From: Candidatus Blastococcus massiliensis AP3
Lineage (GTDB): Bacteria; Actinomycetota; Actinomycetes; Mycobacteriales; Geodermatophilaceae
Direction: 5' to 3'
DNA: 64,000 nucleotides
Assembly: GCF_000582785.1 (NCBI RefSeq)
Contig: NZ_HG931173.1
Coordinates: 1,303,469 to 1,367,468 of the forward strand
Shown here: positions 1-64,000 of the stretch, one piece after another
Layout: the number at the start of each line of letters is the position of its first letter
Numbering within the stretch: position 1 is the first letter of the stretch
Position numbers and translations under genes: made by a program
Notes under the pieces: model-generated
The model's input: only the letters and a program-made list of their open reading frames with translations
Database searches by the model: none
What the model was told of the DNA's origin: nothing

Positions 1-2659
1 CCTCGGCCAGCCGCCAGCGCGACCGCGCCTGCTCGTAGACGTGCCCGAAGCCGCCGAACGCCTCGACGCACGTCCGCCACAACTCCGGGGCGACATCCCC
101 GCGCAGCCGAGCAGTCTCGGCCAGCACGCGCGCGTGCCAGGCCTTGCCCTCGAGTCCGGGCTCACCGAACGCCTCGACGTAGATGTCGACGGCGGAGCGG
201 GCCAGCTCCACGAGCGGTTGCGCTTCCTTCATCCAGTGCTCCGCCGTCGCGGTGTCACCCACGAGCCGGGCGGCGCACGCGGCGTCAGCGGCCGGGGCGA
301 GCGCGGTGGCGACCATCCGGAGCACGCCCAGGTGGTCGGTGTCCCAGATGGCCCGCAGCCGGTCGGTGGCGGTCGTGCAGGCCTCCAGCGCGGTGGCCGG
401 ATCGCCGGACCACGCCGCGAGGTCGATCTCCGCCGCCGACGTGACGAGGATGAGCATCACGTGGGCTTGGAGCCTGGACACGAGGGCGCGAGCCCAGTCC
501 AGCCGCTCCCGGGCCTCCGGCGCACCGCGCCCCACCAGAACGAGCAGCGCCGCGGCTCGCAGGTGCGCCGCCATGTCCGGTACCCGGGCCAGCTCGTCGG
601 CCTCGGCCAGGCTCTCGTCCCAGCGGCCGGTCATGTACAGGGCGGTGACCCGGAAGTGCCGTAGCTCCACCGGGTAGAAGGCCCACTCCATGCCCTGCTC
701 GCGGGCCTGCTGGATCCCGCGGCCGGTCAGGTCGACGACGTCGTCGAGCCGGCCGTCGTCGAGCGCGAGAGTCGCCAGGTTGAACAGGGCCCGCATCTCG
801 ACGTCGACGTCACCGGCGCGACGGGCCCGCACCCGGGCCTCCTCCAGCCGCCGCGTGACCCAGGCGATGTCCTCGCCCGGCCGGTTGCCCGTCTGCGAGA
901 TCGCGGTGTCGGCCCACGCGCTGTCGAGGCCCAGCGCGTCGGCCGCGGCCAGCGCCTCCTCGGCCGCCGCGTCGCCTTCCTCCAGCCGACCCATCGCGTA
1001 GCTCATCCGTGCGTGCGTCGCCGCGGCCCAGGTGCGCGCCTCCGACGGCGGGTCGGCCGGTACCAGCTGCAGCGCGGCGGCGCTCTGCTCGGCCGCACCG
1101 GCCAGGTCCTCGACCCGCACCATCGCCTGCGCGAGCGTGTAGTGCACCCGCGCCCTCGCCGCCGGGTCGCCGTCGGGGCCGAGGGTCTCCAGAGCGGACC
1201 GGAGCAGCGCCAGGGCGCGGTGCATCTCACCAGCCGCCCGCGCGGCCACGGCGGTCTCCAGCAACAGCGCCGCCTGGTCTCGGCCGGCGCGCTCCTCGGC
1301 GTCCGGCACCGCCGACCACAGCGCCAGAGCGGACTCGAGGTGCTGGAGCTGTTCGGCGGGAGCGCCGACGCAGCAGGCGTCGTCGGCCGCTTCGAGCGCG
1401 GCGGTCAGCGCCCCGGGCAGGTCGTTGCTCCCGCGGGAGTGGTGCACCCGCTCGGCGGCGGTGCCCGCACTCGGGTGGGCGGCCAGGTAGGCGGCGATCG
1501 CGGCGTGCAGCCGCACCGCCTCGCCGGGGAGGAGGTCGGCCAGCACGGCTTCGCGGAGCAGGGCGTGCCGGAAGCGGTAGCGGCCGTCGTCGTGGACGAC
1601 GAGGAGGTGGTGGTGGACGGTCTCGGCGAGCGCCCGCTGGACCTCCTCCGGCGTGAGCTCGACGACCGCTGCCAGCCACTCGTGCCGCACCATGCGGCCG
1701 GCGACGGCGGCCACGCGCAGCACCTGCTGCGCGGCGGGCGATCGCTGCTCCACCCGCGTCATCAGGACGTCGGCCAGCGCCCACGGCAGTGCCTCGTCGT
1801 GCACGCCCGCGGCCAGCAGCTCCTCGGCGAAGAACGCATTGCCCTCGGCCCGGGCGACGACGTCGTCGAGCGCGCTCTCGGTGAGCCCGCCGACCTCTCC
1901 GGCGAGCCCCTGCACCAGCTCCCGCACCGCGGTGGAGGGCAGGGGCGAGAGCTCGATGCGCTCGACCCCGGGCAGCCGGACGAGCTCGGCGAGCAGGGGC
2001 CGCAGCGGGTGCCGCCGGTGCAGGTCCTCGGAGCGGTAGGAGGCGACCACGAGGATCGGCTCGTCGACCAGCCGGGCCAGCAGGTACCGCAGCAGGTCGC
2101 GGCTGGAGCGGTCGGCCCAGTGCAGGTCTTCGAGCACGAGCAGCAGCGGCGCCGTCGCAGCCAGCTCGCACAGGAGATGCGCGGCCGACTCGAACAGCTG
2201 CAGACGGCCGTCGTCCACCGGCTGCGGGGCGGCCCGGTTGGGCAGCGGGCGGCCGAGGTCCTGCCCCTCCCCCGGTGGCCGGACGGGCGCCACGGCCCCG
2301 GCGCCGGAGAGCAACGCGGTGAGCACCGGGTGCTCCCGCGCGACGGGAGCCAGGCCGGGATCGGCGGCGACCGGCCGGAGCAGGTCGACGAACGGAAGGT
2401 AGGGCAGACCGACGTCGCCCAGGTCGACGCAGTGACCGGTGAGCACGCGCAGCCCGGACGCGGCGGCGCGACTGCTCAGCTCGTCGAGCAGCCGGGTCTT
2501 GCCGACCCCCGCGTCACCGGCGAGGAGCACCGCGGACGAGCGCCCGGCCACCGCGCGGTCCACGTGCGCGAGCAGCCGGGCGAGCTCCTCGTCCCGGCCG
2601 ACCAGCGGCGCGTCGTCCCAGCGTGACACGTCGGTGATCGTTCCACGGGGCTCCGACAT
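1..2659 (-). CDS. AAA-ATPase transcriptional regulator, LuxR/MalT-like large type (partial, C-terminus off the window)
   Basis: The leftward reading frame opens at an ATG and stays open to the window edge, giving at least 886 residues. It begins with an ATPase module: Walker A GDAGVGKT at about residues 48-55 and Walker B LLLVLEDLHWAD at about 172-183. A long Ala/Leu/Arg-rich helical region of TPR-like character follows. This layout is that of the large ATP-binding regulators (LAL/LuxR family), whose DNA-binding LuxR helix-turn-helix sits at the extreme C-terminus. That part is missing here, so the HTH is inferred. A CGGAG lies directly against the ATG, and a better spaced GGGGA lies a few bases further upstream; a GTG ten codons in is an alternative start. 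A 43-residue gene ends 29 bases upstream on the same strand and may be cotranscribed. The target is unknown. Confidence 0.75.
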   Translation of the reverse strand, partial: MSEPRGTITDVSRWDDAPLVGRDEELARLLAHVDRAVAGRSSAVLLAGDAGVGKTRLLDELSSRAAASGLRVLTGHCVDLGDVGLPYLPFVDLLRPVAADPGLAPVAREHPVLTALLSGAGAVAPVRPPGEGQDLGRPLPNRAAPQPVDDGRLQLFESAAHLLCELAATAPLLLVLEDLHWADRSSRDLLRYLLARLVDEPILVVASYRSEDLHRRHPLRPLLAELVRLPGVERIELSPLPSTAVRELVQGLAGEVGGLTESALDDVVARAEGNAFFAEELLAAGVHDEALPWALADVLMTRVEQRSPAAQQVLRVAAVAGRMVRHEWLAAVVELTPEEVQRALAETVHHHLLVVHDDGRYRFRHALLREAVLADLLPGEAVRLHAAIAAYLAAHPSAGTAAERVHHSRGSNDLPGALTAALEAADDACCVGAPAEQLQHLESALALWSAVPDAEERAGRDQAALLLETAVAARAAGEMHRALALLRSALETLGPDGDPAARARVHYTLAQAMVRVEDLAGAAEQSAAALQLVPADPPSEARTWAAATHARMSYAMGRLEEGDAAAEEALAAADALGLDSAWADTAISQTGNRPGEDIAWVTRRLEEARVRARRAGDVDVEMRALFNLATLALDDGRLDDVVDLTGRGIQQAREQGMEWAFYPVELRHFRVTALYMTGRWDESLAEADELARVPDMAAHLRAAALLVLVGRGAPEARERLDWARALVSRLQAHVMLILVTSAAEIDLAAWSGDPATALEACTTATDRLRAIWDTDHLGVLRMVATALAPAADAACAARLVGDTATAEHWMKEAQPLVELARSAVDIYVEAFGEPGLEGKAWHARVLAETARLRGDVAPELWRTCVEAFGGFGHVYEQARSRWRLAE

Positions 2660-2688
2660 CTCCGAGGTCCCCGGCCGGGAGGATGTGG

Positions 2689-2820
2689 TCAGCGGATCTG
2701 CCGCCGACGGCGCCACCAGGAGGGTCCGCCGGAGGGACGACGCCGGCCGATGTTCTGGAGGACCTCGCGGCGGTAGCGCAGCTCGGCCTCGAGGCCCGGG
2801 TCGATGTAGTAGTCGGTCAT
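2689..2820 (-). CDS. Small basic hypothetical protein, 43 aa
   Basis: This short leftward gene encodes 43 residues starting MTDYYIDPGLEAELRYRR, with a GAGAGGAA ribosome-binding site seven bases before the ATG. The N-terminal half is acidic-to-mixed and probably helical. The C-terminal half is strongly basic, with GRRRPSGG and a run of arginines after two tryptophans, so it could touch nucleic acid, an acidic partner or membrane. It ends 29 bases before the start of the large ATPase regulator, which suggests cotranscription. I do not recognise a family. The strong Shine-Dalgarno and the position argue for a real gene. Confidence 0.55.
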   Translation of the reverse strand: MTDYYIDPGLEAELRYRREVLQNIGRRRPSGGPSWWRRRRQIR

Positions 2821-3081
2821 GGCCGTTCCTCTCGTCGTCCGGAGTGGACGCGAGGAACGTTCGTCCTGAGTGCACGCCCCGGGCATCGGGCGACCACGCA
2901 GTCCTGGTGCTCCCGGCGCCGGCCGAGCGTCTAAGGCCCCTCAGACACACCCCGTTCGAGGGATACGGGCAGGTCAAGCGGTTGGGCCGGCGTTCGGCCG
3001 GGCATGCCTCGGCCGCGGCGACCGCCGCCGGTCGGCCTGCCCAGCGTCGTGCGCGCCGGACCGTGAGGAAGGGAGTTCGGC

Positions 3082-3330
3082 ATGCGACTCGGAACTGCCA
3101 TCGTCCTGCTCGCGCTCGGCGCGATCCTGACCTTCGCGCTGGAGGTGGACGTCAGCGGCGTCGACCTGCAGGTGGTCGGCTGGATCCTGATGATCGTCGG
3201 TGCGCTCGGCATCGTGCTCGAGATGGCCGTCTGGGGCCCCCGTCAGCGACGGGTCACCCGGACCGATGCCCACGGCGATCCCGCCGGGGGCGCCCCGGTG
3301 CGGCGGAGCACCACCGAAGAGACCTACTGA
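3082..3330 (+). CDS. DUF6458-type small membrane protein
   Basis: This 82-residue protein starts with a hydrophobic segment (about residues 4-21), then a short extracytoplasmic-looking loop with VDVSGVDLQVVG, then a second membrane helix (about 29-50) and a polar basic tail. The sequence pattern MRLGTAIVLLALGAILTFAL followed by LQVVGWILMIVGALG matches the DUF6458 family common in actinomycetes; its function is unknown. The start is supported by GAGGAAGGGAG placed before ATG. A strong hairpin terminator follows the stop, so it is probably a monocistronic unit. Confidence 0.8.
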   Translation: MRLGTAIVLLALGAILTFALEVDVSGVDLQVVGWILMIVGALGIVLEMAVWGPRQRRVTRTDAHGDPAGGAPVRRSTTEETY

Positions 3331-3351
3331 GCAGCGCTGACCCGCTGCACG

Positions 3352-3385
3352 GACGAGCCCCGCTCCTGCTGGAGCGGGGCTCGTC
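3352..3385 (+). terminator. Rho-independent-type hairpin after the DUF6458 gene
   Basis: A perfect 15-base-pair inverted repeat with a TGCT loop (arms 3352-3366 and 3371-3385, core GAGCCCCGCTCC) starts 21 bases after the stop codon at 3330. There is no U-run, as is usual for actinomycete terminators. It could work on both strands. Confidence 0.75.
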
Positions 3386-3665
3386 TGCGTTCAGGTCCGG
3401 ACCGGATGACGGCCGCCTCGCGGCGAGATGCACAACGCGGCTCCAGCCCCCGGCCGAGGCCGGGGCGGTAGTCCGTGAAGGCGTAACCAAATGGCACCCG
3501 GGGGCACGATGCACCCGGCCCGGACAGGACCCAGGCTACGCGCTCCACGAGGGCCCGTCCTGTCACGCCGAGTGGGCCCCGAAGGGGTCCGCGCAGGCGT
3601 GACGCAGCGGCTCCGCGGCGGCCGGGAACGGCAATTGGCCGCGGTGCAGTCCGGAGGACTGCCGT

Positions 3666-4454
3666 TCAATTGAAGCCGCGGTCGTCCTGCTTGAGCGCCG
3701 TGTCGACCGTCAGCGCGGAGGCCAGCACCATGCTCGCCAGCGGCTCGGGCAGCCGGAAGTGGACCAGGACGACGTACCGGTCGGCCGTGGTGAACATCGT
3801 GCGGGCCAGGCCCTCCCACTTCTTCGTGATGCGGGCGACCTCGGTGCCGGTCGCGTCGGTGATCGCGAAGTCCCAGGCCCGCCAGTTCTCCGCCTGGATC
3901 GCCCCGACCACCTGACCGCCGGCCACCAGGTCGAAGCGGATCTTGCCGAAGACGTTGGCCTGCACGATCTCACCGAGCGGGGTGCCGTCGGGGCGCTCGA
4001 CGACGACCCGTGACTTCATCAGCTTGGCCGGCCGGGTCAGCACCAGGACCGGGCCGCGGGCGTCGCGCACCTCGAGCCGGTGGGTGAGGAACTGGTCGAA
4101 GCTGCTGAACAGCCGCACGGCCTTCTTCATCGTGCTCTGCCCGACCTGGACGACGGCGCCGATCTGCCGGCCGTCGCCGTCGAGCACCGCGTACTCGTTG
4201 GTGAGCTCGATCAGCTTCGTCTTCTGGTTCACCAGCAGCACCGGCTGGTCGTACAGCGACGGACCGGTGCCCTGCGGCGCTGCCGGAAGGGGTGCGGGGG
4301 GCGGCGGTGGCGCCGCCGGCGGGGCTGCCTGCTGGACGTGCTCGGTCCAGCCCTGCCCGTCCCACCAGCGGGTGCCGGGAGTTCCTGCGGGGTCGGGGTA
4401 CCAGCCCGGAGGGGGCGGCGGCTGCGTCACGGCCGCACGGTATCGGGACGACAT
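3666..4454 (-). CDS. LURP-one/phospholipid-scramblase-related protein with N-terminal DUF2510 domain
   Basis: The protein has about 262 residues. The N-terminus carries a DUF2510 motif (PPPGWYPDPAGTPGTRWWDG followed by WTEHV), a short domain often placed at the membrane-facing end of [15 protein letters not shown] proteins. A proline/alanine linker follows, then a beta-rich domain of the scramblase/LURP-one (tubby-like) fold. The second domain includes QPVLLVNQKTKLIELTNEYA and later a KIRFDLVAGGQVVGAI stretch. Its biochemical role is not established. I chose the ATG at 4454, which has GGGAGGAC upstream. A GTG at 4475 lies inside the flanking 20-base repeats, and a GTG at 4430 directly precedes the DUF2510 motif, so the start is uncertain. 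A short inverted repeat (GAACGGCA at 3626-3633 and its complement at 3660-3667) overlaps the stop codon. Confidence 0.75.
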   Translation of the reverse strand: MSSRYRAAVTQPPPPPGWYPDPAGTPGTRWWDGQGWTEHVQQAAPPAAPPPPPAPLPAAPQGTGPSLYDQPVLLVNQKTKLIELTNEYAVLDGDGRQIGAVVQVGQSTMKKAVRLFSSFDQFLTHRLEVRDARGPVLVLTRPAKLMKSRVVVERPDGTPLGEIVQANVFGKIRFDLVAGGQVVGAIQAENWRAWDFAITDATGTEVARITKKWEGLARTMFTTADRYVVLVHFRLPEPLASMVLASALTVDTALKQDDRGFN

Positions 4455-4460
4455 CCGAAC

Positions 4461-4535
4461 GCCGTCCTCCCTCACCGTGCGCCGTCCTCCCTCACCGTGC
4501 GGCGTCCTCCCTCACCGCCGACGGCGAGGGAGGAC
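4461..4535. repeat. Three direct plus one inverted copy of a GTCCTCCCTC element
   Basis: Two identical 20-base units sit head to tail (4461-4480 and 4481-4500, core GCCGTCCTCCCTCACCGTGC). A third copy at 4501-4517 carries one change in that span (GGCG for GCCG) and then diverges. A fourth copy lies in inverse orientation at 4522-4535 (CGGCGAGGGAGGAC). Read on the minus strand, each direct copy carries GTGAGGGAGGACG, so the ribosome-binding-site region of the leftward gene at 3666-4454 appears to be multiplied. The inverted copy can pair with any of the direct ones. Confidence 0.85.
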
Positions 4536-4538
4536 CCT

Positions 4539-4563
4539 CGATGATCAGGTCACCTGATCATCG
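4539..4563. promoter_or_regulatory. Perfect 25-base palindrome, candidate operator between divergent genes
   Basis: CGATGATCAGGT, one central C, and the exact complement ACCTGATCATCG form a 12+1+12 inverted repeat. It lies 26 bases before the GTG of the HD-hydrolase gene, and the candidate -10 box of that gene (CAGACT, 4578-4583) is just downstream. The geometry suits a dimeric regulator acting on one or both divergent genes. The binding protein is unknown. Confidence 0.7.
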
Positions 4564-4589
4564 CCGGCCCCCCGTGCCAGACTGCCCGG

Positions 4590-5252
4590 GTGAGCGACCT
4601 GGTCGGCTTCGACGCGTGGGCGGCGGTGGCCGGTGACTCCCCCACGTCCCGCACCGAGTGGGCCGCCGTCGTCGCCGCGTGGAGCGAGCCGCACCGCCGG
4701 TACCACGACCTCGCCCACCTGGCTGCCGTCCTGGGTCTGGTCGGGCAGCTGTCCGCCGAGGCACCCGATCCGGACGCGGTGGCGCTGGCCGCCTGGTACC
4801 ACGACGTCGTCTACGACCCGCAGCGCAACGACAACGAGGCGGTGAGCGCCGGGCGCGCCCGCGCGGGGCTGCGCGGCCTGGTGCCGGACGAGCGGATCGC
4901 GGAGGTCGAGCGGCTGGTGCTCCTCACCGCCGGGCACGCGGCCGAGCCCGGCGACGAGAACGGCGCGGTGCTCTGCGACGCCGACCTGGCCGTGCTGGCG
5001 GGGCCGCCGGACGCCTACGCCACCTACGCGTCGGCCGTGCGGGAGGAGTACGGGCACCTGTCCGACGAGGTGTTCACCGCCGGCCGGATCGCCGTCCTCG
5101 AGCAGCTGCTGGCACTCCCCCGGCTGTTCCACCTGCCCGCCGTCGCCGGCGAGTGGGAGCCACGGGCGCGGGCCAACATGACCGCCGAGCTCACCCTGCT
5201 GCGGGGTCGCGCAGCTTCCGGACCCGCAACCCCGCCGCCAGCAGGCGGCTGA
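4590..5252 (+). CDS. HD-domain metal-dependent phosphohydrolase-like protein
   Basis: This 220-residue protein shows HD-superfamily signatures: RRYHDLAHL near residues 36-44, WYHDVVYD near 69-76, and a later histidine and aspartate in LTAGHAAE and LCDADLAVL. These are the usual metal ligands. The family is described as predicted metal-dependent phosphohydrolases; the substrate is unknown. The GTG start is six bases after a CAGACT box, consistent with a leaderless mRNA. The C-terminal 62 bases overlap the 3' end of the convergent DUF4031 gene. Confidence 0.8.
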   Translation: MSDLVGFDAWAAVAGDSPTSRTEWAAVVAAWSEPHRRYHDLAHLAAVLGLVGQLSAEAPDPDAVALAAWYHDVVYDPQRNDNEAVSAGRARAGLRGLVPDERIAEVERLVLLTAGHAAEPGDENGAVLCDADLAVLAGPPDAYATYASAVREEYGHLSDEVFTAGRIAVLEQLLALPRLFHLPAVAGEWEPRARANMTAELTLLRGRAASGPATPPPAGG

Positions 5253-5469
5253 GCAGCTCCCTGCAGTCCACCGGCTGCGCGCCGGCGGCCACCGCGGCCT
5301 CGTAGAGGTCCTCCGGGACGTCGTAGTGGTCGCCCTGGAACGCCCGTCGCGGGATGCCCAGCTCGGCGCCGACGAACGCGTGCAGCTCCTCGTAGGAGAC
5401 GTCGCTGACCAGGTGCGACCACCTGCGCCCCCGCCACGGCCACACCGGGGTGTCGATGAGCACGGCCAC
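5191..5469 (-). CDS. DUF4031 domain-containing protein
   Basis: This protein of about 92 residues is recognised by the pattern DTPVWPWRGRRWSHLVSD, then ELHAFVGAELGIPRRAF and GDHYDVPE, ending in a basic tail. It matches DUF4031, a small family of unknown function that often stands alone. Start candidates are GTG at 5469 or GTG at 5463. It is divergent from the oxidoreductase gene (GTG at 5506) and convergent with the HD gene, whose last 62 coding bases it overlaps in antisense. Confidence 0.75.
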   Translation of the reverse strand: MAVLIDTPVWPWRGRRWSHLVSDVSYEELHAFVGAELGIPRRAFQGDHYDVPEDLYEAAVAAGAQPVDCRELLSRLLAAGLRVRKLRDPAAG

Positions 5470-5505
5470 GGCAGCAGTCTGCCTGCCGCGGCTAGCGTGG
5501 GAGCG

Positions 5506-6516
5506 GTGAGCGCGGAGATCCGGTGGGGCGTCGTGGGTCCGGGGCGCATCGCCGAGAGCGTCCTGCCCGACTTCGCGCACGTGCCGCACGCCCGCGTCAC
5601 CGCGGTCGCCTCGCGGTCGCAGGAGCGGGCCGACGCCTTCGCCGCCCGGCACGGGCTGGAGCGGGCGTACGGCAGCTACGCCGAGATCCTCGCCGACCCC
5701 GAGGTCGACGTCCTCTACGTCGCCACCCCGCACGCCCAGCACGCCGCCTTCTCCCTCGCCGCCCTGCGCGCCGGCAAGGCGCTGCTCGTGGAGAAGTCGT
5801 TCACGGCGACGACGGCCGGTGCCGCCGAGGTGATCGACGCCGCCCGGCGGTCCGGCGTCTTCGTCATGGAGGCGATGTGGACGCGCTTCCAGCCGGTGGT
5901 CGTCACGGTGAACGAGCTGATCGCCGACGGCGCGATCGGCGAGGTGCGCTCGGTCCAGGCCGACCTCGGCGTCTCCCGCGAGTACGACCCGGTGGACCGG
6001 CTGTTCGCCCTCGATCTCGGTGGCGGCGCGCTGCTCGACCTCGGCGTCTACGTCGTCTCCTTCGCCCAGATGCTCCTGGGCACCCCGCAGCGCGTCGTCG
6101 CCACCGGCTCCCTGTTCCCCACCGGTGTCGACGCCGAGGCCGCGCTGCTGCTCGGCTACGACGACGGCCGCGCGGCCACGTTGCTCGCGTCGCTGCGCCA
6201 GGCGCTGCCCGGTCAGGCGCGGGTGTTCGGGACCGCCGGCTGGATCGACGTCCTCCCCCGGTTCCACCACCCGGACACGATCGTGCTGCACCGGGCCGGC
6301 GCGGACCCCGAGAGGATCACCCGGCCGCAGACCGGCGTGGGGTACGCGCACGAGCTGATCGAGGTCACCGAGTGCCTGCGCGCCGGCCGGACCGAGAGCG
6401 CGGTCATGCCGCTGGCCGACACCCTCGCCGTGCAGGACGTGCTGGGCCGGGCGGCCGAGCAGCTCGGCGTCCGCCACGCCGAGGGCACCGCGGCCTCCAT
6501 GGCTCCGTTCGGGTGA
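5506..6516 (+). CDS. Gfo/Idh/MocA family NAD(P)-dependent oxidoreductase
   Basis: This 336-residue protein has an N-terminal Rossmann fold (WGVVGPGRIAESV; the usual GxGxxG is GPGRIA) and the family signature EKSFTAT near residue 102, where the canonical motif is EKP. A C-terminal alpha/beta domain contains LGGGALLDLGVY. Members oxidise or reduce sugars, inositols and dihydrodiols; the substrate here cannot be told. The GTG start lies seven bases after TAGCGT (5493-5498), so translation is probably leaderless. The gene stands alone between small unrelated genes. Confidence 0.85.
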   Translation: MSAEIRWGVVGPGRIAESVLPDFAHVPHARVTAVASRSQERADAFAARHGLERAYGSYAEILADPEVDVLYVATPHAQHAAFSLAALRAGKALLVEKSFTATTAGAAEVIDAARRSGVFVMEAMWTRFQPVVVTVNELIADGAIGEVRSVQADLGVSREYDPVDRLFALDLGGGALLDLGVYVVSFAQMLLGTPQRVVATGSLFPTGVDAEAALLLGYDDGRAATLLASLRQALPGQARVFGTAGWIDVLPRFHHPDTIVLHRAGADPERITRPQTGVGYAHELIEVTECLRAGRTESAVMPLADTLAVQDVLGRAAEQLGVRHAEGTAASMAPFG

Positions 6517-6598
6517 CATCGCTGAAGGTGGCCGTCCGTCCTGCCGAAGACAGGGGGAACGCCGCATTCGCAGCGCCCGCCCGGAGGAGCACAGGTTC

Positions 6599-7177
6599 AT
6601 GGCAGTTCTCGAGACACTGGCCGCCGTCGCCGCCAAGATCACCGGTGGGAGCGCCGTCGCCAAGGCAGCTGCCGGTCTGGGGATCGCCGCGGCCAGCGTG
6701 ACCGGCGCGGGAGCAGCGGGCGTGCTGCCCGCCCCGGTGCAGGACACCGTGGCCGGCGCCGTCGAGACGGTGACGCCCTTCGAGCTGCCCGCGTCGGACG
6801 ACACGACGCCCGCGGACGACGTGGTCGAGGTCGAGGTGCCGGTCGTCGAGGAACTGCCCGGGGACGACGCCCCGGAGGGCGCTCCCGAGGACGGCACCGC
6901 GGACGACGTGACCGACGCCGGTGCCGCGCACGGCCTGGAGAACGCTCTCCAGCACGCGAACGAGAACGCGCACGCCACGCTGCAGCGGAACCTGGAGCGG
7001 CACGAGGCGCACGAGGCCGAGAAGGCCACCCGCGAAGCAGCGCGGGCGCAGGAACATGCCGCTCGCGAGGCCCAGCGGGGCTCACGGACGGGAGGCGGAG
7101 CGGCGGCCGAGGGGCCGGCCGCCACCTCCGAGCAACCCGCCGGACGTCAGGGTCGGGGCCCCGGCCGCACGGACTGA
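6599..7177 (+). CDS. Hypothetical Ala-rich protein with acidic and coiled regions
   Basis: The 192 residues have three visible parts. An N-terminal Ala/Gly-rich hydrophobic stretch (about 5-45) could be a membrane or signal segment, although it lacks a clear basic n-region. A very acidic middle (about 60-110) is rich in Asp, Glu and Pro. A charged helical part (about 115-160) is rich in Ala, Glu, His and Arg and probably forms a coiled coil. A disordered basic tail follows. The start is supported by GGAGGAG eleven bases before the ATG. I do not recognise a family. Codon use is like the neighbours, so it is a native gene. Confidence 0.65.
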   Translation: MAVLETLAAVAAKITGGSAVAKAAAGLGIAAASVTGAGAAGVLPAPVQDTVAGAVETVTPFELPASDDTTPADDVVEVEVPVVEELPGDDAPEGAPEDGTADDVTDAGAAHGLENALQHANENAHATLQRNLERHEAHEAEKATREAARAQEHAAREAQRGSRTGGGAAAEGPAATSEQPAGRQGRGPGRTD

Positions 7178-7193
7178 CCACCGCGCGCCCGGT

Positions 7194-7976
7194 TCACACC
7201 GGGGCCCAGGCAGCTCCGGTCGCCTGGTCGGCGGTGGGCACCCGGGTCGGGGTGCCCCCGGCCCGGCGGACGGCGTCGGCGAACCGCACCGCGTCGATGA
7301 CGGCGTTGCAGCCCGGGTCGTTGTTGAAGTAGACGAGCACATCGCCGTCGCCGTAGGTGCTGACGACGCGGTCCGCCCACAGCTGCAGGGTCTCCTCCCG
7401 ATAGCCCCAGCTCTCGAAGCCGTGGTGGAAGCGCAGGTAGCCCCAGTCGGTGGTGCGCCACAGCGAGGCGATCGGCTGCTCGTCGCGGTCGGCCCAGCAC
7501 AAGGCCGCGCCGTAGCGCTCGAGCAGCGCGCGGATCTCGTCGGTCCACCACGACTCGTGCCGCGGCTCGACGGCGACCCGCGTCCCGGGCGGGAACTGCG
7601 CCAGGCACTCGCGCAGCAATTCTGCGTCGGCCTTCAGGGTGGGCGGCAGCTGCAGCAGGATCGTGTCGAGCTTCGCGCCCAGGCCGGCCGCCCGGTCCAT
7701 CAGCCGGCCGACCGGCTCCTCGGGCTCGCGCAGCCGCTTGATGTGGGTGAGGAACCGGCTGGCCTTGACCGCCCAGCGGAAGTCCGGCGGCGTGCGGTCG
7801 CGCCACTTCTCGAACGTCTCGCGCTCCGGCAGCCGGTAGAAGGCGTTGTTGCTCTCGACCGTGTCGAAGTGCTCGACGTAGTGCTCGAGCCACAGCCTCT
7901 GGGCGAGCTTCGGCGGGTAGAAGGCGCCGCGCCAGTCGCGGTACTGCCAACCCGACGTCCCGATGATCACGGCCAC
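7194..7976 (-). CDS. DUF72 domain-containing protein
   Basis: The protein has about 260 residues and the hallmarks of DUF72, a TIM-barrel family of unknown activity: the N-terminal IIGTSGWQYRDWRGAFYP, then HFDTVESNNAFYRLP, later RVAVEPRHESWW and a C-terminal VYFNNDPGC (usually YFNND). It is divergent from the VOC gene, with only about 25 bases between the two starts. The start could be GTG at 7976 or 7970, or an ATG at 8003 whose bases overlap the ATG of the divergent gene. I favour 7976 because the conserved domain begins immediately after it. Confidence 0.8.
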   Translation of the reverse strand: MAVIIGTSGWQYRDWRGAFYPPKLAQRLWLEHYVEHFDTVESNNAFYRLPERETFEKWRDRTPPDFRWAVKASRFLTHIKRLREPEEPVGRLMDRAAGLGAKLDTILLQLPPTLKADAELLRECLAQFPPGTRVAVEPRHESWWTDEIRALLERYGAALCWADRDEQPIASLWRTTDWGYLRFHHGFESWGYREETLQLWADRVVSTYGDGDVLVYFNNDPGCNAVIDAVRFADAVRRAGGTPTRVPTADQATGAAWAPV

Positions 7977-8001
7977 GGATGGCCGCCTACCCTGCCTGCT
8001 C

Positions 8002-8388
8002 ATGGCTGACGCACCGGCACGTTTCAAGGACCTCTGCCTCGACGCCGACGACCACCACGCGCTGGCCGACTGGTGGTGCAGTGCGATCGGCTACGTCCGG
8101 CGGGACGCGCTCGAGGACGCCGGGACCCCCGAGGACGACGAGCCCCGCCCGCACGACTGGCCCATCCCGATCGTCGACCCCGACGGCGAGGGTCCGCTGA
8201 TGTGGATCGTGCCGGTGCCCGAGCGCAAGACGATCAAGAACCGCATGCACTTCGACGTCGTCGGCGAGACGTGGCCGCTGCTGGCGGCCGGCGCCACGAT
8301 GGTGCGCGAGGCCGACGACGAGATCGAGTGGAGCGTCCTGGCCGACCCCGAGGGCAACGAGTTCTGCGTCTTCGCCCCGGAGGAGTGA
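8002..8388 (+). CDS. VOC superfamily (glyoxalase-like) protein
   Basis: This 128-residue protein has the paired beta-alpha-beta-beta-beta pattern of the vicinal-oxygen-chelate fold: FKDLCLDADDHHALADWW at the start, NRMHFDVV in the middle, and VLADPEGNEFCVF at the end. These are typical of the glyoxalase-like domain of small stand-alone [15 protein letters not shown] VOC proteins. The substrate is unknown. The ATG is eight bases after TACCCT (7988-7993), another leaderless arrangement. The reading frame ends well before a hairpin shared with groEL. Confidence 0.8.
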   Translation: MADAPARFKDLCLDADDHHALADWWCSAIGYVRRDALEDAGTPEDDEPRPHDWPIPIVDPDGEGPLMWIVPVPERKTIKNRMHFDVVGETWPLLAAGATMVREADDEIEWSVLADPEGNEFCVFAPEE

Positions 8389-8502
8389 CCGAGCACCGTC
8401 CGGACGGACGCGCTCCATGATCAGCACCGGTCCACCGGGGTCTCCCACGCGGGGAGGGCCCGGTGCGCCGGTGGTGATCACGAACTCGTCCGCGAACGCC
8501 GA

Positions 8503-8536
8503 CAGGGGCGGCCCGCTCGCAAGCGGACCGCCCCTG
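8503..8536. terminator. Bidirectional hairpin between the VOC gene and groEL
   Basis: A 15-base-pair stem with one C-A mismatch and a CGCA loop (arms CAGGGGCGGCCCGCT at 8503-8517 and AGCGGACCGCCCCTG at 8522-8536) sits between two convergent genes. It fits a terminator for both, and mainly for groEL. Confidence 0.7.
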
Positions 8537-8632
8537 CCGGGCAGTGCTGGTGTTACGTGACGGACCTGGAACGGCCCTGCTGCAGGGTCCCGCGCCGAGC
8601 GTGCGAGGCGTGGGGGGCAGCGGGGTCCTTCG

Positions 8633-10366
<1,734 letters not shown>

Positions 10367-10383
10367 TCACCGTTCCGACCTGA

Positions 10384-10410
10384 TTGGCACTCAGGAGCCC
10401 CGAGTGCCAG
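10384..10410 (-). promoter_or_regulatory. CIRCE operator 1 (HrcA site) upstream of groEL
   Basis: GGCACTC, nine bases, GAGTGCC form a perfect CIRCE core (consensus TTAGCACTC-N9-GAGTGCTAA). It lies about 120 bases before the groEL start and just downstream of the predicted transcription start. Confidence 0.92.
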
Positions 10411-10415
10411 AAACG

Positions 10416-10444
10416 AGTTTGGCACTCGGCCCCTGCGAGTGCAA
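10416..10444 (-). promoter_or_regulatory. Candidate groEL promoter
   Basis: On the minus strand TTGCAC (10444-10439) and CAAACT (10421-10416) are separated by 17 bases. CIRCE operator 2 covers the -35 element and spacer, so bound HrcA would block RNA polymerase directly. The predicted start is near 10409, leaving a leader of about 145 bases. This is inference from motif and spacing. Confidence 0.55.
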
Positions 10445-10445
10445 G
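10419..10445 (-). promoter_or_regulatory. CIRCE operator 2 (HrcA site) upstream of groEL
   Basis: TTGGCACTC, nine bases, GAGTGCAAG form a second CIRCE copy with one imperfect outer position, 35 bases from the first, about three helical turns apart. Confidence 0.9.
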
Positions 10446-10490
10446 AACGGGGGTCGGAGGGGGCTCTTCCACCCGGGAGCGGGAACGACG

Positions 10491-10524
10491 GAGGCCCGGC
10501 CCCCCGCACGGGGAACCGGGCCTC
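10491..10524 (-). terminator. Hairpin after the cold-shock gene
   Basis: GAGGCCCGG (10491-10499) pairs with CCGGGCCTC (10516-10524), and the inner CCCC pairs with GGGG. It begins 14 bases after the cold-shock gene's stop codon and separates that gene from the groEL promoter. Confidence 0.7.
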
Positions 10525-10538
10525 TGCCGGGCGATCGG

Positions 10539-10739
10539 TCAGGCGCTGCGCACCGCGTCGGCCTGCGGACCCTTCGCGCCCTGGACGACCTCGAACTCCA
10601 CCCGCTGGCCCTCGTCGAGGGACTTGTAGCCGTCCATCTGGATGGCCGAGTAGTGGACGAAGACGTCCTGGCCGCCGTCGACGGCGATGAAGCCGAAACC
10701 CTTCTCGGCGTTGAACCACTTCACGGTGCCCTGTGCCAC
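10539..10739 (-). CDS. Cold-shock domain protein (CspA family)
   Basis: This 66-residue single cold-shock domain binds single-stranded RNA and DNA. It carries RNP1 KGFGFIAVD and RNP2 VFVHYSAI, and the usual [15 protein letters not shown] ending with [11 protein letters not shown]. The GTG start has GGGAG six bases upstream. A well-spaced promoter (10843-10871) implies a leader of about 97 bases, in line with the long, structured leaders that control csp genes at low temperature. It is probably monocistronic. Confidence 0.92.
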
Positions 10740-10842
10740 GTGTGCTCCCACGTTCGTGCGTGCGGTCACCCCACCGCTGCTGATGGGGCGAGGTCTCGCT
10801 CTTCCGCCCGCGAACACGAACATGGAGGTCGAACCGAACGGG

Positions 10843-10871
10843 ACCGTACAGGAACGAGTGGCCAAGGTCAC
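10843..10871 (-). promoter_or_regulatory. Candidate promoter of the cold-shock gene
   Basis: On the minus strand GTGACC (10871-10866) and TACGGT (10848-10843) are 17 bases apart. The predicted start near 10836 leaves a long untranslated leader before the GTG at 10739. Confidence 0.55.
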
Positions 10872-10924
10872 TCTCCGAACGCGCACGAACCCGCAAGGTG
10901 TGATACGGCGTGGCGGCCCGACCG

Positions 10925-12244
10925 TCAGCCGATGAGGCCGGCCTGCCGCGCCGACTTCAGCGACGGCTCGACGTGGTGCGTCGGGCCGACCACCGGCTCC
11001 AGCGGGTCGAGCGTCTTGAGCCCCTCACCGGTGTTGAGGACGACGGTCTCCTTGGCCGGGTCCAGCCGCCCGTTCTCCACCAGCTGCCGGAGGACGGCGA
11101 CGGTGACGCCGCCGGCGGTCTCGGCGAAGACGCCGGTGGTGCGGGCGAGGTCGCGGATGCCCTGCACGATCTCGTCGTCGCCCACCCGGCCGACCGCGCC
11201 GCCGGTGCGGCGGATCGCGTCGAGGGCGTACGGGCCATCGGCGGGGTTGCCGATGTTCAGCGACTTCGCGATGCCCGTGGGCTTCACCGGCTTCACGACC
11301 TCCCAGCCGTTGTCGAAGGCCGTCGCGATCGGGTCGCAGCCGGCCGACTGCGCGCCGAAGATCGTCCACCCGGTGTCCTCGACGATGCCGGCGGCGGCCA
11401 GCTCGCGGAACGCCTTGTCCACCTTGGTGAGCAGCGACCCCGACGCCATGGGGATGACGACCTGGGCCGGGATGCGCCAGCCCAGCTGCTCGGCGAGTTC
11501 GTAGCCCATCGTCTTGGAGCCCTCGGCGTAGTAGGGCCGCACGTTCTGGTTGACGAAGGCGGTGTCCTCGAACTCGTCGGTCTCGGCGAGCTCGCTGGTC
11601 AGCCGGTTGACGTCGTCGTAGGAGCCGTCGACAGCGACCAGCGTCTGGCCGTAGACCGCCGACTGCACGATCTTCCCCGGCTCGAGGTCGGAGGGGACGA
11701 AGACGAAGGAGGGCAGGCCCATCCGCGCGGCGTGGGCGGCGACGGAGTTGGCCAGGTTGCCGGTGGAGGCGGCGGCGATCTTGCGGTATCCGAGCCCCTT
11801 GGCGGCGGTGGCGGCGAGGCTGACCACGCGGTCCTTGAACGAGTGCGTGGGGTTGGCCGAGTCGTCCTTGACCCACAGGCCGCCGGTGATGCCCAGCTCG
11901 TCGGCGAGGCGGTCGGCGCGGACCAGCGGTGTCATGCCCGGGTCGAGCGAGACGCGGTCGGCGGGGTTCTGGCCGACCGGCAGCAGGGCCACGTAGCGCC
12001 AGATGTTCTGCGGGCCGGCCTCGATCTGCTCCCGGGTGACGGCGCGCATCACCTCGGGGTCGTAGTCGACCTCCAGCGGGCCGAAGCACTCGGCGCAGGC
12101 GTGCTCGGCGATGAGCCCGAACGTGGCCCCGCAGTTGCGGCAGACCAGGCCGCGGGCGGGACAGGGCGGCACGGGGCCGCCGGCGCTCGAGTCCGCCTGG
12201 GCGGCTGCGCTGATCCTGGTGCCATCAGGAGCGGTCAGTGTCAT
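10925..12244 (-). CDS. thrC: Threonine synthase (PLP-dependent, zinc-ribbon N-terminus)
   Basis: This 439-residue fold-type II PLP enzyme is expected to convert O-phosphohomoserine to threonine. The N-terminal zinc ribbon has Cys35/Cys38 (CRNC) and Cys50/Cys53 (CAEC). The PLP lysine is Lys137 in NPTHSFKDR, and STGNLANS holds the phosphate-binding loop. The zinc-ribbon form is distinct from the shorter ThrC that usually sits in hom-thrC-thrB operons, so a second copy may exist elsewhere (inference). A SAM riboswitch fills its leader, tying expression to methionine/SAM status rather than to threonine. AGGAGG precedes the ATG. Confidence 0.9.
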
Positions 12245-12258
12245 GCGACGACTACCTC

Positions 12259-12383
12259 CTCATCTTCCCTGCGTCGGGCCGTCGAGCCGCACAGGACGGA
12301 ATTGGCACCTCCCGCTGCGCTGACGCGCAGGCGGCGGTTGCCGGGGCTTCATCGGGCCGTGTCCCTCTGCCCCTCTGGATGAG
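12259..12383 (-). ncRNA. SAM riboswitch (S-box, SAM-I type) in the thrC leader
   Basis: Read leftward, the RNA starts CUCAUC (P1 5' strand) and ends GAUGAG (P1 3' strand). Between them come AGAGGGGCAGAGGGA, GGCCCGAUGAAGCCCC, GGCAACC, and then GGUGCCAAUUCC. These are the conserved kink-turn, pseudoknot and SAM-pocket segments of the S-box. The aptamer ends about 14 bases before the thrC ATG and overlaps no gene. AGGAGGU begins right after P1, so SAM binding may control ribosome access rather than termination; this is inference. Confidence 0.9.
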
Positions 12384-12394
12384 TGAACGCCCGA

Positions 12395-12400
12395 ACTCTA
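12395..12400 (-). promoter_or_regulatory. -10 box of the riboswitch-thrC transcript
   Basis: TAGAGT on the minus strand lies 11 bases upstream of the first riboswitch base, placing transcription start near 12388, where the aptamer begins. No convincing -35 element is visible. Confidence 0.5.
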
Positions 12401-12443
12401 CCCACCGGATGCGGCGGCGAGGGCGGCGGACAGGATGGAAGGC

Positions 12444-13265
12444 GTGGCAGCCCGCATCGTCTACACCGACCTCGACGGCACGATGGTGGGTCCGCGCGGC
12501 TCCTTCTGGCACACGGCCGCACGCGACCTGACCGCGGATCCGGCCGCGGCCCTGCTGGATCTGCACCGCGCGGGCATCCCGCTGGTGCTGGTGAGCGGGA
12601 GGACGTTCGAGCAGGTCGTGGAGGCCGCGCGCATCTTCGCCGCCGACGGCGCGATCGCCGAACTGGGCGCGACGGTCGCCTGGGACGCCGGCCGGAACGT
12701 GCACCGCCTCCGGGGCGACTTCCCCGAGGGGTTCGGCGACCGGACACCGATGGCGGCCATGGCCGAGCTCGGGATCGTCGAGGAGCTCATCGCCGCGCAC
12801 CCCGGAGAGCTGGAGTGGCACGCGCCGTGGCACACCACGCACGACACCGACGCCCTGCTGCGCGGCCGGGTCGACCCGATGGCCGTCGACGCGTGGCTGG
12901 CCGAGCGGGGAGCAGGCTGGCTGACGCTCAAGGACAACGGCGCCATCCCGGCGACGTCACGGATGTCGCTGGACCCCGACCCCGCGCCACCGCGGGTCTA
13001 CCACCTGATGCCCCGCGGCATCTCGAAGGGCGCAGCGATCGCATGGGACCTGGAGCGCCGCGGCATCGCGGCCGCCGACGCGGTGGCGATCGGCGACAGC
13101 GTGAGCGACCTGGAGATGGCGCCGGCGGTGGGCCGGCTGTGGATCACCGCCAACGGTGCGGGGGTCGACGGGATGACCGACCGGATCGCCGCCGTCCCCA
13201 ACGCGACCGTCACCGACGGGGCGATGGGCGAGGGCTGGGCCCAGGCGGTCCGCGCGGGCCTCTAG
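12444..13265 (+). CDS. HAD-superfamily hydrolase (Cof/mannosyl-3-phosphoglycerate phosphatase-like)
   Basis: The protein has about 273 residues and the four HAD motifs: YTDLDGTM with the nucleophile Asp at the start, VSGR (motif II), a lysine in ISKGAA (motif III), and GDSVSDLEMA (motif IV). A cap domain lies between motifs II and III, as in type-IIB HADs such as Cof and MPGP phosphatases. The substrate is probably a small phosphorylated metabolite. The GTG at 12444 is seven bases after CAGGAT, so I prefer it to the in-frame ATG at 12435. The stop is one base from the stop of the convergent LytR_C gene. Confidence 0.82.
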   Translation: MAARIVYTDLDGTMVGPRGSFWHTAARDLTADPAAALLDLHRAGIPLVLVSGRTFEQVVEAARIFAADGAIAELGATVAWDAGRNVHRLRGDFPEGFGDRTPMAAMAELGIVEELIAAHPGELEWHAPWHTTHDTDALLRGRVDPMAVDAWLAERGAGWLTLKDNGAIPATSRMSLDPDPAPPRVYHLMPRGISKGAAIAWDLERRGIAAADAVAIGDSVSDLEMAPAVGRLWITANGAGVDGMTDRIAAVPNATVTDGAMGEGWAQAVRAGL

Positions 13266-13266
13266 A

Positions 13267-14418
13267 TCAGGGCTGCCAGTCCCCGGCGGCGACGATGACC
13301 AGGCCGGGCGCGGTGACGTCCGCCGGGAGCTCGAAGAACCGCGGCGCCGGGCCCTGCAGCTCGGGGAACTGGTCGACCAGCTGGATGGCGGCCTGGCGCT
13401 GGGTCTCGTCGCCCTCGGTGAAGAAGACCGTCGTCACGGGGACGTCGGTGCCCTGGTAGGCGCCGACACCCGCCGACTCCCAGCCGCCGGCGCCCACGGT
13501 GCCGGCGATCTTGGCCGCGAGTCCGTTGACGGTGGTGGCGTTCAGGACGACGAACGGCGCACGCACCGGCGTCGTCACGGGCGGCTCCACGGGCGCGGTG
13601 TCCTCGGGCAGCTCCGGGAGCGGAGCGACCGGGGCGACCGGAGCCGGTGCGGGGGCCTGCTGCGTCGTGGCCGCGGCCTCGTCGGTCTGCGGCGAGGTGA
13701 ACTGGTAGACGCCCAGCACGCCCAGGGCGACGACGCCCATGGCGACCAGGCCCTTGGCCATGCGGCGGGGAGCGCGGCGGGGCTCCTCGTCGAGGAGGTC
13801 GACGCCGCCGGCCTTGGCGGCCTTCTTGCGGGCGACCTCGGCGGCCTGCCGCTCGGCGCGCAGCGCCGCCCGGCCACCGACCGGAGGGCGGGAGGACGCG
13901 CGCTGGGCACGCGGCGCGGGGTAGTCGTCGAGGAACGGGATGTCCTCGTCACGAGCGGCCACCGAGCGGTCGGGGATCGCGGAGGTGGCCGGAGCCAGGG
14001 CCGCGCGCATCTCCTCCTCGGAGGGCAGGCCGCGGGGCGCCCTGGTCCAGTCCCCGTGGTGCGAATCGGAGGCGCTGGAGGACGTGGTCTGCCGGGGGAC
14101 ACGCGGCGCGGGCGCGCCGGACCGGACAGCGGAGCTCGCCGGCTTCGCCGGGCGGCCCGACGTGGGCACGGGCGGCAGCGGGAGACGCGAGCGGGAGACC
14201 TGCGGCGGGTCGACGGTGCGGGCGGCGACGGCGGCCGCGGTGGGACGCCGCGAGGGCGCCGCGCTCACCCGGGCGCGGTCGCGGCCGGGGGCGGTCGGAT
14301 GGTCGCTCAGCCGCTCGTCGGTCCCATGCCAGAGACCGTCGGGAAGGTCCGTCCGACGACGGCCACCGGCCACCGGAGCGCCCATCCCGTCACTGCCTGA
14401 TCCCGCGTGCCTGCCCAC
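13267..14418 (-). CDS. VirR-like membrane protein with LytR C-terminal domain
   Basis: This 383-residue protein has a long Pro/Arg/Ser-rich cytoplasmic N-terminus, one membrane helix at about 223-240, a Pro/Ala-rich linker, and a C-terminal LytR_C domain (about 295-380, beginning VVLNATTVNGLAAKIA). The same architecture next to a DUF3263 gene occurs in mycobacteria, where the LytR_C protein VirR affects cell-wall integrity and vesicle release; the equivalence here is inference. The GTG start is eight bases after TAGATT (14432-14427), supporting the long N-terminus. An ATG at codon 12 is an alternative. Confidence 0.8.
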   Translation of the reverse strand: MGRHAGSGSDGMGAPVAGGRRRTDLPDGLWHGTDERLSDHPTAPGRDRARVSAAPSRRPTAAAVAARTVDPPQVSRSRLPLPPVPTSGRPAKPASSAVRSGAPAPRVPRQTTSSSASDSHHGDWTRAPRGLPSEEEMRAALAPATSAIPDRSVAARDEDIPFLDDYPAPRAQRASSRPPVGGRAALRAERQAAEVARKKAAKAGGVDLLDEEPRRAPRRMAKGLVAMGVVALGVLGVYQFTSPQTDEAAATTQQAPAPAPVAPVAPLPELPEDTAPVEPPVTTPVRAPFVVLNATTVNGLAAKIAGTVGAGGWESAGVGAYQGTDVPVTTVFFTEGDETQRQAAIQLVDQFPELQGPAPRFFELPADVTAPGLVIVAAGDWQP

Positions 14419-14445
14419 GGTGACGGAATCTAGTGGTTGAGAGCC

Positions 14446-14781
14446 TCATTGCCCAGGACCTCGGGACGGACGCGTCCGTTGCCGCGCCGCGCGGACGCGT
14501 CGGAGCCGCCGCACCAGGAGAGGGTCCGCCGCCAGGGCCTCGGGGCGGTCGACCAGGGCGTTGAGCACCTGGTAGTAGCGGGTCGGCGCGACCTCGAAGA
14601 GGTCCCGGATCGCGGTCTCCTTGGCGCCGGCGCGACGCCACCACTGACGCTCGAAGTCGAGCATCGACCGCTCCCGCGTGGTCAGCCCCACCGTCGTGAC
14701 CTGCGCAGATGCCGGCTCGGCCGGGATCGCGGGCACGTCGGCCACGGACGAGGCCATCGCCGTCGACGGGTCGGTGCTCAT
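14446..14781 (-). CDS. DUF3263 domain-containing protein
   Basis: The protein has 111 residues. The conserved core LTTRERSMLDFERQWWRR then AIRDLFEVAPTRYYQVLNAL is the DUF3263 signature and looks like a small helix-turn-helix that could bind DNA. The first 35 residues are low complexity. AGGAG lies about ten bases before the ATG. It is immediately upstream of the VirR-like gene (28 bases between), the same pairing as in mycobacteria, so the two probably act together. Confidence 0.85.
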   Translation of the reverse strand: MSTDPSTAMASSVADVPAIPAEPASAQVTTVGLTTRERSMLDFERQWWRRAGAKETAIRDLFEVAPTRYYQVLNALVDRPEALAADPLLVRRLRRVRAARQRTRPSRGPGQ

Positions 14782-14914
14782 GTTCGGTCCATCTCCTGCC
14801 GGGCTCCGCCGGCCCTGGGTGCGGGCGGCTCGGGAGGAACCGTAGACCGGCCCACCGACGGTTTGCTGCTGCGCCGCGTGGGACGAGCGTGACGACGACG
14901 GGCGGCGGCGCAGG

Positions 14915-15832
14915 TCACAGACCGGCCGGCACGACGGCCGGAACCGCCCGGCGTGTCCCCGCACGGGCGTGTCGCAGGGTGTCCGCCGTGAAGACGGCCA
15001 GCGCGAGCCAGACGACGGCGAACCCGGCGAGTCGCGCCGGAGGCATCGGCTCGTCGTAGACGAAGACGCCGACGGCCAGCTGCATGAGCGGCGTGAGGTA
15101 CTGCAGCAGGCCGATCGTCGACAACGGGATGCGCCGGGCCGCCGCGGCGAACAGCAGCAGCGGGACGGCGGTCGCGATCCCGGAGGTCACCAGCAGCAGC
15201 GCGTGCCCCGCGCCCGCGTTGCCGAACGTCCCGGCGCCGTCGGCGTGCAGGAGGGTCAGCACCGCGACGGCGGGCAGCGTCACCAACGCCGTCTCGACGA
15301 GGAGCCCGGGCGCGGCCTCCACCCGCACCAGCTTCTTCATCAGCCCGTACAGCCCGAAGGTGCCCGCCAGGCTCAGGGCGATCCACGGCGGACGGCCGTA
15401 GTCGATCGTCAGCACGGCGACGGCGACGGCGGCGATGGCGACGGCGACCCACTGCCAGCGGCGCAGCCGCTCGCCGAAGACCACGACGCCGAGCAGCACG
15501 CTCACCAGCGGGTTGATGAAGTAGCCCAGCGACGTCTCGACGACGTGCCCGGAGTTCACGCCGTACACGAAGATCAGCCAGTTCCCGGCGATGAGGACGG
15601 CGGCGCCCGCGAGGACGAGCAGCGTCCGACGGTCGGCGACGGCGGAGCGCACGTGGGGCCAGCGGCGGACGGCCGTCAGCAGCAGGGCGACGAACAGCAG
15701 GGACCACAGCACGCGGTGCGCCACGATCTCCAGGCCGCCGGCGGGCTCCAGCAGCGGGAAGTACAGCGGGAACAGACCCCACATGGAGTAGGCGGCCAGC
15801 CCGAAGACGACCCCCAGGCGACGCTCGTCCAC
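14915..15832 (-). CDS. rarD: EamA-family transporter RarD
   Basis: This 305-residue integral membrane protein has about ten hydrophobic segments in two EamA repeats. It opens with GVVFGLAAYSMWGLFPLYF and contains AHRVLWS, INPLVSVLLGVVVFGERL and LQYLTPLMQLAVGV, all typical of RarD. Family members are drug/metabolite exporters; the original RarD was named for a chloramphenicol-sensitive phenotype. The GTG start is eight bases after TACGGT (15846-15841), a leaderless arrangement, and it is divergent from DUF5313. Confidence 0.87.
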   Translation of the reverse strand: MDERRLGVVFGLAAYSMWGLFPLYFPLLEPAGGLEIVAHRVLWSLLFVALLLTAVRRWPHVRSAVADRRTLLVLAGAAVLIAGNWLIFVYGVNSGHVVETSLGYFINPLVSVLLGVVVFGERLRRWQWVAVAIAAVAVAVLTIDYGRPPWIALSLAGTFGLYGLMKKLVRVEAAPGLLVETALVTLPAVAVLTLLHADGAGTFGNAGAGHALLLVTSGIATAVPLLLFAAAARRIPLSTIGLLQYLTPLMQLAVGVFVYDEPMPPARLAGFAVVWLALAVFTADTLRHARAGTRRAVPAVVPAGL

Positions 15833-15897
15833 GAGGCGCCACCGTACGCGGGGAACGGCCCCGCCCCGCCGACCCGTACCGGCCTACCGTCGGAGGC

Positions 15898-16296
15898 GTG
15901 AGCGGCGAACGACCCAACCCGGCGCAGTGGGTCTGGTACGCCCTCGGCGGGGGGCTGCCGCGGCACCTGTCGCCGTGGGTGCTCTCCGACACCACGGGGC
16001 GCACGTGGGTGTGGCGGCACCTGGCCCGTGCGCTGGTGCAACTGCTGCCGGTGCTCGTGCTCGTCGTCGTGGTCGTCCCGGTGCCGTTGCCGTACCGGGT
16101 GTCGGCGGCCGTCGGCGGGCTGCTGCTCGGGCTCTTCTTCTCGACGGCGTACATGACCGAGACGACCGAGCACCGGGTGGTGAAGGCCGGCTACCCGCCG
16201 GGCACGGCCGGGCGGGTCCGCGCGGAGCGAGCCGAGCGGGAACGCCTGGAGCGGCGCTCGCGCTACCGCCGCGACGGCGCCGGGAGCTTCGACTGA
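15898..16296 (+). CDS. DUF5313 family membrane protein
   Basis: This 132-residue protein has the DUF5313 pattern RPNPAQWVWYALGGGLPRH then WVLSDTTGRTWVWRH. Two membrane helices (about 46-62 and 68-82) follow, then a charged Arg/Glu-rich cytoplasmic tail. The function is unknown and the family is restricted to actinomycetes. The GTG is seven bases after TACCGT (15885-15890). Its stop codon shares its last base with the 3' end of the convergent tRNA-Thr gene. Confidence 0.82.
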   Translation: MSGERPNPAQWVWYALGGGLPRHLSPWVLSDTTGRTWVWRHLARALVQLLPVLVLVVVVVPVPLPYRVSAAVGGLLLGLFFSTAYMTETTEHRVVKAGYPPGTAGRVRAERAERERLERRSRYRRDGAGSFD

Positions 16297-16368
16297 GCCG
16301 ACGAGGGGACTTGAACCCCTAACCGCCCGATTACAAGTCGGGTGCGCTACCAATTGCGCCACGTCGGC
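16296..16368 (-). tRNA. tRNA-Thr (anticodon TGT)
   Basis: A 73-base cloverleaf on the minus strand has acceptor arms GCCGACG/CGTCGGC, a D-arm with GCGCAATTGGTAGCGC, the anticodon loop CTTGTAA giving TGT, and a T-arm GGGGTTCAAGTCCCC. CCA is not encoded. It decodes ACA, with wobble to ACG. Confidence 0.97.
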
Positions 16369-16462
16369 GGAAGAGCGGGACCGGGTCCCGGCCCCAGGAT
16401 AGGTACAGCGCGCGGATGGACCGTCCCGGCGCCGTACACCCCTTCCCCGGGGCCGCGCCTGC

Positions 16463-16927
16463 TCACCGGTCCCCCGGCCGCCAGACGTAGCGGACGTCGG
16501 GTTCGCCCTCCTCGTTGCCCGCCCCGTCGGTCCGCTCGACGGCGTCGAAGCCCTGGCGCTCGTAGAACCGCTGCGCGGCCCGGTTGACCTGGAAGGTCCA
16601 CAGCTGCAGCCCCGCGGACTGCCGCTCCTTGGCCAGCCCGACGAGGCGGGCGCCGACGCCGCGCCCCCACCAGGAGGGGGCGAGGTAGAGCTGGTCGAGC
16701 CAGCCGTCGGAGAGCGCGAGGACGCCGATCACCGCGTCGTCCGCGGTCGCCACCCACGCGTCGTGCCGCGGGAGGAGGACGTCGCGGATCCAGCGCCGCA
16801 CGTCGTCGTCGGGATGCGCGCGGCGCACCGTCGGCAACGCGACGTCGAAGGCGCGCAGCCACACGTCGGCGACGGCCCCGGCGTCGGCGGCCGTCGCGGG
16901 GCGGAGCACCACGGGTGGAGCGGTCAC
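16463..16927 (-). CDS. GNAT-family N-acetyltransferase
   Basis: This 154-residue protein has the GNAT fold: LRPATAADAGAVADVW at the start, then IGVLALSDGWLDQLYLAPSW and the acetyl-CoA loop WWGRGVGARLVGLAK (Q/R-x-x-G-x-G/A), then NRAAQRFYERQGF. The acceptor substrate is unknown. The GTG start shares GTGA with a stop in the frame of the disrupted membrane gene upstream, and the undisrupted frame of that gene ends 51 bases away. Confidence 0.85.
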   Translation of the reverse strand: MTAPPVVLRPATAADAGAVADVWLRAFDVALPTVRRAHPDDDVRRWIRDVLLPRHDAWVATADDAVIGVLALSDGWLDQLYLAPSWWGRGVGARLVGLAKERQSAGLQLWTFQVNRAAQRFYERQGFDAVERTDGAGNEEGEPDVRYVWRPGDR

Positions 16928-16978
16928 CCGGTGGACGCTGCCAGGTTCGGCCGTCGCCCTCGACCGGATTGCGCCGGG

Positions 16979-17649
16979 TCAGGCGGCGCCGGTGCCCGCC
17001 GCCGGGAGATCGCGCACGTGGTCGGCCGGATTGCCCGGTGCCGGTCCGGCGGCCAGCCAGCGCGCGAAGCCGCCCGGGTCGCGACGCTCCAGCTCGTCGA
17101 GCACGGTCGCCCGGCGCGCGACGACCGCCTGCCGGACGACGGGATCCAGGCGCCCCGCCAGCGCGGCACTGGTACGCATCCACTCCTGCCCGAGCGAGTC
17201 GGTCGCGAGCCCACCCACCGGGGGCAGGAGCAGGGCCATCGGCCGTCCGGACGGGCTCGGTGCCGGGCCCGGGGGCCGTGCGGCGGCACCGCCCGGACCG
17301 CCGGCCCGCGTGCCGGTGCCGCCCGCCGCAGCCGGGCCACGACGATCCACGCGACGACGGCGGCGATGACGAGCGCAGCCACCACGCCGCCGGCGAGGGC
17401 CGACGTCCCGACGAGCACCAGGACCAGGCCGGTGGTCCACCCGGCGGTCCTGACACCGACGTCGGCGGCCGAGTGCCGGGTCCCCGGCACCTCCCGCGCC
17501 ATGACGGCCGCGCCCGATCCCACGACCGCCGCCGTCACCAGCAGCAGGACCAGCCCCGGCCCGCGGAGGACGAACGCTCCGGCGACGGCCAGGACGAGCC
17601 CGGCACCCGACACGAGCAGGAGAGCGGACCGGGCGAGCGGACCGGGCAC
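16979..17649 (-). pseudogene. Membrane protein gene with an apparent frame break
   Basis: From GTG at 17649, with GGAGG six bases upstream, the frame encodes about 115 good residues. They include four membrane helices, among them ARSALLLVSGAGLVLAVAGA and later GLVLVLVGTSALAGGVVAAL. After about position 17290 this frame becomes arginine/proline-rich nonsense that runs to a stop at 16924. A different frame then carries convincing protein from about 17240 to a stop at 16979, including LLLPPVGGLATDSLGQEW and a helical part with LDELERRDPGGFARWL. The two parts read as the front and back of one protein of about 220 residues. Either a frameshift has occurred (real or a sequencing error in the G/C-rich 17240-17310) or two genes abut. 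Confidence 0.55.
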
Positions 17650-17761
17650 GGGCGGCCTCCGAGGTGCGCGGGGACGGCCGGTCGGCCGTCCGCCCGGGCC
17701 CCCTACCCGGTCCGCGCACCGGCCACGCCCCGACACGGGGCGGCAGGCAGGATCGACGCCC

Positions 17762-18538
17762 GTGGGCTCATCCGTCGTCGACCCGGACCTCCGGCTGGCC
17801 CTCGTGCTCGTCGCCCTCACGGTGATCGCGGCGGCCGCTGGATGGCTCTCCGGTCTGGGCGAGCACCGGTCGATCCTCGTCGCCGCGGCCCGCGCCACGG
17901 TGCAGCTCGCGGTCGTCTCCGCCGTGCTGGTCGCCGTCGTCGGGTCGCTGGCCCTCTCCGCCGCCTTCGTCGTCCTCATGACCGGCATCGCGTCGGTCAC
18001 CGCCGCCGGGCGGGTGACCGGACGTCCGCTGCGCTCCCCCGGTGTCCGCGGCCGGCTGGTGGCCGCCGCGCTGCCGATCGCGTGCGGCGCCGGACCCGTC
18101 GTCCTCCTCGTGCTGGCCAGCGGAACCGTTCCCCTGCGCGGCGAGGCGGTCATCCCCATCGCCGGCATCCTCATCGGCGGCGCCATGACGGCCACCTCCC
18201 TGGCCGGACGCCGGCTGCGCGAGGAGCTCGGCCAGCGGCGGGGCGAGGTGGAGGCGGCCCTCGCCCTGGGACTGATGCCGCGCGACGCCGTCCTGCTCGT
18301 CGTCCGGCCGGTCGCGGCCACCGCGCTGATCCCGCCGCTGGACCAGACCCGCACCGTCGGTCTGGTGACCCTGCCCGGCGCCTTCGTCGGCGTCCTGCTC
18401 GGCGGCGGCACGCCGCTCGAGGCGGGAGCCGCTCAGCTGCTGGTCCTCGTGGGGCTGCTCGCCGCCGAGATGCTCGCGGTCTGGATCGTCACGGAACTCG
18501 TCGGCCGCGGGGCATTGTTGGACGACGTCCCGCGTTGA
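17762..18538 (+). CDS. fetB: FetB-family ABC-type permease
   Basis: This 258-residue protein has about seven membrane helices and the FetB/YbbM pattern: AAARATVQLAVVSAVL early, then IPIAGILIGGAMTATSLAGRR and ATALIPPLDQTRTVGLVTLPGAFVGVLLGG. FetAB in E. coli exports iron under oxidative stress. The ATPase partner FetA is not adjacent, so it would have to be encoded elsewhere. GTG follows CAGGAT by eight bases. The next gene, the HtrA-type protease, starts 106 bases downstream with its own ribosome-binding site. Confidence 0.8.
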   Translation: MGSSVVDPDLRLALVLVALTVIAAAAGWLSGLGEHRSILVAAARATVQLAVVSAVLVAVVGSLALSAAFVVLMTGIASVTAAGRVTGRPLRSPGVRGRLVAAALPIACGAGPVVLLVLASGTVPLRGEAVIPIAGILIGGAMTATSLAGRRLREELGQRRGEVEAALALGLMPRDAVLLVVRPVAATALIPPLDQTRTVGLVTLPGAFVGVLLGGGTPLEAGAAQLLVLVGLLAAEMLAVWIVTELVGRGALLDDVPR

Positions 18539-18644
18539 CCCGTCCAGGCACCTCACAGGGAGCCTCCAGCCGCGCGGCAGCGCGTGGCGGGACAGTGGGG
18601 CCGTGGCGCCGGTCGGATGGCCGCGCCAAGGGAGGAATCGACCA

Positions 18645-20066
18645 GTGAGCGAACACGGACCCTCGGGTCCCACCGGCCCGGCCGAGCCGTCCGACGGCGC
18701 CGTCGAGCGGCCCGACGACGGCCAGCAGCGGCCGGAGGCCTCGGCGGCTCCCGGACCGCAGCCCTACGGCTCCGGTCCGTACCCCCGGACTCCCTACGGC
18801 CCACCCGCGTACGGGCAGTCCCCGTACACCCGCCCCTACGGCCAGGCCGGACCGGGCCAGCCGGCACCGCAGCCGTACTGGGGCCCCCCACGGATGCAGA
18901 CGACGCCCGTGCCCACCGGCTACGGGACGCCGCCGCCCGCCGCTCCCGGCGCGTCCGAGCCGGCAACGCGCCGCACCGGTCGCTTCCGCACGGGGCTCGC
19001 GGGGCTCGTGGCCGGCGCACTGATCGGCGGAGCCGCCGGCGCCGGCGTCGTCACGCTCGTCGACGACGGCGGCACCTCGGGCGGTTCACCCGCCGCGGCC
19101 CAGAACGTCGTCATCGAGAACCCCGAGTCGGCGACCACCGCGACCGCGGCGGCCGCGAAGGCCGCGCCGAGCGTCGTCACCATCTACGTCACCGGGACCG
19201 GGGGCTCCGGCAGCGGGTCGGGCGTCGTCCTCACCGAGGACGGCTTCGTCCTCACCAACAACCACGTCGTGGCCGGTGAGGACGGGCGCTCCGGCACGGT
19301 GCAGGTGCGCACCAGCGACGGCACCCTCTTCGACGCCGACGTCGTCGGCACCGATCCCGCCTCCGACCTGGCAGTGGTCCGCCTCGACGCCGAGGGGCTG
19401 ACCCCGGCCACCTTCGCCGACTCCGACGACGTCCAGGTGGGCGACATCGCCGTCGCCATCGGCGCCCCGCTGGGTCTGTCGAACACGGTCACCGACGGCA
19501 TCGTCAGCGCCACCGGCCGCGCCGTAGCCACCGGCGGGGGGCAGGACGAGGCCACGGTCATCGACGCCATCCAGACCGACGCCGCGATCAACCCGGGCAA
19601 CTCCGGGGGCGCCCTGGTGAACGGCGCCGGTGAGGTCATCGGCATCAACACCGCCATCGCCACGGTCGCCTCGGGCAGCTTCGGCGGCGAGGCGCAGAGC
19701 GGCAACATCGGCGTGGGCTTCGCCATCCCCAGCAACAGCGCCAAGCGGATCAGCGACGAGCTGATGGAGACCGGCGAGGCCACCCGCGCCTACCTCGGCG
19801 TCAGCGCCCGCACCGCGTCCGACGGCGGCAACCGCGAGGTCGGCAGCGGCGCGGAGGTCGTCAGCGTCGAGTCCGGCACCGCCGCCGAGGACGCGGGCAT
19901 CGAGGTCGGCGACGTCGTCACCGCGGTGGGCGACCGTCCGGTGACCACCTCCACCGAGCTCACCGCCGCGGTGCGCAGCCAAGCCCCGGGCGAGACCGTC
20001 GAGCTGAGGGTCCGGCGGGACGGGAACACCCGCACCATCGAGGTGACGCTGGGCTCCACCAGCTGA
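18645..20066 (+). CDS. Membrane-anchored HtrA/DegP-like serine protease with PDZ domain
   Basis: This 473-residue protein has a long cytoplasmic Pro/Tyr/Gly-rich N-terminus and one membrane helix (about 115-137). The trypsin-like domain carries the triad His207 (NNHVV), Asp241 (SDLAVV) and Ser320 (NPGNSGGALV). A PDZ domain spans about 385-470 (RAYLGVSART then AGIEVGDVVTAVG). It should degrade or remodel misfolded proteins outside the membrane. GGGAGGAA stands eight bases before the GTG. Actinomycete homologues such as PepD and HtrB contribute to cell-envelope stress responses; no two-component genes adjoin here. Confidence 0.9.
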   Translation: MSEHGPSGPTGPAEPSDGAVERPDDGQQRPEASAAPGPQPYGSGPYPRTPYGPPAYGQSPYTRPYGQAGPGQPAPQPYWGPPRMQTTPVPTGYGTPPPAAPGASEPATRRTGRFRTGLAGLVAGALIGGAAGAGVVTLVDDGGTSGGSPAAAQNVVIENPESATTATAAAAKAAPSVVTIYVTGTGGSGSGSGVVLTEDGFVLTNNHVVAGEDGRSGTVQVRTSDGTLFDADVVGTDPASDLAVVRLDAEGLTPATFADSDDVQVGDIAVAIGAPLGLSNTVTDGIVSATGRAVATGGGQDEATVIDAIQTDAAINPGNSGGALVNGAGEVIGINTAIATVASGSFGGEAQSGNIGVGFAIPSNSAKRISDELMETGEATRAYLGVSARTASDGGNREVGSGAEVVSVESGTAAEDAGIEVGDVVTAVGDRPVTTSTELTAAVRSQAPGETVELRVRRDGNTRTIEVTLGSTS

Positions 20067-20110
20067 GTCCGCCGGCGCGGGTGGCGGGTCGGGGTCCTTA
20101 GGCTCGGTGC

Positions 20111-21391
20111 GTGCCGGACCTCCTGCCGTCCCTCCCGCTGACCGCCTCGCTGGACGATCCGCAGCGGGCGCGCGACCTGGCCCGGATGAAGCGGATGGCG
20201 ACCGGGCTGTTCGTGCTCGCCGCCGTCGTCTTCGTCGTCTGCACGCTCGTGGGCACCGAACAGGGCGCCTGGATCGGCTACGTGCGCGCCACGGCCGAGG
20301 CGTCCATGGTCGGCGCCCTGGCCGACTGGTTCGCCGTCACCGCGCTGTTCCGGCACCCCTTGCGGCTGCCGATCCCGCACACCGCGATCATCCCGCGCAA
20401 GAAGGACCAGATCGGCGCCAGCCTGGGCACCTTCGTGCAGGAGAACTTCCTCACCCGCACGGTGATCGAGGAGAAGCTCGGCACCATGGACGTCCCCGGG
20501 CGGCTCGGGATCTTCCTCGCCGCTCCCGGGCGGGCCGAGCGCCTCTCCGGGGACGCAGCCGCCGCGCTGTCCGCCCTCACCGACCTGCTCCGCGACGAGG
20601 ACCTCGAGCCCGCCGTCGCCGCCCTGGTGCAGCGCAAGCTGCACGAGACCCCCGCCGCCCCGGCGCTGGCGCGGGTGCTGGAGCTGGTGGTCGACGGCGA
20701 CCGGCACCAGGAGGTCCTCTCCGCGGCCCTCCGGCTGATGTCCCGGTTCCTCGAGGACAACCGGCTGGTCTTCCGCGCCCAGCTCGGCGACGCCTCCCCC
20801 GCGTGGGTGCCCGACTGGGTGGACGACCGGGTGTTCGACCGTGCGTTCGCCGGCATCCAGCGCTTCCTCGACGAGGTCGGCGCCGACCCGCGGCACCCGC
20901 TGCGCCACGACTACGACGTCCGCCTGCGGGCGTACGCGGAGGCGCTGCGCACCGACCCGGACGCGGCCGCCCGCGTCGAGGGGCTGAAGAAGGAACTGCT
21001 CGAGCACCCGGCGGTGCGCACCTGGTCGGGCTCGCTCTGGGGCAACGCGAAGACCGCCGTCCTCGCCGCGGCCGCCGACCCGGACTCGGAGCTGCGCGCC
21101 CGGGTCACCGCCCTGATCCTCGAGGGCGCCCGCATGCTCGAGTCCGACCCCACGGTCCGCGAACTGGTCCAGCGGCACGCGGCCGGCGTCGCCGGCTACC
21201 TGGCGGAACGGTTCTCCGGCGACGTCGCCGACCTGGTGAGCAGCACCGTGGCCCGCTGGGACACCGACGAGACCAGTCGCCGGATCGAGCTGCAGGTCGG
21301 CCGTGACCTGCAGTGGATCCGGGTCAACGGCACCGTCGTCGGCGGGCTCGCCGGCCTGGTGATCTACACCGTGGCCCAGCTCATCGGCTGA
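20111..21391 (+). CDS. DUF445 domain-containing membrane protein
   Basis: This 426-residue protein matches DUF445: one N-terminal hydrophobic helix (about 31-48), then GYVRATAEASMVGALADWFAVTALF, a signature of the family, a long helical central part, and a C-terminal helix with GTVVGGLAGLVIYTVAQLI. The function is unknown. GTG is six bases after TAGGCT (20099-20104). It converges on the CBS-domain gene, with 12 bases between the two stops. Confidence 0.88.
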   Translation: MPDLLPSLPLTASLDDPQRARDLARMKRMATGLFVLAAVVFVVCTLVGTEQGAWIGYVRATAEASMVGALADWFAVTALFRHPLRLPIPHTAIIPRKKDQIGASLGTFVQENFLTRTVIEEKLGTMDVPGRLGIFLAAPGRAERLSGDAAAALSALTDLLRDEDLEPAVAALVQRKLHETPAAPALARVLELVVDGDRHQEVLSAALRLMSRFLEDNRLVFRAQLGDASPAWVPDWVDDRVFDRAFAGIQRFLDEVGADPRHPLRHDYDVRLRAYAEALRTDPDAAARVEGLKKELLEHPAVRTWSGSLWGNAKTAVLAAAADPDSELRARVTALILEGARMLESDPTVRELVQRHAAGVAGYLAERFSGDVADLVSSTVARWDTDETSRRIELQVGRDLQWIRVNGTVVGGLAGLVIYTVAQLIG

Positions 21392-21403
21392 GCCCGCCGG
21401 CCG

Positions 21404-21835
21404 TCAGGGCGTCTGGATGTAGTCGACGAGCTGCCGGCGCTCCGTCTCCAGCTCGTCGAGCCTTGCCTTGACGACGTCGCCGATCGACACGATGCCGACC
21501 AGCGCCCCGTCGGCGACGACCGGGACGTGCCGGACCCGCTGGTCGGTCATCGTCCGCGCGAGGCCGTCCACGCTGGCGTCCGGCGGGCAGGTGTGCACCG
21601 ACTGCGTCATCACGCTGGAGACCGGTTCGGCGAGGAGCCCGGCCCCGTGCTCGTGGAGTCCGCGGGCGACGTCCCGCTCGGAGATGATGCCCTCGACGCG
21701 GCGGCCGTCGGAGGACACGACGAGCGCGCCGATGCCCTTCTCGGCCAGCAGTTCGAGTGCGGCCCGGACGCTGTCCGACGCATCGATGGTGGCGACCTCG
21801 GGACCCTTGCGGCGGAGCAGTTGGCTGATCTGCAC
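21404..21835 (-). CDS. Tandem CBS-domain protein
   Basis: This 143-residue protein has two CBS motifs: first about 8-65 with ALVVSSDGRRVEGIISERDV, second about 72-130 with VRHVPVVADGALVGIVSIGDVVK. Such stand-alone pairs bind adenine nucleotides and usually act as regulatory modules. The GTG start has GAGGAGGAA five bases upstream. The end carries a charged helix. No partner is obvious from the context. Confidence 0.85.
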   Translation of the reverse strand: MQISQLLRRKGPEVATIDASDSVRAALELLAEKGIGALVVSSDGRRVEGIISERDVARGLHEHGAGLLAEPVSSVMTQSVHTCPPDASVDGLARTMTDQRVRHVPVVADGALVGIVSIGDVVKARLDELETERRQLVDYIQTP

Positions 21836-21904
21836 AGGTTCCTCCTCGGGAGCGGTGCCGCGGAGTGTGCCCTGGATCACGTGGTCAGGGCAACGTTCGC
21901 CGGA

Positions 21905-22864
21905 TCAGCGGCGGGCCATCCCCGCGGCGTACAGCGCGATTCCCGCCGCGACGCTGACGTTGAGCGACTCGGTGTCGCGATCGATCGGGATGCGGACGAC
22001 GACGTCGCACTTCTCCCGCACCAGCCGCGACAGCCCGGTGCCCTCGGCCCCGACGACGAGCGCCACCGGGTCGGCGAACCCGTCGTACTCGTGCAGGTCG
22101 ACGTCGCCGTCGCCGGCCAGACCGACCGTCTGCAGGCCGGCGTCCTGGTAGCTCCCCAGGGTGCGGGCCAGGTTGACCGCCCGCGCCACCGGGATGCGCG
22201 CCGCGGCGCCGGCGCTCGTCCGCCAGGCCGAGGCGGTCATCCCCACCGCGCGACGCTGCGGGACGACGACGCCCTGGGCGTCGAAGGCGGCGGCCGACCG
22301 GACGACCGCACCCAGGTTCCGCGGATCGGTGACGCCGTCCAGCGCCACGATCAGCGGGGGCCGGCCGGAGTTGCGGGCCAGGTCGACCAGGTCGTCCGGG
22401 TGCGCGTAGTCGTAGGGCGGCACCTGCAGGCCGATGCCCTGGTGCAGCGCGCCCTGGGACATGCGGTCGAACTCGGCCTTGCCGACCTCCATCAACGGCA
22501 GCCCGCGGTCGGCGGCCAGGGCCAGCGCCTCGGTGATCCGCTCGTCGGTGGCCCGTGCGGTGTCCCCGGTGACGACGTACAGCGCGGTCGCCGGGATCTG
22601 CGCCCGCAGCGCCTCGACGACGGGGTTGCGGCCGAGGAGGAGCTCCGGCGACTCCTCCTGCCGCTGGCGGGCACGGGCGCGGTCGGCGCGCTGCCGCTCC
22701 TGGGCCTGCGCCTTGCGCTGGGCGGGATGGCCGTAGCGCTGCTCGGCCGGCGGGGTGGCACCGCGTCCGGCCAGCGAGCGACGGTTCTTGCCGCCGGTCC
22801 CCGCGGTGGCGGTCTTCTTGCCGGCGCCGGTCGAGCGGCCGCGGCGCTGGCTGTTGCCGGCCAT
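21905..22864 (-). CDS. rlmB: 23S rRNA (guanosine-2251-2'-O)-methyltransferase RlmB
   Basis: This 319-residue SpoU-class methyltransferase has a basic disordered N-terminus (about 1-75). The substrate-binding domain begins [14 protein letters not shown], followed by the SPOUT knot motifs [25 protein letters not shown] and [12 protein letters not shown]. It methylates the ribose of G2251 in the peptidyl-transferase P loop. Its ATG overlaps the cysS stop in TGATG, so the two are translationally coupled. Confidence 0.92.
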
Positions 22865-24264
22865 CAGCGGGTCAGCTCCCATCGGGTTCCTTGCGGGGTG
22901 TCCTCGACGGAGACGCCGAGAGCGGTGAGCCGGTCGCGGATCGCGTCCGCGGCCGTGAAGTCCTTGCGGGCGCGGGCGGCCTGGCGCTGCTCGAGCGCGA
23001 GCGCGAGCAGCCCGTCGGTGGCCCGCCCGAGGCGGTCGTCGGCGCCGGCCGCCCACTGCGGGTCGAGCGGATCGAGGCCGAGGACGCCGAGCATGGCGCG
23101 GGTCGCGTCCAGCGCGGCGCGGACGGCCGCGTCGTCGTCGTCGGCCAGGGCGGTGTTGCCCTGTCGCACGGCCTCGTGGACGGCGGCGATCGCCGCCGGC
23201 GTCCCCAGGTCGTCGTCCAGGGCGGCGCGGAAGGCGTCGGGCAGTTCGTTGGTCGCGATGTCCCCGCCCACCCTCTCGGCGGCGCGCTTCACGAACGACT
23301 CGATCCGCCGGTAGCCGGCGGCCGCCTCCTCGAGCGCGGTGTCGGTGAACTCGATCGCGGAACGGTAGTGCGGCGCGACCAGGTAGTAGCGCAGCTCGAC
23401 CGGTCGCACCCGCTGCACCACCTCGTCGACCAGCGCGGTGTTGCCCAGCGACTTGCTCATCTTCTCGCCGCCGAGGGTGACCCAGCCGTTGTGCAGCCAG
23501 TACCGGGCGAAGCCGTCACCGGCGGCGCGCGACTGCGCCTGCTCGTTCTCGTGGTGCGGGAAGCGCAGGTCCAGGCCGCCGCCGTGGATGTCGAACTCGG
23601 CCCCGAGGTACTTGCCGACCATGGCCGAGCACTCGAGGTGCCAGCCCGGACGGCCGCGGCCCCACGGCGTGTCCCACGACGCGGTCTCGGGCTCGCCCTC
23701 CTTGTGGGCCTTCCACAGGGCGAAGTCGCGAGGGTCGCGCTTGCGGTCGTCGCTGTCGGTGTCGGCGGCGGGCTCGAGGTTCTCCAGCTTCTGCCCGGTC
23801 AGCGCCCCGTACTCGGGGAAGGAACGGACGTCGAAGTAGACGTCGCCGTCGACGGCGTAGGCGTGCCCGCGGTCGATCAGCCGCTGCATCAGCGTGACCA
23901 TCTCCGGGATGTGGCCGGTGGCGCGCGGCTCGTACGTGGGCGGCAGGACGCCGAGGACGGCGAGCGCCCGCGTGGCGGCCAGTTCGTTGTCGTACGCCCA
24001 GGCCCACCACGGGACGTCGTGCTCGGCCGACTTCGCGAGGATCTTGTCGTCGATGTCGGTGACGTTGCGGACGTAGGTGACGTCCAGGCCGCTGTGCGTC
24101 AGCCATCGACGGAGCACGTCGAAGGCGAGCGCGGCGCGGACGTGACCGATGTGCGGGCGTCCCTGCACGGTGAGCCCGCAGACGTAGACGGAGGCCTGAC
24201 CGGCACGCAGGGGCGTGAAGTCGCGGACCGCGCGGGCGGCCGTGTCGTACAGGCGGAGGCTCAC
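22864..24264 (-). CDS. cysS: Cysteinyl-tRNA synthetase
   Basis: This 466-residue class I synthetase has the zinc/cysteine motif [10 protein letters not shown], the HIGH-type motif [24 protein letters not shown], the zinc-ligand region HHENEQAQS, and KMSKSLGN. It charges tRNA-Cys. The mycothiol ligase MshC is related, but its cysteine motif differs (CGITPYD type) and it lacks the C-terminal part present here. The GTG start follows ispF by 10 bases. It forms an operon with ispD, ispF and rlmB. Confidence 0.95.
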
Positions 24265-24274
24265 CGCCCGGAGT

Positions 24275-24796
24275 CTACGGAGTGGCGGAGGGCCCTTCTG
24301 CCTGCGGAGAGCCCGCATCCCTCGTCCGGACCACCAGCGCGGTCGCCACGGCGGCCCGCCCCTCGCCCCGGCCGGTCAGCCCGAGCCCGTCGGTGGTGGT
24401 GGCGCTCACGCTCACCGGGGCACCGAGCGCGGCGGAGAGCACCGCCTCGGCCTCCGCCCGGCGCGGGCCGACCTTGGGGGTGTTCCCGATCAGCTGCACC
24501 GACGCGTTGCCGACCTGCCAGCCGGCGTCCGCGAGGACCTCCCGGACGTGGGCGAGGACGTCGGCGCCCCGGGCGCCGGACCAGCGCGGGTCGTCGGTGC
24601 CCAGCAGCCCGCCGATGTCGCCCAGGCCCGCGGCGGAGAGGACGGCGTCGGTGAGGGCGTGGGCCACGACGTCGCCGTCCGAGTGCCCGGCGCAGCCGTC
24701 GGCGTCCGGCCACTCCAGACCCGCCAGCCAGCAGGGGCGACCCGGCTCGACCGGGTGCACGTCGGTCCCGGTGCCGACGCGGGGCAGCCCGGTCAC
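24275..24796 (-). CDS. ispF: 2-C-methyl-D-erythritol 2,4-cyclodiphosphate synthase
   Basis: This 173-residue MEP-pathway enzyme makes MEcPP from CDP-ME2P. The metal ligands are in GTDVHP (Asp and His) and [18 protein letters not shown] and [14 protein letters not shown] are family signatures. GTG overlaps the ispD stop by four bases (GTGA). IspD and IspF here are separate proteins, not the fused form. Confidence 0.95.
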
Positions 24797-25452
24797 CGGG
24801 CCACCTGCGCCTCGGCCAGCGCGAGGTCGTGCGCGACGGTCACCTTCGCGGCCCGCTCGTCTCCGGGGACGGTGACCACCGGGACCCCGGCGGCGCGGAC
24901 GACCGCGGCGTCGTCGGTGAGATCGGCGTCGGCCGGGAGACCGGAGTACGCGGCGGCGAGGACGGCGCGGTCGAACCCCTGGGGGGTCTGCACCCGGCGG
25001 AGCGTCGCGCGCGGAGGCACCTCGGTGATCACGCCGGCATCGTCCACGACCACCGTGGTGTCCACGACCGGCAGGACCGGGACGACGGCCGGGTGGCCGT
25101 CCCCGAGGGCGGCCAGGACCCGGCGCACGAGGTCCGGCGGGGTCAGCGGACGGGCCGCGTCGTGCACGAGGACGACGTCGGCGCCCGCGGTCGCGGCGGC
25201 GAGACAGGCGCGCACCGAGCCGGTCCGGCTGGCCGCTCCGTCGACGAGGCGGACACCGGGCAGGGCGGCGGCGAACGCGTCCCGCTGGGCCGCGGGCACC
25301 GCGACGACGATCTCGGCCACCCCGCCGGCGCGCAGCGCGTCGACCGACCAGGCGACCAGCGGTCGACCGGCCAGCGGAACCAGCGCCTTCGGCAGGTCCG
25401 CCCCCAGACGCGAACCACTCCCGGCCGCTGCGACGATCGCGACAGCGTGCAC
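24793..25452 (-). CDS. ispD: 2-C-methyl-D-erythritol 4-phosphate cytidylyltransferase
   Basis: This 219-residue nucleotidyltransferase has the P-loop-like [20 protein letters not shown], the signatures [15 protein letters not shown] and [14 protein letters not shown], and a near-terminal [12 protein letters not shown]. It makes CDP-methylerythritol for isoprenoids. The start is GTG (VHAVAIVAA). The gene lies 38 bases after carD in the same direction, an order conserved in actinomycetes. Confidence 0.94.
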
Positions 25453-25490
25453 GGGAGTGGTCCGGTTCGTCCTGGGGTGCTGAGGAGTGC

Positions 25491-25973
25491 TCAGCTGGCG
25501 AGGACCTCGTCGAGCAGGATCTCGGCCTTGTCCTCGTTGGTGCCCTCGGCGAGCGCGAGCTCGCTGACCAGGATCTGGCGCGCCTTGGAGAGCATGCGCT
25601 TCTCCCCGGCGGAGAGCCCGCGGTCCTTGTCGCGGCGCCACAGGTCGCGGACGACCTCGGCCACCTTGTTCACGTCACCCGAGGCCAGCTTCTCGAGGTT
25701 CGCCTTGTAGCGGCGCGACCAGTTGGTCGGCTCCTCGGTGTGAGGCGCGCGCAGCACCTCGAAGACCTTGTCCAGGCCCTCCTGACCGACGACGTCGCGG
25801 ACGCCGACGATCTCTGCGTTGTCAGCCGGTACCCGCACGGTGAGGTCGCCCTGGGCGACCTTCAGCACGAGGTAGGCCCTCTCGACGCCCTTGATGGTCC
25901 GCTGCTCGATCGCCTCGATCAGCGCGGCACCATGATGCGGATAGACGACGGTCTCGCCGACAGTGAAGCCCAT
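25491..25973 (-). CDS. carD: CarD-family RNA polymerase-binding regulator
   Basis: This 160-residue protein has an N-terminal RNAP-interacting domain starting [20 protein letters not shown] and a helical C-terminal DNA-binding domain with [18 protein letters not shown] and [17 protein letters not shown]. CarD stabilises open promoter complexes, especially at rRNA promoters, and is essential in mycobacteria. It heads the leftward ispD-ispF-cysS-rlmB block. AAAGGGG precedes the ATG. Confidence 0.95.
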
Positions 25974-26000
25974 GTGAATGTGACCCCTTTCGCTGACTCC

Positions 26001-26006
26001 AGGCTA
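26001..26006 (-). promoter_or_regulatory. Candidate -10 box of carD
   Basis: TAGCCT on the minus strand lies 27 bases upstream of the carD ATG, leaving room for a short leader with AAAGGGG. A -35 element is not convincing. Confidence 0.35.
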
Positions 26007-26096
26007 CCACGGCAGACTGACCGAACGGACCTCGGTCGTGCCGTAAAGGTGCAGGTCAGAGGCCCGATCCGCTTCGGAGAGGGGGTTGACAGAGCC

Positions 26097-26951
26097 ATGC
26101 CCGGTGTGCGTCAGCCCACGCCGCGGACCCCGTCGGCGGCCGCACTGGCGCGCGCGACGCACCTCGGTCCGGCGGTCGCGGTGACCACCGTGGCGACCCT
26201 GCTCGCCGTCGCCGCCGGCGCGGGCGCCGGCCGGGCGGCGCTCGTCTGCGCGGCCGTTCTCGCAGGTCAGGCGTCCATCGGCTGGAGCAACGACTGGCTC
26301 GACGCCGACCGGGACCGCGCCGTCGCGCGGCCCGACAAGCCGGTGGTGCAGGGTGCCCTCGACCCCGCGGCCCTGCGCGCGGCCGCCCTCGCCGCCGTCG
26401 CCGCCGCCGTTCCGCTGTCCCTGCTCCTCGGGGTCGTGCCGGGGTTGCTGCTCCTGGTCCTCGTGGCCAGTGGCTGGGCGTACAACGCCGGGTTGAAGCG
26501 CACCGCCGCGTCCGTACTGCCCTACGTCACCGGGTTCGGGGCCCTGCCGGCCGGAGTCGTCGCCGCGGCCCCCGGCACGCCGTCGGCCCCCTGGTGGCTG
26601 GTCGCCGCGGGCGGCGCACTGGGGGCCGCGGCCCACTTCGCGAACGTGGCCCCCGACCTCGAGGACGATCTCGCCACCGGGGTCCGGGGACTCCCCCACC
26701 GGCTGGGCGCCGTTCCCTCCGGCGCGCTCTGCGCCGCGCTGCTGCTGGCCGCGTCCGTCGCACTGGTCCTCGGCCCCGACGGCCCCCCGACCGCGGCCGG
26801 CTGGACGGGGCTCGCGATCGCCGTCCCGGTCGCCGCCACGGCCGCCCTCGCGGGCACCGGTCGAGCGCGGCGGCTGGCCTTCCCCGCCGTCATGCTGCTC
26901 GTCGTCCTCGACGTGGTCCTCCTGCTGGCCGGCGGCGCCGGCGTCACCTGA
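26097..26951 (+). CDS. UbiA-family prenyltransferase
   Basis: This 284-residue membrane protein has about eight or nine helices. The first Asp-rich motif is NDWLDADRD (65-73, the NDxxDxxxD type), followed by RPDKPVVQG; the second is NVAPDLEDDLATG. It transfers a prenyl chain to an aromatic or other acceptor, and the acceptor is not deducible. Menaquinone (MenA) and heme O (CtaB) enzymes have different signatures, so it is an orphan of the superfamily. It is divergent from carD. Confidence 0.82.
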   Translation: MPGVRQPTPRTPSAAALARATHLGPAVAVTTVATLLAVAAGAGAGRAALVCAAVLAGQASIGWSNDWLDADRDRAVARPDKPVVQGALDPAALRAAALAAVAAAVPLSLLLGVVPGLLLLVLVASGWAYNAGLKRTAASVLPYVTGFGALPAGVVAAAPGTPSAPWWLVAAGGALGAAAHFANVAPDLEDDLATGVRGLPHRLGAVPSGALCAALLLAASVALVLGPDGPPTAAGWTGLAIAVPVAATAALAGTGRARRLAFPAVMLLVVLDVVLLLAGGAGVT

Positions 26952-27091
26952 ACCGCGCCCGCGCGCGGGCCCGGAAGGATCGCCCCCCTTCCCTGCGGGC
27001 GGTCCCCCGGGGGCGACCGTTAGGCTCCAGTCGATCCTCGCGCCACCCGTCCCGCGGTGGCCGGACCGAACCTGTGTGGAGGTCGACGGCT

Positions 27092-27736
27092 GTGAACCGC
27101 GCTCTGCGCGCCGCCACCCTGTGCGTTGCGCTGCTCTCCCCCGTCGCGCTCTCCGCGTGCAGCGCGGGGCAGGTCACGCAGACGGCGACCCAGGACCGGG
27201 ACCGGACCGGGGCGATGGCCCAGGTCGGCGACATCACCCTGCGCCAGGTGCAGGTCGTCAACCCGCGCGGCGGAGGCTCGTACGACGCCGGCGACGACGT
27301 CGATCTGCGGATGGCGATCGTGAACACCGGTCGGGAGGACGACACCCTCACCTCCATCGAGGGTGAGGGCTTCTCGTCGGTCGAGATCACCGGCAGCGAG
27401 ACGGAGGCAAAGAACCGAGGCGTCTCGCTGGGCCAGCTGCCCGTCGGGTCGTCCGGCGAGATCGAGGTGCCCGCCGGCACCACGCTGATCATCGGCGAGG
27501 ACGACCTGACCGTCACCCTGACCGGCCTGGACGAAGCGCTCACCGTCGGCAAGTACCTCACCCTGGTCCTCACCTTCGAGAACGCGGGTGAAATCACCGT
27601 GCAGGCCACGGTCGCCACCCCGTCCCGGACGATCGAGCGGGCCGAGAGCTTCGACTTCCACCACTCGGAGGAAGCCAGCGAGGGCGCGGAGGACATCGCC
27701 CGCGAGCGCGAGTCCGACATCGGCGACGAGGACTGA
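27092..27736 (+). CDS. Secreted lipoprotein, PCu(A)C-like beta-sandwich suspected
   Basis: This 214-residue protein has a signal peptide ending in the lipobox LSAC (Cys23). A beta-rich domain follows with DITLRQVQVVNPRGGGSYDAG, LRMAIVNTG and VGKYLTLVLTFENAGEITVQ. The order resembles the PCu(A)C/DUF461 copper-chaperone fold, but the conserved His/Met copper ligands are not evident, so a metal role is doubtful. The C-terminal tail is acidic. GTGGAGG lies before the GTG, and a TAGGCT box lies at 27021-27026. It sits just upstream of radA-disA on the same strand. Confidence 0.75.
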   Translation: MNRALRAATLCVALLSPVALSACSAGQVTQTATQDRDRTGAMAQVGDITLRQVQVVNPRGGGSYDAGDDVDLRMAIVNTGREDDTLTSIEGEGFSSVEITGSETEAKNRGVSLGQLPVGSSGEIEVPAGTTLIIGEDDLTVTLTGLDEALTVGKYLTLVLTFENAGEITVQATVATPSRTIERAESFDFHHSEEASEGAEDIARERESDIGDED

Positions 27737-27794
27737 CCTCCCGGCCCCCCGGCGCTTCCCGCTTCCTGTCGTAGGCGCGGGTTAGCGTCGCCGC

Positions 27795-29159
27795 GTGCCG
27801 CCCGCCGGAGTGAAGACAGCCCGCCCTGCCCACCGCTGCACGGAGTGCGGCTACGCCTCGGCGAAGTGGGTGGGTCGCTGCCCGGAGTGCCAGGCGTGGG
27901 GCACGATCCAGGAATCCGGCTCGACCGCTCCTGCGCTCCGGTCGGTCGCCGCCGGCCCCGTCACCGCCCCTGCCCGGCCGATCGCCGAGGTGGAGCTGGC
28001 CGGCGCCCGCGCGGTGCCGACGGGCATCGGCGAGTTCGACCGGGTCCTCGGCGGCGGGCTGGTCCCCGGCGCCGTCCTGCTGGTCGCCGGCGAGCCCGGC
28101 GTGGGCAAGTCCACGCTGCTGCTCGAGGTGGCCCACCGCGTCGCGGCGAACAACGGCCCGGCGCTCGTCGTCTCGGGCGAGGAGTCCGCCGGCCAGGTAC
28201 GCCTGCGGGCCGAGCGCATCGGTGCCCTGCACGAACGGCTCTACCTGGCCGCCGAGACCGACCTGTCGGCCGTGCTGTCCCACGTCGAGCAGGTGAACCC
28301 CACGCTGCTCGTCCTCGACAGCGTCCAGACCGTGCGCTCGCCCGGCGAGGGCACCGACGGCGGCGCCACGCAGGTGCGAGCCGTGGCCGGAGCGCTGACC
28401 GCCGTCGCCAAGAGCCGCGGCATGACCACCATCCTGGTCGGGCACGTGACCAAGGACGGCGCCATCGCCGGCCCGCGCACCCTGGAGCACCTCGTCGACG
28501 TCGTCATCGCCTTCGACGGCGAGCGGCACTCCACGCTGCGGCTCGTCCGCGCCACGAAGAACCGCTTCGGCCCGGCCGACGAGATCGGCTGCTTCGAGAT
28601 CGGGGACGCCGGCGTCGTGGGCGTCCCCGACCCGTCGGCGTTGTTCGTCTCCCGCCGCGCCTCCCCGGTCCCCGGCAGCTGCGTGACCGTCACGATGGAG
28701 GGCAGCCGGCCGCTGCTCGCCGAGGTGCAGGCGCTGGTCGCCAGCTCCAGCGGTGGTGGCTCCCCGCGTCGGGCGGTCAGCGGCCTCGACGCCCAGCGGG
28801 TGGCGATGGTCAACGCCGTCGTCGAGCGCCGAGGGGGCGTGAAGCTGGCCGACGCCGACGTGTTCGCGGCCTCCGTCGGCGGCGTGCGCATCGCCGAGCC
28901 CGCGGCCGATCTCGCCCTCGCCCTGGCCATCGCCTCGGCGTCCCGGGACCGCGCGCTCCCCTCCGGGATGATCGCCCTGGGCGAGGTGGGGCTCTCCGGC
29001 GAGATCCGGCGGGTGGGCGGGACCGGCCGTCGCCTGGCGGAGGCCGCCCGGCAGGGCTACCGGGTGGCGTTCGTGCCCGAGGACTCCGGCAACCCGCCGC
29101 CCGGGATGAGGCTGATCGAGGTGCCCGATCTCGGCTCGGCCTTCCAGCGGGTGTTCTGA
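27795..29159 (+). CDS. radA: DNA repair protein RadA
   Basis: This 454-residue protein has a zinc finger with Cys15, Cys18, Cys29 and Cys32, a RecA-like core with Walker A GEPGVGKST (99-107), the RadA-specific KNRFG motif in RATKNRFGPADE, and a C-terminal Lon-protease-like domain (PSGMIALGEVGLSGEIRRVG). It promotes branch migration in recombination. The GTG lies six bases after TAGCGT (27783-27788), so it is probably leaderless. It is followed by disA 112 bases on, a pairing conserved in many Gram-positives. Confidence 0.95.
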   Translation: MPPAGVKTARPAHRCTECGYASAKWVGRCPECQAWGTIQESGSTAPALRSVAAGPVTAPARPIAEVELAGARAVPTGIGEFDRVLGGGLVPGAVLLVAGEPGVGKSTLLLEVAHRVAANNGPALVVSGEESAGQVRLRAERIGALHERLYLAAETDLSAVLSHVEQVNPTLLVLDSVQTVRSPGEGTDGGATQVRAVAGALTAVAKSRGMTTILVGHVTKDGAIAGPRTLEHLVDVVIAFDGERHSTLRLVRATKNRFGPADEIGCFEIGDAGVVGVPDPSALFVSRRASPVPGSCVTVTMEGSRPLLAEVQALVASSSGGGSPRRAVSGLDAQRVAMVNAVVERRGGVKLADADVFAASVGGVRIAEPAADLALALAIASASRDRALPSGMIALGEVGLSGEIRRVGGTGRRLAEAARQGYRVAFVPEDSGNPPPGMRLIEVPDLGSAFQRVF

Positions 29160-29271
29160 ACCCGACCGTCTCGCATCTGGCATCCTGACCCCGGGCCGAT
29201 GACCGGACGGTGCTCCGGAACCGCCCCGGCACGTAGACTCGCCTCGTCCACCCCGACCGTCAGGAGTGCTC

Positions 29272-30357
29272 GTGCCAGCCGCTGAGGACCCCGACGTCGC
29301 ACTGCGCGAACTCCTCGGTCGCATCGCCCCAGGGACCGCGCTGCGCGACGGGCTGGAGCGGATCCTCGCCGGTCGCACCGGTGCGCTGATCGTCCTGGGC
29401 TACGACCGGGTGGTCGAGTCGCTGTGCACCGGCGGGTTCGCCCTGGACGTGGCCCTCTCGGCCACCCGGCTGCGCGAGCTGGCCAAGATGGACGGCGCGG
29501 TCATCGTGTCCTACGACGGCTCCCGGATCGTGCGTGCCGGCGTGCACCTCATGCCCGACCCCACCGTCCCCACCGAGGAGTCGGGCACGCGGCACCGCAC
29601 GGCGGAGCGGGTGGCGATCCAGACCGGCTTCCCGGTCATCTCGGTCAGCCAGTCGATGCACATCATCAGCGTGTACGTGGCCGGACGCCGCTACACCCTC
29701 GAGCACCCCACCACCATCCTGGCCCGCGCCAACCAGGCCCTGGCCGCCCTGGAGCGCTACAAGCTGCGCCTCGACGAGGTGGCCAGCACGTTGTCGGCGC
29801 TGGAGATCGAGGACCTCGTCACCGTCCGCGACGCGATGAGCGTCAGCCAGCGGCTGGAGATGGTCCGCCGGATCGCGGACGAGATCGAGGGCTTCGTCGT
29901 CGAACTGGGCACCGACGGCCGCCTGCTCGCGCTGCAGCTGGACGAGATGCTGGCCGGCGTCGAAGAGGACCGCGGCCTGCTGGTCCGCGACTACCTGCCC
30001 GGCGGCGGGCGCCGGACCCGCTCCATCGACCAGGTCCTCACCGACCTGCGGGCGCTCTCGGCCACCGAGCTGCTCGACCTGTCCGCGGTGGCCCGCTGCT
30101 ACGGGCTGCCCACCTCGCCCGACGCCCTCGACTCCCCCGTCAGCCCACGCGGCTACCGGCTGCTCAACCGGGTGCCGCGGCTGCCCTCGGGGATCATCGA
30201 CCGGCTGGTCGACCACTTCGGCGGCCTGCAGAAGCTGCTCGCGGCCACCATCGAGGACCTGCTGGCCGTGGAGGGCGTGGGCGAGGCCCGCGCCCGCGGC
30301 ATCCGCGAGGGCCTGTCCCGCCTCGCCGAGACCTCGATCCTCGACCGCTACAGCTGA
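29272..30357 (+). CDS. disA: Diadenylate cyclase DisA (c-di-AMP synthase, DNA integrity scanning)
   Basis: This 361-residue protein has an N-terminal DAC domain with the catalytic DGA (74-76, [12 protein letters not shown]) and RHR (107-109, [11 protein letters not shown]). A helical spine follows, then a C-terminal helix-hairpin-helix DNA-binding domain ([18 protein letters not shown]). It makes c-di-AMP from two ATP and is inhibited at branched DNA. RadA, encoded upstream, is a known DisA partner in Bacillus and mycobacteria. The start GTG has CAGGAG five bases upstream, and TAGACT at 29234-29239 gives the gene its own promoter. Confidence 0.95.
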
Positions 30358-30373
30358 CCGAAGACCCCGTCGC

Positions 30374-31069
30374 TCAGGTGAGCGCGAGAGACGCGTCCGG
30401 CGAGCTCTTGGTGTCCAGCCGGCCCCGCACGGCGTAGCTGCCCGGGGGCGGAGTCGACCGCGGGGCCGCGCAGCCCGGCAGGCTGGTCAGCCCGCCCCAG
30501 ACCACCGGGAAGACGACCGCCTCGCCAGGCGCGAGCGTGCGGACATCGCTGCTGGCCTCGGGGAAGCAGTCGTTGCTGCCCCAGACCCGCTCGCCGGCGG
30601 CGTCGAGCATGATCAGCTCCTGCAGGTTCTTGTCCAGCGCCCGGACGCACGGCACCGCCGACGCGTTGGTGACCACCAGGTCGAACGTCGGCTTGCTGCC
30701 GACGGCCGCGGAACCGGGGGTGCGCACCTCGATCGCCAGCATGTCGTCCGTGCAGGGTCCACCGGCCACCGGGGCCGGAGGTGCCGCGGTCACCGGCTCG
30801 GCCGCCGCCTCCGCCGCCGCGGCAGCGGGCGGGACCGGCGCCGGCGTGCGCACGGCGGTCAGCGACGGGACGACCTGCTCCAGCGCCGGCGAAGGCATCT
30901 GCCCGCCCACGGTGTCCGTCGCCGTCGTCGCGCCGCTCGTGGCCCGGCCGGACACCAGCGCGATCCCGCCGACCGCAGCCCCGCCCAGCACGGCCACGAG
31001 CAGGGTCAGCACGAGCAGCCGGCGGCGCCAGTAGACGCGCGCCGGCAACGGCCCGACCGGGTGCAGCAC
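30374..31069 (-). CDS. Membrane-anchored extracytoplasmic protein of unknown function
   Basis: This protein of about 231 residues starts MLHPVGPLPARVYWRRRLLV. It has a short basic N-terminus, one membrane helix (about 17-40), an Ala/Pro-rich linker, and a beta-rich C-terminal domain with four cysteines (GGPCTDDMLAIEVRT, SAVPCVRAL, NDCFPEA, LPGCAAP) that may form two disulfides outside the cell. The GTG start is seven bases after TAGCGT (31082-31077), leaderless. It is convergent with disA, with 16 bases between the ends, and divergent from mutY. I recognise no named family; it is probably an actinomycete-specific conserved protein. Confidence 0.72.
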   Translation of the reverse strand: MLHPVGPLPARVYWRRRLLVLTLLVAVLGGAAVGGIALVSGRATSGATTATDTVGGQMPSPALEQVVPSLTAVRTPAPVPPAAAAAEAAAEPVTAAPPAPVAGGPCTDDMLAIEVRTPGSAAVGSKPTFDLVVTNASAVPCVRALDKNLQELIMLDAAGERVWGSNDCFPEASSDVRTLAPGEAVVFPVVWGGLTSLPGCAAPRSTPPPGSYAVRGRLDTKSSPDASLALT

Positions 31070-31143
31070 GCGCGGAACGCTAACGGCGGCCCACCCCCGC
31101 CCCGCACCGGCACGCCGCTGCCGGGACGGCACACTGGACACCC

Positions 31144-32037
31144 GTGACCAGCCTTCCCACCCGCCCCCCGGGTCCCGACGTCGGTGACGTCGTCGTCGAC
31201 TGGTTCGCCACCGCCGCCCGGGACCTGCCGTGGCGTCGGCCCGGCGTCGACGCGTGGGCGGTGCTGGTCAGCGAGGTGATGCTCCAGCAGACACCGGTCG
31301 CGCGCGTGGAGCCGGTCTGGCGGGAGTGGCTGGAGCGCTGGCCCACCCCGTCGGCACTGGCCGCCGCGAGCCCCGCCGAGGTGATCCGTGCCTGGGGGAA
31401 GCTCGGCTACCCGAGGCGGGCGCTGCGGCTGCGCGACGCCGCCGCGGCGATCGCCGAGCGGCACGGCGACGTCGTCCCCGCGGACGTGACCGCGCTGGAA
31501 GCGCTACCCGGCATCGGCACCTACACCGCGCGGGCGGTGGCCTGCTTCGGCTACGGGCAGCGGCAGCCGGTGGTGGACACCAACGTCCGCCGGGTCGTCG
31601 CCCGCCTCGCACACGGCCGGGCCGAGGCGGCGCCGGCGCGGGCCGCCGACCTGTCCGACGTGGCGGCGCTGGCACCGGACGACGACGCCCGGGCGGTGCG
31701 CTTCTCCGTCGCCGTCATGGAACTGGGGGCGCTGGTGTGCGTCGCCGGCACGCCGCGCTGCGGGGCCTGCCCGGTCCGCGACCGGTGCGCGTGGCGGCTG
31801 GCCGGCTCCCCGCCGCACGACGGGCCGGCCCGGCGGGTGCAGAAGTTCGCCGGCACCGACCGGCAGGTGCGCGGCCGGCTGCTCGACATCCTGCGCGCGG
31901 CGTCCGAACCGGTGGACGCCGCCGCGCTGGAGCCGGCGTGGGACGACGCGGTCCAGCGCAGCCGCTGCCTGGACTCACTGCTCGCCGACGGCCTGGTGGA
32001 GCAGACCGAGGACGACCTCTTCCAACTCCCGGGCTGA
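31144..32037 (+). CDS. mutY: A/G-specific adenine glycosylase MutY
   Basis: This 297-residue protein has the helix-hairpin-helix/GPD core (LEALPGIGTYTARAVACFGYG, then PVVDTNVRRVVAR with the catalytic Asp). The iron-sulfur cluster loop is C-x6-C-x2-C-x5-C (CVAGTPRC, then GACPVRDRC). MutY removes adenine opposite 8-oxoguanine. The C-terminal NUDIX-like domain is short, as in other actinomycetes. The GTG is eight bases after CACACT. A hairpin terminator follows. Confidence 0.93.
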   Translation: MTSLPTRPPGPDVGDVVVDWFATAARDLPWRRPGVDAWAVLVSEVMLQQTPVARVEPVWREWLERWPTPSALAAASPAEVIRAWGKLGYPRRALRLRDAAAAIAERHGDVVPADVTALEALPGIGTYTARAVACFGYGQRQPVVDTNVRRVVARLAHGRAEAAPARAADLSDVAALAPDDDARAVRFSVAVMELGALVCVAGTPRCGACPVRDRCAWRLAGSPPHDGPARRVQKFAGTDRQVRGRLLDILRAASEPVDAAALEPAWDDAVQRSRCLDSLLADGLVEQTEDDLFQLPG

Positions 32038-32044
32038 ACGGCGA

Positions 32045-32080
32045 AGGGGCCGCCCCCACCTCGCGGTGAGAGCGGCCCCT
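32045..32080. terminator. Bidirectional hairpin between mutY and clpC
   Basis: AGGGGCCGC (32045-32053) pairs with GCGGCCCCT (32072-32080), and an inner CACC/GGTG extends the stem around a TCGC loop. It lies between two convergent stop codons. Confidence 0.72.
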
Positions 32081-32095
32081 GTCGTTCGTGCCGGG

Positions 32096-34627
<2,532 letters not shown>

Positions 34628-34952
34628 CTGCTGCTTCTCCTTCGACCGGCTGGTCCGGCACTGCCCTCCCCGTGCTGGGAAGGAGCACCCGACATTCCGT
34701 CGGCGCTGGGGGCACCGGTCATTCCACTGTAGTCGCGAACCATGCCGTCCTGTCGCGGTGCGACCGGTGCGGTGGATGGCTGCTCGGTGCAACCGAGGGT
34801 GCCCAACAGGTGTTCCGATCCCGTTACGCCGTCAGCGGACGACCCGGCGCGTCGTCCATCCCTGCGCTGGCGCCCCAGGACACACGTTCGGCCCGGCTCC
34901 CCGAGGGGGAACCGGGCCGAGACGGTGACCCGTCGGTGCGACGGGTGCTGGT
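34628..34952 (-). promoter_or_regulatory. Intergenic region between lsr2 and clpC
   Basis: This 325-base gap holds the clpC promoter region and the lsr2 terminator (34888-34920). A TACAGT -10 candidate on the minus strand lies at 34731-34726. Upstream of it are a GTCGC-N3-GCGAC inverted repeat (34752-34764) and a TTCGCGA, which may be regulator sites. ClgR, which activates clp genes in actinomycetes, recognises CGC/GCG inverted repeats, but the 3-base spacer here differs and I do not assign it. I see no gene here. Confidence 0.45.
34888..34920 (-). terminator. Hairpin after lsr2
   Basis: TCGGCCCGG (34888-34896) pairs with CCGGGCCGA (34912-34920), with TCCCC/GGGGA continuing the stem inside. 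It begins 33 bases after the lsr2 stop and insulates clpC. Confidence 0.75.
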
Positions 34953-35300
34953 TCAGTGAGCGGCTTCGTAGGCCTCGACCACGCTGGCCGGGATCCGGCC
35001 GCGGTCGCTGACCTGGTGGCCGTTCTTGCGCGCCCAGTCACGGATCGCGCCGGCCTGCTCGCGGTCCATGCGGCCGCCGGTGGCCCGCGAACGACCGCCG
35101 CCGGAGGCGCCGCGGCTGCCGCGACCCACCTTGCGAGCGGCGGAGACGTACCGCGAGAACACGTCGCGCAGTTCCTTGGCGTTCTTCTCCGCCAGGTCGA
35201 TCTCGTACGAGGTCCCGTCCAGCGAGAAGCTCACGGTCTCGTCGGCGGGGAGATTCTCGTCGAGGTCGTCGCTCAGAATGACCTGAACCTTGCGCGCCAT
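34953..35300 (-). CDS. lsr2: Nucleoid-associated xenogeneic silencer Lsr2
   Basis: This 115-residue protein starts [15 protein letters not shown]. It has an N-terminal oligomerisation domain ([19 protein letters not shown]), a Gly/Arg/Ser-rich linker, and a C-terminal DNA-binding domain with the minor-groove RGR hook (SDRGRIP). It bridges DNA and silences AT-rich genes. The region between its start and lysS is the most AT-rich in the neighbourhood and contains a perfect palindrome, compatible with self-regulation. Confidence 0.95.
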
Positions 35301-35429
35301 CGAGTTCCTCACATTTCATTGCAGGCCGGAAGGCCGTTGGGAATCGCCCTCCGAAGAGAGCCGACGTGATCATTGCACCATACGGCGCTGCAATTCCACC
35401 ACAGCGGGGGCGCGCGATCCTTTGTGGTG

Positions 35430-35443
35430 AATCGGATCCGATT
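35430..35443. promoter_or_regulatory. Perfect 14-base palindrome between lysS and lsr2
   Basis: AATCGGATCCGATT is self-complementary, and the flanks GTGG (35424-35427) and CCAC (35448-35451) extend the symmetry imperfectly. It lies 8 bases beyond the lysS stop and 130 bases before the lsr2 start. It may be an operator, an Lsr2-favoured site, or part of a lysS terminator; it has no clear U-run. Confidence 0.5.
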
Positions 35444-35451
35444 GGTTCCAC

Positions 35452-36957
35452 TCAGGAACTGATTGGCCTGACCAGCGGGAACAGGATGGTCTCGCGAATT
35501 CCGAGTCCGGTGAGTGTCATCATGAGACGGTCCATCCCCATGCCCATCCCGCCGGTCGGTGGCATTCCGTACTCCAGGGCCTCGAGGAAGTCCTCGTCGA
35601 GCGCCATCGCCTCCGGATCGCCGGCCGCGGCGAGCACGGCCTGCGCGGTGAAGCGGTCCCGCTGCACGACCGGGTCGACCAGCTCCGAGTACGCCGTCGC
35701 CCGCTCGATGCCGCCGATGTAGAGGTCCCACTTCTCGGCCAGACCCGGCGACGAGCGGTGCCCCCGCGTCAGCGGCGAGGTGTCCAGCGGGTAGTCGACG
35801 ACGAAGGTCGGCGCCTGGAGGGTGTGCTGCACCAGCGCCTCGAACAGCTCCTCGACGACCTTGCCGTGGATCCATGCCGGGTCGATGCCGACGTCGTGCC
35901 GGTCGGCGAGGGTCCGCAGCACCTCGATCGGGGTCTCGGGGGTGATCTCCTCCCCCACCGCGTCCGACACCGCCGTGTAGAGCGGGACCTGCGGCCACTC
36001 CCCCGACAGGTCGACCTCGGTGCCGTCGTGGTGGCGGGCGGTGTGGTCGCCGAACAGCGCCACCGAGGCGTCCTGGATCAGCTCGCGGGTGAGCGTGGCC
36101 ATCACCTGGTAGTCGGCGTAGGCCTGGTAGGCCTCGAGCATCGCGAACTCCGGGGAGTGCGAGCTGTCGGCGCCCTCGTTGCGGAAGTTCCGGTTGATCT
36201 CGAACACCCGGTCCAGCCCGCCGACGATGCACCGCTTGAGGAACAGCTCCGGCGCGATGCGCAGGTAGAGGTCGAGGTCGAACGCGTTCATGTGCGTCCG
36301 GAACGGCCGGGCGGCGGCACCGCCGTGCACGGTCTGCAGCATCGGGGTCTCGACCTCGAGGTAGCCGCGGGACACCAGCCCGGCGCGCAGCGAGGACATC
36401 ACCGTCGCCCGCTGGCGCACGGTGCGGCGCGCCTCGTCGCGCACGATGAGGTCGACGTAGCGACGTCGGACCCGCAGCTCCTCGCTCATCGGCTTGTGCG
36501 CCACGGGCAGCGGGCGCAGCGCCTTGGCGGTCAGCTGCCAGGAGTCGGCGAACACCGAGAGCTCGCCGCGCCGCGACGTCCCCACCTCGCCGCTGACGAA
36601 GACGTGGTCGCCGAGGTCGACGTCGGCCTTCCAGGCCGCCAGGGACTCCTCGCCGACGCGGTCGACCGACAGCATGACCTGGAGCTCGGCGTCGCCCTCG
36701 CGCAACGTCGCGAACGCCAGCTTGCCGGTGTTCCGGGAGAAGATGACCCGGCCGGTGATGCCCACCTGCTCGCCGGTCATCGTGTCCGGCTCCAGGTCGG
36801 GGTGCGCGGCGCGGACGGCGGCCAGCGTCGTGGTGCGCGGAACGGTCACGGGGTACGGGTCGATGCCCGACTCCCGGAGCCGGTCGAGCTTGGCGCGGCG
36901 GACCCGCATCTGCTCGGGCAGCTCGTCGTCCAGCGGACCAGGGGGTTGCTCGCTCAC
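35452..36957 (-). CDS. lysS: Lysyl-tRNA synthetase, class II
   Basis: This 501-residue protein has an N-terminal OB-fold ([20 protein letters not shown]) and a class II catalytic core with motif 1 ([10 protein letters not shown]), motif 2 ([17 protein letters not shown]) and motif 3 ([13 protein letters not shown]). It charges tRNA-Lys. The GTG at 36957 lies eight bases after TAGGCT (36971-36966), so I prefer it to the GTG two codons earlier. It is the last gene of the DUF2520-panC-panD-coaX group and can also be expressed from its own leaderless promoter. Confidence 0.93.
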
Positions 36958-36990
36958 GGGCACGGAGCCTACGGGGAGGTGGGCGGCCGG

Positions 36991-37779
36991 CTAGCGGGCC
37001 TGCTGGCGCTCGAAGGCCAGCCGCAGCCCGTGCACGGTGAGGTCGGGCTCCCGCTCGGCGATGGTCCGGCAGCTGTCGGCCACCAGCGGGGCCAGCCCGC
37101 CGGTGGCGACGACGAGCGGCGCGACCCCGAACTGGCCGACCAGCTCCGCCGCGATCCGGCCGACGAGGCCGTCCACCAGCCCGGCGAAGCCGAGGACCAT
37201 GCCCGACTGCAGCGCGGCGACGGTGTTCTTGCCGATGGCCTGCGCCGGCACGGTCAGCTCCACCGAGCGCAGCTGCGCGGCCCGGGAGGCCAGCGCGTCG
37301 AGGCTCACCTCGACCCCGGGCGCGAGCGCGCCGCCGAGGAACTGACCGTCGGGGCCGACGGCGTCGACGTTGGTGGAGGTGCCGAAGTCGACGACGATCA
37401 CCGGCCGGCCGCCACCGTCGGCACGACGGCCGAACAGCTCGTGCGCGGCCAGCGCGGTGACCACGCGGTCGGCGCCCACCTCGCGCGGGTTGTCCACGTG
37501 CAGCGGGACACCGGTGCGGACCCCGGGTCCGATGAGGACGACCGGCACGTCGAGGGACTCCATGAGCTGGCGCAGCGCCGGCAGCAGCGCCGGGACGGCC
37601 GAGCAGGCTGCCACGCCGGTCACCTTCGTGTCCCGCAGGAGACCGCGCCAGAGCATCAGCAGCTCGTCGGCGGTGGCCCGGGGGGACGTCGTCACCCGCC
37701 AGCAGCCGAGGCGGACCGGCCCGTCGAAGGTCGCGAGGACGGTCTGGCTGTTGCCGACGTCGACCGTCAGCAGGGTCAC
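36991..37779 (-). CDS. coaX: Type III pantothenate kinase CoaX
   Basis: This 262-residue ASKHA-fold kinase starts [18 protein letters not shown] (phosphate-1 motif). It contains [12 protein letters not shown] and [11 protein letters not shown] (phosphate-2 motif), and [14 protein letters not shown]. It phosphorylates pantothenate in CoA synthesis. GTG overlaps the panD stop by four bases, so the operon delivers aspartate decarboxylase, pantothenate synthetase and the kinase together. Confidence 0.93.
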
Positions 37780-38201
37780 CGGACCGGAACGCCCAGGTCG
37801 CTGCGTCGCTGGTCGTCGGCGCCGGGCACCGGTGCCGACGGGTCGCCGCCCAGCTCGACGACGCGGTTGCCGGCGTCGACGTGCACGACCTTCGGGATGT
37901 AGCTCTTGGCCTCGGTCTCGTCCATGAGCCCGTAGCTGATGAGGATCACCAGGTCGCCGGGGTGCACCAGGTGCGCGGCCGCTCCGTTGATCCCGATGAC
38001 GCCGCTGCCCCGCTCGCCGGGGATGACGTAGGTCTCCAGCCGGGCGCCGTTGGTGATGTCGACGATCGCGACCTGCTCGCCGGGCAGCAGGTCCGCGGCG
38101 TCGAGGAGGTCCTCGTCCACGGTCACCGAGCCCACGTAGTGCAGATCGGCCTGGGTGACGGTCGCGCGGTGGATCTTGGACTTGAGCATCGTGCGCATCA
38201 T
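37776..38201 (-). CDS. panD: Aspartate 1-decarboxylase (pyruvoyl enzyme)
   Basis: This 141-residue proenzyme self-cleaves at Gly24-Ser25 ([10 protein letters not shown]), converting Ser25 to the pyruvoyl cofactor. [13 protein letters not shown] and [16 protein letters not shown] are family signatures. It makes beta-alanine for pantothenate. Its start overlaps the panC stop by four bases. Confidence 0.95.
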
Positions 38202-39055
38202 CGGAGGTCTCCCAGTTCCACTGCGGTGTTGTCGAGAAGTCGGGTGCTGCCGGCGCGGACCGCCACCAGCAGGCGGGCGGGGCCGGTGGCGGGCGCCGGT
38301 CCCAGATCGGTATCGGTGAGTTCGAGGTAGTCCTGGAGCAGGTCGGGGCGTTCGTCGAGCACCGCGCGGGCTGCCGCCAGGACGGCGTCGGCCCCCTGCG
38401 GGCCGGCGGCGCCGCCGGCGCGCAGCGCGGCGGAGATCGTGGCGGCCGCGGCCCGCTGGTCCGGGTCGAGGTAGCGGTTGCGGCTGGAGAGGGCCAGGCC
38501 GTCGTCCTCGCGCACGGTCGGGACGCCGACCACCTCCACCGGCAGCGCCAGCTCGCGGGCCATGGCCCGGACGAGGGTCAGCTGCTGGTAGTCCTTCTCG
38601 CCGAACAGGGCGAGGTCGGGCCGGACGAGACCGAACAGCTTGGCGACGACGGTGAGCACACCCGCGAAGTGCCCGGGGCGCACCGCGCCCTCGAGCACCG
38701 TCCCCAGGGGGCCGGGGTCGACGGTCACGCCCACCGAGCGGGGCGGGTAGACCTCGTCCACCGGCGGGTGGAAGACCACGTCGGCGCCCTCGTCGGCCAC
38801 CGCCGACAGATCGGCGTCCCAGGTGCGCGGGTACCGGTCGAAGTCCTCGCCGGGACCGAACTGGGTCGGGTTCACGAACACCGACACCACGACGGTGGCC
38901 GCCCGCTCGCGGGCGACGCGGACCAGCATCCGGTGCCCCTCGTGCAGTGCGCCCATGGTGGGCACCAGCGCGACCGGGCCGGGCAGGTCGGCGAGCAGCC
39001 GGCGGAGGTCGGCGGCCGTCTCCGCGACGGCGGGGCTCGTGCGGACGGCGGTCAC
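38198..39055 (-). CDS. panC: Pantothenate synthetase
   Basis: This 285-residue enzyme has the nucleotide-binding motif [40 protein letters not shown] and the KMSKS-like [11 protein letters not shown]. It ligates pantoate and beta-alanine. GTG (VTAVRTS) overlaps the DUF2520 gene's stop by four bases (GTGA). Confidence 0.95.
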
Positions 39056-39996
39056 CGGGAGCCCGCCTGGTTCCGGCTGGCGTCGAGCAGGTCCAGCAGC
39101 GGAGCGCCGTCGTGCCGCTTGAGCCGACCCGCGGCCAGGGCGCGCTCGGTGGTCCGCCGGGCCATCGCGACGTAGGCGGCGACCGACTCCGGAGCCCGCT
39201 CGGCGAGGGTCTCGAGGTGGCCGCGGACGGTGCCGACGTCGCCCCGGCTGACCGGACCGGTGAGACCGCGGTCGCCGCGGCGCAGCCCGTTGTCCAGCGC
39301 CGCCGTCAGCAGCGGCGTGAGGATGCGGGCGGGCTCGGCCACGCCGGCGCTGCGCAGCAGGTCGGCGGCCTCGGCGACGAGGGTGACCAGGTGGTTGGCG
39401 CCGGTCACGAGGGCCGCGTGGTACAGCGTGCGGTCGGCCTCGGCGACGAAGAAGGGTTCGCCACCCATCTCCAGCACGAGGGTCTCGGCGACCGGGCGGT
39501 ACGCCGGGTGGCTGGTCACCCCGAAGGGGGAGCCGACGAGCCGGTCGGCGTCCTCGGGAGCGCCGGAGAACGTCATCGCCGGGTGCAGCGCCAGCGGCAG
39601 CACACCGGCGATCTCCGCGGGGTCCAGCACGGCCAGCCCGTGCGCGCCGGAGGTGTGGAAGGCCAGCTGGCCGGCCCGCCAGGCGCCCGTCTCGGCCAGG
39701 CCGGAGACCAGTCCGGGAAGGGTGTCGTCGGGGACGGCGAGGACCACCAGGTCCGCGGCGGCGACCACCTGGTCCGCGGGCAGCAGCGGCACTCCGGGCA
39801 GCAGGCGGGCGGCGCGCTCGGCGGAGGCTGCGGACAGGCCGGAGGCGGCGACGACGTCGTGACCTGCGGCCGAGAGTGCGGCGCCGAGGACGGCGCCGAC
39901 GCGGCCGGCGCCGATGATGCCCACGCGGAGGCGCGCGGGCGCATCGGCCGGGGGCTGGAGTCCGGCAGCGCGGACGTTCCTGCGGGCAGCAGGCAT
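39052..39996 (-). CDS. Rossmann-fold/DUF2520 protein, possible ketopantoate-reductase-like enzyme
   Basis: This 314-residue protein has an N-terminal NAD(P)-binding Rossmann motif [21 protein letters not shown] and a DUF2520 C-terminal helical domain ([20 protein letters not shown], then [18 protein letters not shown]). The domain order resembles 6-phosphogluconate-dehydrogenase-like proteins such as ketopantoate reductase. It is the first gene of the panC-panD-coaX operon and overlaps panC by four bases. No panE is in sight, so a role in pantoate formation is plausible but unproven. Confidence 0.8.
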
Positions 39997-40045
39997 CGGT
40001 GCACCTCTCGTTCCAGTCCCGGACGGGTACCGGACGTCGGTTCAC

Positions 40046-40064
40046 GGCTCCCAGGTCGGGAGCC
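40046..40064. other. 7-bp hairpin between the DUF2520 and SDR genes
   Basis: GGCTCCC (40046-40052) and GGGAGCC (40058-40064) form a perfect stem with the loop AGGTC. It lies 50 bases upstream of the DUF2520 start in the 286-base divergent gap. The role is unknown; it could be an operator or a leader structure of the pan operon. Confidence 0.4.
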
Positions 40065-40282
40065 GGGTCGGGCTGTCGTGCAGGCCGTGCGTGTGGTGCC
40101 GTGGCGCGTCCTGCTGCAACCGGATGTGTCGCGCAGGGAGAACGCCGAAGGCGAGTGTGGAATGCCCATTCCTCCCCCGCAACGCACACGGGGTGTGGCA
40201 TGGCTCACCCGAGGGGGGTGCCGAGCGTGTTCGGCCCGCCCCTAACGTGACCGGCGACACCCCTACAGCGACGGGAGACGGC

Positions 40283-41032
40283 GTGGACAGCTTCGAAGGA
40301 CGGACGGCCCTGGTGACCGGCGGCAGCCGCGGCATCGGCCTGGGCATCGCCCAGAGCCTGGTGGATCGGGGCGCGAAGGTCGTGATCACCGCCCGCAAGC
40401 CCGAGGCGCTCGCCGAGGCGGTGGAGACCCTCGGCGGTTCGGAGGTCGCCGTCGCGGTCGCGGGCAACGCCGGCGACGCCGAGCACCGCGCCACCGCCGT
40501 GCGCACCGCCGTGGAGACCTTCGGCAGCCTGGACATGCTGGTCGGCAACGTCGGGATCAACCCGGTCTACGGGCCGATGATGGACCTCGACCACGACGCC
40601 TTCCGCAAGATCCTCGACACCAACGTCGTCGCGTCCCTGGACCTGGTGCAGCAGGCATGGCGGGCGTGGATGTCCGAGCACGGCGGCTCGGTCCTGTTCG
40701 TGGCCTCGGTGGCCGGCCTGCGATCGTCGCCCATGATCGGCGGCTACGGCGTGAGCAAGGCGGCCGTCATCAACATGACCACCCAGCTCGCCGTGGAACT
40801 GGGGCCCAAGGTCCGGGTCAACGCCGTGGCCCCGGCCGTGGTCAAGACGCGCTTCGCCGAGGCCCTGTACGAGGGGCGGGAGGCCGAGGTGGCCGCCGGC
40901 TACCCGGTGGGCCGGCTGGGCGTGCCGGAGGACGTCGGCGAGGCCGCGGCCTACCTGCTCGGCGACGGCGCGGGCTGGGTCACCGGCCAGACGCTGGTCC
41001 TCGACGGCGGATCGGGCTCGCGCGGCCGCTGA
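40283..41032 (+). CDS. Short-chain dehydrogenase/reductase (SDR)
   Basis: This 249-residue classical SDR has the cofactor motif TGGSRGIG, NVGINP in place of NAG, the active-site Ser in VASVAG, Tyr and Lys in YGVSKAA, and a C-terminal TGQTLVLDGGSG. It is FabG-like in size and motif, but the substrate is unknown. GGGAG precedes the GTG, and a TAACGT -10 box is at 40243-40248. It is divergent from the pan operon. Confidence 0.87.
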   Translation: MDSFEGRTALVTGGSRGIGLGIAQSLVDRGAKVVITARKPEALAEAVETLGGSEVAVAVAGNAGDAEHRATAVRTAVETFGSLDMLVGNVGINPVYGPMMDLDHDAFRKILDTNVVASLDLVQQAWRAWMSEHGGSVLFVASVAGLRSSPMIGGYGVSKAAVINMTTQLAVELGPKVRVNAVAPAVVKTRFAEALYEGREAEVAAGYPVGRLGVPEDVGEAAAYLLGDGAGWVTGQTLVLDGGSGSRGR

Positions 41033-41069
41033 CGGACGGCCCGCGTCCCGTTCGGCCTCGGCGGTCCGC

Positions 41070-42491
41070 TCAGCCCTGGCCGAGGACGCGGGCCAGCACG
41101 TCGTCGGCATCGCCGTCCTCGCGGTACCGGCGCCGCCGCCGTCCACCGGACGGCGGCGTCACGCCGTTCTCGGCCAGGATCTCGGACAGCCGCTTCTCGC
41201 TGCCCGGTGAGGTGACGGGCCCGGCGGCCGGCGGAGCGGCCACCGGCGGGGCGGGCACCGGCCGGCCGGGCGCGACCCTCGGCTGCTGGGTGGTGGGCGC
41301 CTGCGCCACTGGCACCGGAGGCAGGACCGGCTCGTCGCCCCGGCGACGCCGCGGCGAGGGTCGCGGCGGCACCGGCGGGAGCGCCTCCGGCGGCTGCGGG
41401 GCGTCGAGCAGCGAGCGGGACGCCAGCCAGTCGAGCGGGGACGGCGCCGGCTCGGGCGGGGGCGCCAGTGGGAACGAGGTGGTCGCGGGAGCCGGCGGCG
41501 GCCCGGCGGGCGAGGGCTCGGCCGGGGCCTGGGTGGGCGGGCTGCTCGCCGTCGACGGCGGCGGTCCCAGCCGCGAGGGCTGCGGTCCGGCGAACATGGA
41601 CGTGGCGGGTGCCGACGGCGTCCACGAGGCGGACGTGTGGGTCTCCCACGGTCGCGGCTCGGGCTCCGGCGGCACCGGACGGGACTCGGTCCGCTCGACC
41701 CGCACCTGCTCGAAGTGCCGGGTGTCCCCCGGCTCGTCGAGGCGGACGGCCGGCCAGCCGCCGGTCAGCTCGCGGGGCGGGTCCTCGTCCCACGTCACGC
41801 CCTCCACCGTGCGGGGAGGGGCGTCGAGCCGGCCGGCGTCGCCCGGGAGCCGGCTGGCCTGCGTGCGCATGACGATCCGCTCGACCAGCATCTCGGAGGA
41901 GAGCTGCTCGGTGAGCTCGGCGCGCAGCCGGCCCATGTCGTCGCGGAGCTCGTGCAGCTGCCCCAGCTCGTGACGCAGGGACCCCAGGGCGGCGATGTCC
42001 TCGCGCAGCGCGGCCACCCGGGCCACCTCGTCGCGCAGGGCGGAGAGCGCGGCGACGTCGTCGCGCAGGGCGGCGACCCCGGCGACCTGGTCGCGCAGGT
42101 CGGCCAGCGCGGAGAGCTCGCCCCGGAGGGCGTCCAGCTCGTCGCGCATGGCCTCCTCGGTCTCCCGGCGCAGCTCGTTCTCCAGCTCCAGCTCGTACTC
42201 GCGACGAGCGGCGACCTCGAGGTCCAGCTCGTGCTCGTAGACCCGGCGCAGCTGCGCCTCGCGGGCGGCGGCGGCCGCCCGGTCACCGCTGCGGCGGCCC
42301 ACGGCGAAGGTGGCCAGCACGAACGCCCAGGCGACGGCGACGACGGCCAGCCGCAGGAGCTGCGGGTTGTCGGTGAGGAAGACCGCCAGCGTGGCTCCGG
42401 CCGCCAGGAGGAAGCCCGCGGCGACGGGGACGATGCGCATCCCGGGGAGAGCGGACCCCGCGGCGGCGGCGTCGTCCTCGCGGCGGGGCAT
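41070..42491 (-). CDS. DUF6779-type membrane protein with decapeptide-repeat coiled coil
   Basis: This 473-residue protein has a cytoplasmic start, two membrane helices (about 19-39 and 46-64), and a charged coiled region (about 70-122). Seven tandem ten-residue repeats follow (123-192, consensus R-D-x-V/L-A-x-L-x-A-L). A long Pro-rich disordered part with WETHTSASW and other short motifs comes next, and the protein ends with ILAENGVTPPSGGRRRRR and a short helix. It fits DUF6779 as I remember it, a family found beside pan genes in actinomycetes. ATG lies six bases after TACGCT (42503-42498). The function is unknown; it may be a scaffold. Confidence 0.75.
   Translation of the reverse strand: MPRREDDAAAAGSALPGMRIVPVAAGFLLAAGATLAVFLTDNPQLLRLAVVAVAWAFVLATFAVGRRSGDRAAAAAREAQLRRVYEHELDLEVAARREYELELENELRRETEEAMRDELDALRGELSALADLRDQVAGVAALRDDVAALSALRDEVARVAALREDIAALGSLRHELGQLHELRDDMGRLRAELTEQLSSEMLVERIVMRTQASRLPGDAGRLDAPPRTVEGVTWDEDPPRELTGGWPAVRLDEPGDTRHFEQVRVERTESRPVPPEPEPRPWETHTSASWTPSAPATSMFAGPQPSRLGPPPSTASSPPTQAPAEPSPAGPPPAPATTSFPLAPPPEPAPSPLDWLASRSLLDAPQPPEALPPVPPRPSPRRRRGDEPVLPPVPVAQAPTTQQPRVAPGRPVPAPPVAAPPAAGPVTSPGSEKRLSEILAENGVTPPSGGRRRRRYREDGDADDVLARVLGQG
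41916..42125 (-). repeat. Seven tandem 30-base units encoding decapeptide repeats
   Basis: Within the DUF6779 gene the codons for residues 123-192 repeat every 30 bases, for example RDQVAGVAAL, RDDVAALSAL, RDEVARVAAL and REDIAALGSL. The ten-residue period is neither a heptad nor a hendecad. Confidence 0.8.
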
Positions 42492-42580
42492 GCACCAAGC
42501 GTAGCGGCGCGCACCCCTCCTGTTCACCCTCCAGCGGCGGCCGGTCCGGTGTCGCGGGCGCGGGCTGGGACAGTGGCCCG

Positions 42581-43225
42581 GTGACCCTGTCGTTGCTCGA
42601 CTGGCGCCGCCGCACCGGCGCGCTGTACGCCGCCGCCCGCTCGGCGGCCGATCCCGAGCGCGGCTGGCGGATCTGGCGCGACGGCCGGGACGAGCTGTTC
42701 GCCGGCCACCCCGACTCACCCCTGGACGAGGCGGCCCGGGCCGCCTTCAGCGGCCTCCCGTACGCCCCCTACGACCCGGGCCTGCGGTTCGAGGCGCGGC
42801 TGGAGCCGGCCCCCGCGGAGCGGCTGGAGATCCCCACGGCCGCCGACGGGACGGTGCAGTTGGACCGGATCGGGCGGGTGGCGCTCGGCGACGTGGGACG
42901 GATCGACGTGTGGTGGCTGAGCGGCTACGGCGGCGGGGTGTTCCTGCCGCTGCGCGACGGCAGCGCGGGAGGGACGACGTACGGCGGTGGCCGCTACCTG
43001 CTCGACACCGTCAAGGGCGCCGACCTCGGCGGCGACGGCACCCGCCTGGTGGTCGACCTCAACCTCGCCTACCACCCGTCCTGCACCTACGACCCGCGCT
43101 GGTCGTGCCCGCTGGCCCCGGAGGGGAACCGGGTGACGGTGCCGGTGGCCGCCGGGGAGCAGCTGCCCCCCGGCGGCTGGTACCAGCTCACTCCCCTGCC
43201 TGGGTCACCGATCCGTCGGTGGTGA
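42581..43225 (+). CDS. DUF1684 domain-containing protein
   Basis: This 214-residue cytosolic protein matches DUF1684: LLDWRRRTGALYAAAR early, DELFAGHPDSPL, then GGGRYLLDTVKGADLG and LNLAYHPSCTYDPRWSCPLAP. These are the conserved parts of the family. The function is unknown. GTG lies six bases after GACAGT (42569-42574). Its last 38 bases overlap the 3' end of the convergent substrate-binding-protein gene. Confidence 0.85.
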   Translation: MTLSLLDWRRRTGALYAAARSAADPERGWRIWRDGRDELFAGHPDSPLDEAARAAFSGLPYAPYDPGLRFEARLEPAPAERLEIPTAADGTVQLDRIGRVALGDVGRIDVWWLSGYGGGVFLPLRDGSAGGTTYGGGRYLLDTVKGADLGGDGTRLVVDLNLAYHPSCTYDPRWSCPLAPEGNRVTVPVAAGEQLPPGGWYQLTPLPGSPIRRW

Positions 43226-44186
43226 ACACCAGGCCGACCGAGACCTTGCCCTGGCGGATCGCCGACTTGACCAACGGGCCGCCTGCGTCCAGCTCCTCGA
43301 AGCCGGCGAACTGCAGCCCGTAGGTCTCCTCGAGTCCGACCTGGCAGAACGGCCGCGTCGGGCACTCCCCCGGTCCACCGAGGATCAGCGACCCGTCGCC
43401 GCAGGCGTCGGCCAGCTCCGACAGGGTGCTCACGCCGAGCTCGTCGGCGAACTCCTGGGTGACGGCGAAGGCGTTCTGGTTGGCGGCCTCGGACGGCGTG
43501 CCGAACACCAGCCCGGCCTCCTCGGCCAACGGCTGCAGCGCCTCGTAGGTGGCGTCCACGTCGTTGGAGGCGACCTGGTTGTCCTCGTCGCCGTCGAGGT
43601 GCTCGGTGACGGTGGCCAGGTACTCCGGGTGCACCTGGAGCTCGCCGCGCTGCACCGCCGGCAGGTAGAGCTCGCGGTTGCCGGTGGCCTGCGTGGACAC
43701 CTGGAAGCCGGCCGCCTCGAGCACGTCGGCGTAGATGTTGGCGAGGATCTCCGGCTCGGAGAAGTTGCCCGCGCCGATGGCGATCGACCCGCTGCCCTGC
43801 TCCAGGGCGGCGACGTCGATGTTCTCCTCGACCCAGCCGGCCGCGGCCTCCTCGGCGGACTGCCGCTCGACGTCGACGGCGACGTTGAGGTCGCCCAGCT
43901 CGTCGAGGGACAGTGCCTCGGACACCGCGTCCAGCGCGGGCAGCAGCGCCGGGTTGGCCTCGGCGGCGGCCGCGTTGACCGCCGGGAGGAGGTTGTCGGC
44001 GTTCTGGAGCTGCTCGTCGTCCTCGAGGACGACGAGCTGCTCGCCGGCGATCGGGGCGCAGGCCTCGCCGGAGGCCTGGCCTCCGCCGCCGTCCCCACCG
44101 GTGCCGGAGGAGCCGGACTCGCCACAGGCCGCGGTCAGGGCGGCGGCGAGAGCGAGGGGGAGGAGCAGTCGACTGCGCGTACGCAT
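43188..44186 (-). CDS. Osmoprotectant ABC transporter substrate-binding lipoprotein (circularly permuted domain order)
   Basis: This 332-residue lipoprotein has the lipobox TAAC (Cys21). Residues 49-123 (LVVLEDDEQLQNADNLLPAV, then LSLDELGDLNVAVDVER and WVEEN) correspond to the end of canonical ProX/OpuBC proteins. Residues 133-332 (IAIGAGNFSEPEILANIYAD, then RELYLPAVQRGELQVHPEYL and VSVGLVFTTDGSV) correspond to their beginning and middle. The chain therefore starts where the normal protein ends, a circular permutation. Ligands are probably glycine betaine, choline or carnitine. It is the last gene after the two permease genes; a 7-bp hairpin lies between them. Confidence 0.85.
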   Translation of the reverse strand: MRTRSRLLLPLALAAALTAACGESGSSGTGGDGGGGQASGEACAPIAGEQLVVLEDDEQLQNADNLLPAVNAAAAEANPALLPALDAVSEALSLDELGDLNVAVDVERQSAEEAAAGWVEENIDVAALEQGSGSIAIGAGNFSEPEILANIYADVLEAAGFQVSTQATGNRELYLPAVQRGELQVHPEYLATVTEHLDGDEDNQVASNDVDATYEALQPLAEEAGLVFGTPSEAANQNAFAVTQEFADELGVSTLSELADACGDGSLILGGPGECPTRPFCQVGLEETYGLQFAGFEELDAGGPLVKSAIRQGKVSVGLVFTTDGSVTQAGE

Positions 44187-44235
44187 GGAACCCGCCTTCT
44201 GTGTCCCGTGGCCCGTGCTGGACCACGCGTGTCTG

Positions 44236-44251
44236 GCGGGAGTTCTCCCGC
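44236..44251 (-). other. Small hairpin between the permease and substrate-binding genes
   Basis: GCGGGAG (44236-44242) and CTCCCGC (44245-44251) form a perfect 7-bp stem with a two-base spacer, 50 bases upstream of the binding-protein start. It could tune relative expression within the operon or stabilise the upstream mRNA. Confidence 0.4.
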
Positions 44252-44301
44252 ACCGTCATGCAACTGCTCGTTCGGTCCGAGAGCAACCGCTGGATGCATG
44301 C

Positions 44302-45030
44302 CTACAGCGGAATTCCCGACGCCGTGGGCTCCGGGGTCCCGGTGGCCCGCCGGGCGGAGAGGAACGGTAGCCGCTTCTCGCCCGGGGTGAGCGCCCACGA
44401 CGCCACGACCAGCAGCAGCTCGGTCAGCACGGCGAGGGCCGCCACGAGGATGGCCCCCGCCAGCACCACGCCGTAGTCCTGCTGCGCGAAGGCCAGCGTG
44501 ATGATCCGGCCGAGCCCCCCGCCGGCCACGAGCGCCGCCAGGGTCGCGGTCGCGACGACCTGCACCGCCGCCGTGCGGACCCCCGTCATGAGCAGCGGCG
44601 CCGCCAGCGGCAGCTCCGCGCGCAGCACCACCTGGCGGCCGTTCATGCCCATGGCCCGCGCCGCCTCGACGACGTCGCGGTCCACCGAGCGGAACCCGAC
44701 GTAGGTGTTGGTGAGGATCGGCGGGACGGCGAAGACGGCGAGGGCGATGGTGGTCGCCGTCGGGCCGAAGCCGATCGGGGTGACCGCGAAGAGGGTGAGC
44801 AGGGCCAGCGTCGGGACGGCGCGCGAGACGTTCGAGAGGCCGACGGTGAAGCCGCCGCCGCGACCGGTGTGCCCGAGCAGGACGCCGACCGGCAGCGCGA
44901 CGAGCATGGCGGCGAGGACGGCCAGCACCGAGATCCGCAGGTGCTCGCCGAGCAGTTCGAGGATGCCGCCGCGGCGGGTCCAGTTGAACGGGTCGTTGAG
45001 GTAGCGGACGGCCTCGCCGAGCAGGTTCAC
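44302..45030 (-). CDS. Osmoprotectant ABC transporter permease (OpuCD/ProW-like), second
   Basis: This 242-residue protein has six hydrophobic helices and the EAA-loop pattern EAARAMGMNGRQVVLRAELPLAAPLLMTGVRT. It opens with the LGEHLRISVLAVLAAMLVAL segment usual for OpuBB/OpuBD. GTG overlaps the stop of the first permease by four bases. The C-terminal tail is longer than the membrane part needs. It partners with the other permease, the divergent ATPase and the binding protein. Confidence 0.9.
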   Translation of the reverse strand: MNLLGEAVRYLNDPFNWTRRGGILELLGEHLRISVLAVLAAMLVALPVGVLLGHTGRGGGFTVGLSNVSRAVPTLALLTLFAVTPIGFGPTATTIALAVFAVPPILTNTYVGFRSVDRDVVEAARAMGMNGRQVVLRAELPLAAPLLMTGVRTAAVQVVATATLAALVAGGGLGRIITLAFAQQDYGVVLAGAILVAALAVLTELLLVVASWALTPGEKRLPFLSARRATGTPEPTASGIPL

Positions 45031-45716
45031 GCCGTCCGCCGCCGGGTCCAGGGCGTGAGCACGCGCTCGGCGCCGGCCAGCAGGAGGTCGGCCAGGAGCG
45101 CCAGGAGCACGCAGCCCAGGGCGCCGGTGACGATCTCGGCCCGGTAGAAGTTGGCGTTGAAGCCGCCGGTGATCAGCTGGCCGAGCCCGCCGTGCCCGAC
45201 GATGACCCCGACCGTGGTGAGCGCGACGGTGGTGACCGTGGCGACGCGGATGCCGGCCATGAACGCCGGCAGCGCGAGGGGCAGGTCCACCTGCCAGAAC
45301 AACCGGACCGGGCCGTAGCCCATCCCGCGCGCGGCCTCCCGGACGTCGTCCGGGACGCCCTGGAGGCCGGCGAGGAAGTTCCGCACCAGGATCACCAGGG
45401 AGTAGAGCACCAGCCCGACGAGCACGGTCGTCGCGGTCAGCCCGGTGACCGGCGCGACGAAGGCGAACATGGCCAGCGACGGGATCGTGTAGATCAGCGT
45501 GGACAGGCCGAGGACGGGCCCGGCCAGGAAGCGGCTGCGGCGGGCCAGCACCGCCATCGGCAGCGCGAGGAGCGTTCCGAGGACGACGGCACCGATCGTG
45601 AGCCTGACGTGCTCGCCGAGGTACCCCATGATGGAGTCCCAGTTGTCCGTCACGTAGGACGGGTCGAACCAGGGGTTCGGCGCCTCCTCCACCGCGAGCA
45701 CCGCCGCGCTCACCAC
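45027..45716 (-). CDS. Osmoprotectant ABC transporter permease (OpuCB-like), first
   Basis: This 229-residue membrane protein contains MGYLGEHVRLTIGAVVLGTL and the EAA loop REAARGMGYGPVRLFWQVDLPLALPAFMAGIRV, and ends with a basic tail. The start is GTG at 45716 (or GTG one codon on). It is transcribed away from the ATPase gene, with only 26 bases between the start codons, so the two arms must share a very compact promoter region. Confidence 0.9.
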   Translation of the reverse strand: MVSAAVLAVEEAPNPWFDPSYVTDNWDSIMGYLGEHVRLTIGAVVLGTLLALPMAVLARRSRFLAGPVLGLSTLIYTIPSLAMFAFVAPVTGLTATTVLVGLVLYSLVILVRNFLAGLQGVPDDVREAARGMGYGPVRLFWQVDLPLALPAFMAGIRVATVTTVALTTVGVIVGHGGLGQLITGGFNANFYRAEIVTGALGCVLLALLADLLLAGAERVLTPWTRRRTA

Positions 45717-45742
45717 CGGGCGCGTCCCAGGAAGGCCACCTC

Positions 45743-46930
45743 GTGGACGCTACTGCTCCCCCCTCCTCCCCCGCAGCTCACGGGTCCGCCGAGGAGATCC
45801 GGCTCGAGGGCGTGAGCAAGGTGTACGCCGACGGGACCGTGGGGGTCGCCGAACTCGACCTCACCTTCGCCGCCGGCGAGCTCACCGTCCTCGTCGGCCC
45901 CTCGGGGTGCGGCAAGACGACGACGATGAAGATGATCAACCGGATCATCGAGCCGACGACCGGGCGGATCCTGCTGGGGGGCGAGGACGTCACCGGCGTC
46001 GACCCCGTGCGGCTGCGTCGCCGCATCGGCTACGTCATCCAGAACGTCGGGCTCTTCCCGCACCAGACCGTCCGGGCCAACGTGGGCACGGTGCCGCGGC
46101 TGCTCGGCTGGGACCGGGCGCGCACCCGTGCGCGGGTGGACGAGCTGCTCGAGCTGATCGGCCTGGACCCCGCGGTGCACGCCGACCGCTATCCGCACCA
46201 GCTCTCCGGGGGGCAGCGCCAGCGGGCCGGCGTCGCCCGGGCGCTGGCCGCGGACCCGCCGGTGCTCCTCATGGACGAGCCGTTCTCCGCCGTCGACCCG
46301 GTGGTGCGCGAGCGGCTGCAGGCGGAGTTCCTGCGCCTCCAGCAGGCGGTCCGCAAGACGATCGTCTTCGTCACCCACGACATCGAGGAGGCCGTGCGGC
46401 TCGGCGACCGGATCGCGGTGATGAGCACCGGCGGCCGGGTCGAGCAGTTCGCGACGCCGGCCGACCTGCTGGGCCGCCCGGCCACCGAGTTCGTCGCGGA
46501 CTTCGTGGGGGCCGACCGCGGGCTCAAGCGACTCGCGGTCACCGAGATCGACACCGTCGACCTCGAGCAGCCACCGGTGGTGCACGTCGACGACGGCCTG
46601 GCCGACGCCCGCAGCGCGCTGGAGCGGGTGGGTGCCCGCTGGGCCGTCGTCCTCGACGACCGGGAGCGCCTGCACGGCTGGCTGTCGGCCGAGCGGGCCT
46701 CGGGCGCCGGCACCGTGGGCACCGCGGCCCGCCGGATGGACGCCTGGGTGCCCGCGGACGCCTCGCTGAAGACCGCCTTCGCCACGATGCTGCAGCACGA
46801 GGCCGGGTGGGTGGCGGTGCTCGACGGCGACCGGTTCCTCGGCGTCCTCACCCCCGAGTCGCTGCACGCGGCGCTGCGCCGCTCGGTCGAGGGCACCGTC
46901 CCGGAGACGGCAGGGGCTACCCAGGCCTGA
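45743..46930 (+). CDS. Osmoprotectant ABC transporter ATP-binding protein with CBS domains (OpuCA/ProV-like)
   Basis: This 395-residue protein has Walker A GPSGCGKT (52-59), the Q-loop VIQNVGLFPH, the signature LSGGQ (154-158), Walker B VLLMDEP, and the H-loop FVTHDIEEA. The tail from about 265 to 380 has two CBS-like repeats (WAVVLDDRERLHGWL and WVAVLDGDRFLGVL), which sense ionic strength or nucleotides in OpuA-type importers. AGGAAGG precedes the GTG. It is divergent from the permease genes. A hairpin terminator begins at its last codon. Confidence 0.93.
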   Translation: MDATAPPSSPAAHGSAEEIRLEGVSKVYADGTVGVAELDLTFAAGELTVLVGPSGCGKTTTMKMINRIIEPTTGRILLGGEDVTGVDPVRLRRRIGYVIQNVGLFPHQTVRANVGTVPRLLGWDRARTRARVDELLELIGLDPAVHADRYPHQLSGGQRQRAGVARALAADPPVLLMDEPFSAVDPVVRERLQAEFLRLQQAVRKTIVFVTHDIEEAVRLGDRIAVMSTGGRVEQFATPADLLGRPATEFVADFVGADRGLKRLAVTEIDTVDLEQPPVVHVDDGLADARSALERVGARWAVVLDDRERLHGWLSAERASGAGTVGTAARRMDAWVPADASLKTAFATMLQHEAGWVAVLDGDRFLGVLTPESLHAALRRSVEGTVPETAGATQA

Positions 46931-46970
46931 TCGCGCCGAGCGGGCCCGGAGGGTCCCGCGCAGGCGCGAT
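46930..46970 (+). terminator. Hairpin after the osmoprotectant ATPase gene
   Basis: ATCGCGCC (46930-46937) pairs with GGCGCGAT (46963-46970), and GCGGG/CCCGC extends the stem inside. The first base belongs to the stop codon. Confidence 0.65.
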
Positions 46971-47013
46971 GGACACGCTCAGCGGGTCAGGGGGACGGCT
47001 CCTGGCCGCGATG

Positions 47014-47532
47014 TCATCCGGAGGATGACGATGTCGCCGACGGATCAGGCGGCACCCGGCACACCGACTCCAGCCAGAGCGCGGCGCCCAGCAGCCCGAG
47101 CGAGCAGAGCACGCCGATGACCGCGGTGACGGTGTCGCCGCGGGCGGCGTCCAGCCGGTCGGCCGCCGGCGCGACGTGCACCAGCAGCCCGGTCCAGGCG
47201 CCCGTGACGACGGCACCGACGTAGGCGCTGGCCTGGGCGAGCACCGCCAGCCGCGCGACGAGCAGCGGCTCCACCGGCTCGACCGCGCGGGCGGCTGGGT
47301 CCCCCGCCGGCGGCCGGGGTGCCCGTCCCGCTCGGGCCGCCCGCTCGGCGGCAAGCCGCGACCGCAGGATCCGTGCGGCCAGCGCCTCGGCGACGGCGAG
47401 GACCGCCAGGGGCATCGGGAGCCACCAGTCCAGCGGCGGCAGGTCGCCGTACCAGGTCCGGACCAGCAGCCAGGCGGCCACGGCCAGGCCGACGGCGAGG
47501 ACGACGAGATCGCGACGGCGCACCGGGGTCAT
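47014..47532 (-). CDS. DUF3180 family membrane protein
   Basis: This 172-residue protein has four hydrophobic segments (about 7-23, 32-46, 90-114 and 132-150) and the family motifs TWYGDLPPLDWWLPMPL, RLAVLAQASAYVGAVVTGAW and VTAVIGVLCSLGLLGAALWLE. DUF3180 genes usually close the folE-folP-folB-folK cluster in actinomycetes, as here. ATG lies 10 bases after the folK stop. The function is unknown. Confidence 0.87.
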   Translation of the reverse strand: MTPVRRRDLVVLAVGLAVAAWLLVRTWYGDLPPLDWWLPMPLAVLAVAEALAARILRSRLAAERAARAGRAPRPPAGDPAARAVEPVEPLLVARLAVLAQASAYVGAVVTGAWTGLLVHVAPAADRLDAARGDTVTAVIGVLCSLGLLGAALWLESVCRVPPDPSATSSSSG

Positions 47533-47542
47533 GGGCCTCGGG

Positions 47543-48040
47543 TCACCCGCTCCAGGGCACGACGGCACCGACGTCGGCGGGGTCGAGGGCGGCGAGCAGG
47601 TCGCCGACCCGTCCGTGTCCGGGGAGCTCGGCGTCGGCGTCGGCGGCCAGCCACGGGACGAGCACGAACGCCCGCTCGTGCGCCCGCGGGTGCGGCAGCG
47701 TGAGGTCGGGGTCGTCGGAGAGCTCGGCCGCGCCGTCGTCCCCGCTCACCGTCACGACGTCGACGTCGAGGGTGCGGGCGCCCCAGCGGACCTCCCGGGT
47801 GCGCCCGGCGGCCTGCTCCAGTTCGTGCGCCCGGGCGAGCCACCCACGTGCGTCGCGGTCGGCGTGCACCACCGCGACGGCGTTCAGGTAGGGCGGCTGC
47901 TCCACCGGTCCCCACGGCGGGGTCTCGTACAGACCGGAGGAGGTCACCGGCCCGTCCTGGGCCAGCGCCGCCAGGGCGGCCCGCAGGGTGCCGGCACGGT
48001 CGCCGAGGTTGGCGCCCAGCGAGAGGACGGCCCGGGTCAC
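47543..48040 (-). CDS. folK: 2-amino-4-hydroxy-6-hydroxymethyldihydropteridine pyrophosphokinase
   Basis: This 165-residue protein starts AVLSLGANLGDRAGTLRAAL and has ETPPWGPVEQPPYLNAV and the HPPK signature RWGARTLDVDVV, then LPHPRAHERAFVL. It pyrophosphorylates hydroxymethyldihydropterin. GTG overlaps the folB stop by four bases. Confidence 0.94.
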   Translation of the reverse strand: MTRAVLSLGANLGDRAGTLRAALAALAQDGPVTSSGLYETPPWGPVEQPPYLNAVAVVHADRDARGWLARAHELEQAAGRTREVRWGARTLDVDVVTVSGDDGAAELSDDPDLTLPHPRAHERAFVLVPWLAADADAELPGHGRVGDLLAALDPADVGAVVPWSG

Positions 48041-48426
48041 GGGCGCTCGCGCCGGATCTCGACGGCGACGTCGTCGAAGGGCACACCCAGCTCGGCCTGC
48101 GGCTTGTGCACCGTGATCTCGACGGCCTGCACCAGTGGATCGGCGAGGCAGACGTCGGCCAGCCGCTGGGCGAGGGTCTCCAGCAGGTCGACCGGCTCGC
48201 CGGCGAGCGCGGCGTGCAGCCGCTGCGCGAGGTCGGCGTAGTTGACGGTCAGGGCGAGGTCGTCACCGGCGGCCGCGGGAGCGGTGTCCAGCTCGAGGAC
48301 GGCGTCCACGCTGAACAGCTGCCCCCGCTCGCGCTCGAAGGCGTAGACGCCGTGGTGCGCGTGCGCGCGCAGTCCGCGCAGCGTGATGCGGTCGGGACGG
48401 GGGCGGTGGGGACGGGGATCAGCCAC
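48037..48426 (-). CDS. folB: Dihydroneopterin aldolase
   Basis: This 129-residue protein has the FolB core ITLRGLRAHAHHGVYAFERE and VNYADLAQRLHAALAGEPVD, ending VAVEIRRERP. The active-site Lys is in VHKPQAEL. It cleaves dihydroneopterin. It overlaps folP by 8 bases and folK by four. Confidence 0.93.
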   Translation of the reverse strand: MADPRPHRPRPDRITLRGLRAHAHHGVYAFERERGQLFSVDAVLELDTAPAAAGDDLALTVNYADLAQRLHAALAGEPVDLLETLAQRLADVCLADPLVQAVEITVHKPQAELGVPFDDVAVEIRRERP

Positions 48427-49282
48427 GGCCGGACCTCCTCGCCGCCCGCACGGCCTCCACCGTGCGCAGCGCGTCGACGGACGCGGCGGCGTCGTGCACC
48501 CGTACCCCCCAGGCGCCGGCCTGCGCGGCCAGCACGGTGGTGGCGAGGGTGGCCGCGTCGCGCTCGTCGGCGGGGCGCGGTGCCCCGTCGGGCCCGGCGA
48601 GCAGCCGGCCGAGGAAGGACTTGCGCGAGGCCCCGACCAGCACGGGCAGCCCGAGGGCGGTCATGCGGTCCAGGCCGGCCAGCAGCGCCCAGTTGTGCTC
48701 GGCGCGCTTGGCGAAGCCCAGCCCCGGGTCCAGCACGAGCTGCTCGGGCGCCACCCCTGCGGCGACGACGTCCTCGACGCGGGCGGTGAGCTCCGCGCAG
48801 ACCTCGGTGACCACGTCGCCGTACTGCGCGGCGGCGTACATCTCCCGGCTGTGCCCGCGCCAGTGCATGAGCACCCAGGGGACGCGCGCCTCGGCGACGA
48901 GCTCGGCCATGTTCTTGTCGGCGAGACCGCCGCTGACGTCGTTGACCAGTTCGGCGCCGGCCGCCAGGGCGGCCTCCGCGACCTCGGCGCGGGTGGTGTC
49001 CACGCTCGTCCGCACCCCGGCCGCGGCGAGCTCGCGGATCACCGGCACGACCCGGCCGCACTCCTCCCGGGCGTCGACGCGGTCGGCGCCGGGCCGGGTG
49101 GACTCCCCGCCGACGTCGACGTAGTCGGCCCCCGCGGCATGCATCTCCAGGCCGTGCGCGACCGCCGTCGCCGGATCGGAGAAGCACCCCCCGTCGGAGA
49201 AGGAGTCCGGCGTCACGTTGAGGACGCCCATCACCACGCACCGCCCCGGCCGGGGCAGCGGGATCAGCGGGTGCTCGGTCAC
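48419..49282 (-). CDS. folP: Dihydropteroate synthase
   Basis: This 287-residue TIM barrel has [15 protein letters not shown] (P-loop 1), [11 protein letters not shown] (loop 2), NDVSGG, and the C-terminal [10 protein letters not shown] loop (pABA/sulfonamide site). It joins pABA to the pterin. The start is GTG (VTEHPLIP), overlapping the folE stop by four bases. It is a sulfonamide target. Confidence 0.95.
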
Positions 49283-49896
49283 CGGCCCAGCACGAGGCTC
49301 ATCGCCTCGGCGCGGGTCGCGGGGTTGTCCCGGAAGATGCCCCGGACCGCGGAGGTGACCGTGGTGGTGCCGGGCTTGCGGATGCCGCGCATCGCCATGC
49401 ACAGGTGCTCCGCCTCGATGACCACGATCACGCCCTGCGGCTTGAGGACGTCGGCCAGCGCGTCGGCGATCTGGCGGGTCATCCGCTCCTGCACCTGGGG
49501 GCGCCGGGCGTAGACCTCGACCAGCCGGGCCACCTTCGACAGCCCGGTCACGCGTCCGTCGGCGCCCGGGATGTAGCCGACGTGCGCGACCCCGTGGAAC
49601 GGCACCAGGTGGTGCTCGCAGGTCGAGTACAGCGCGATGTCCTTGACCAGCACGAGCTCGTCGTGGTTCTCGTCGAACGTCGTCGCCAGGATGTCGTACG
49701 GGTCCTGCCAGAGACCGGCGAACGTCTCGGCGTACGCGCGGGCGACCCGCGCCGGGGTGTCCTGCAGACCGGGGCGGTCGGGATCCTCCCCGATCGCGAA
49801 CAGCAGCTCGCGGACGGCCGCCTCCGCGCGCGCGGAGTCGACGCGGTCGAGCGCGGGCTCGACCCGGTCCTCGGGTTCGCCGGGGATCTCGCTCAC
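49279..49896 (-). CDS. folE: GTP cyclohydrolase I (FolE type)
   Basis: This 205-residue type IA enzyme has the zinc ligands Cys and His in [12 protein letters not shown] and a second Cys in [31 protein letters not shown] and [10 protein letters not shown] are conserved. It makes dihydroneopterin triphosphate. It starts 16 bases after the ftsH stop and begins the folE-folP-folB-folK-DUF3180 run. Confidence 0.96.
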
Positions 49897-49912
49897 GCGC
49901 CCACCCCGGCCG

Positions 49913-51886
49913 TCATCGCTGGACCGGTGCGCCGACGTCCCCGACCGGCGTCGTGTCGTGACCGGCCGATCCGTTGTGCCCTGCCCGCTCCGACGGCGTG
50001 AGGATCGGCGGCTGGTCCGACGGCGTGCGCTTGCCGAAGCCGTTGTACGGCGCGAGCGAGGGCCGCTTGGCGACCGGCGCGCAGATCCGGGCCATGTCCT
50101 CCTTGGAGAGGGTCTCCTTCTCCATCAGCTCGAGCACGAGCTGGTCCAGGACGTGCCGGTACTCGACCAGGATCTCCCAGGCCTCGTCGTGGGCGGCCTC
50201 GATCAGCGCCCGGATCTCGCCGTCGATGTCCGCGGCGACGGCCTCGGAGTAGTCCGGACGGGACCCCATGTCGCGGCCCATGAAGGGCTCGGCGGCGTCG
50301 CTCCCGTACTTGACCGCGCCGAGCTTGGCGCTCATGCCGTACTGGGTGACCATCGCCCGGGCCATCGAGGTGGCCTTCTCGATGTCGTTGCCCGCTCCGG
50401 TGGTCGGCTCGTGGAAGACCAGCTCCTCGGCGGCGCGACCACCCAGCGCGTAGGCCAGGGTGTCGATCATCTCCGAGCGGGTCTGGGTGTACTTGTCCTC
50501 GACCGGCAGGACGAGCGTGTGCCCCAGTGAGCGGCCGCGCGGCATGATCGTGACCTTGTGCACGGGGTCGAGGTTCGGCAGCGCGTGGGCCACCAGAGCG
50601 TGCCCGCCCTCGTGGTAGGCGGTCACCTTCTTCTCCTTCTCGCTCATCGCCCGCGTCTTGCGCTCGGGGCCCGCCGTGACCCGGTCGATGGCCTCCTCGA
50701 GCGTCTCGTCGGTGATCAGCGAGCCGTTGTGGCGGGCGGTGAGCAGCGCGCCCTCGTTGAGCACGTTCGCGAGATCGGCGCCGGTGAAGCCCGGGGTGCG
50801 GCGGGCGAGGGTCTCCAGGTCGACGTCGGGGGCGAGCGGCTTGCCCTTGGCGTGCACGGAGAGGATCGCCTTGCGGCCCTCGAGGTCGGGCCGGTCGACG
50901 GCGATCTGCCGGTCGAAGCGGCCCGGGCGCAGCAGCGCCGGGTCGAGGATGTCCGGCCGGTTCGTCGCGGCGATCATGATCACGCCGCCCTTGGCGTCGA
51001 AGCCGTCCATCTCGACGAGCATCTGGTTGAGGGTCTGCTCGCGCTCGTCGTGGCCGCCGCCCATGCCCGCGCCGCGGTGCCGGCCGACGGCGTCGATCTC
51101 GTCGACGAAGATGATCGCCGGGGCGTTCTCCTTGGCCTCCTTGAACAGGTCGCGAACGCGGCTGGCACCGACACCGACGAACATCTCGACGAAGTCCGAG
51201 CCGGAGATGGAGAAGAACGGGACCCCGGCCTCGCCGGCGACGGCGCGGGCGAGCAGGGTCTTGCCGGTCCCGGGGGGACCGAACAGCAGCACGCCCTTGG
51301 GGATCTTCGCGCCGACGGCCTGGAACTTGACCGGGTTCTGCAGGAAGTCCTTGATCTCGTGCAGTTCCTCGATGGCCTCGTCGGCCCCGGCGACATCCGA
51401 GAACGTCGTCTTCGGGGTGTCCTTGGTGACCTGCTTGGCCTTGGACTTGCCGAAGGCCATGACGCCGCGGCCGCCGCCCTGCATCGAGTTGAACAGCCAG
51501 AACAGCAGGAGCAGCAGGATCAGGAACGGCAGGAAGCCGATGAGCAGGCTGACCAGGAGGCTCTCCTGGGTGACGTTGGTGTCGAAGTCCTCGGTGTCGC
51601 CCTCGCGGAGCAGCTCGACCAGGGTCTCCTCGACGGCCACCGGGTAGGAGGCGGTGACCTCGGTGCTGCCCTCGACCTCGTCGCGCAGCTGCAGCTCGAG
51701 GGTCTGCTCCTTGGTGTTGAGCGTCGCGGACTCGACGTTGTCGTCCTCGATCTGGGCCAGGGCAGTGGCCGTCGAGACCTCCTGGAGGGCGCCGTTTCCG
51801 CGGAAGAGGGACGACAGCGTGAGGGTCAGGATGATGACGATGACGACCCAGAACCACACGGAGCGGTAGAACTTCTTACGTTCCAT
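49913..51886 (-). CDS. ftsH: ATP-dependent zinc metalloprotease FtsH
   Basis: This 657-residue protein has two membrane helices (about 10-28 and 112-133), an AAA domain with Walker A GPPGTGKT (203-210), the SRH region with [18 protein letters not shown], and the zinc site HEGGH (425-429). The tail is disordered. It degrades membrane and cytosolic proteins. It sits between hpt and the folate genes, a common actinomycete order. Confidence 0.96.
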
Positions 51887-52110
51887 ACACCGATGCCGGG
51901 CACCGGCGTGGCCGGTCTGCCCGTCGACCCTCCCGATCGTCCGGTGACACTGCCTGCAACTGGGGCAGGAGACCCCGGCGCCGGAGCAGCGTCGTCACGA
52001 TCGACGGTACACCGGGCGACCTGTGGATTCCCCGGCCGTGACACTGTCGCCCTACCGGGCGACACCGCGGCCAGGTGCCGTCCCCCTGCGGCGCGGAGCC
52101 GCTGCGTCAA

Positions 52111-52695
52111 CTACGCGTAGATCTCTTCCTTGAGCGTCGCGATGTAGGGCAGGTCGCGGTAGCGCTCGGCGTAGTCGAGGCCGTAGCCGACGACGAACTC
52201 GTTCGGGATGTCGAACCCGATGTACTTCACCGGCACCTCGACCTTGACGGCGTCGGGCTTGCGCAGCAGCGCGCAGACCTCCAGGGACGCCGGCTGGCGG
52301 CCACCCAGGTTCTTGAGCAGCCAGGACAGGGTGAGCCCGGAGTCGATGATGTCCTCGAGCACCAGCACGTGCTTGCCGGTGATGTCGCGGTCGAGGTCCT
52401 TGAGGATGCGCACCACGCCGGAGGAGCTGGTCGCCGACCCGTAGGACGACACGGCCATGAACTCCATCTGCGTGGGCAGTTGCAGCGCGCGGGCGAAGTC
52501 GCTCATGAACAGCACCGCGCCCTTGAGGACGCCGACGAGGAGGACCTCCCTGCCGGCGTAGTCGATGGCGATCTGGGCGGTGAGCTCGCCGATCTTCGCC
52601 CGGATCTGCTCCTCGCTCAGCAGCACGTGGTCGATGTCGGGCCCGTAGCCGTGGTCGTTGCCCAGGGCCCCGGTGCTGCTGCCGGCGTCGGTCAC
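52111..52695 (-). CDS. hpt: Hypoxanthine phosphoribosyltransferase
   Basis: This 194-residue protein has the PRPP-binding motif [18 protein letters not shown], the loop [14 protein letters not shown], and the start signature [19 protein letters not shown]. It salvages hypoxanthine and guanine. GTG shares its G with the tilS stop (TAGTG). It ends 224 bases before ftsH. Confidence 0.94.
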
Positions 52696-53714
52696 TACGG
52701 CTCCTCGAACTCTGCAGATGTGTCGTGCGCACGAGCTGCCCGCGGAGCGGGGCCCTGCAGGACCAGCCTGCCAGACGTGCGGACGACGCCCGCGCCGCCC
52801 GGCAGATCCACTCTCCCCTGACCGCTCCAGCGCACCAGGAGGGCGTCCACGGCGGTCAGGTGCACCGCCTGCAGGTCGGGCACCCCACCGGCGCGCAGCC
52901 AGCCGCGGAGCACCCTCGTCCGCAGTGCCACGGGGAGCGCCGCGACGTCGACGGCGGGCAGTCCTTCCTCGTCGGCCAGGCGGGCGAGATGTGTGCCGGC
53001 GAGGTCGTCGAGAGCGTCGAGGTCCGCGCGCAGCAGCGCCGCGGTGCGCGCGAGGGCCGGCGCGACCCCTCCCCCGAGCACGTCCTCCAGCAGCGGCAGC
53101 ACCTCGGTGCGCAGCCGCACCCGGGTGTAGGCGGGGTCGTCGTTCCAGGGGTCGTCCCAGACCGGCAGCTCCTGGGCGGCGCAGGCGGCGCGTGTCGTCG
53201 TCCGCCGGACCTGGAGGAGCGGCCGCCACCAGGTGGTGCCGCCGTCCACCCGCTGCTCGACCATCCCGGCCACCGAGCGGGGCCCGGAACCGCGGCCGAG
53301 TCCCAGCAGCACGGTCTCGGCCTGGTCGTCCAGGGTGTGGCCCAGCGCCACCCGCGCCCCGTGCTCGTCCGCGGCCGCGGCCAGCGCGGCGTACCGAGCC
53401 GCCCGCGCCGCGGCCTCCGGGCCGCCCGCGCCGCGCACGTCCACGCGGGTGACCAGCACCGGCGCGAGGCCCATCCCGCGCAGCAGCGTCGCGGTCCGCT
53501 CGGCGCGGTCCGCCGAGCCCGGCTGCAGTCCGTGGTCCACGGTGACCGCCCCGGCCGGCACTCCGGCCCGGGGCGCCTCGAAGGCGACCGCCGCGGCCAG
53601 CGCCAGGGAGTCCGCTCCCCCGCTGCACGCCACCAGCACCGGCTGCTCCGCCGCGACCAGCCCGGGGCGGACCGCGCTGCGGACCTGCGCGACCGCCGGG
53701 GACGGGCCGGCCAC
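52695..53714 (-). CDS. tilS: tRNA(Ile)-lysidine synthetase
   Basis: This 339-residue protein has the PP-loop SGGADS (31-36), [29 protein letters not shown] and RPLLQVRR. It converts C34 of tRNA-Ile(CAU) to lysidine, so AUA is decoded. GTG starts two bases after the zincin stop. The C-terminal substrate-binding domain is the short form. Confidence 0.92.
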
Positions 53715-53716
53715 GC

Positions 53717-54799
53717 TCAGGCCGGGATGGCCGGCCGGCCCAGGACCCGCTCGACCCAGCGCTCGGGAGCGGTGAGCTCCTCGATGAGCGGCAGGTTCGC
53801 CGGCTTCACCCACACCTGGTTGAAGCCCTCCATGCCGACCCGGTCGATGACGCCGCCGACGAACACCCGGCCGTCGGCGTACTGCTTCATCTTCTGCTCC
53901 AGCCCGAGCAGCCGGCGCAGCACGCGGTCGAGCGGGCCGCGGCCCTTGCGACGCTGGGCGAAGCGCTTGCGCAGGGTGCGCACCGTCGGCACGACGTCCG
54001 GGCCGACGCCGTCCATCACGTACTCGGCGTGGCCCTCGACGAGGCTCATCACTGCGGTGACCCGGTCGAGCACCTCGCGCTGGCGGGGATCGCGGACCAG
54101 CGCCATCAGGCCCTCGGACTCGCCGTCGGCGCCCCGGATCGCGTCGCCGACGCCGCGGAGCAGGTCCTGCAGGCGGTCGCGCAGGACGTCGGCGGTCAGG
54201 TCGGTGGCGTCGACGAACTCCGCGATCTGGCTCTCGAGGTAGGGCCGCAGCCACGGGACGGCGGTGAACTGGAGTTGATGGGTGACCTCGTGAAGGCACA
54301 CCCAGAGCCGGAAGTCCGAGGGGTCGACGCCGAGCTTCTGCTCGGTGGCCACGATGTTCGGCGCCACGAGGAGCAGCCGGCCGCCGGTGCCGAAGACCTC
54401 GTACTGACCGAGCACGCGGGAGCTGAGGAAGGCCAGGACGCCGCCGGCCTGGATCCCGGTCGCCCGCGAGCCGATGGCGGTGGCGAGCGCACCGGGGCGG
54501 CTGCCCTGCTTCTCGGCGAGCGCGTCGACGAGCGGGTCGAGCAGCGCCGACATCCCGCGGGCGTTGGCATCGACCCAGCCGGGACGGTCGACGACGGCGA
54601 CCTCCGGGAGCGGTCCCCCGGCGACGGCGGTCATGCCGGTGAGGCGCTCGACGTGCGCGACGGCAGTGGCCGCGGCCTCGTGGAGTTCGCGGACGACCGC
54701 GGCGGCCTCCTCGCGGGTGGTGCTCGGTCCTGGCCCGGCGAGCCGGCGGGCGGTCCGGCCGGCGAGGTCCCAGTCGACCATCGAGGAGGCGCTGCTCAT
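53717..54799 (-). CDS. DUF2342-type zinc-dependent metallopeptidase (zincin)
   Basis: This 360-residue protein has HEVTH (170-174) in [14 protein letters not shown], followed by [13 protein letters not shown], which supplies the third ligand Glu, and a basic C-terminal part. Members are annotated as coenzyme F420 biosynthesis-associated or zinc-dependent metalloproteases of unknown substrate. It lies between dacB and tilS as in other actinomycetes. Confidence 0.87.
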
Positions 54800-54841
54800 C
54801 GCCTCACCGTACCCGCGGCGGCGGCTGCGCTCCGGCCGTCG

Positions 54842-56263
54842 CTACCTGCAGCCGCAGGCGGCCAGGGCGGCGGCGACGTCGTCGAGCGCGTCCTCGGCGG
54901 CCGCCTCGCTGCCCGACCCGTCGGCGAGGACGGCGAAGGCCAGTAGGCGACCGTCCGCGGTCACCGTCGTGCCGGCGAGGGCGTGCACGCCCAGCAGGGT
55001 CCCGGTCTTGGCGCGCACCGCGCCGGGCGCGGTAGCGGCGTCGCCCCGGTCGAACAGCGTGCCGTCGTACCCGGCGACCGGCAGCCCGGACAGCAGCGCC
55101 GAGGCGCCCGGGATCGAGCCGTCGGCCGCGCCGGCCACCACCTCGGTGAGCACGCCGGCGGGGACCTGGTTCAGCCGGGAGAGGCCGCTGCCGTCGGACA
55201 GGTCGACGCCGCCGGTCCCGACGCCGGCGTCCGACAGCGCGGCGACGACCGCGTCCGCCGCGCCCTCGAAGGAGGCCGGCAGGTCGCGGGCCAGCGCCAC
55301 GTGGCGCGCCAGCGCCTCGGCGAGCACGTTGTCCGACATCGACAGCATCTGCTCGACCAGCCGGGCGACGGGTGCGGACTGCACGGTGCCCAGCGTCTTG
55401 GCTCCCGCGGGCGCCTCCCCCAGCACGACGGTGGCCCGGGGCGCGCCCAGCGCGTCGGCGAGCGCCGCGCCGGCGTCGATGCCGGGCTGGCCGCTGCGGG
55501 CCTGAGAACCCGGGCTGACCCGTGCGCCGTCGACCGCGGTCGCGGTGATGGGGGCGGCGTAGCTGGACGGCGCGTCGGCCGGGCCCCAGCCTGCGGCGGT
55601 GAGCGGACCGGTGAACAGCGAGCTGTCGACGACGACCCGGGTCACCGTGGTGCCGGCGGGGAGGGCGGCGACCACCTGCGCGGCGAGGTCGGCGACCGTC
55701 GGGGCACCGGAGTAGGTCTGCGAGGGCGAGGTGCGCGAGAGCGTCGGGTCGCCGCCGCCGACGAGGACCACCTCCCCTGGAGCGGCGCCGGCGACGACCG
55801 TCGTCGGCAGGGTCTCGGAGGGGTCGATCGTGGTGAGCGCGGCGACGGCGGTCAGGAGCTTGGCGGTGGACGCCGGGACGGAGGGGTCGTCGGCGTCGAG
55901 GCCGAGCAGGACCTCCCCGGTGGCGACGTCGAGGACCTCCGCGGAGACGCCCGTCCCGAGGCCCGGGGCCGCCAGCAGCGGCTGCAGGCGGGCGGCGAGG
56001 ACCGCGGGATCGAGGGCGGGCGCGGCGCTGTCGAGGGACGCCAGCACCGGCGTCACCTCGCCCAGCTCGGGCAGCTCGGCGTCGGGGACCGTCACCGTCC
56101 CGGTGGCGGTCGACTCGCCCCCACCACCGAGGCCGCCGGCGAGGGCCACACCACCGCCGGCGAGGAGGACGACGAGTGCGACGCTCCCCAGTGCGATGCG
56201 CCGACGGAACCGTCCGGTCTTCGCTGTGACGATCGTCGAACCGCTCGACGCGATGGTGCCCAC
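54842..56263 (-). CDS. dacB: D-alanyl-D-alanine carboxypeptidase/endopeptidase (PBP4, DacB family)
   Basis: This 473-residue class C low-molecular-weight PBP has a cytoplasmic tail, one membrane/signal helix (about 23-43), SxxK as STAK (132-135), SxN as SDN in [14 protein letters not shown], and KTG in [13 protein letters not shown]. It trims peptidoglycan peptides outside the cell. It is divergent from ppa, with 56 bases between the starts. Confidence 0.92.
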
Positions 56264-56319
56264 CCCCCAATCGGTACCTCCGAGGATCGCGCGGAGGCAC
56301 CATGGGAGAGACTAGGCGC

Positions 56320-56814
56320 GTGCAGTTCGACGTGACGGTAGAAATCCCGAAGGGCCAGCGGAACAAGTACGAGCTGGACCATGCCACCGGACGCATCCGA
56401 TTGGACCGGATGCTGTTCACCTCAACCCGCTATCCGGCGGACTACGGCTACATCGAGAACACCCTGGGCCAGGACGGCGACCCGCTCGACGCCCTGGTGC
56501 TGCTCGAGGAGCCGACCTTCCCCGGGTGCCTGATCACCTGCCGGGCCATCGGCATGTTCCGCATGACCGACGAGGCGGGCGGGGACGACAAGGTCCTCAC
56601 CGTGCCGGCGACCGACCCGCGGATGTCGCACCTCATGGACATCACCGACGTGTCGGAGTTCGACCGCCTGGAGATCCAGCACTTCTTCGAGACCTACAAG
56701 GACCTCGAGCCCGGCAAGTCCGTCGAGGGCGCCGAGTGGGTCGGCCGCGAAGCGGCCGAGGAGGAGATCCGGGCGTCGCTCGAGCGCGCCAAGAATCAGG
56801 CGCCGCACCACTGA
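56320..56814 (+). CDS. ppa: Inorganic pyrophosphatase
   Basis: This 164-residue family I enzyme has [33 protein letters not shown], and the metal-binding signature [11 protein letters not shown]. It hydrolyses pyrophosphate. GTG at 56320 ([10 protein letters not shown]) lies six bases after GAGACT and fits the family's N-terminus better than the ATG six codons earlier. Hairpins follow. Confidence 0.95.
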
Positions 56815-56851
56815 CCAGACGTCCCCGGCCCTTCGGGTCCCCGAGCGCACC

Positions 56852-56887
56852 GACGGCGGCTCACCTCTCGCGAGGTGGGTCGCCGTC
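56852..56887 (+). terminator. Hairpin after ppa
   Basis: GACGGCG (56852-56858) pairs with CGCCGTC (56881-56887), with CACCTC/GAGGTG as the upper stem around TCGC. It begins 37 bases after the ppa stop. Confidence 0.7.
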
Positions 56888-56924
56888 AGCGTTCTCGGGC
56901 CCTGGTCCGGGTGCCGGGAACGAC

Positions 56925-56958
56925 GCAGCGGGCCCGTCCTGGAGGACGGACCCGCTGC
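56925..56958 (-). terminator. Hairpin directly downstream of tRNA-Thr(CGT)
   Basis: A 16-bp stem with one mismatch has arms GCAGCGGGCCCGTCCT (56925-56940) and AGGACGGACCCGCTGC (56943-56958). It lies nine bases beyond the 3' end of the tRNA on the minus strand and probably also backs up ppa termination. Confidence 0.7.
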
Positions 56959-56967
56959 GGTGAGGAG

Positions 56968-57040
56968 AGCCGCCTGTCGGAATCGAACCGACGACCTTCT
57001 CATTACGAGTGAGATGCTCTACCGACTGAGCTAAGGCGGC
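56968..57040 (-). tRNA. tRNA-Thr (anticodon CGT)
   Basis: A 73-base minus-strand cloverleaf has acceptor GCCGCCT/AGGCGGC, a D-arm with AGCTCAGTCGGTAGAGC, the anticodon loop CTCGTAA giving CGT, and a T-arm TCGGTTCGATTCCGA. It decodes ACG. CCA is not encoded. Confidence 0.97.
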
Positions 57041-57109
57041 GGACGTGCCCGCACAGACTACGGCACCCCCGACGCCGTCCGGCGCCGGGGCGGGGCACTG
57101 CGCGGGGCG

Positions 57110-58306
57110 TCAGGCGGGCAGTCGCAGCGCCACCGTGAGCGCCTCCAGGGCGAACTGCGGCTTGACGTTCTGCTCCAGCGCGGTGCGGCAGTCGAGGATC
57201 GCGTCGATCCGCCGCAGCGCCCCTTCGGCGCCGATCCGGCGGGCCAGCTCGAGGGCGTCGGCACGGCGGTCGGGGTGGTTGAGCGGCAGGTCCGCGGTCG
57301 GGGATCCACCGCTGCTCATGGCGGCGAGGACCATCGCGTCGCGGTACAGACCCGCGAGGTCGACCAGCGCGCGGTCCAGGGCGTCGCGTCCGATGCGGGT
57401 GGCGCGCGACTTCTGCCGCCGCTCCAGCTCCTTGAGCTGACCCGCGCTCCCCCGCGCTGCCGCGACGACGCCCGGCCCGCGGGCGCCCACGCCCAGGCTG
57501 TTCTTCAGCGCCTCGGTCTCGGCCCCGTCGAGGACCTCGGTCGCGGCCTCCGTCTCCTCCTTCGCGGAGCCGACGAGGTCGTCGGCGGCCTCCATGCAGG
57601 CGCCGAGGGACACCAGCCGCAGGGGGACGTCGAGGACGGCCTTGCGGGCCAGCCGGGCCTCCTCGTCCCGGGCCAGCCGGCGGGCGCGACCCACGTGGCC
57701 GCCCGAGGCGGCGGCCGACCACGCGGCCAGGGCCGGGTCGACGCCGTCACCGACCAGCACCTCGGCGATCGCCGCCGCCGGTGGGGTGCGCAGCGCGACC
57801 ACCCGGCACCGGGACCGGATGGTCACCGGGACGTCGTCGGGGTGCAGGCTCGGCGCGCAGAGCATGACCACCGTCCGGGGCGGCGGCTCCTCGATCATCT
57901 TGAGCACGGCGTTGGCGGCCGACTCGCTCATGCGGTCGGCGTCCTCCACGATGATCATCTGCCAGCGCCCCTGGGAGGGCGACCGGCCGGCGACGCGCAC
58001 CAGCTCGCGGGCCTCGGCGACGCCGATGGAGAGCCCGTCCGGGACGATCACGGTGACGTCGGCGTGGGTGCCGGCCAGCACCGTCCGGCACGCGTGGCAC
58101 GTGCCGTCGCCGCCGTCCGGGCACTGCAGGGCAGCGGCGAAGGCGCGGGCGGCGACCGACCGGCCGGAGCCCGGGGGCCCGGTGAACAGCCAGGCGTGGG
58201 TCATCGCCGTCGGGTCGGTGATGGCGGTCCGGAGCTCCTCGACCACCGCCCGCTGGCCGATGACCCGTGTCCAGACGCCCTCGGTGGCCGCGACCGCGGT
58301 GCTCAC
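57110..58306 (-). CDS. holB: DNA polymerase III subunit delta'
   Basis: This 398-residue clamp-loader subunit has the AAA+ core with GPPGSGRSVAARAFA in the P-loop position (Lys replaced by Arg, consistent with a non-hydrolysing subunit), a zinc cluster with CPDGGDGTCHAC, VEDADRMSESAANAVLKMIE, and TIRSRCRVVALRT. GTG overlaps the tmk stop by four bases. The order topA - tmk - holB is a common actinomycete arrangement. Confidence 0.93.
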   Translation of the reverse strand: MSTAVAATEGVWTRVIGQRAVVEELRTAITDPTAMTHAWLFTGPPGSGRSVAARAFAAALQCPDGGDGTCHACRTVLAGTHADVTVIVPDGLSIGVAEARELVRVAGRSPSQGRWQMIIVEDADRMSESAANAVLKMIEEPPPRTVVMLCAPSLHPDDVPVTIRSRCRVVALRTPPAAAIAEVLVGDGVDPALAAWSAAASGGHVGRARRLARDEEARLARKAVLDVPLRLVSLGACMEAADDLVGSAKEETEAATEVLDGAETEALKNSLGVGARGPGVVAAARGSAGQLKELERRQKSRATRIGRDALDRALVDLAGLYRDAMVLAAMSSGGSPTADLPLNHPDRRADALELARRIGAEGALRRIDAILDCRTALEQNVKPQFALEALTVALRLPA

Positions 58307-60624
58307 GGGTGCAGCTGGGGGGTCGCGCCGGTCTGGGCGTGCGGATGCCGCGCCATCGGCGCCGGCGTCTCGGGCTGCCCCTCGACGACCCGGCCGTCCT
58401 GCGGGAGCGTCTGCAGCGGCAGGCCGGACAGCAGCTCGGCCACGCGGACGCGGATCGCGGCGGCCAGGTCCTCCGGGCTGCCCGTCGCGTCCAGCACCAG
58501 GTAGCGGTCGGGATCGGCCTCCGCGAGCGCCCGGAACGTCTGCCGTACCCGCTGGTGGAAGTCCAGGGACTCCGACTCCATCCGGTCGGCCACCGCGCGG
58601 CCGCGGGCGCGGGCGAGCCCGAGCTCGGGCGGCAGGTCGAGCAGCACCGTCAGGTCCGGCTGCAGCCCGCCGGTGGCCCACCGGGACAGCATCCGCACGT
58701 CGTCGAGCGGGATCGTCCGGCCCGCGCCCTGGTAGGCCAGGGAGCTGTCCACGAAGCGGTCGGTGATGACGACCGCGCCCGCCTCGAGCGCGGGCCGGAG
58801 GACGTCCTCCACGTGCTGGGCGCGGTCGGCGGCGTACAGCAGCGCCTCCGAGCGCGGGGCGATCCCCGTCTGCGAGCGGTCGAGCAGGATCGAGCGGATG
58901 CTGGCGCCCGAGGGCGTCGCGCCGGGCTCGAAGGTGGCCTGGGCGACGAGGCCCTCTCTGGTGAGCCACTCCTGCAGCCTCTTGACCTGGGTGGACTTGC
59001 CGGCACCCTCGCCGCCCTCGAAGGCGATGAGCACCCCGCCCCCGGCCAGGCGACGCCGGGCCGTGGTGTCCCGGCGCAGCGCGGTGACGACGTCGGCCAG
59101 CAGGGGCACGGGCCGGCCGTCGTCCATCTGCCGGTAGGCCAGCACGCCGACGCCGACGGCGATCAGCCCGGCGGCGAACAGGGCCAGCCGCTCACCGGTG
59201 ACCGACACGTCGAACAGCCCCAGGTCCACCGTCCGCCGCTCGAAGAGACCGACGGCGAAGGGCGTGAAGGCGAGGCTGAGGATGAGCGCCGCCCGGACCA
59301 GCGAGTTCACCAGCGCGAACGTGCGTCCGCGGACCGCGTCCTCGACCTCGGTGCCCAGCAGCGTGAACCCGGCGAGGTAGGCGATCCCGGCGAAGAAGCC
59401 CATGGCGACGACGAGCGCCAGCGCCATCCACAGCGCGACGCTCCAGACCAGCAGCAGCACCATGGCCCCGGCGCCGACGATGGCGATGCCGAACAGCCGC
59501 TGGCGGGACAGGTCGCGCGCCACGCTGGGGCCCACGGCGATGCCGATGCCGAGACCGACGAAGACCGCGCCGAACAGCAGTCCGTACGCGGCCGAGCCGG
59601 CATCGAGCGAGCGGGCGAAGGCCTGGCCGGTGGCGATGACCACGCCCGCGGCCATGAACGCGCCGCTGATGCCGACGACCAGTCCCCGGACCAGCGGCGT
59701 GTGGCCGGCGAAGGTGAAGCCGCTGCGCAGCGAGCCCAGGAAGCTCTCGCCGCCCTCGACGGCCGGACTCGCGCTGCGGCGCCCGCTGATCGAGGGGAGG
59801 TTCCAGATGATCACCGCGGCGACCAGGTACGTCAGCGCGTTGAGGTAGAGGGCGAGGTCGATCTCGTCGACCTCGGGGACGGCCTCGCTCAGCGGGGCGC
59901 CGATGACGGCGAGCAGCGAGAAGGCCAGCGCCGCCAGCACGGGGGTGAACCCGTAGGTGGTCACCAGGGACAGCTGGTTGGCCGGCTCCAGTTGGTCGCG
60001 ACGCACCATGTTGGGGACGGCGGCGTCCTTGGCCGGGATGAAGAACAGGCTGACGGCCTCGATGACGAACTGGGCGATGAACAGCCAGACGATCTCGTTG
60101 ACCAGCGGGATCGAGGCGAACAGCAGGAAGCGCACGACGTGGGTGGCCACCATCGTCTTGCGGCGGTCGAAGCGGTCGGCGAAGGCACCGGCGACCGGGC
60201 CCAGCACGATCGCGGGCAGCAGCCGGAACAGCAGCACCGCACCGAGGGCGAAGTTCTGGGCGGCGAACTCGTCGAACTGCGCGGTGGCGGTCGCGGTGAT
60301 GGCCAGCAGGCCGAGCCAGTCGCCGAAGCTCGACAGGCTCGTGCTGTACCAGAGCCGGCGGAAGTCCCGGATCCGCAGGACCGAGCGCAGCTTGGCGACG
60401 AGTCCGACCCCGTCGACCTGGGCGGGCTCGTCCGGCTCGACCGGTGGCGCCACGGCCTCGGGCGGCACGGGCGTCCCGGCCGGCGGCAGCCCGTCACCCT
60501 GCGCGCCCCCGCCCGGCACCGTGGCAGCGCCCTCCGCCGCACGGGGCGGAGGTGCGGTCCGCTCGTCCGGCGCCGCCGGCTCCTCGCGCGGCGACCCCGG
60601 AGGCGTCGGGTCGGAAGGAATCAC
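58303..60624 (-). CDS. tmk: Bifunctional MFS transporter / thymidylate kinase fusion
   Basis: This 773-residue protein has an N-terminal Pro/Glu-rich linker (1-75) and an MFS-like transporter with about 12 helices (about 90-497, including GPVAGAFADRFDRRKTMVAT). It ends with a complete dTMP kinase from about 528, with P-loop FEGGEGAGKST (535-545), ITDRFVDSSLAYQG and the LID-like RARGRAVADRMES. The kinase makes dTDP from dTMP for DNA synthesis. Such a fusion is known in this actinomycete group, but the transported substrate is not. It is the only tmk in the window and overlaps holB by four bases. Confidence 0.92.
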   Translation of the reverse strand: MIPSDPTPPGSPREEPAAPDERTAPPPRAAEGAATVPGGGAQGDGLPPAGTPVPPEAVAPPVEPDEPAQVDGVGLVAKLRSVLRIRDFRRLWYSTSLSSFGDWLGLLAITATATAQFDEFAAQNFALGAVLLFRLLPAIVLGPVAGAFADRFDRRKTMVATHVVRFLLFASIPLVNEIVWLFIAQFVIEAVSLFFIPAKDAAVPNMVRRDQLEPANQLSLVTTYGFTPVLAALAFSLLAVIGAPLSEAVPEVDEIDLALYLNALTYLVAAVIIWNLPSISGRRSASPAVEGGESFLGSLRSGFTFAGHTPLVRGLVVGISGAFMAAGVVIATGQAFARSLDAGSAAYGLLFGAVFVGLGIGIAVGPSVARDLSRQRLFGIAIVGAGAMVLLLVWSVALWMALALVVAMGFFAGIAYLAGFTLLGTEVEDAVRGRTFALVNSLVRAALILSLAFTPFAVGLFERRTVDLGLFDVSVTGERLALFAAGLIAVGVGVLAYRQMDDGRPVPLLADVVTALRRDTTARRRLAGGGVLIAFEGGEGAGKSTQVKRLQEWLTREGLVAQATFEPGATPSGASIRSILLDRSQTGIAPRSEALLYAADRAQHVEDVLRPALEAGAVVITDRFVDSSLAYQGAGRTIPLDDVRMLSRWATGGLQPDLTVLLDLPPELGLARARGRAVADRMESESLDFHQRVRQTFRALAEADPDRYLVLDATGSPEDLAAAIRVRVAELLSGLPLQTLPQDGRVVEGQPETPAPMARHPHAQTGATPQLHP

Positions 60625-60774
60625 GGCTCCCGTGGTCGGAGTGCCCGGGGACGCCAGCCGGCCCCGGCGGGCTCACGGTACCGGCGCACCCCGACGATCC
60701 CGAGACCTTTCCGCCCGTACGGGTGGGTCGCCGGGCTCCCGGCCCCCGCCTCGACGGCGGGGACCGGGGCCCGA

Positions 60775-63645
<2,871 letters not shown>

Positions 63646-64000
63646 GGTGCTCCTGTCGGTGGTGCCAGGTAATGCTGGGGTAATGCTGGGGTGATGCTGG
63701 CTGGGGCGATGCTGGGTGCGGCCCGCAGGGTCGGTGCTCGGCTCCGCGCCGGGGGCCGGCGCCTGGCGCACCGCCGCGAATGGCCCCCTCGGCGGGCCAC
63801 GGTAAGCCACCCGACCGACACGGGGTCGGGGACGACCCTCCCTGGGCGCGCCGTCACCCTGTTCGAACGTGCATGCTCCGTGACTGTTCCCGGAGGCGCC
63901 AGGGCCGTCCCGCCATGGGGTCAGTCAGATCGGCGGGGCGACGCACGGTCCACCCGGGAACGCCACCGCGCCGCGACCCTCCCGCCGGGTGATCCGACGG
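63646..64000 (-). promoter_or_regulatory. topA leader and upstream region to the window end
   Basis: The region holds the direct repeats at 63671-63718 and a TACCGT -10 candidate on the minus strand at 63804-63799. That box would give a leader of about 145 bases containing the repeats. Beyond 63811 I see no convincing gene. A minus-strand frame ending at a TGA near 63930 could be the tail of a gene outside the window, but the evidence is weak. Confidence 0.4.
63671..63718. repeat. Four direct repeats of RATGCTGGGGT upstream of topA
   Basis: AATGCTGGGGT occurs exactly at 63671-63681 and 63682-63692. GATGCTGG follows at 63693 with CTGGGGC between, then GATGCTGGGTG at 63708-63718. Spacing is 11, 11 and 15 bases. 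The copies lie 26-73 bases upstream of the topA GTG. Confidence 0.8.

Follow-up and report, generated by a model that had tools for sequence, protein, structure and literature searches.

Substrate-binding proteins of the OpuBC/ProX type (PF04069), among them AfProX (1sw1), OpuBC (3r6u), EgtUC (7txk) and Lmo1422 (4z7e), belong to ABC importer operons with two permeases and a CBS-domain ATPase. In this fold, lobe 1 contains the first strand together with the C-terminal segment, and lobe 2 the middle of the chain. TpMglB-2 (Tp0684), a tethered glucose-binding lipoprotein compared with E. coli MglB at 26% identity, is described as a circularly permuted “Cluster Bc” protein conserved in its group, and the available text raises anchoring as a possible reason for the permutation (PMC4990184). 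CPSARST relates glycine-betaine-binding proteins to each other by circular permutation at less than 24% identity, in a permutation family that also takes in molybdate-binding proteins and CysB (PMC2395249).

We analyzed a binding-protein gene of the soil actinobacterium Candidatus Blastococcus massiliensis AP3, located in a DNA stretch of 64,000 nucleotides (the window). Its product shares the family profile of the canonical OpuBC/ProX-type proteins, which are also its best PDB matches by sequence and fold, and an importer operon of the same composition, but differs from them in having its segments swapped, N238 and D64 in place of Y111 and Y214 of AfProX, and two extra cysteines. Like TpMglB-2, it is a natural permutation of a tethered ABC binding protein; unlike the window protein, TpMglB-2 as described in the available text has a Type I/Cluster B fold, another cut and a sugar ligand. 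The “Cluster Bc” fold is not that of the window protein, for which OpuAC is the only Pfam family at E≤0.001 and the PDB matches are of the ProX/OpuBC types.

Order of the parts in the window protein

The ORF at 43188-44186 on the minus strand starts with ATG and encodes 332 aa. Read in order, the protein consists of a lipobox (..LTAAC21), a linker, CAPIAGEQLVVLEDDEQLQNADNLLPAV.., LDELGDLNVAVDVER..WVEEN, a GSG linker, IAIGAGNFSEPEILANIYA.. and the end VSVGLVFTTDGSVTQAGE; its mature part begins with a Gly/Ser-rich linker followed by CAPIAGEQLVVLEDD, and its C-terminal end is FTTDGSVTQAGE. The lipobox, read by eye, and the neighboring permease and ATPase genes are those of an ABC-importer binding lipoprotein, and C21 is present in all 53 distinct permuted proteins that we collected. 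We call this order type 1, and a second permutation described below type 2. The features are as follows.

43188..44186, minus strand: circularly permuted OpuAC/OpuBC/ProX-type substrate-binding lipoprotein (type 1 permutant), 332 aa, from profile and homologue searches
44124..44186, minus strand: signal peptide, aa 1-21, whose lipobox (read by eye) ends at C21
44061..44123, minus strand: Gly/Ser-rich tether linker, aa 22-42, a low-confidence part of the model
44058..44060, minus strand: C43, one of two type-1-specific cysteines, where the new N-terminus first becomes well predicted
43818..44045, minus strand: segment B (aa 48-123), a homologue of the canonical C-terminal stretch of ~75 residues (PF04069 187-257)
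43788..43817, minus strand: junction linker, aa 124-133 (..ALEQGSG..), joining both native ends
43203..43787, minus strand: segment A (aa 134-328), which corresponds by homology to the canonical N-terminal stretch of ~195 residues (PF04069 2-184)
43401..43403, minus strand: C262, the second type-1-specific cysteine, in the loop where type 2 permutants are cut
43344..43364, minus strand: C275..C281 of the CPxRxFC motif
43188..43202, minus strand: last four residues of the new C-terminal tail and the stop, from the ORF translation
44302..45030, minus strand: partner permease (BPD_transp_1), profile match and conserved order
45027..45716, minus strand: partner permease (BPD_transp_1), profile match and conserved order
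45743..46930, plus strand: divergent CBS-domain ATPase of ProV/OpuBA-like type; TIGR01186 scores 324.8 bits, slightly short of the cut-off of 326.6

The 3′ end of the binding-protein gene (43188-43225) overlaps a convergent DUF1684 ORF (42581-43225) by 38 bases; the corresponding matches in L036 do not overlap.

Profile searches confirmed the 332-aa product as a circular permutant of an OpuAC/OpuBC/ProX-type binding protein. PF04069 (OpuAC) matches it with 142.5 bits (cut-off 21.2), with no single collinear match and instead two stretches in swapped order, the best of which aligns aa 134-328 with profile positions 2-184. In a six-frame search of its own genome, each piece is found alone and again in swapped order, profile 2-184 with 98.2 bits and profile 187-257 with 44.1 bits (E 3.8e-11, at 1347292-1347507, converting to aa 50-121). 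A phmmer search of the PDB gave the same arrangement for EgtUC, residues 15-195 of which align with aa 142-326 and residues 200-273 with aa 50-123, the second piece being weak alone. The OsmF equivalog NF049931 also matches in two stretches, with 80.1 bits, below its cut-off of 400. As a positive control, the canonical-order relative L092 matched AfProX (1sw1) in one collinear stretch, 2-268 on 8-274.

We also built a doubled profile (length 530) by repeating the sequence of each of three canonical proteins in tandem; a canonical protein should match it within one copy, a permutant across the middle. In its own genome, the window protein matches this profile once, across the junction (187-454 of 530, 206.8 bits), and a normal-order paralogue matches 266-523. 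A match at E≤1e-55 was found in 142 of 296 class-sample genomes; among the best 150 rows, 132 lie within one copy, i.e., are in canonical order, 15 cross the middle with the window protein's cut (186-191 to 452-459), and 3 cross it with the type 2 cut (121-123 to 390-393). The counts from the doubled profile, the family (96) and class (394) genomes and Foldseek, and those of type 2 in the family, were made by eye on printed rows.

These results bear out the first-pass annotation of this DNA in its two central claims, that the segment order is swapped and that the last ~75 canonical residues stand at the N-terminus, and the domain search returned neither a collinear match nor an unrelated N-terminal domain. 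The FTTDG junction that it had placed at the C-terminus is indeed found there, and the chain runs on past the SV of FTTDGSVT for four more residues than that annotation implied.

Distribution, neighbors and descent

A survey of homologues with the window protein as query found the type 1 order at full length, as a collinear match, in 79 of the 96 family genomes (among the matches listed). Two further genomes (G026 and G033) have fragments crossing the junction, aa 12-164 and 20-175. Eight genomes (G005, G008, G016, G018, G024, G031, G044 and G080) carry neither type 1 nor type 2 among the matches listed; five of them are less than 90% complete, and G005 has a 63%-identical fragment covering aa 253-329, from which the order is not readable. 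Matches covering both segments occur in 17 of 394 genomes of the class sample, from six family codes (among the matches listed), and the named carriers of type 1 are Blastococcus, Geodermatophilus, Cellulomonas, a Demequina MAG and an Actinomycetales MAG. At E≤1e-60, type 1 is found in 2 of the 396 genomes of the phylum sample (G000 and G190), with no sign of it outside the class. Plasmids yielded no full-length relative, none of the 368 matching records covering 80% of the query. Five g4 genomes (G022, G029, G040, G049 and G054; among the matches listed) have two adjacent type 1 genes, 54-57% identical to the window protein, and in G022 both (L086:4857-5846 and 6047-7030) lie 3′ of the permeases. 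G044, a genome of the window's genus without type 1, has a canonical-order protein near type 2 (L103), with 49-60% identity in two pieces.

Eight pairs of permuted genes were chosen for comparing the synonymous (dS) and nonsynonymous (dN) rates. In segment A, dS > dN holds in all eight pairs; in segment B it holds in seven, dS there being 0 in the eighth (L031/L033). As judged from these rates, purifying selection is shown to act on both segments in the gene pairs tested. Some pairs have dN > dS in the linker and the tail, both of which are short and noisy.

Relatives in normal order are found in two Nanopelagicales MAGs (L045 and L046) and two Frankineae MAGs (L048 and L049). A common layout, consisting of a divergent ATPase, two permeases and the binding protein, is shared by permuted loci (L036-L044, L047, L086 and L088) and canonical ones (L045, L046 and L048), and in this layout the permuted gene fills the slot of the unpermuted gene. 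The canonical L049 has its ATPase on the other side, and in the permuted L087, which holds the divergent protein L065, the permeases are divergent from the ATPase and binding protein. The canonical sisters (L045/L046, L048/L049 and, from class genomes, L066-L078) are 39-53% identical to the window protein over segment A, with L045, from the common layout, at 51%, compared with 33% for the paralogue L002. They also share both CPxRxFC cysteines with type 1 (18/18 rows), but have the normal order and no cysteine at position 262 (18/18 rows).

Phylogenetic analysis used nonidentical ORFs of 280-400 aa that contain both segments, 78 rows in all: 53 permuted (re-rotated to canonical order), 18 canonical and 7 type 2. 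L001 (segment A only) and antisense or short matches were dropped, and L045 is truncated by the end of its contig; the relatives' start codons were chosen by script, and some may be off. All 53 permuted rows fall on one side of one branch in the full tree, with modest support: 99/94 for 52 of them and 93/58 once the long-branched L065 is included, in a bootstrap that had not settled. A tree of segment A, made from 22 of the 53 permuted rows plus the 18 canonical ones and excluding type 2, requires two changes and gives one origin in 18% of bootstrap trees, so that a single origin of type 1 is not secure. It is nevertheless likely, if not proven, that type 1 arose once, a reading helped by the shared cut and cysteines. 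The junction linker of many permuted proteins (e.g., SGGSGKVVVGAANFSE in L060) resembles the N-terminus of some canonical sisters (GGQTGSGKVVVGAAGFSE in L073), and because of this resemblance we propose that type 1 arose in place, probably by duplication and fusion of a canonical gene with loss of the second signal peptide.

Several other readings of the gene can be weighed against these data. That type 1 arose more than once, with the divergent L065 (G465) as the likeliest independent event, is improbable but deserves consideration: the two changes in the segment-A tree, the long branch of L065 and its different operon layout speak for it, and the same cut, both extra cysteines and the GGSG junction in L065, together with starred branches that force one change only, speak against it. 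Far less credible is the notion of an unrelated domain at the N-terminus (75 residues), with segment A as the sole remnant of a binding protein. The matches of single PDB sequences to the second piece are individually weak (i-Evalue 0.15-0.27), as this would require, but the profile match to the same piece, the single doubled-profile match across the junction and the 33-51% identity of segment B to the C-terminal segment in 18/18 canonical rows already refute it by sequence, and we rejected it. Equally little can be said for an assembly chimera or a decaying pseudogene, given an order common to 79/96 family genomes (among the matches listed) and to 53 distinct proteins, dS > dN in segment A in every pair, and a GC3 of 0.97-1.0 in both segments and the junction; we rejected both on conservation, selection and GC3.

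Predicted fold, cysteine pair and ligand pocket

An AlphaFold model of the window protein (11 sequences) has pLDDT 78.5 and pTM 0.72; residues 1-39 fall below pLDDT 50, and the chain is well predicted from about residue 41, with pLDDT 88 for the block 41-50. Foldseek matched the model to 41 PDB entries at E≤0.001 (among the matches listed), namely OpuBC, ProX, OpuAC, EgtUC, Lmo1422, Brucella relatives and derived sensors. Thirty-five of these align over 200-229 columns and six over fewer, with a best target-normalized TM of 0.53, and among the matches listed no solved chain aligns end to end with the model. Going by the model, such short alignments are what a sequential alignment to a permutant should give. 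The model of the canonical sister L046 (4 sequences) aligns over 290-317 columns to 43 unfused chains among 50 listed, at rmsd 9.4-13.6 Å and target TM 0.38-0.48, no higher than the permutant's; as this model is poor (pLDDT 54.9), the control supports the column count only, and L046 was dropped for structural comparison.

The best explanation of the locus as a whole, to which we give a probability of about 0.85, is that of a permuted importer lipoprotein that arose in place, with lobes that still close, a tether that has moved and a disulfide between C43 and C262. On this reading, the gene encodes the membrane-tethered substrate-binding lipoprotein, of permuted fold, of an OpuB/ProU-type ABC importer. 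The short GSG linker connects the native ends, and the new ends were created at the chain's exit from the second lobe, after FTTDG and before LVVLEDD. The two lobes would still assemble and close on ligand, and the lipid tether would enter at the lobe-2/hinge side rather than at the first strand of lobe 1.

Since domain swapping can be favored by a short junction linker, we also considered a dimer of this kind, with lobe 1 of one molecule completed by segment B from a second. The AlphaFold monomer is moderately confident (pTM 0.72) and the archetypal family members are monomers, dimeric exceptions also being reported in the available text (PMC10087775), which together make swapping a rather unlikely arrangement. 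It is harder still to believe that the order of the window protein is the known permuted order separating B. subtilis OpuAC, E. coli ProX and A. fulgidus ProX, a possibility suggested by the CPSARST report of circular permutation among glycine-betaine-binding proteins (PMC2395249, available text). None of the 41 PDB matches aligns end to end and the best target TM stays at 0.53; the OpuAC structure 2b4l reaches a target TM of 0.44 over 220 columns at 8.1 Å, and E. coli ProX is absent among the 50 listed. Moreover, the closest canonical rows have the order A-B, and the order of L092 is that of AfProX.

In the preferred reading of a rewired monomer, two cysteines would take on a particular role. 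Cysteines at 21, 43, 262, 275 and 281 (window numbering) are present in 53/53 permuted proteins. In the canonical rows, position 262 is occupied by A, S, T or N or falls in a gap, and none of the 18 has C, in counts from one MAFFT alignment in which 5/18 canonical rows are gapped there and the raw cysteine list shows none nearby. C43 has no canonical counterpart, since its position lies just before the new start. We infer that a C43-C262 disulfide pins the new N-terminus to lobe 2, replacing the severed backbone. Four of the 18 canonical proteins (L071, L073, L074 and L078) have another cysteine pair, with one cysteine in the N-terminal linker and one in ..CGY... We considered their linker cysteine as an ancestor of the type 1 pair and rejected it on account of the second cysteine, which lies elsewhere; this pair looks like a separate linker staple, perhaps.

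Operon and family say that the gene product would serve ABC import of a small molecule. The cage residues reported for AfProX, Y63, Y111, Y190 and Y214 (PMC10087775, available text), correspond to Y189, N238, F321 and D64 when read through the L092 alignment, and these are kept in 53, 53, 46 and 52 of the 53 permuted proteins, respectively. With N and D at two of its four positions, the aromatic trimethylammonium cage of betaine/choline ProX/OpuBC proteins, as described there, is not conserved. The substrate is for this reason probably other than plain betaine, and the label “osmoprotectant-binding” used in the first-pass annotation draws no support from these residues. Because the canonical rows also have N at the N238 position (17/18) and D or E at the D64 position (18/18), the cage change seems to precede the permutation.

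A second permutation and what the family means

Type 2 belongs to the same family, has a lipoprotein signal and is likewise permuted, but at another cut and in a separate clade (100/100 in the 78-row tree). Its order is a lipobox (ACGESGSS), LVLGGPPEF.. to the native C-terminus, and then the native N-terminal part up to SIADLAEQP, which puts the cut within lobe 2, ahead of LVLGGPPEF, in the loop where type 1 has C262. The type 2 N-terminus would open in this loop, before LVLGG, to which the N-terminus of type 1 would be stapled by C43-C262. Seven of the 96 family genomes (L079-L085, genus code g7) carry type 2 in place of type 1, within an ABC operon of a different layout with all genes on one strand, and these seven proteins, unlike type 1, are without CPxRxFC and without the second cysteine. 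Full-length type 2 also occurs in 3 of 296 class-sample genomes (L104-L106), from three other family codes. Among the matches listed, ten of the 17 g7 genomes have type 1 only, seven have type 2 only and none has both; this mutual exclusion may reflect one clade and is not independent evidence of replacement.

We offer only as a tentative idea, and one that we would sooner doubt than accept, that the family has been permuted at least twice in Actinobacteria, with both cuts in lobe 2 shifting the lipid tether from lobe 1 to lobe 2 and type 1 stapled by C43-C262. Permuted binding proteins were already known as a kind, from TpMglB-2 (PMC4990184) and CPSARST (PMC2395249), so that the first-pass statement that no description was known holds for this particular cut and not for the kind. 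In the literature listings that we searched, nothing describes this cut, type 2 or the cysteine pair, which to that extent appear new. The text of a paper on lactococcal OpuAC has no mention of permutation or swapping (PMC2861598), and a text search of PMC12667903 for permutation gave one irrelevant passage.

The proteins between which natural circular permutations are inferred have often diverged too far to reveal how or why the rearrangement occurred, and the CPSARST relation, as given in the available text, is a structural one between distant proteins. In the present case, identity between permuted and unpermuted forms is as high as 53% over segment A, and a second permutation occurs in the same bacterial family. 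Three questions are therefore testable: by what route a gene with a signal peptide is permuted, what makes up for a cut hinge strand, and whether the anchor site matters for ABC import. Annotation that expects one collinear domain match misreads these proteins. A twice-permuted family is a natural experiment in the tolerance of proteins to rewiring, and if the proposed shift of the tether in both types is true, selection in these importers would act on where the membrane anchor attaches, and a rewired chain would be a way to change the attachment.
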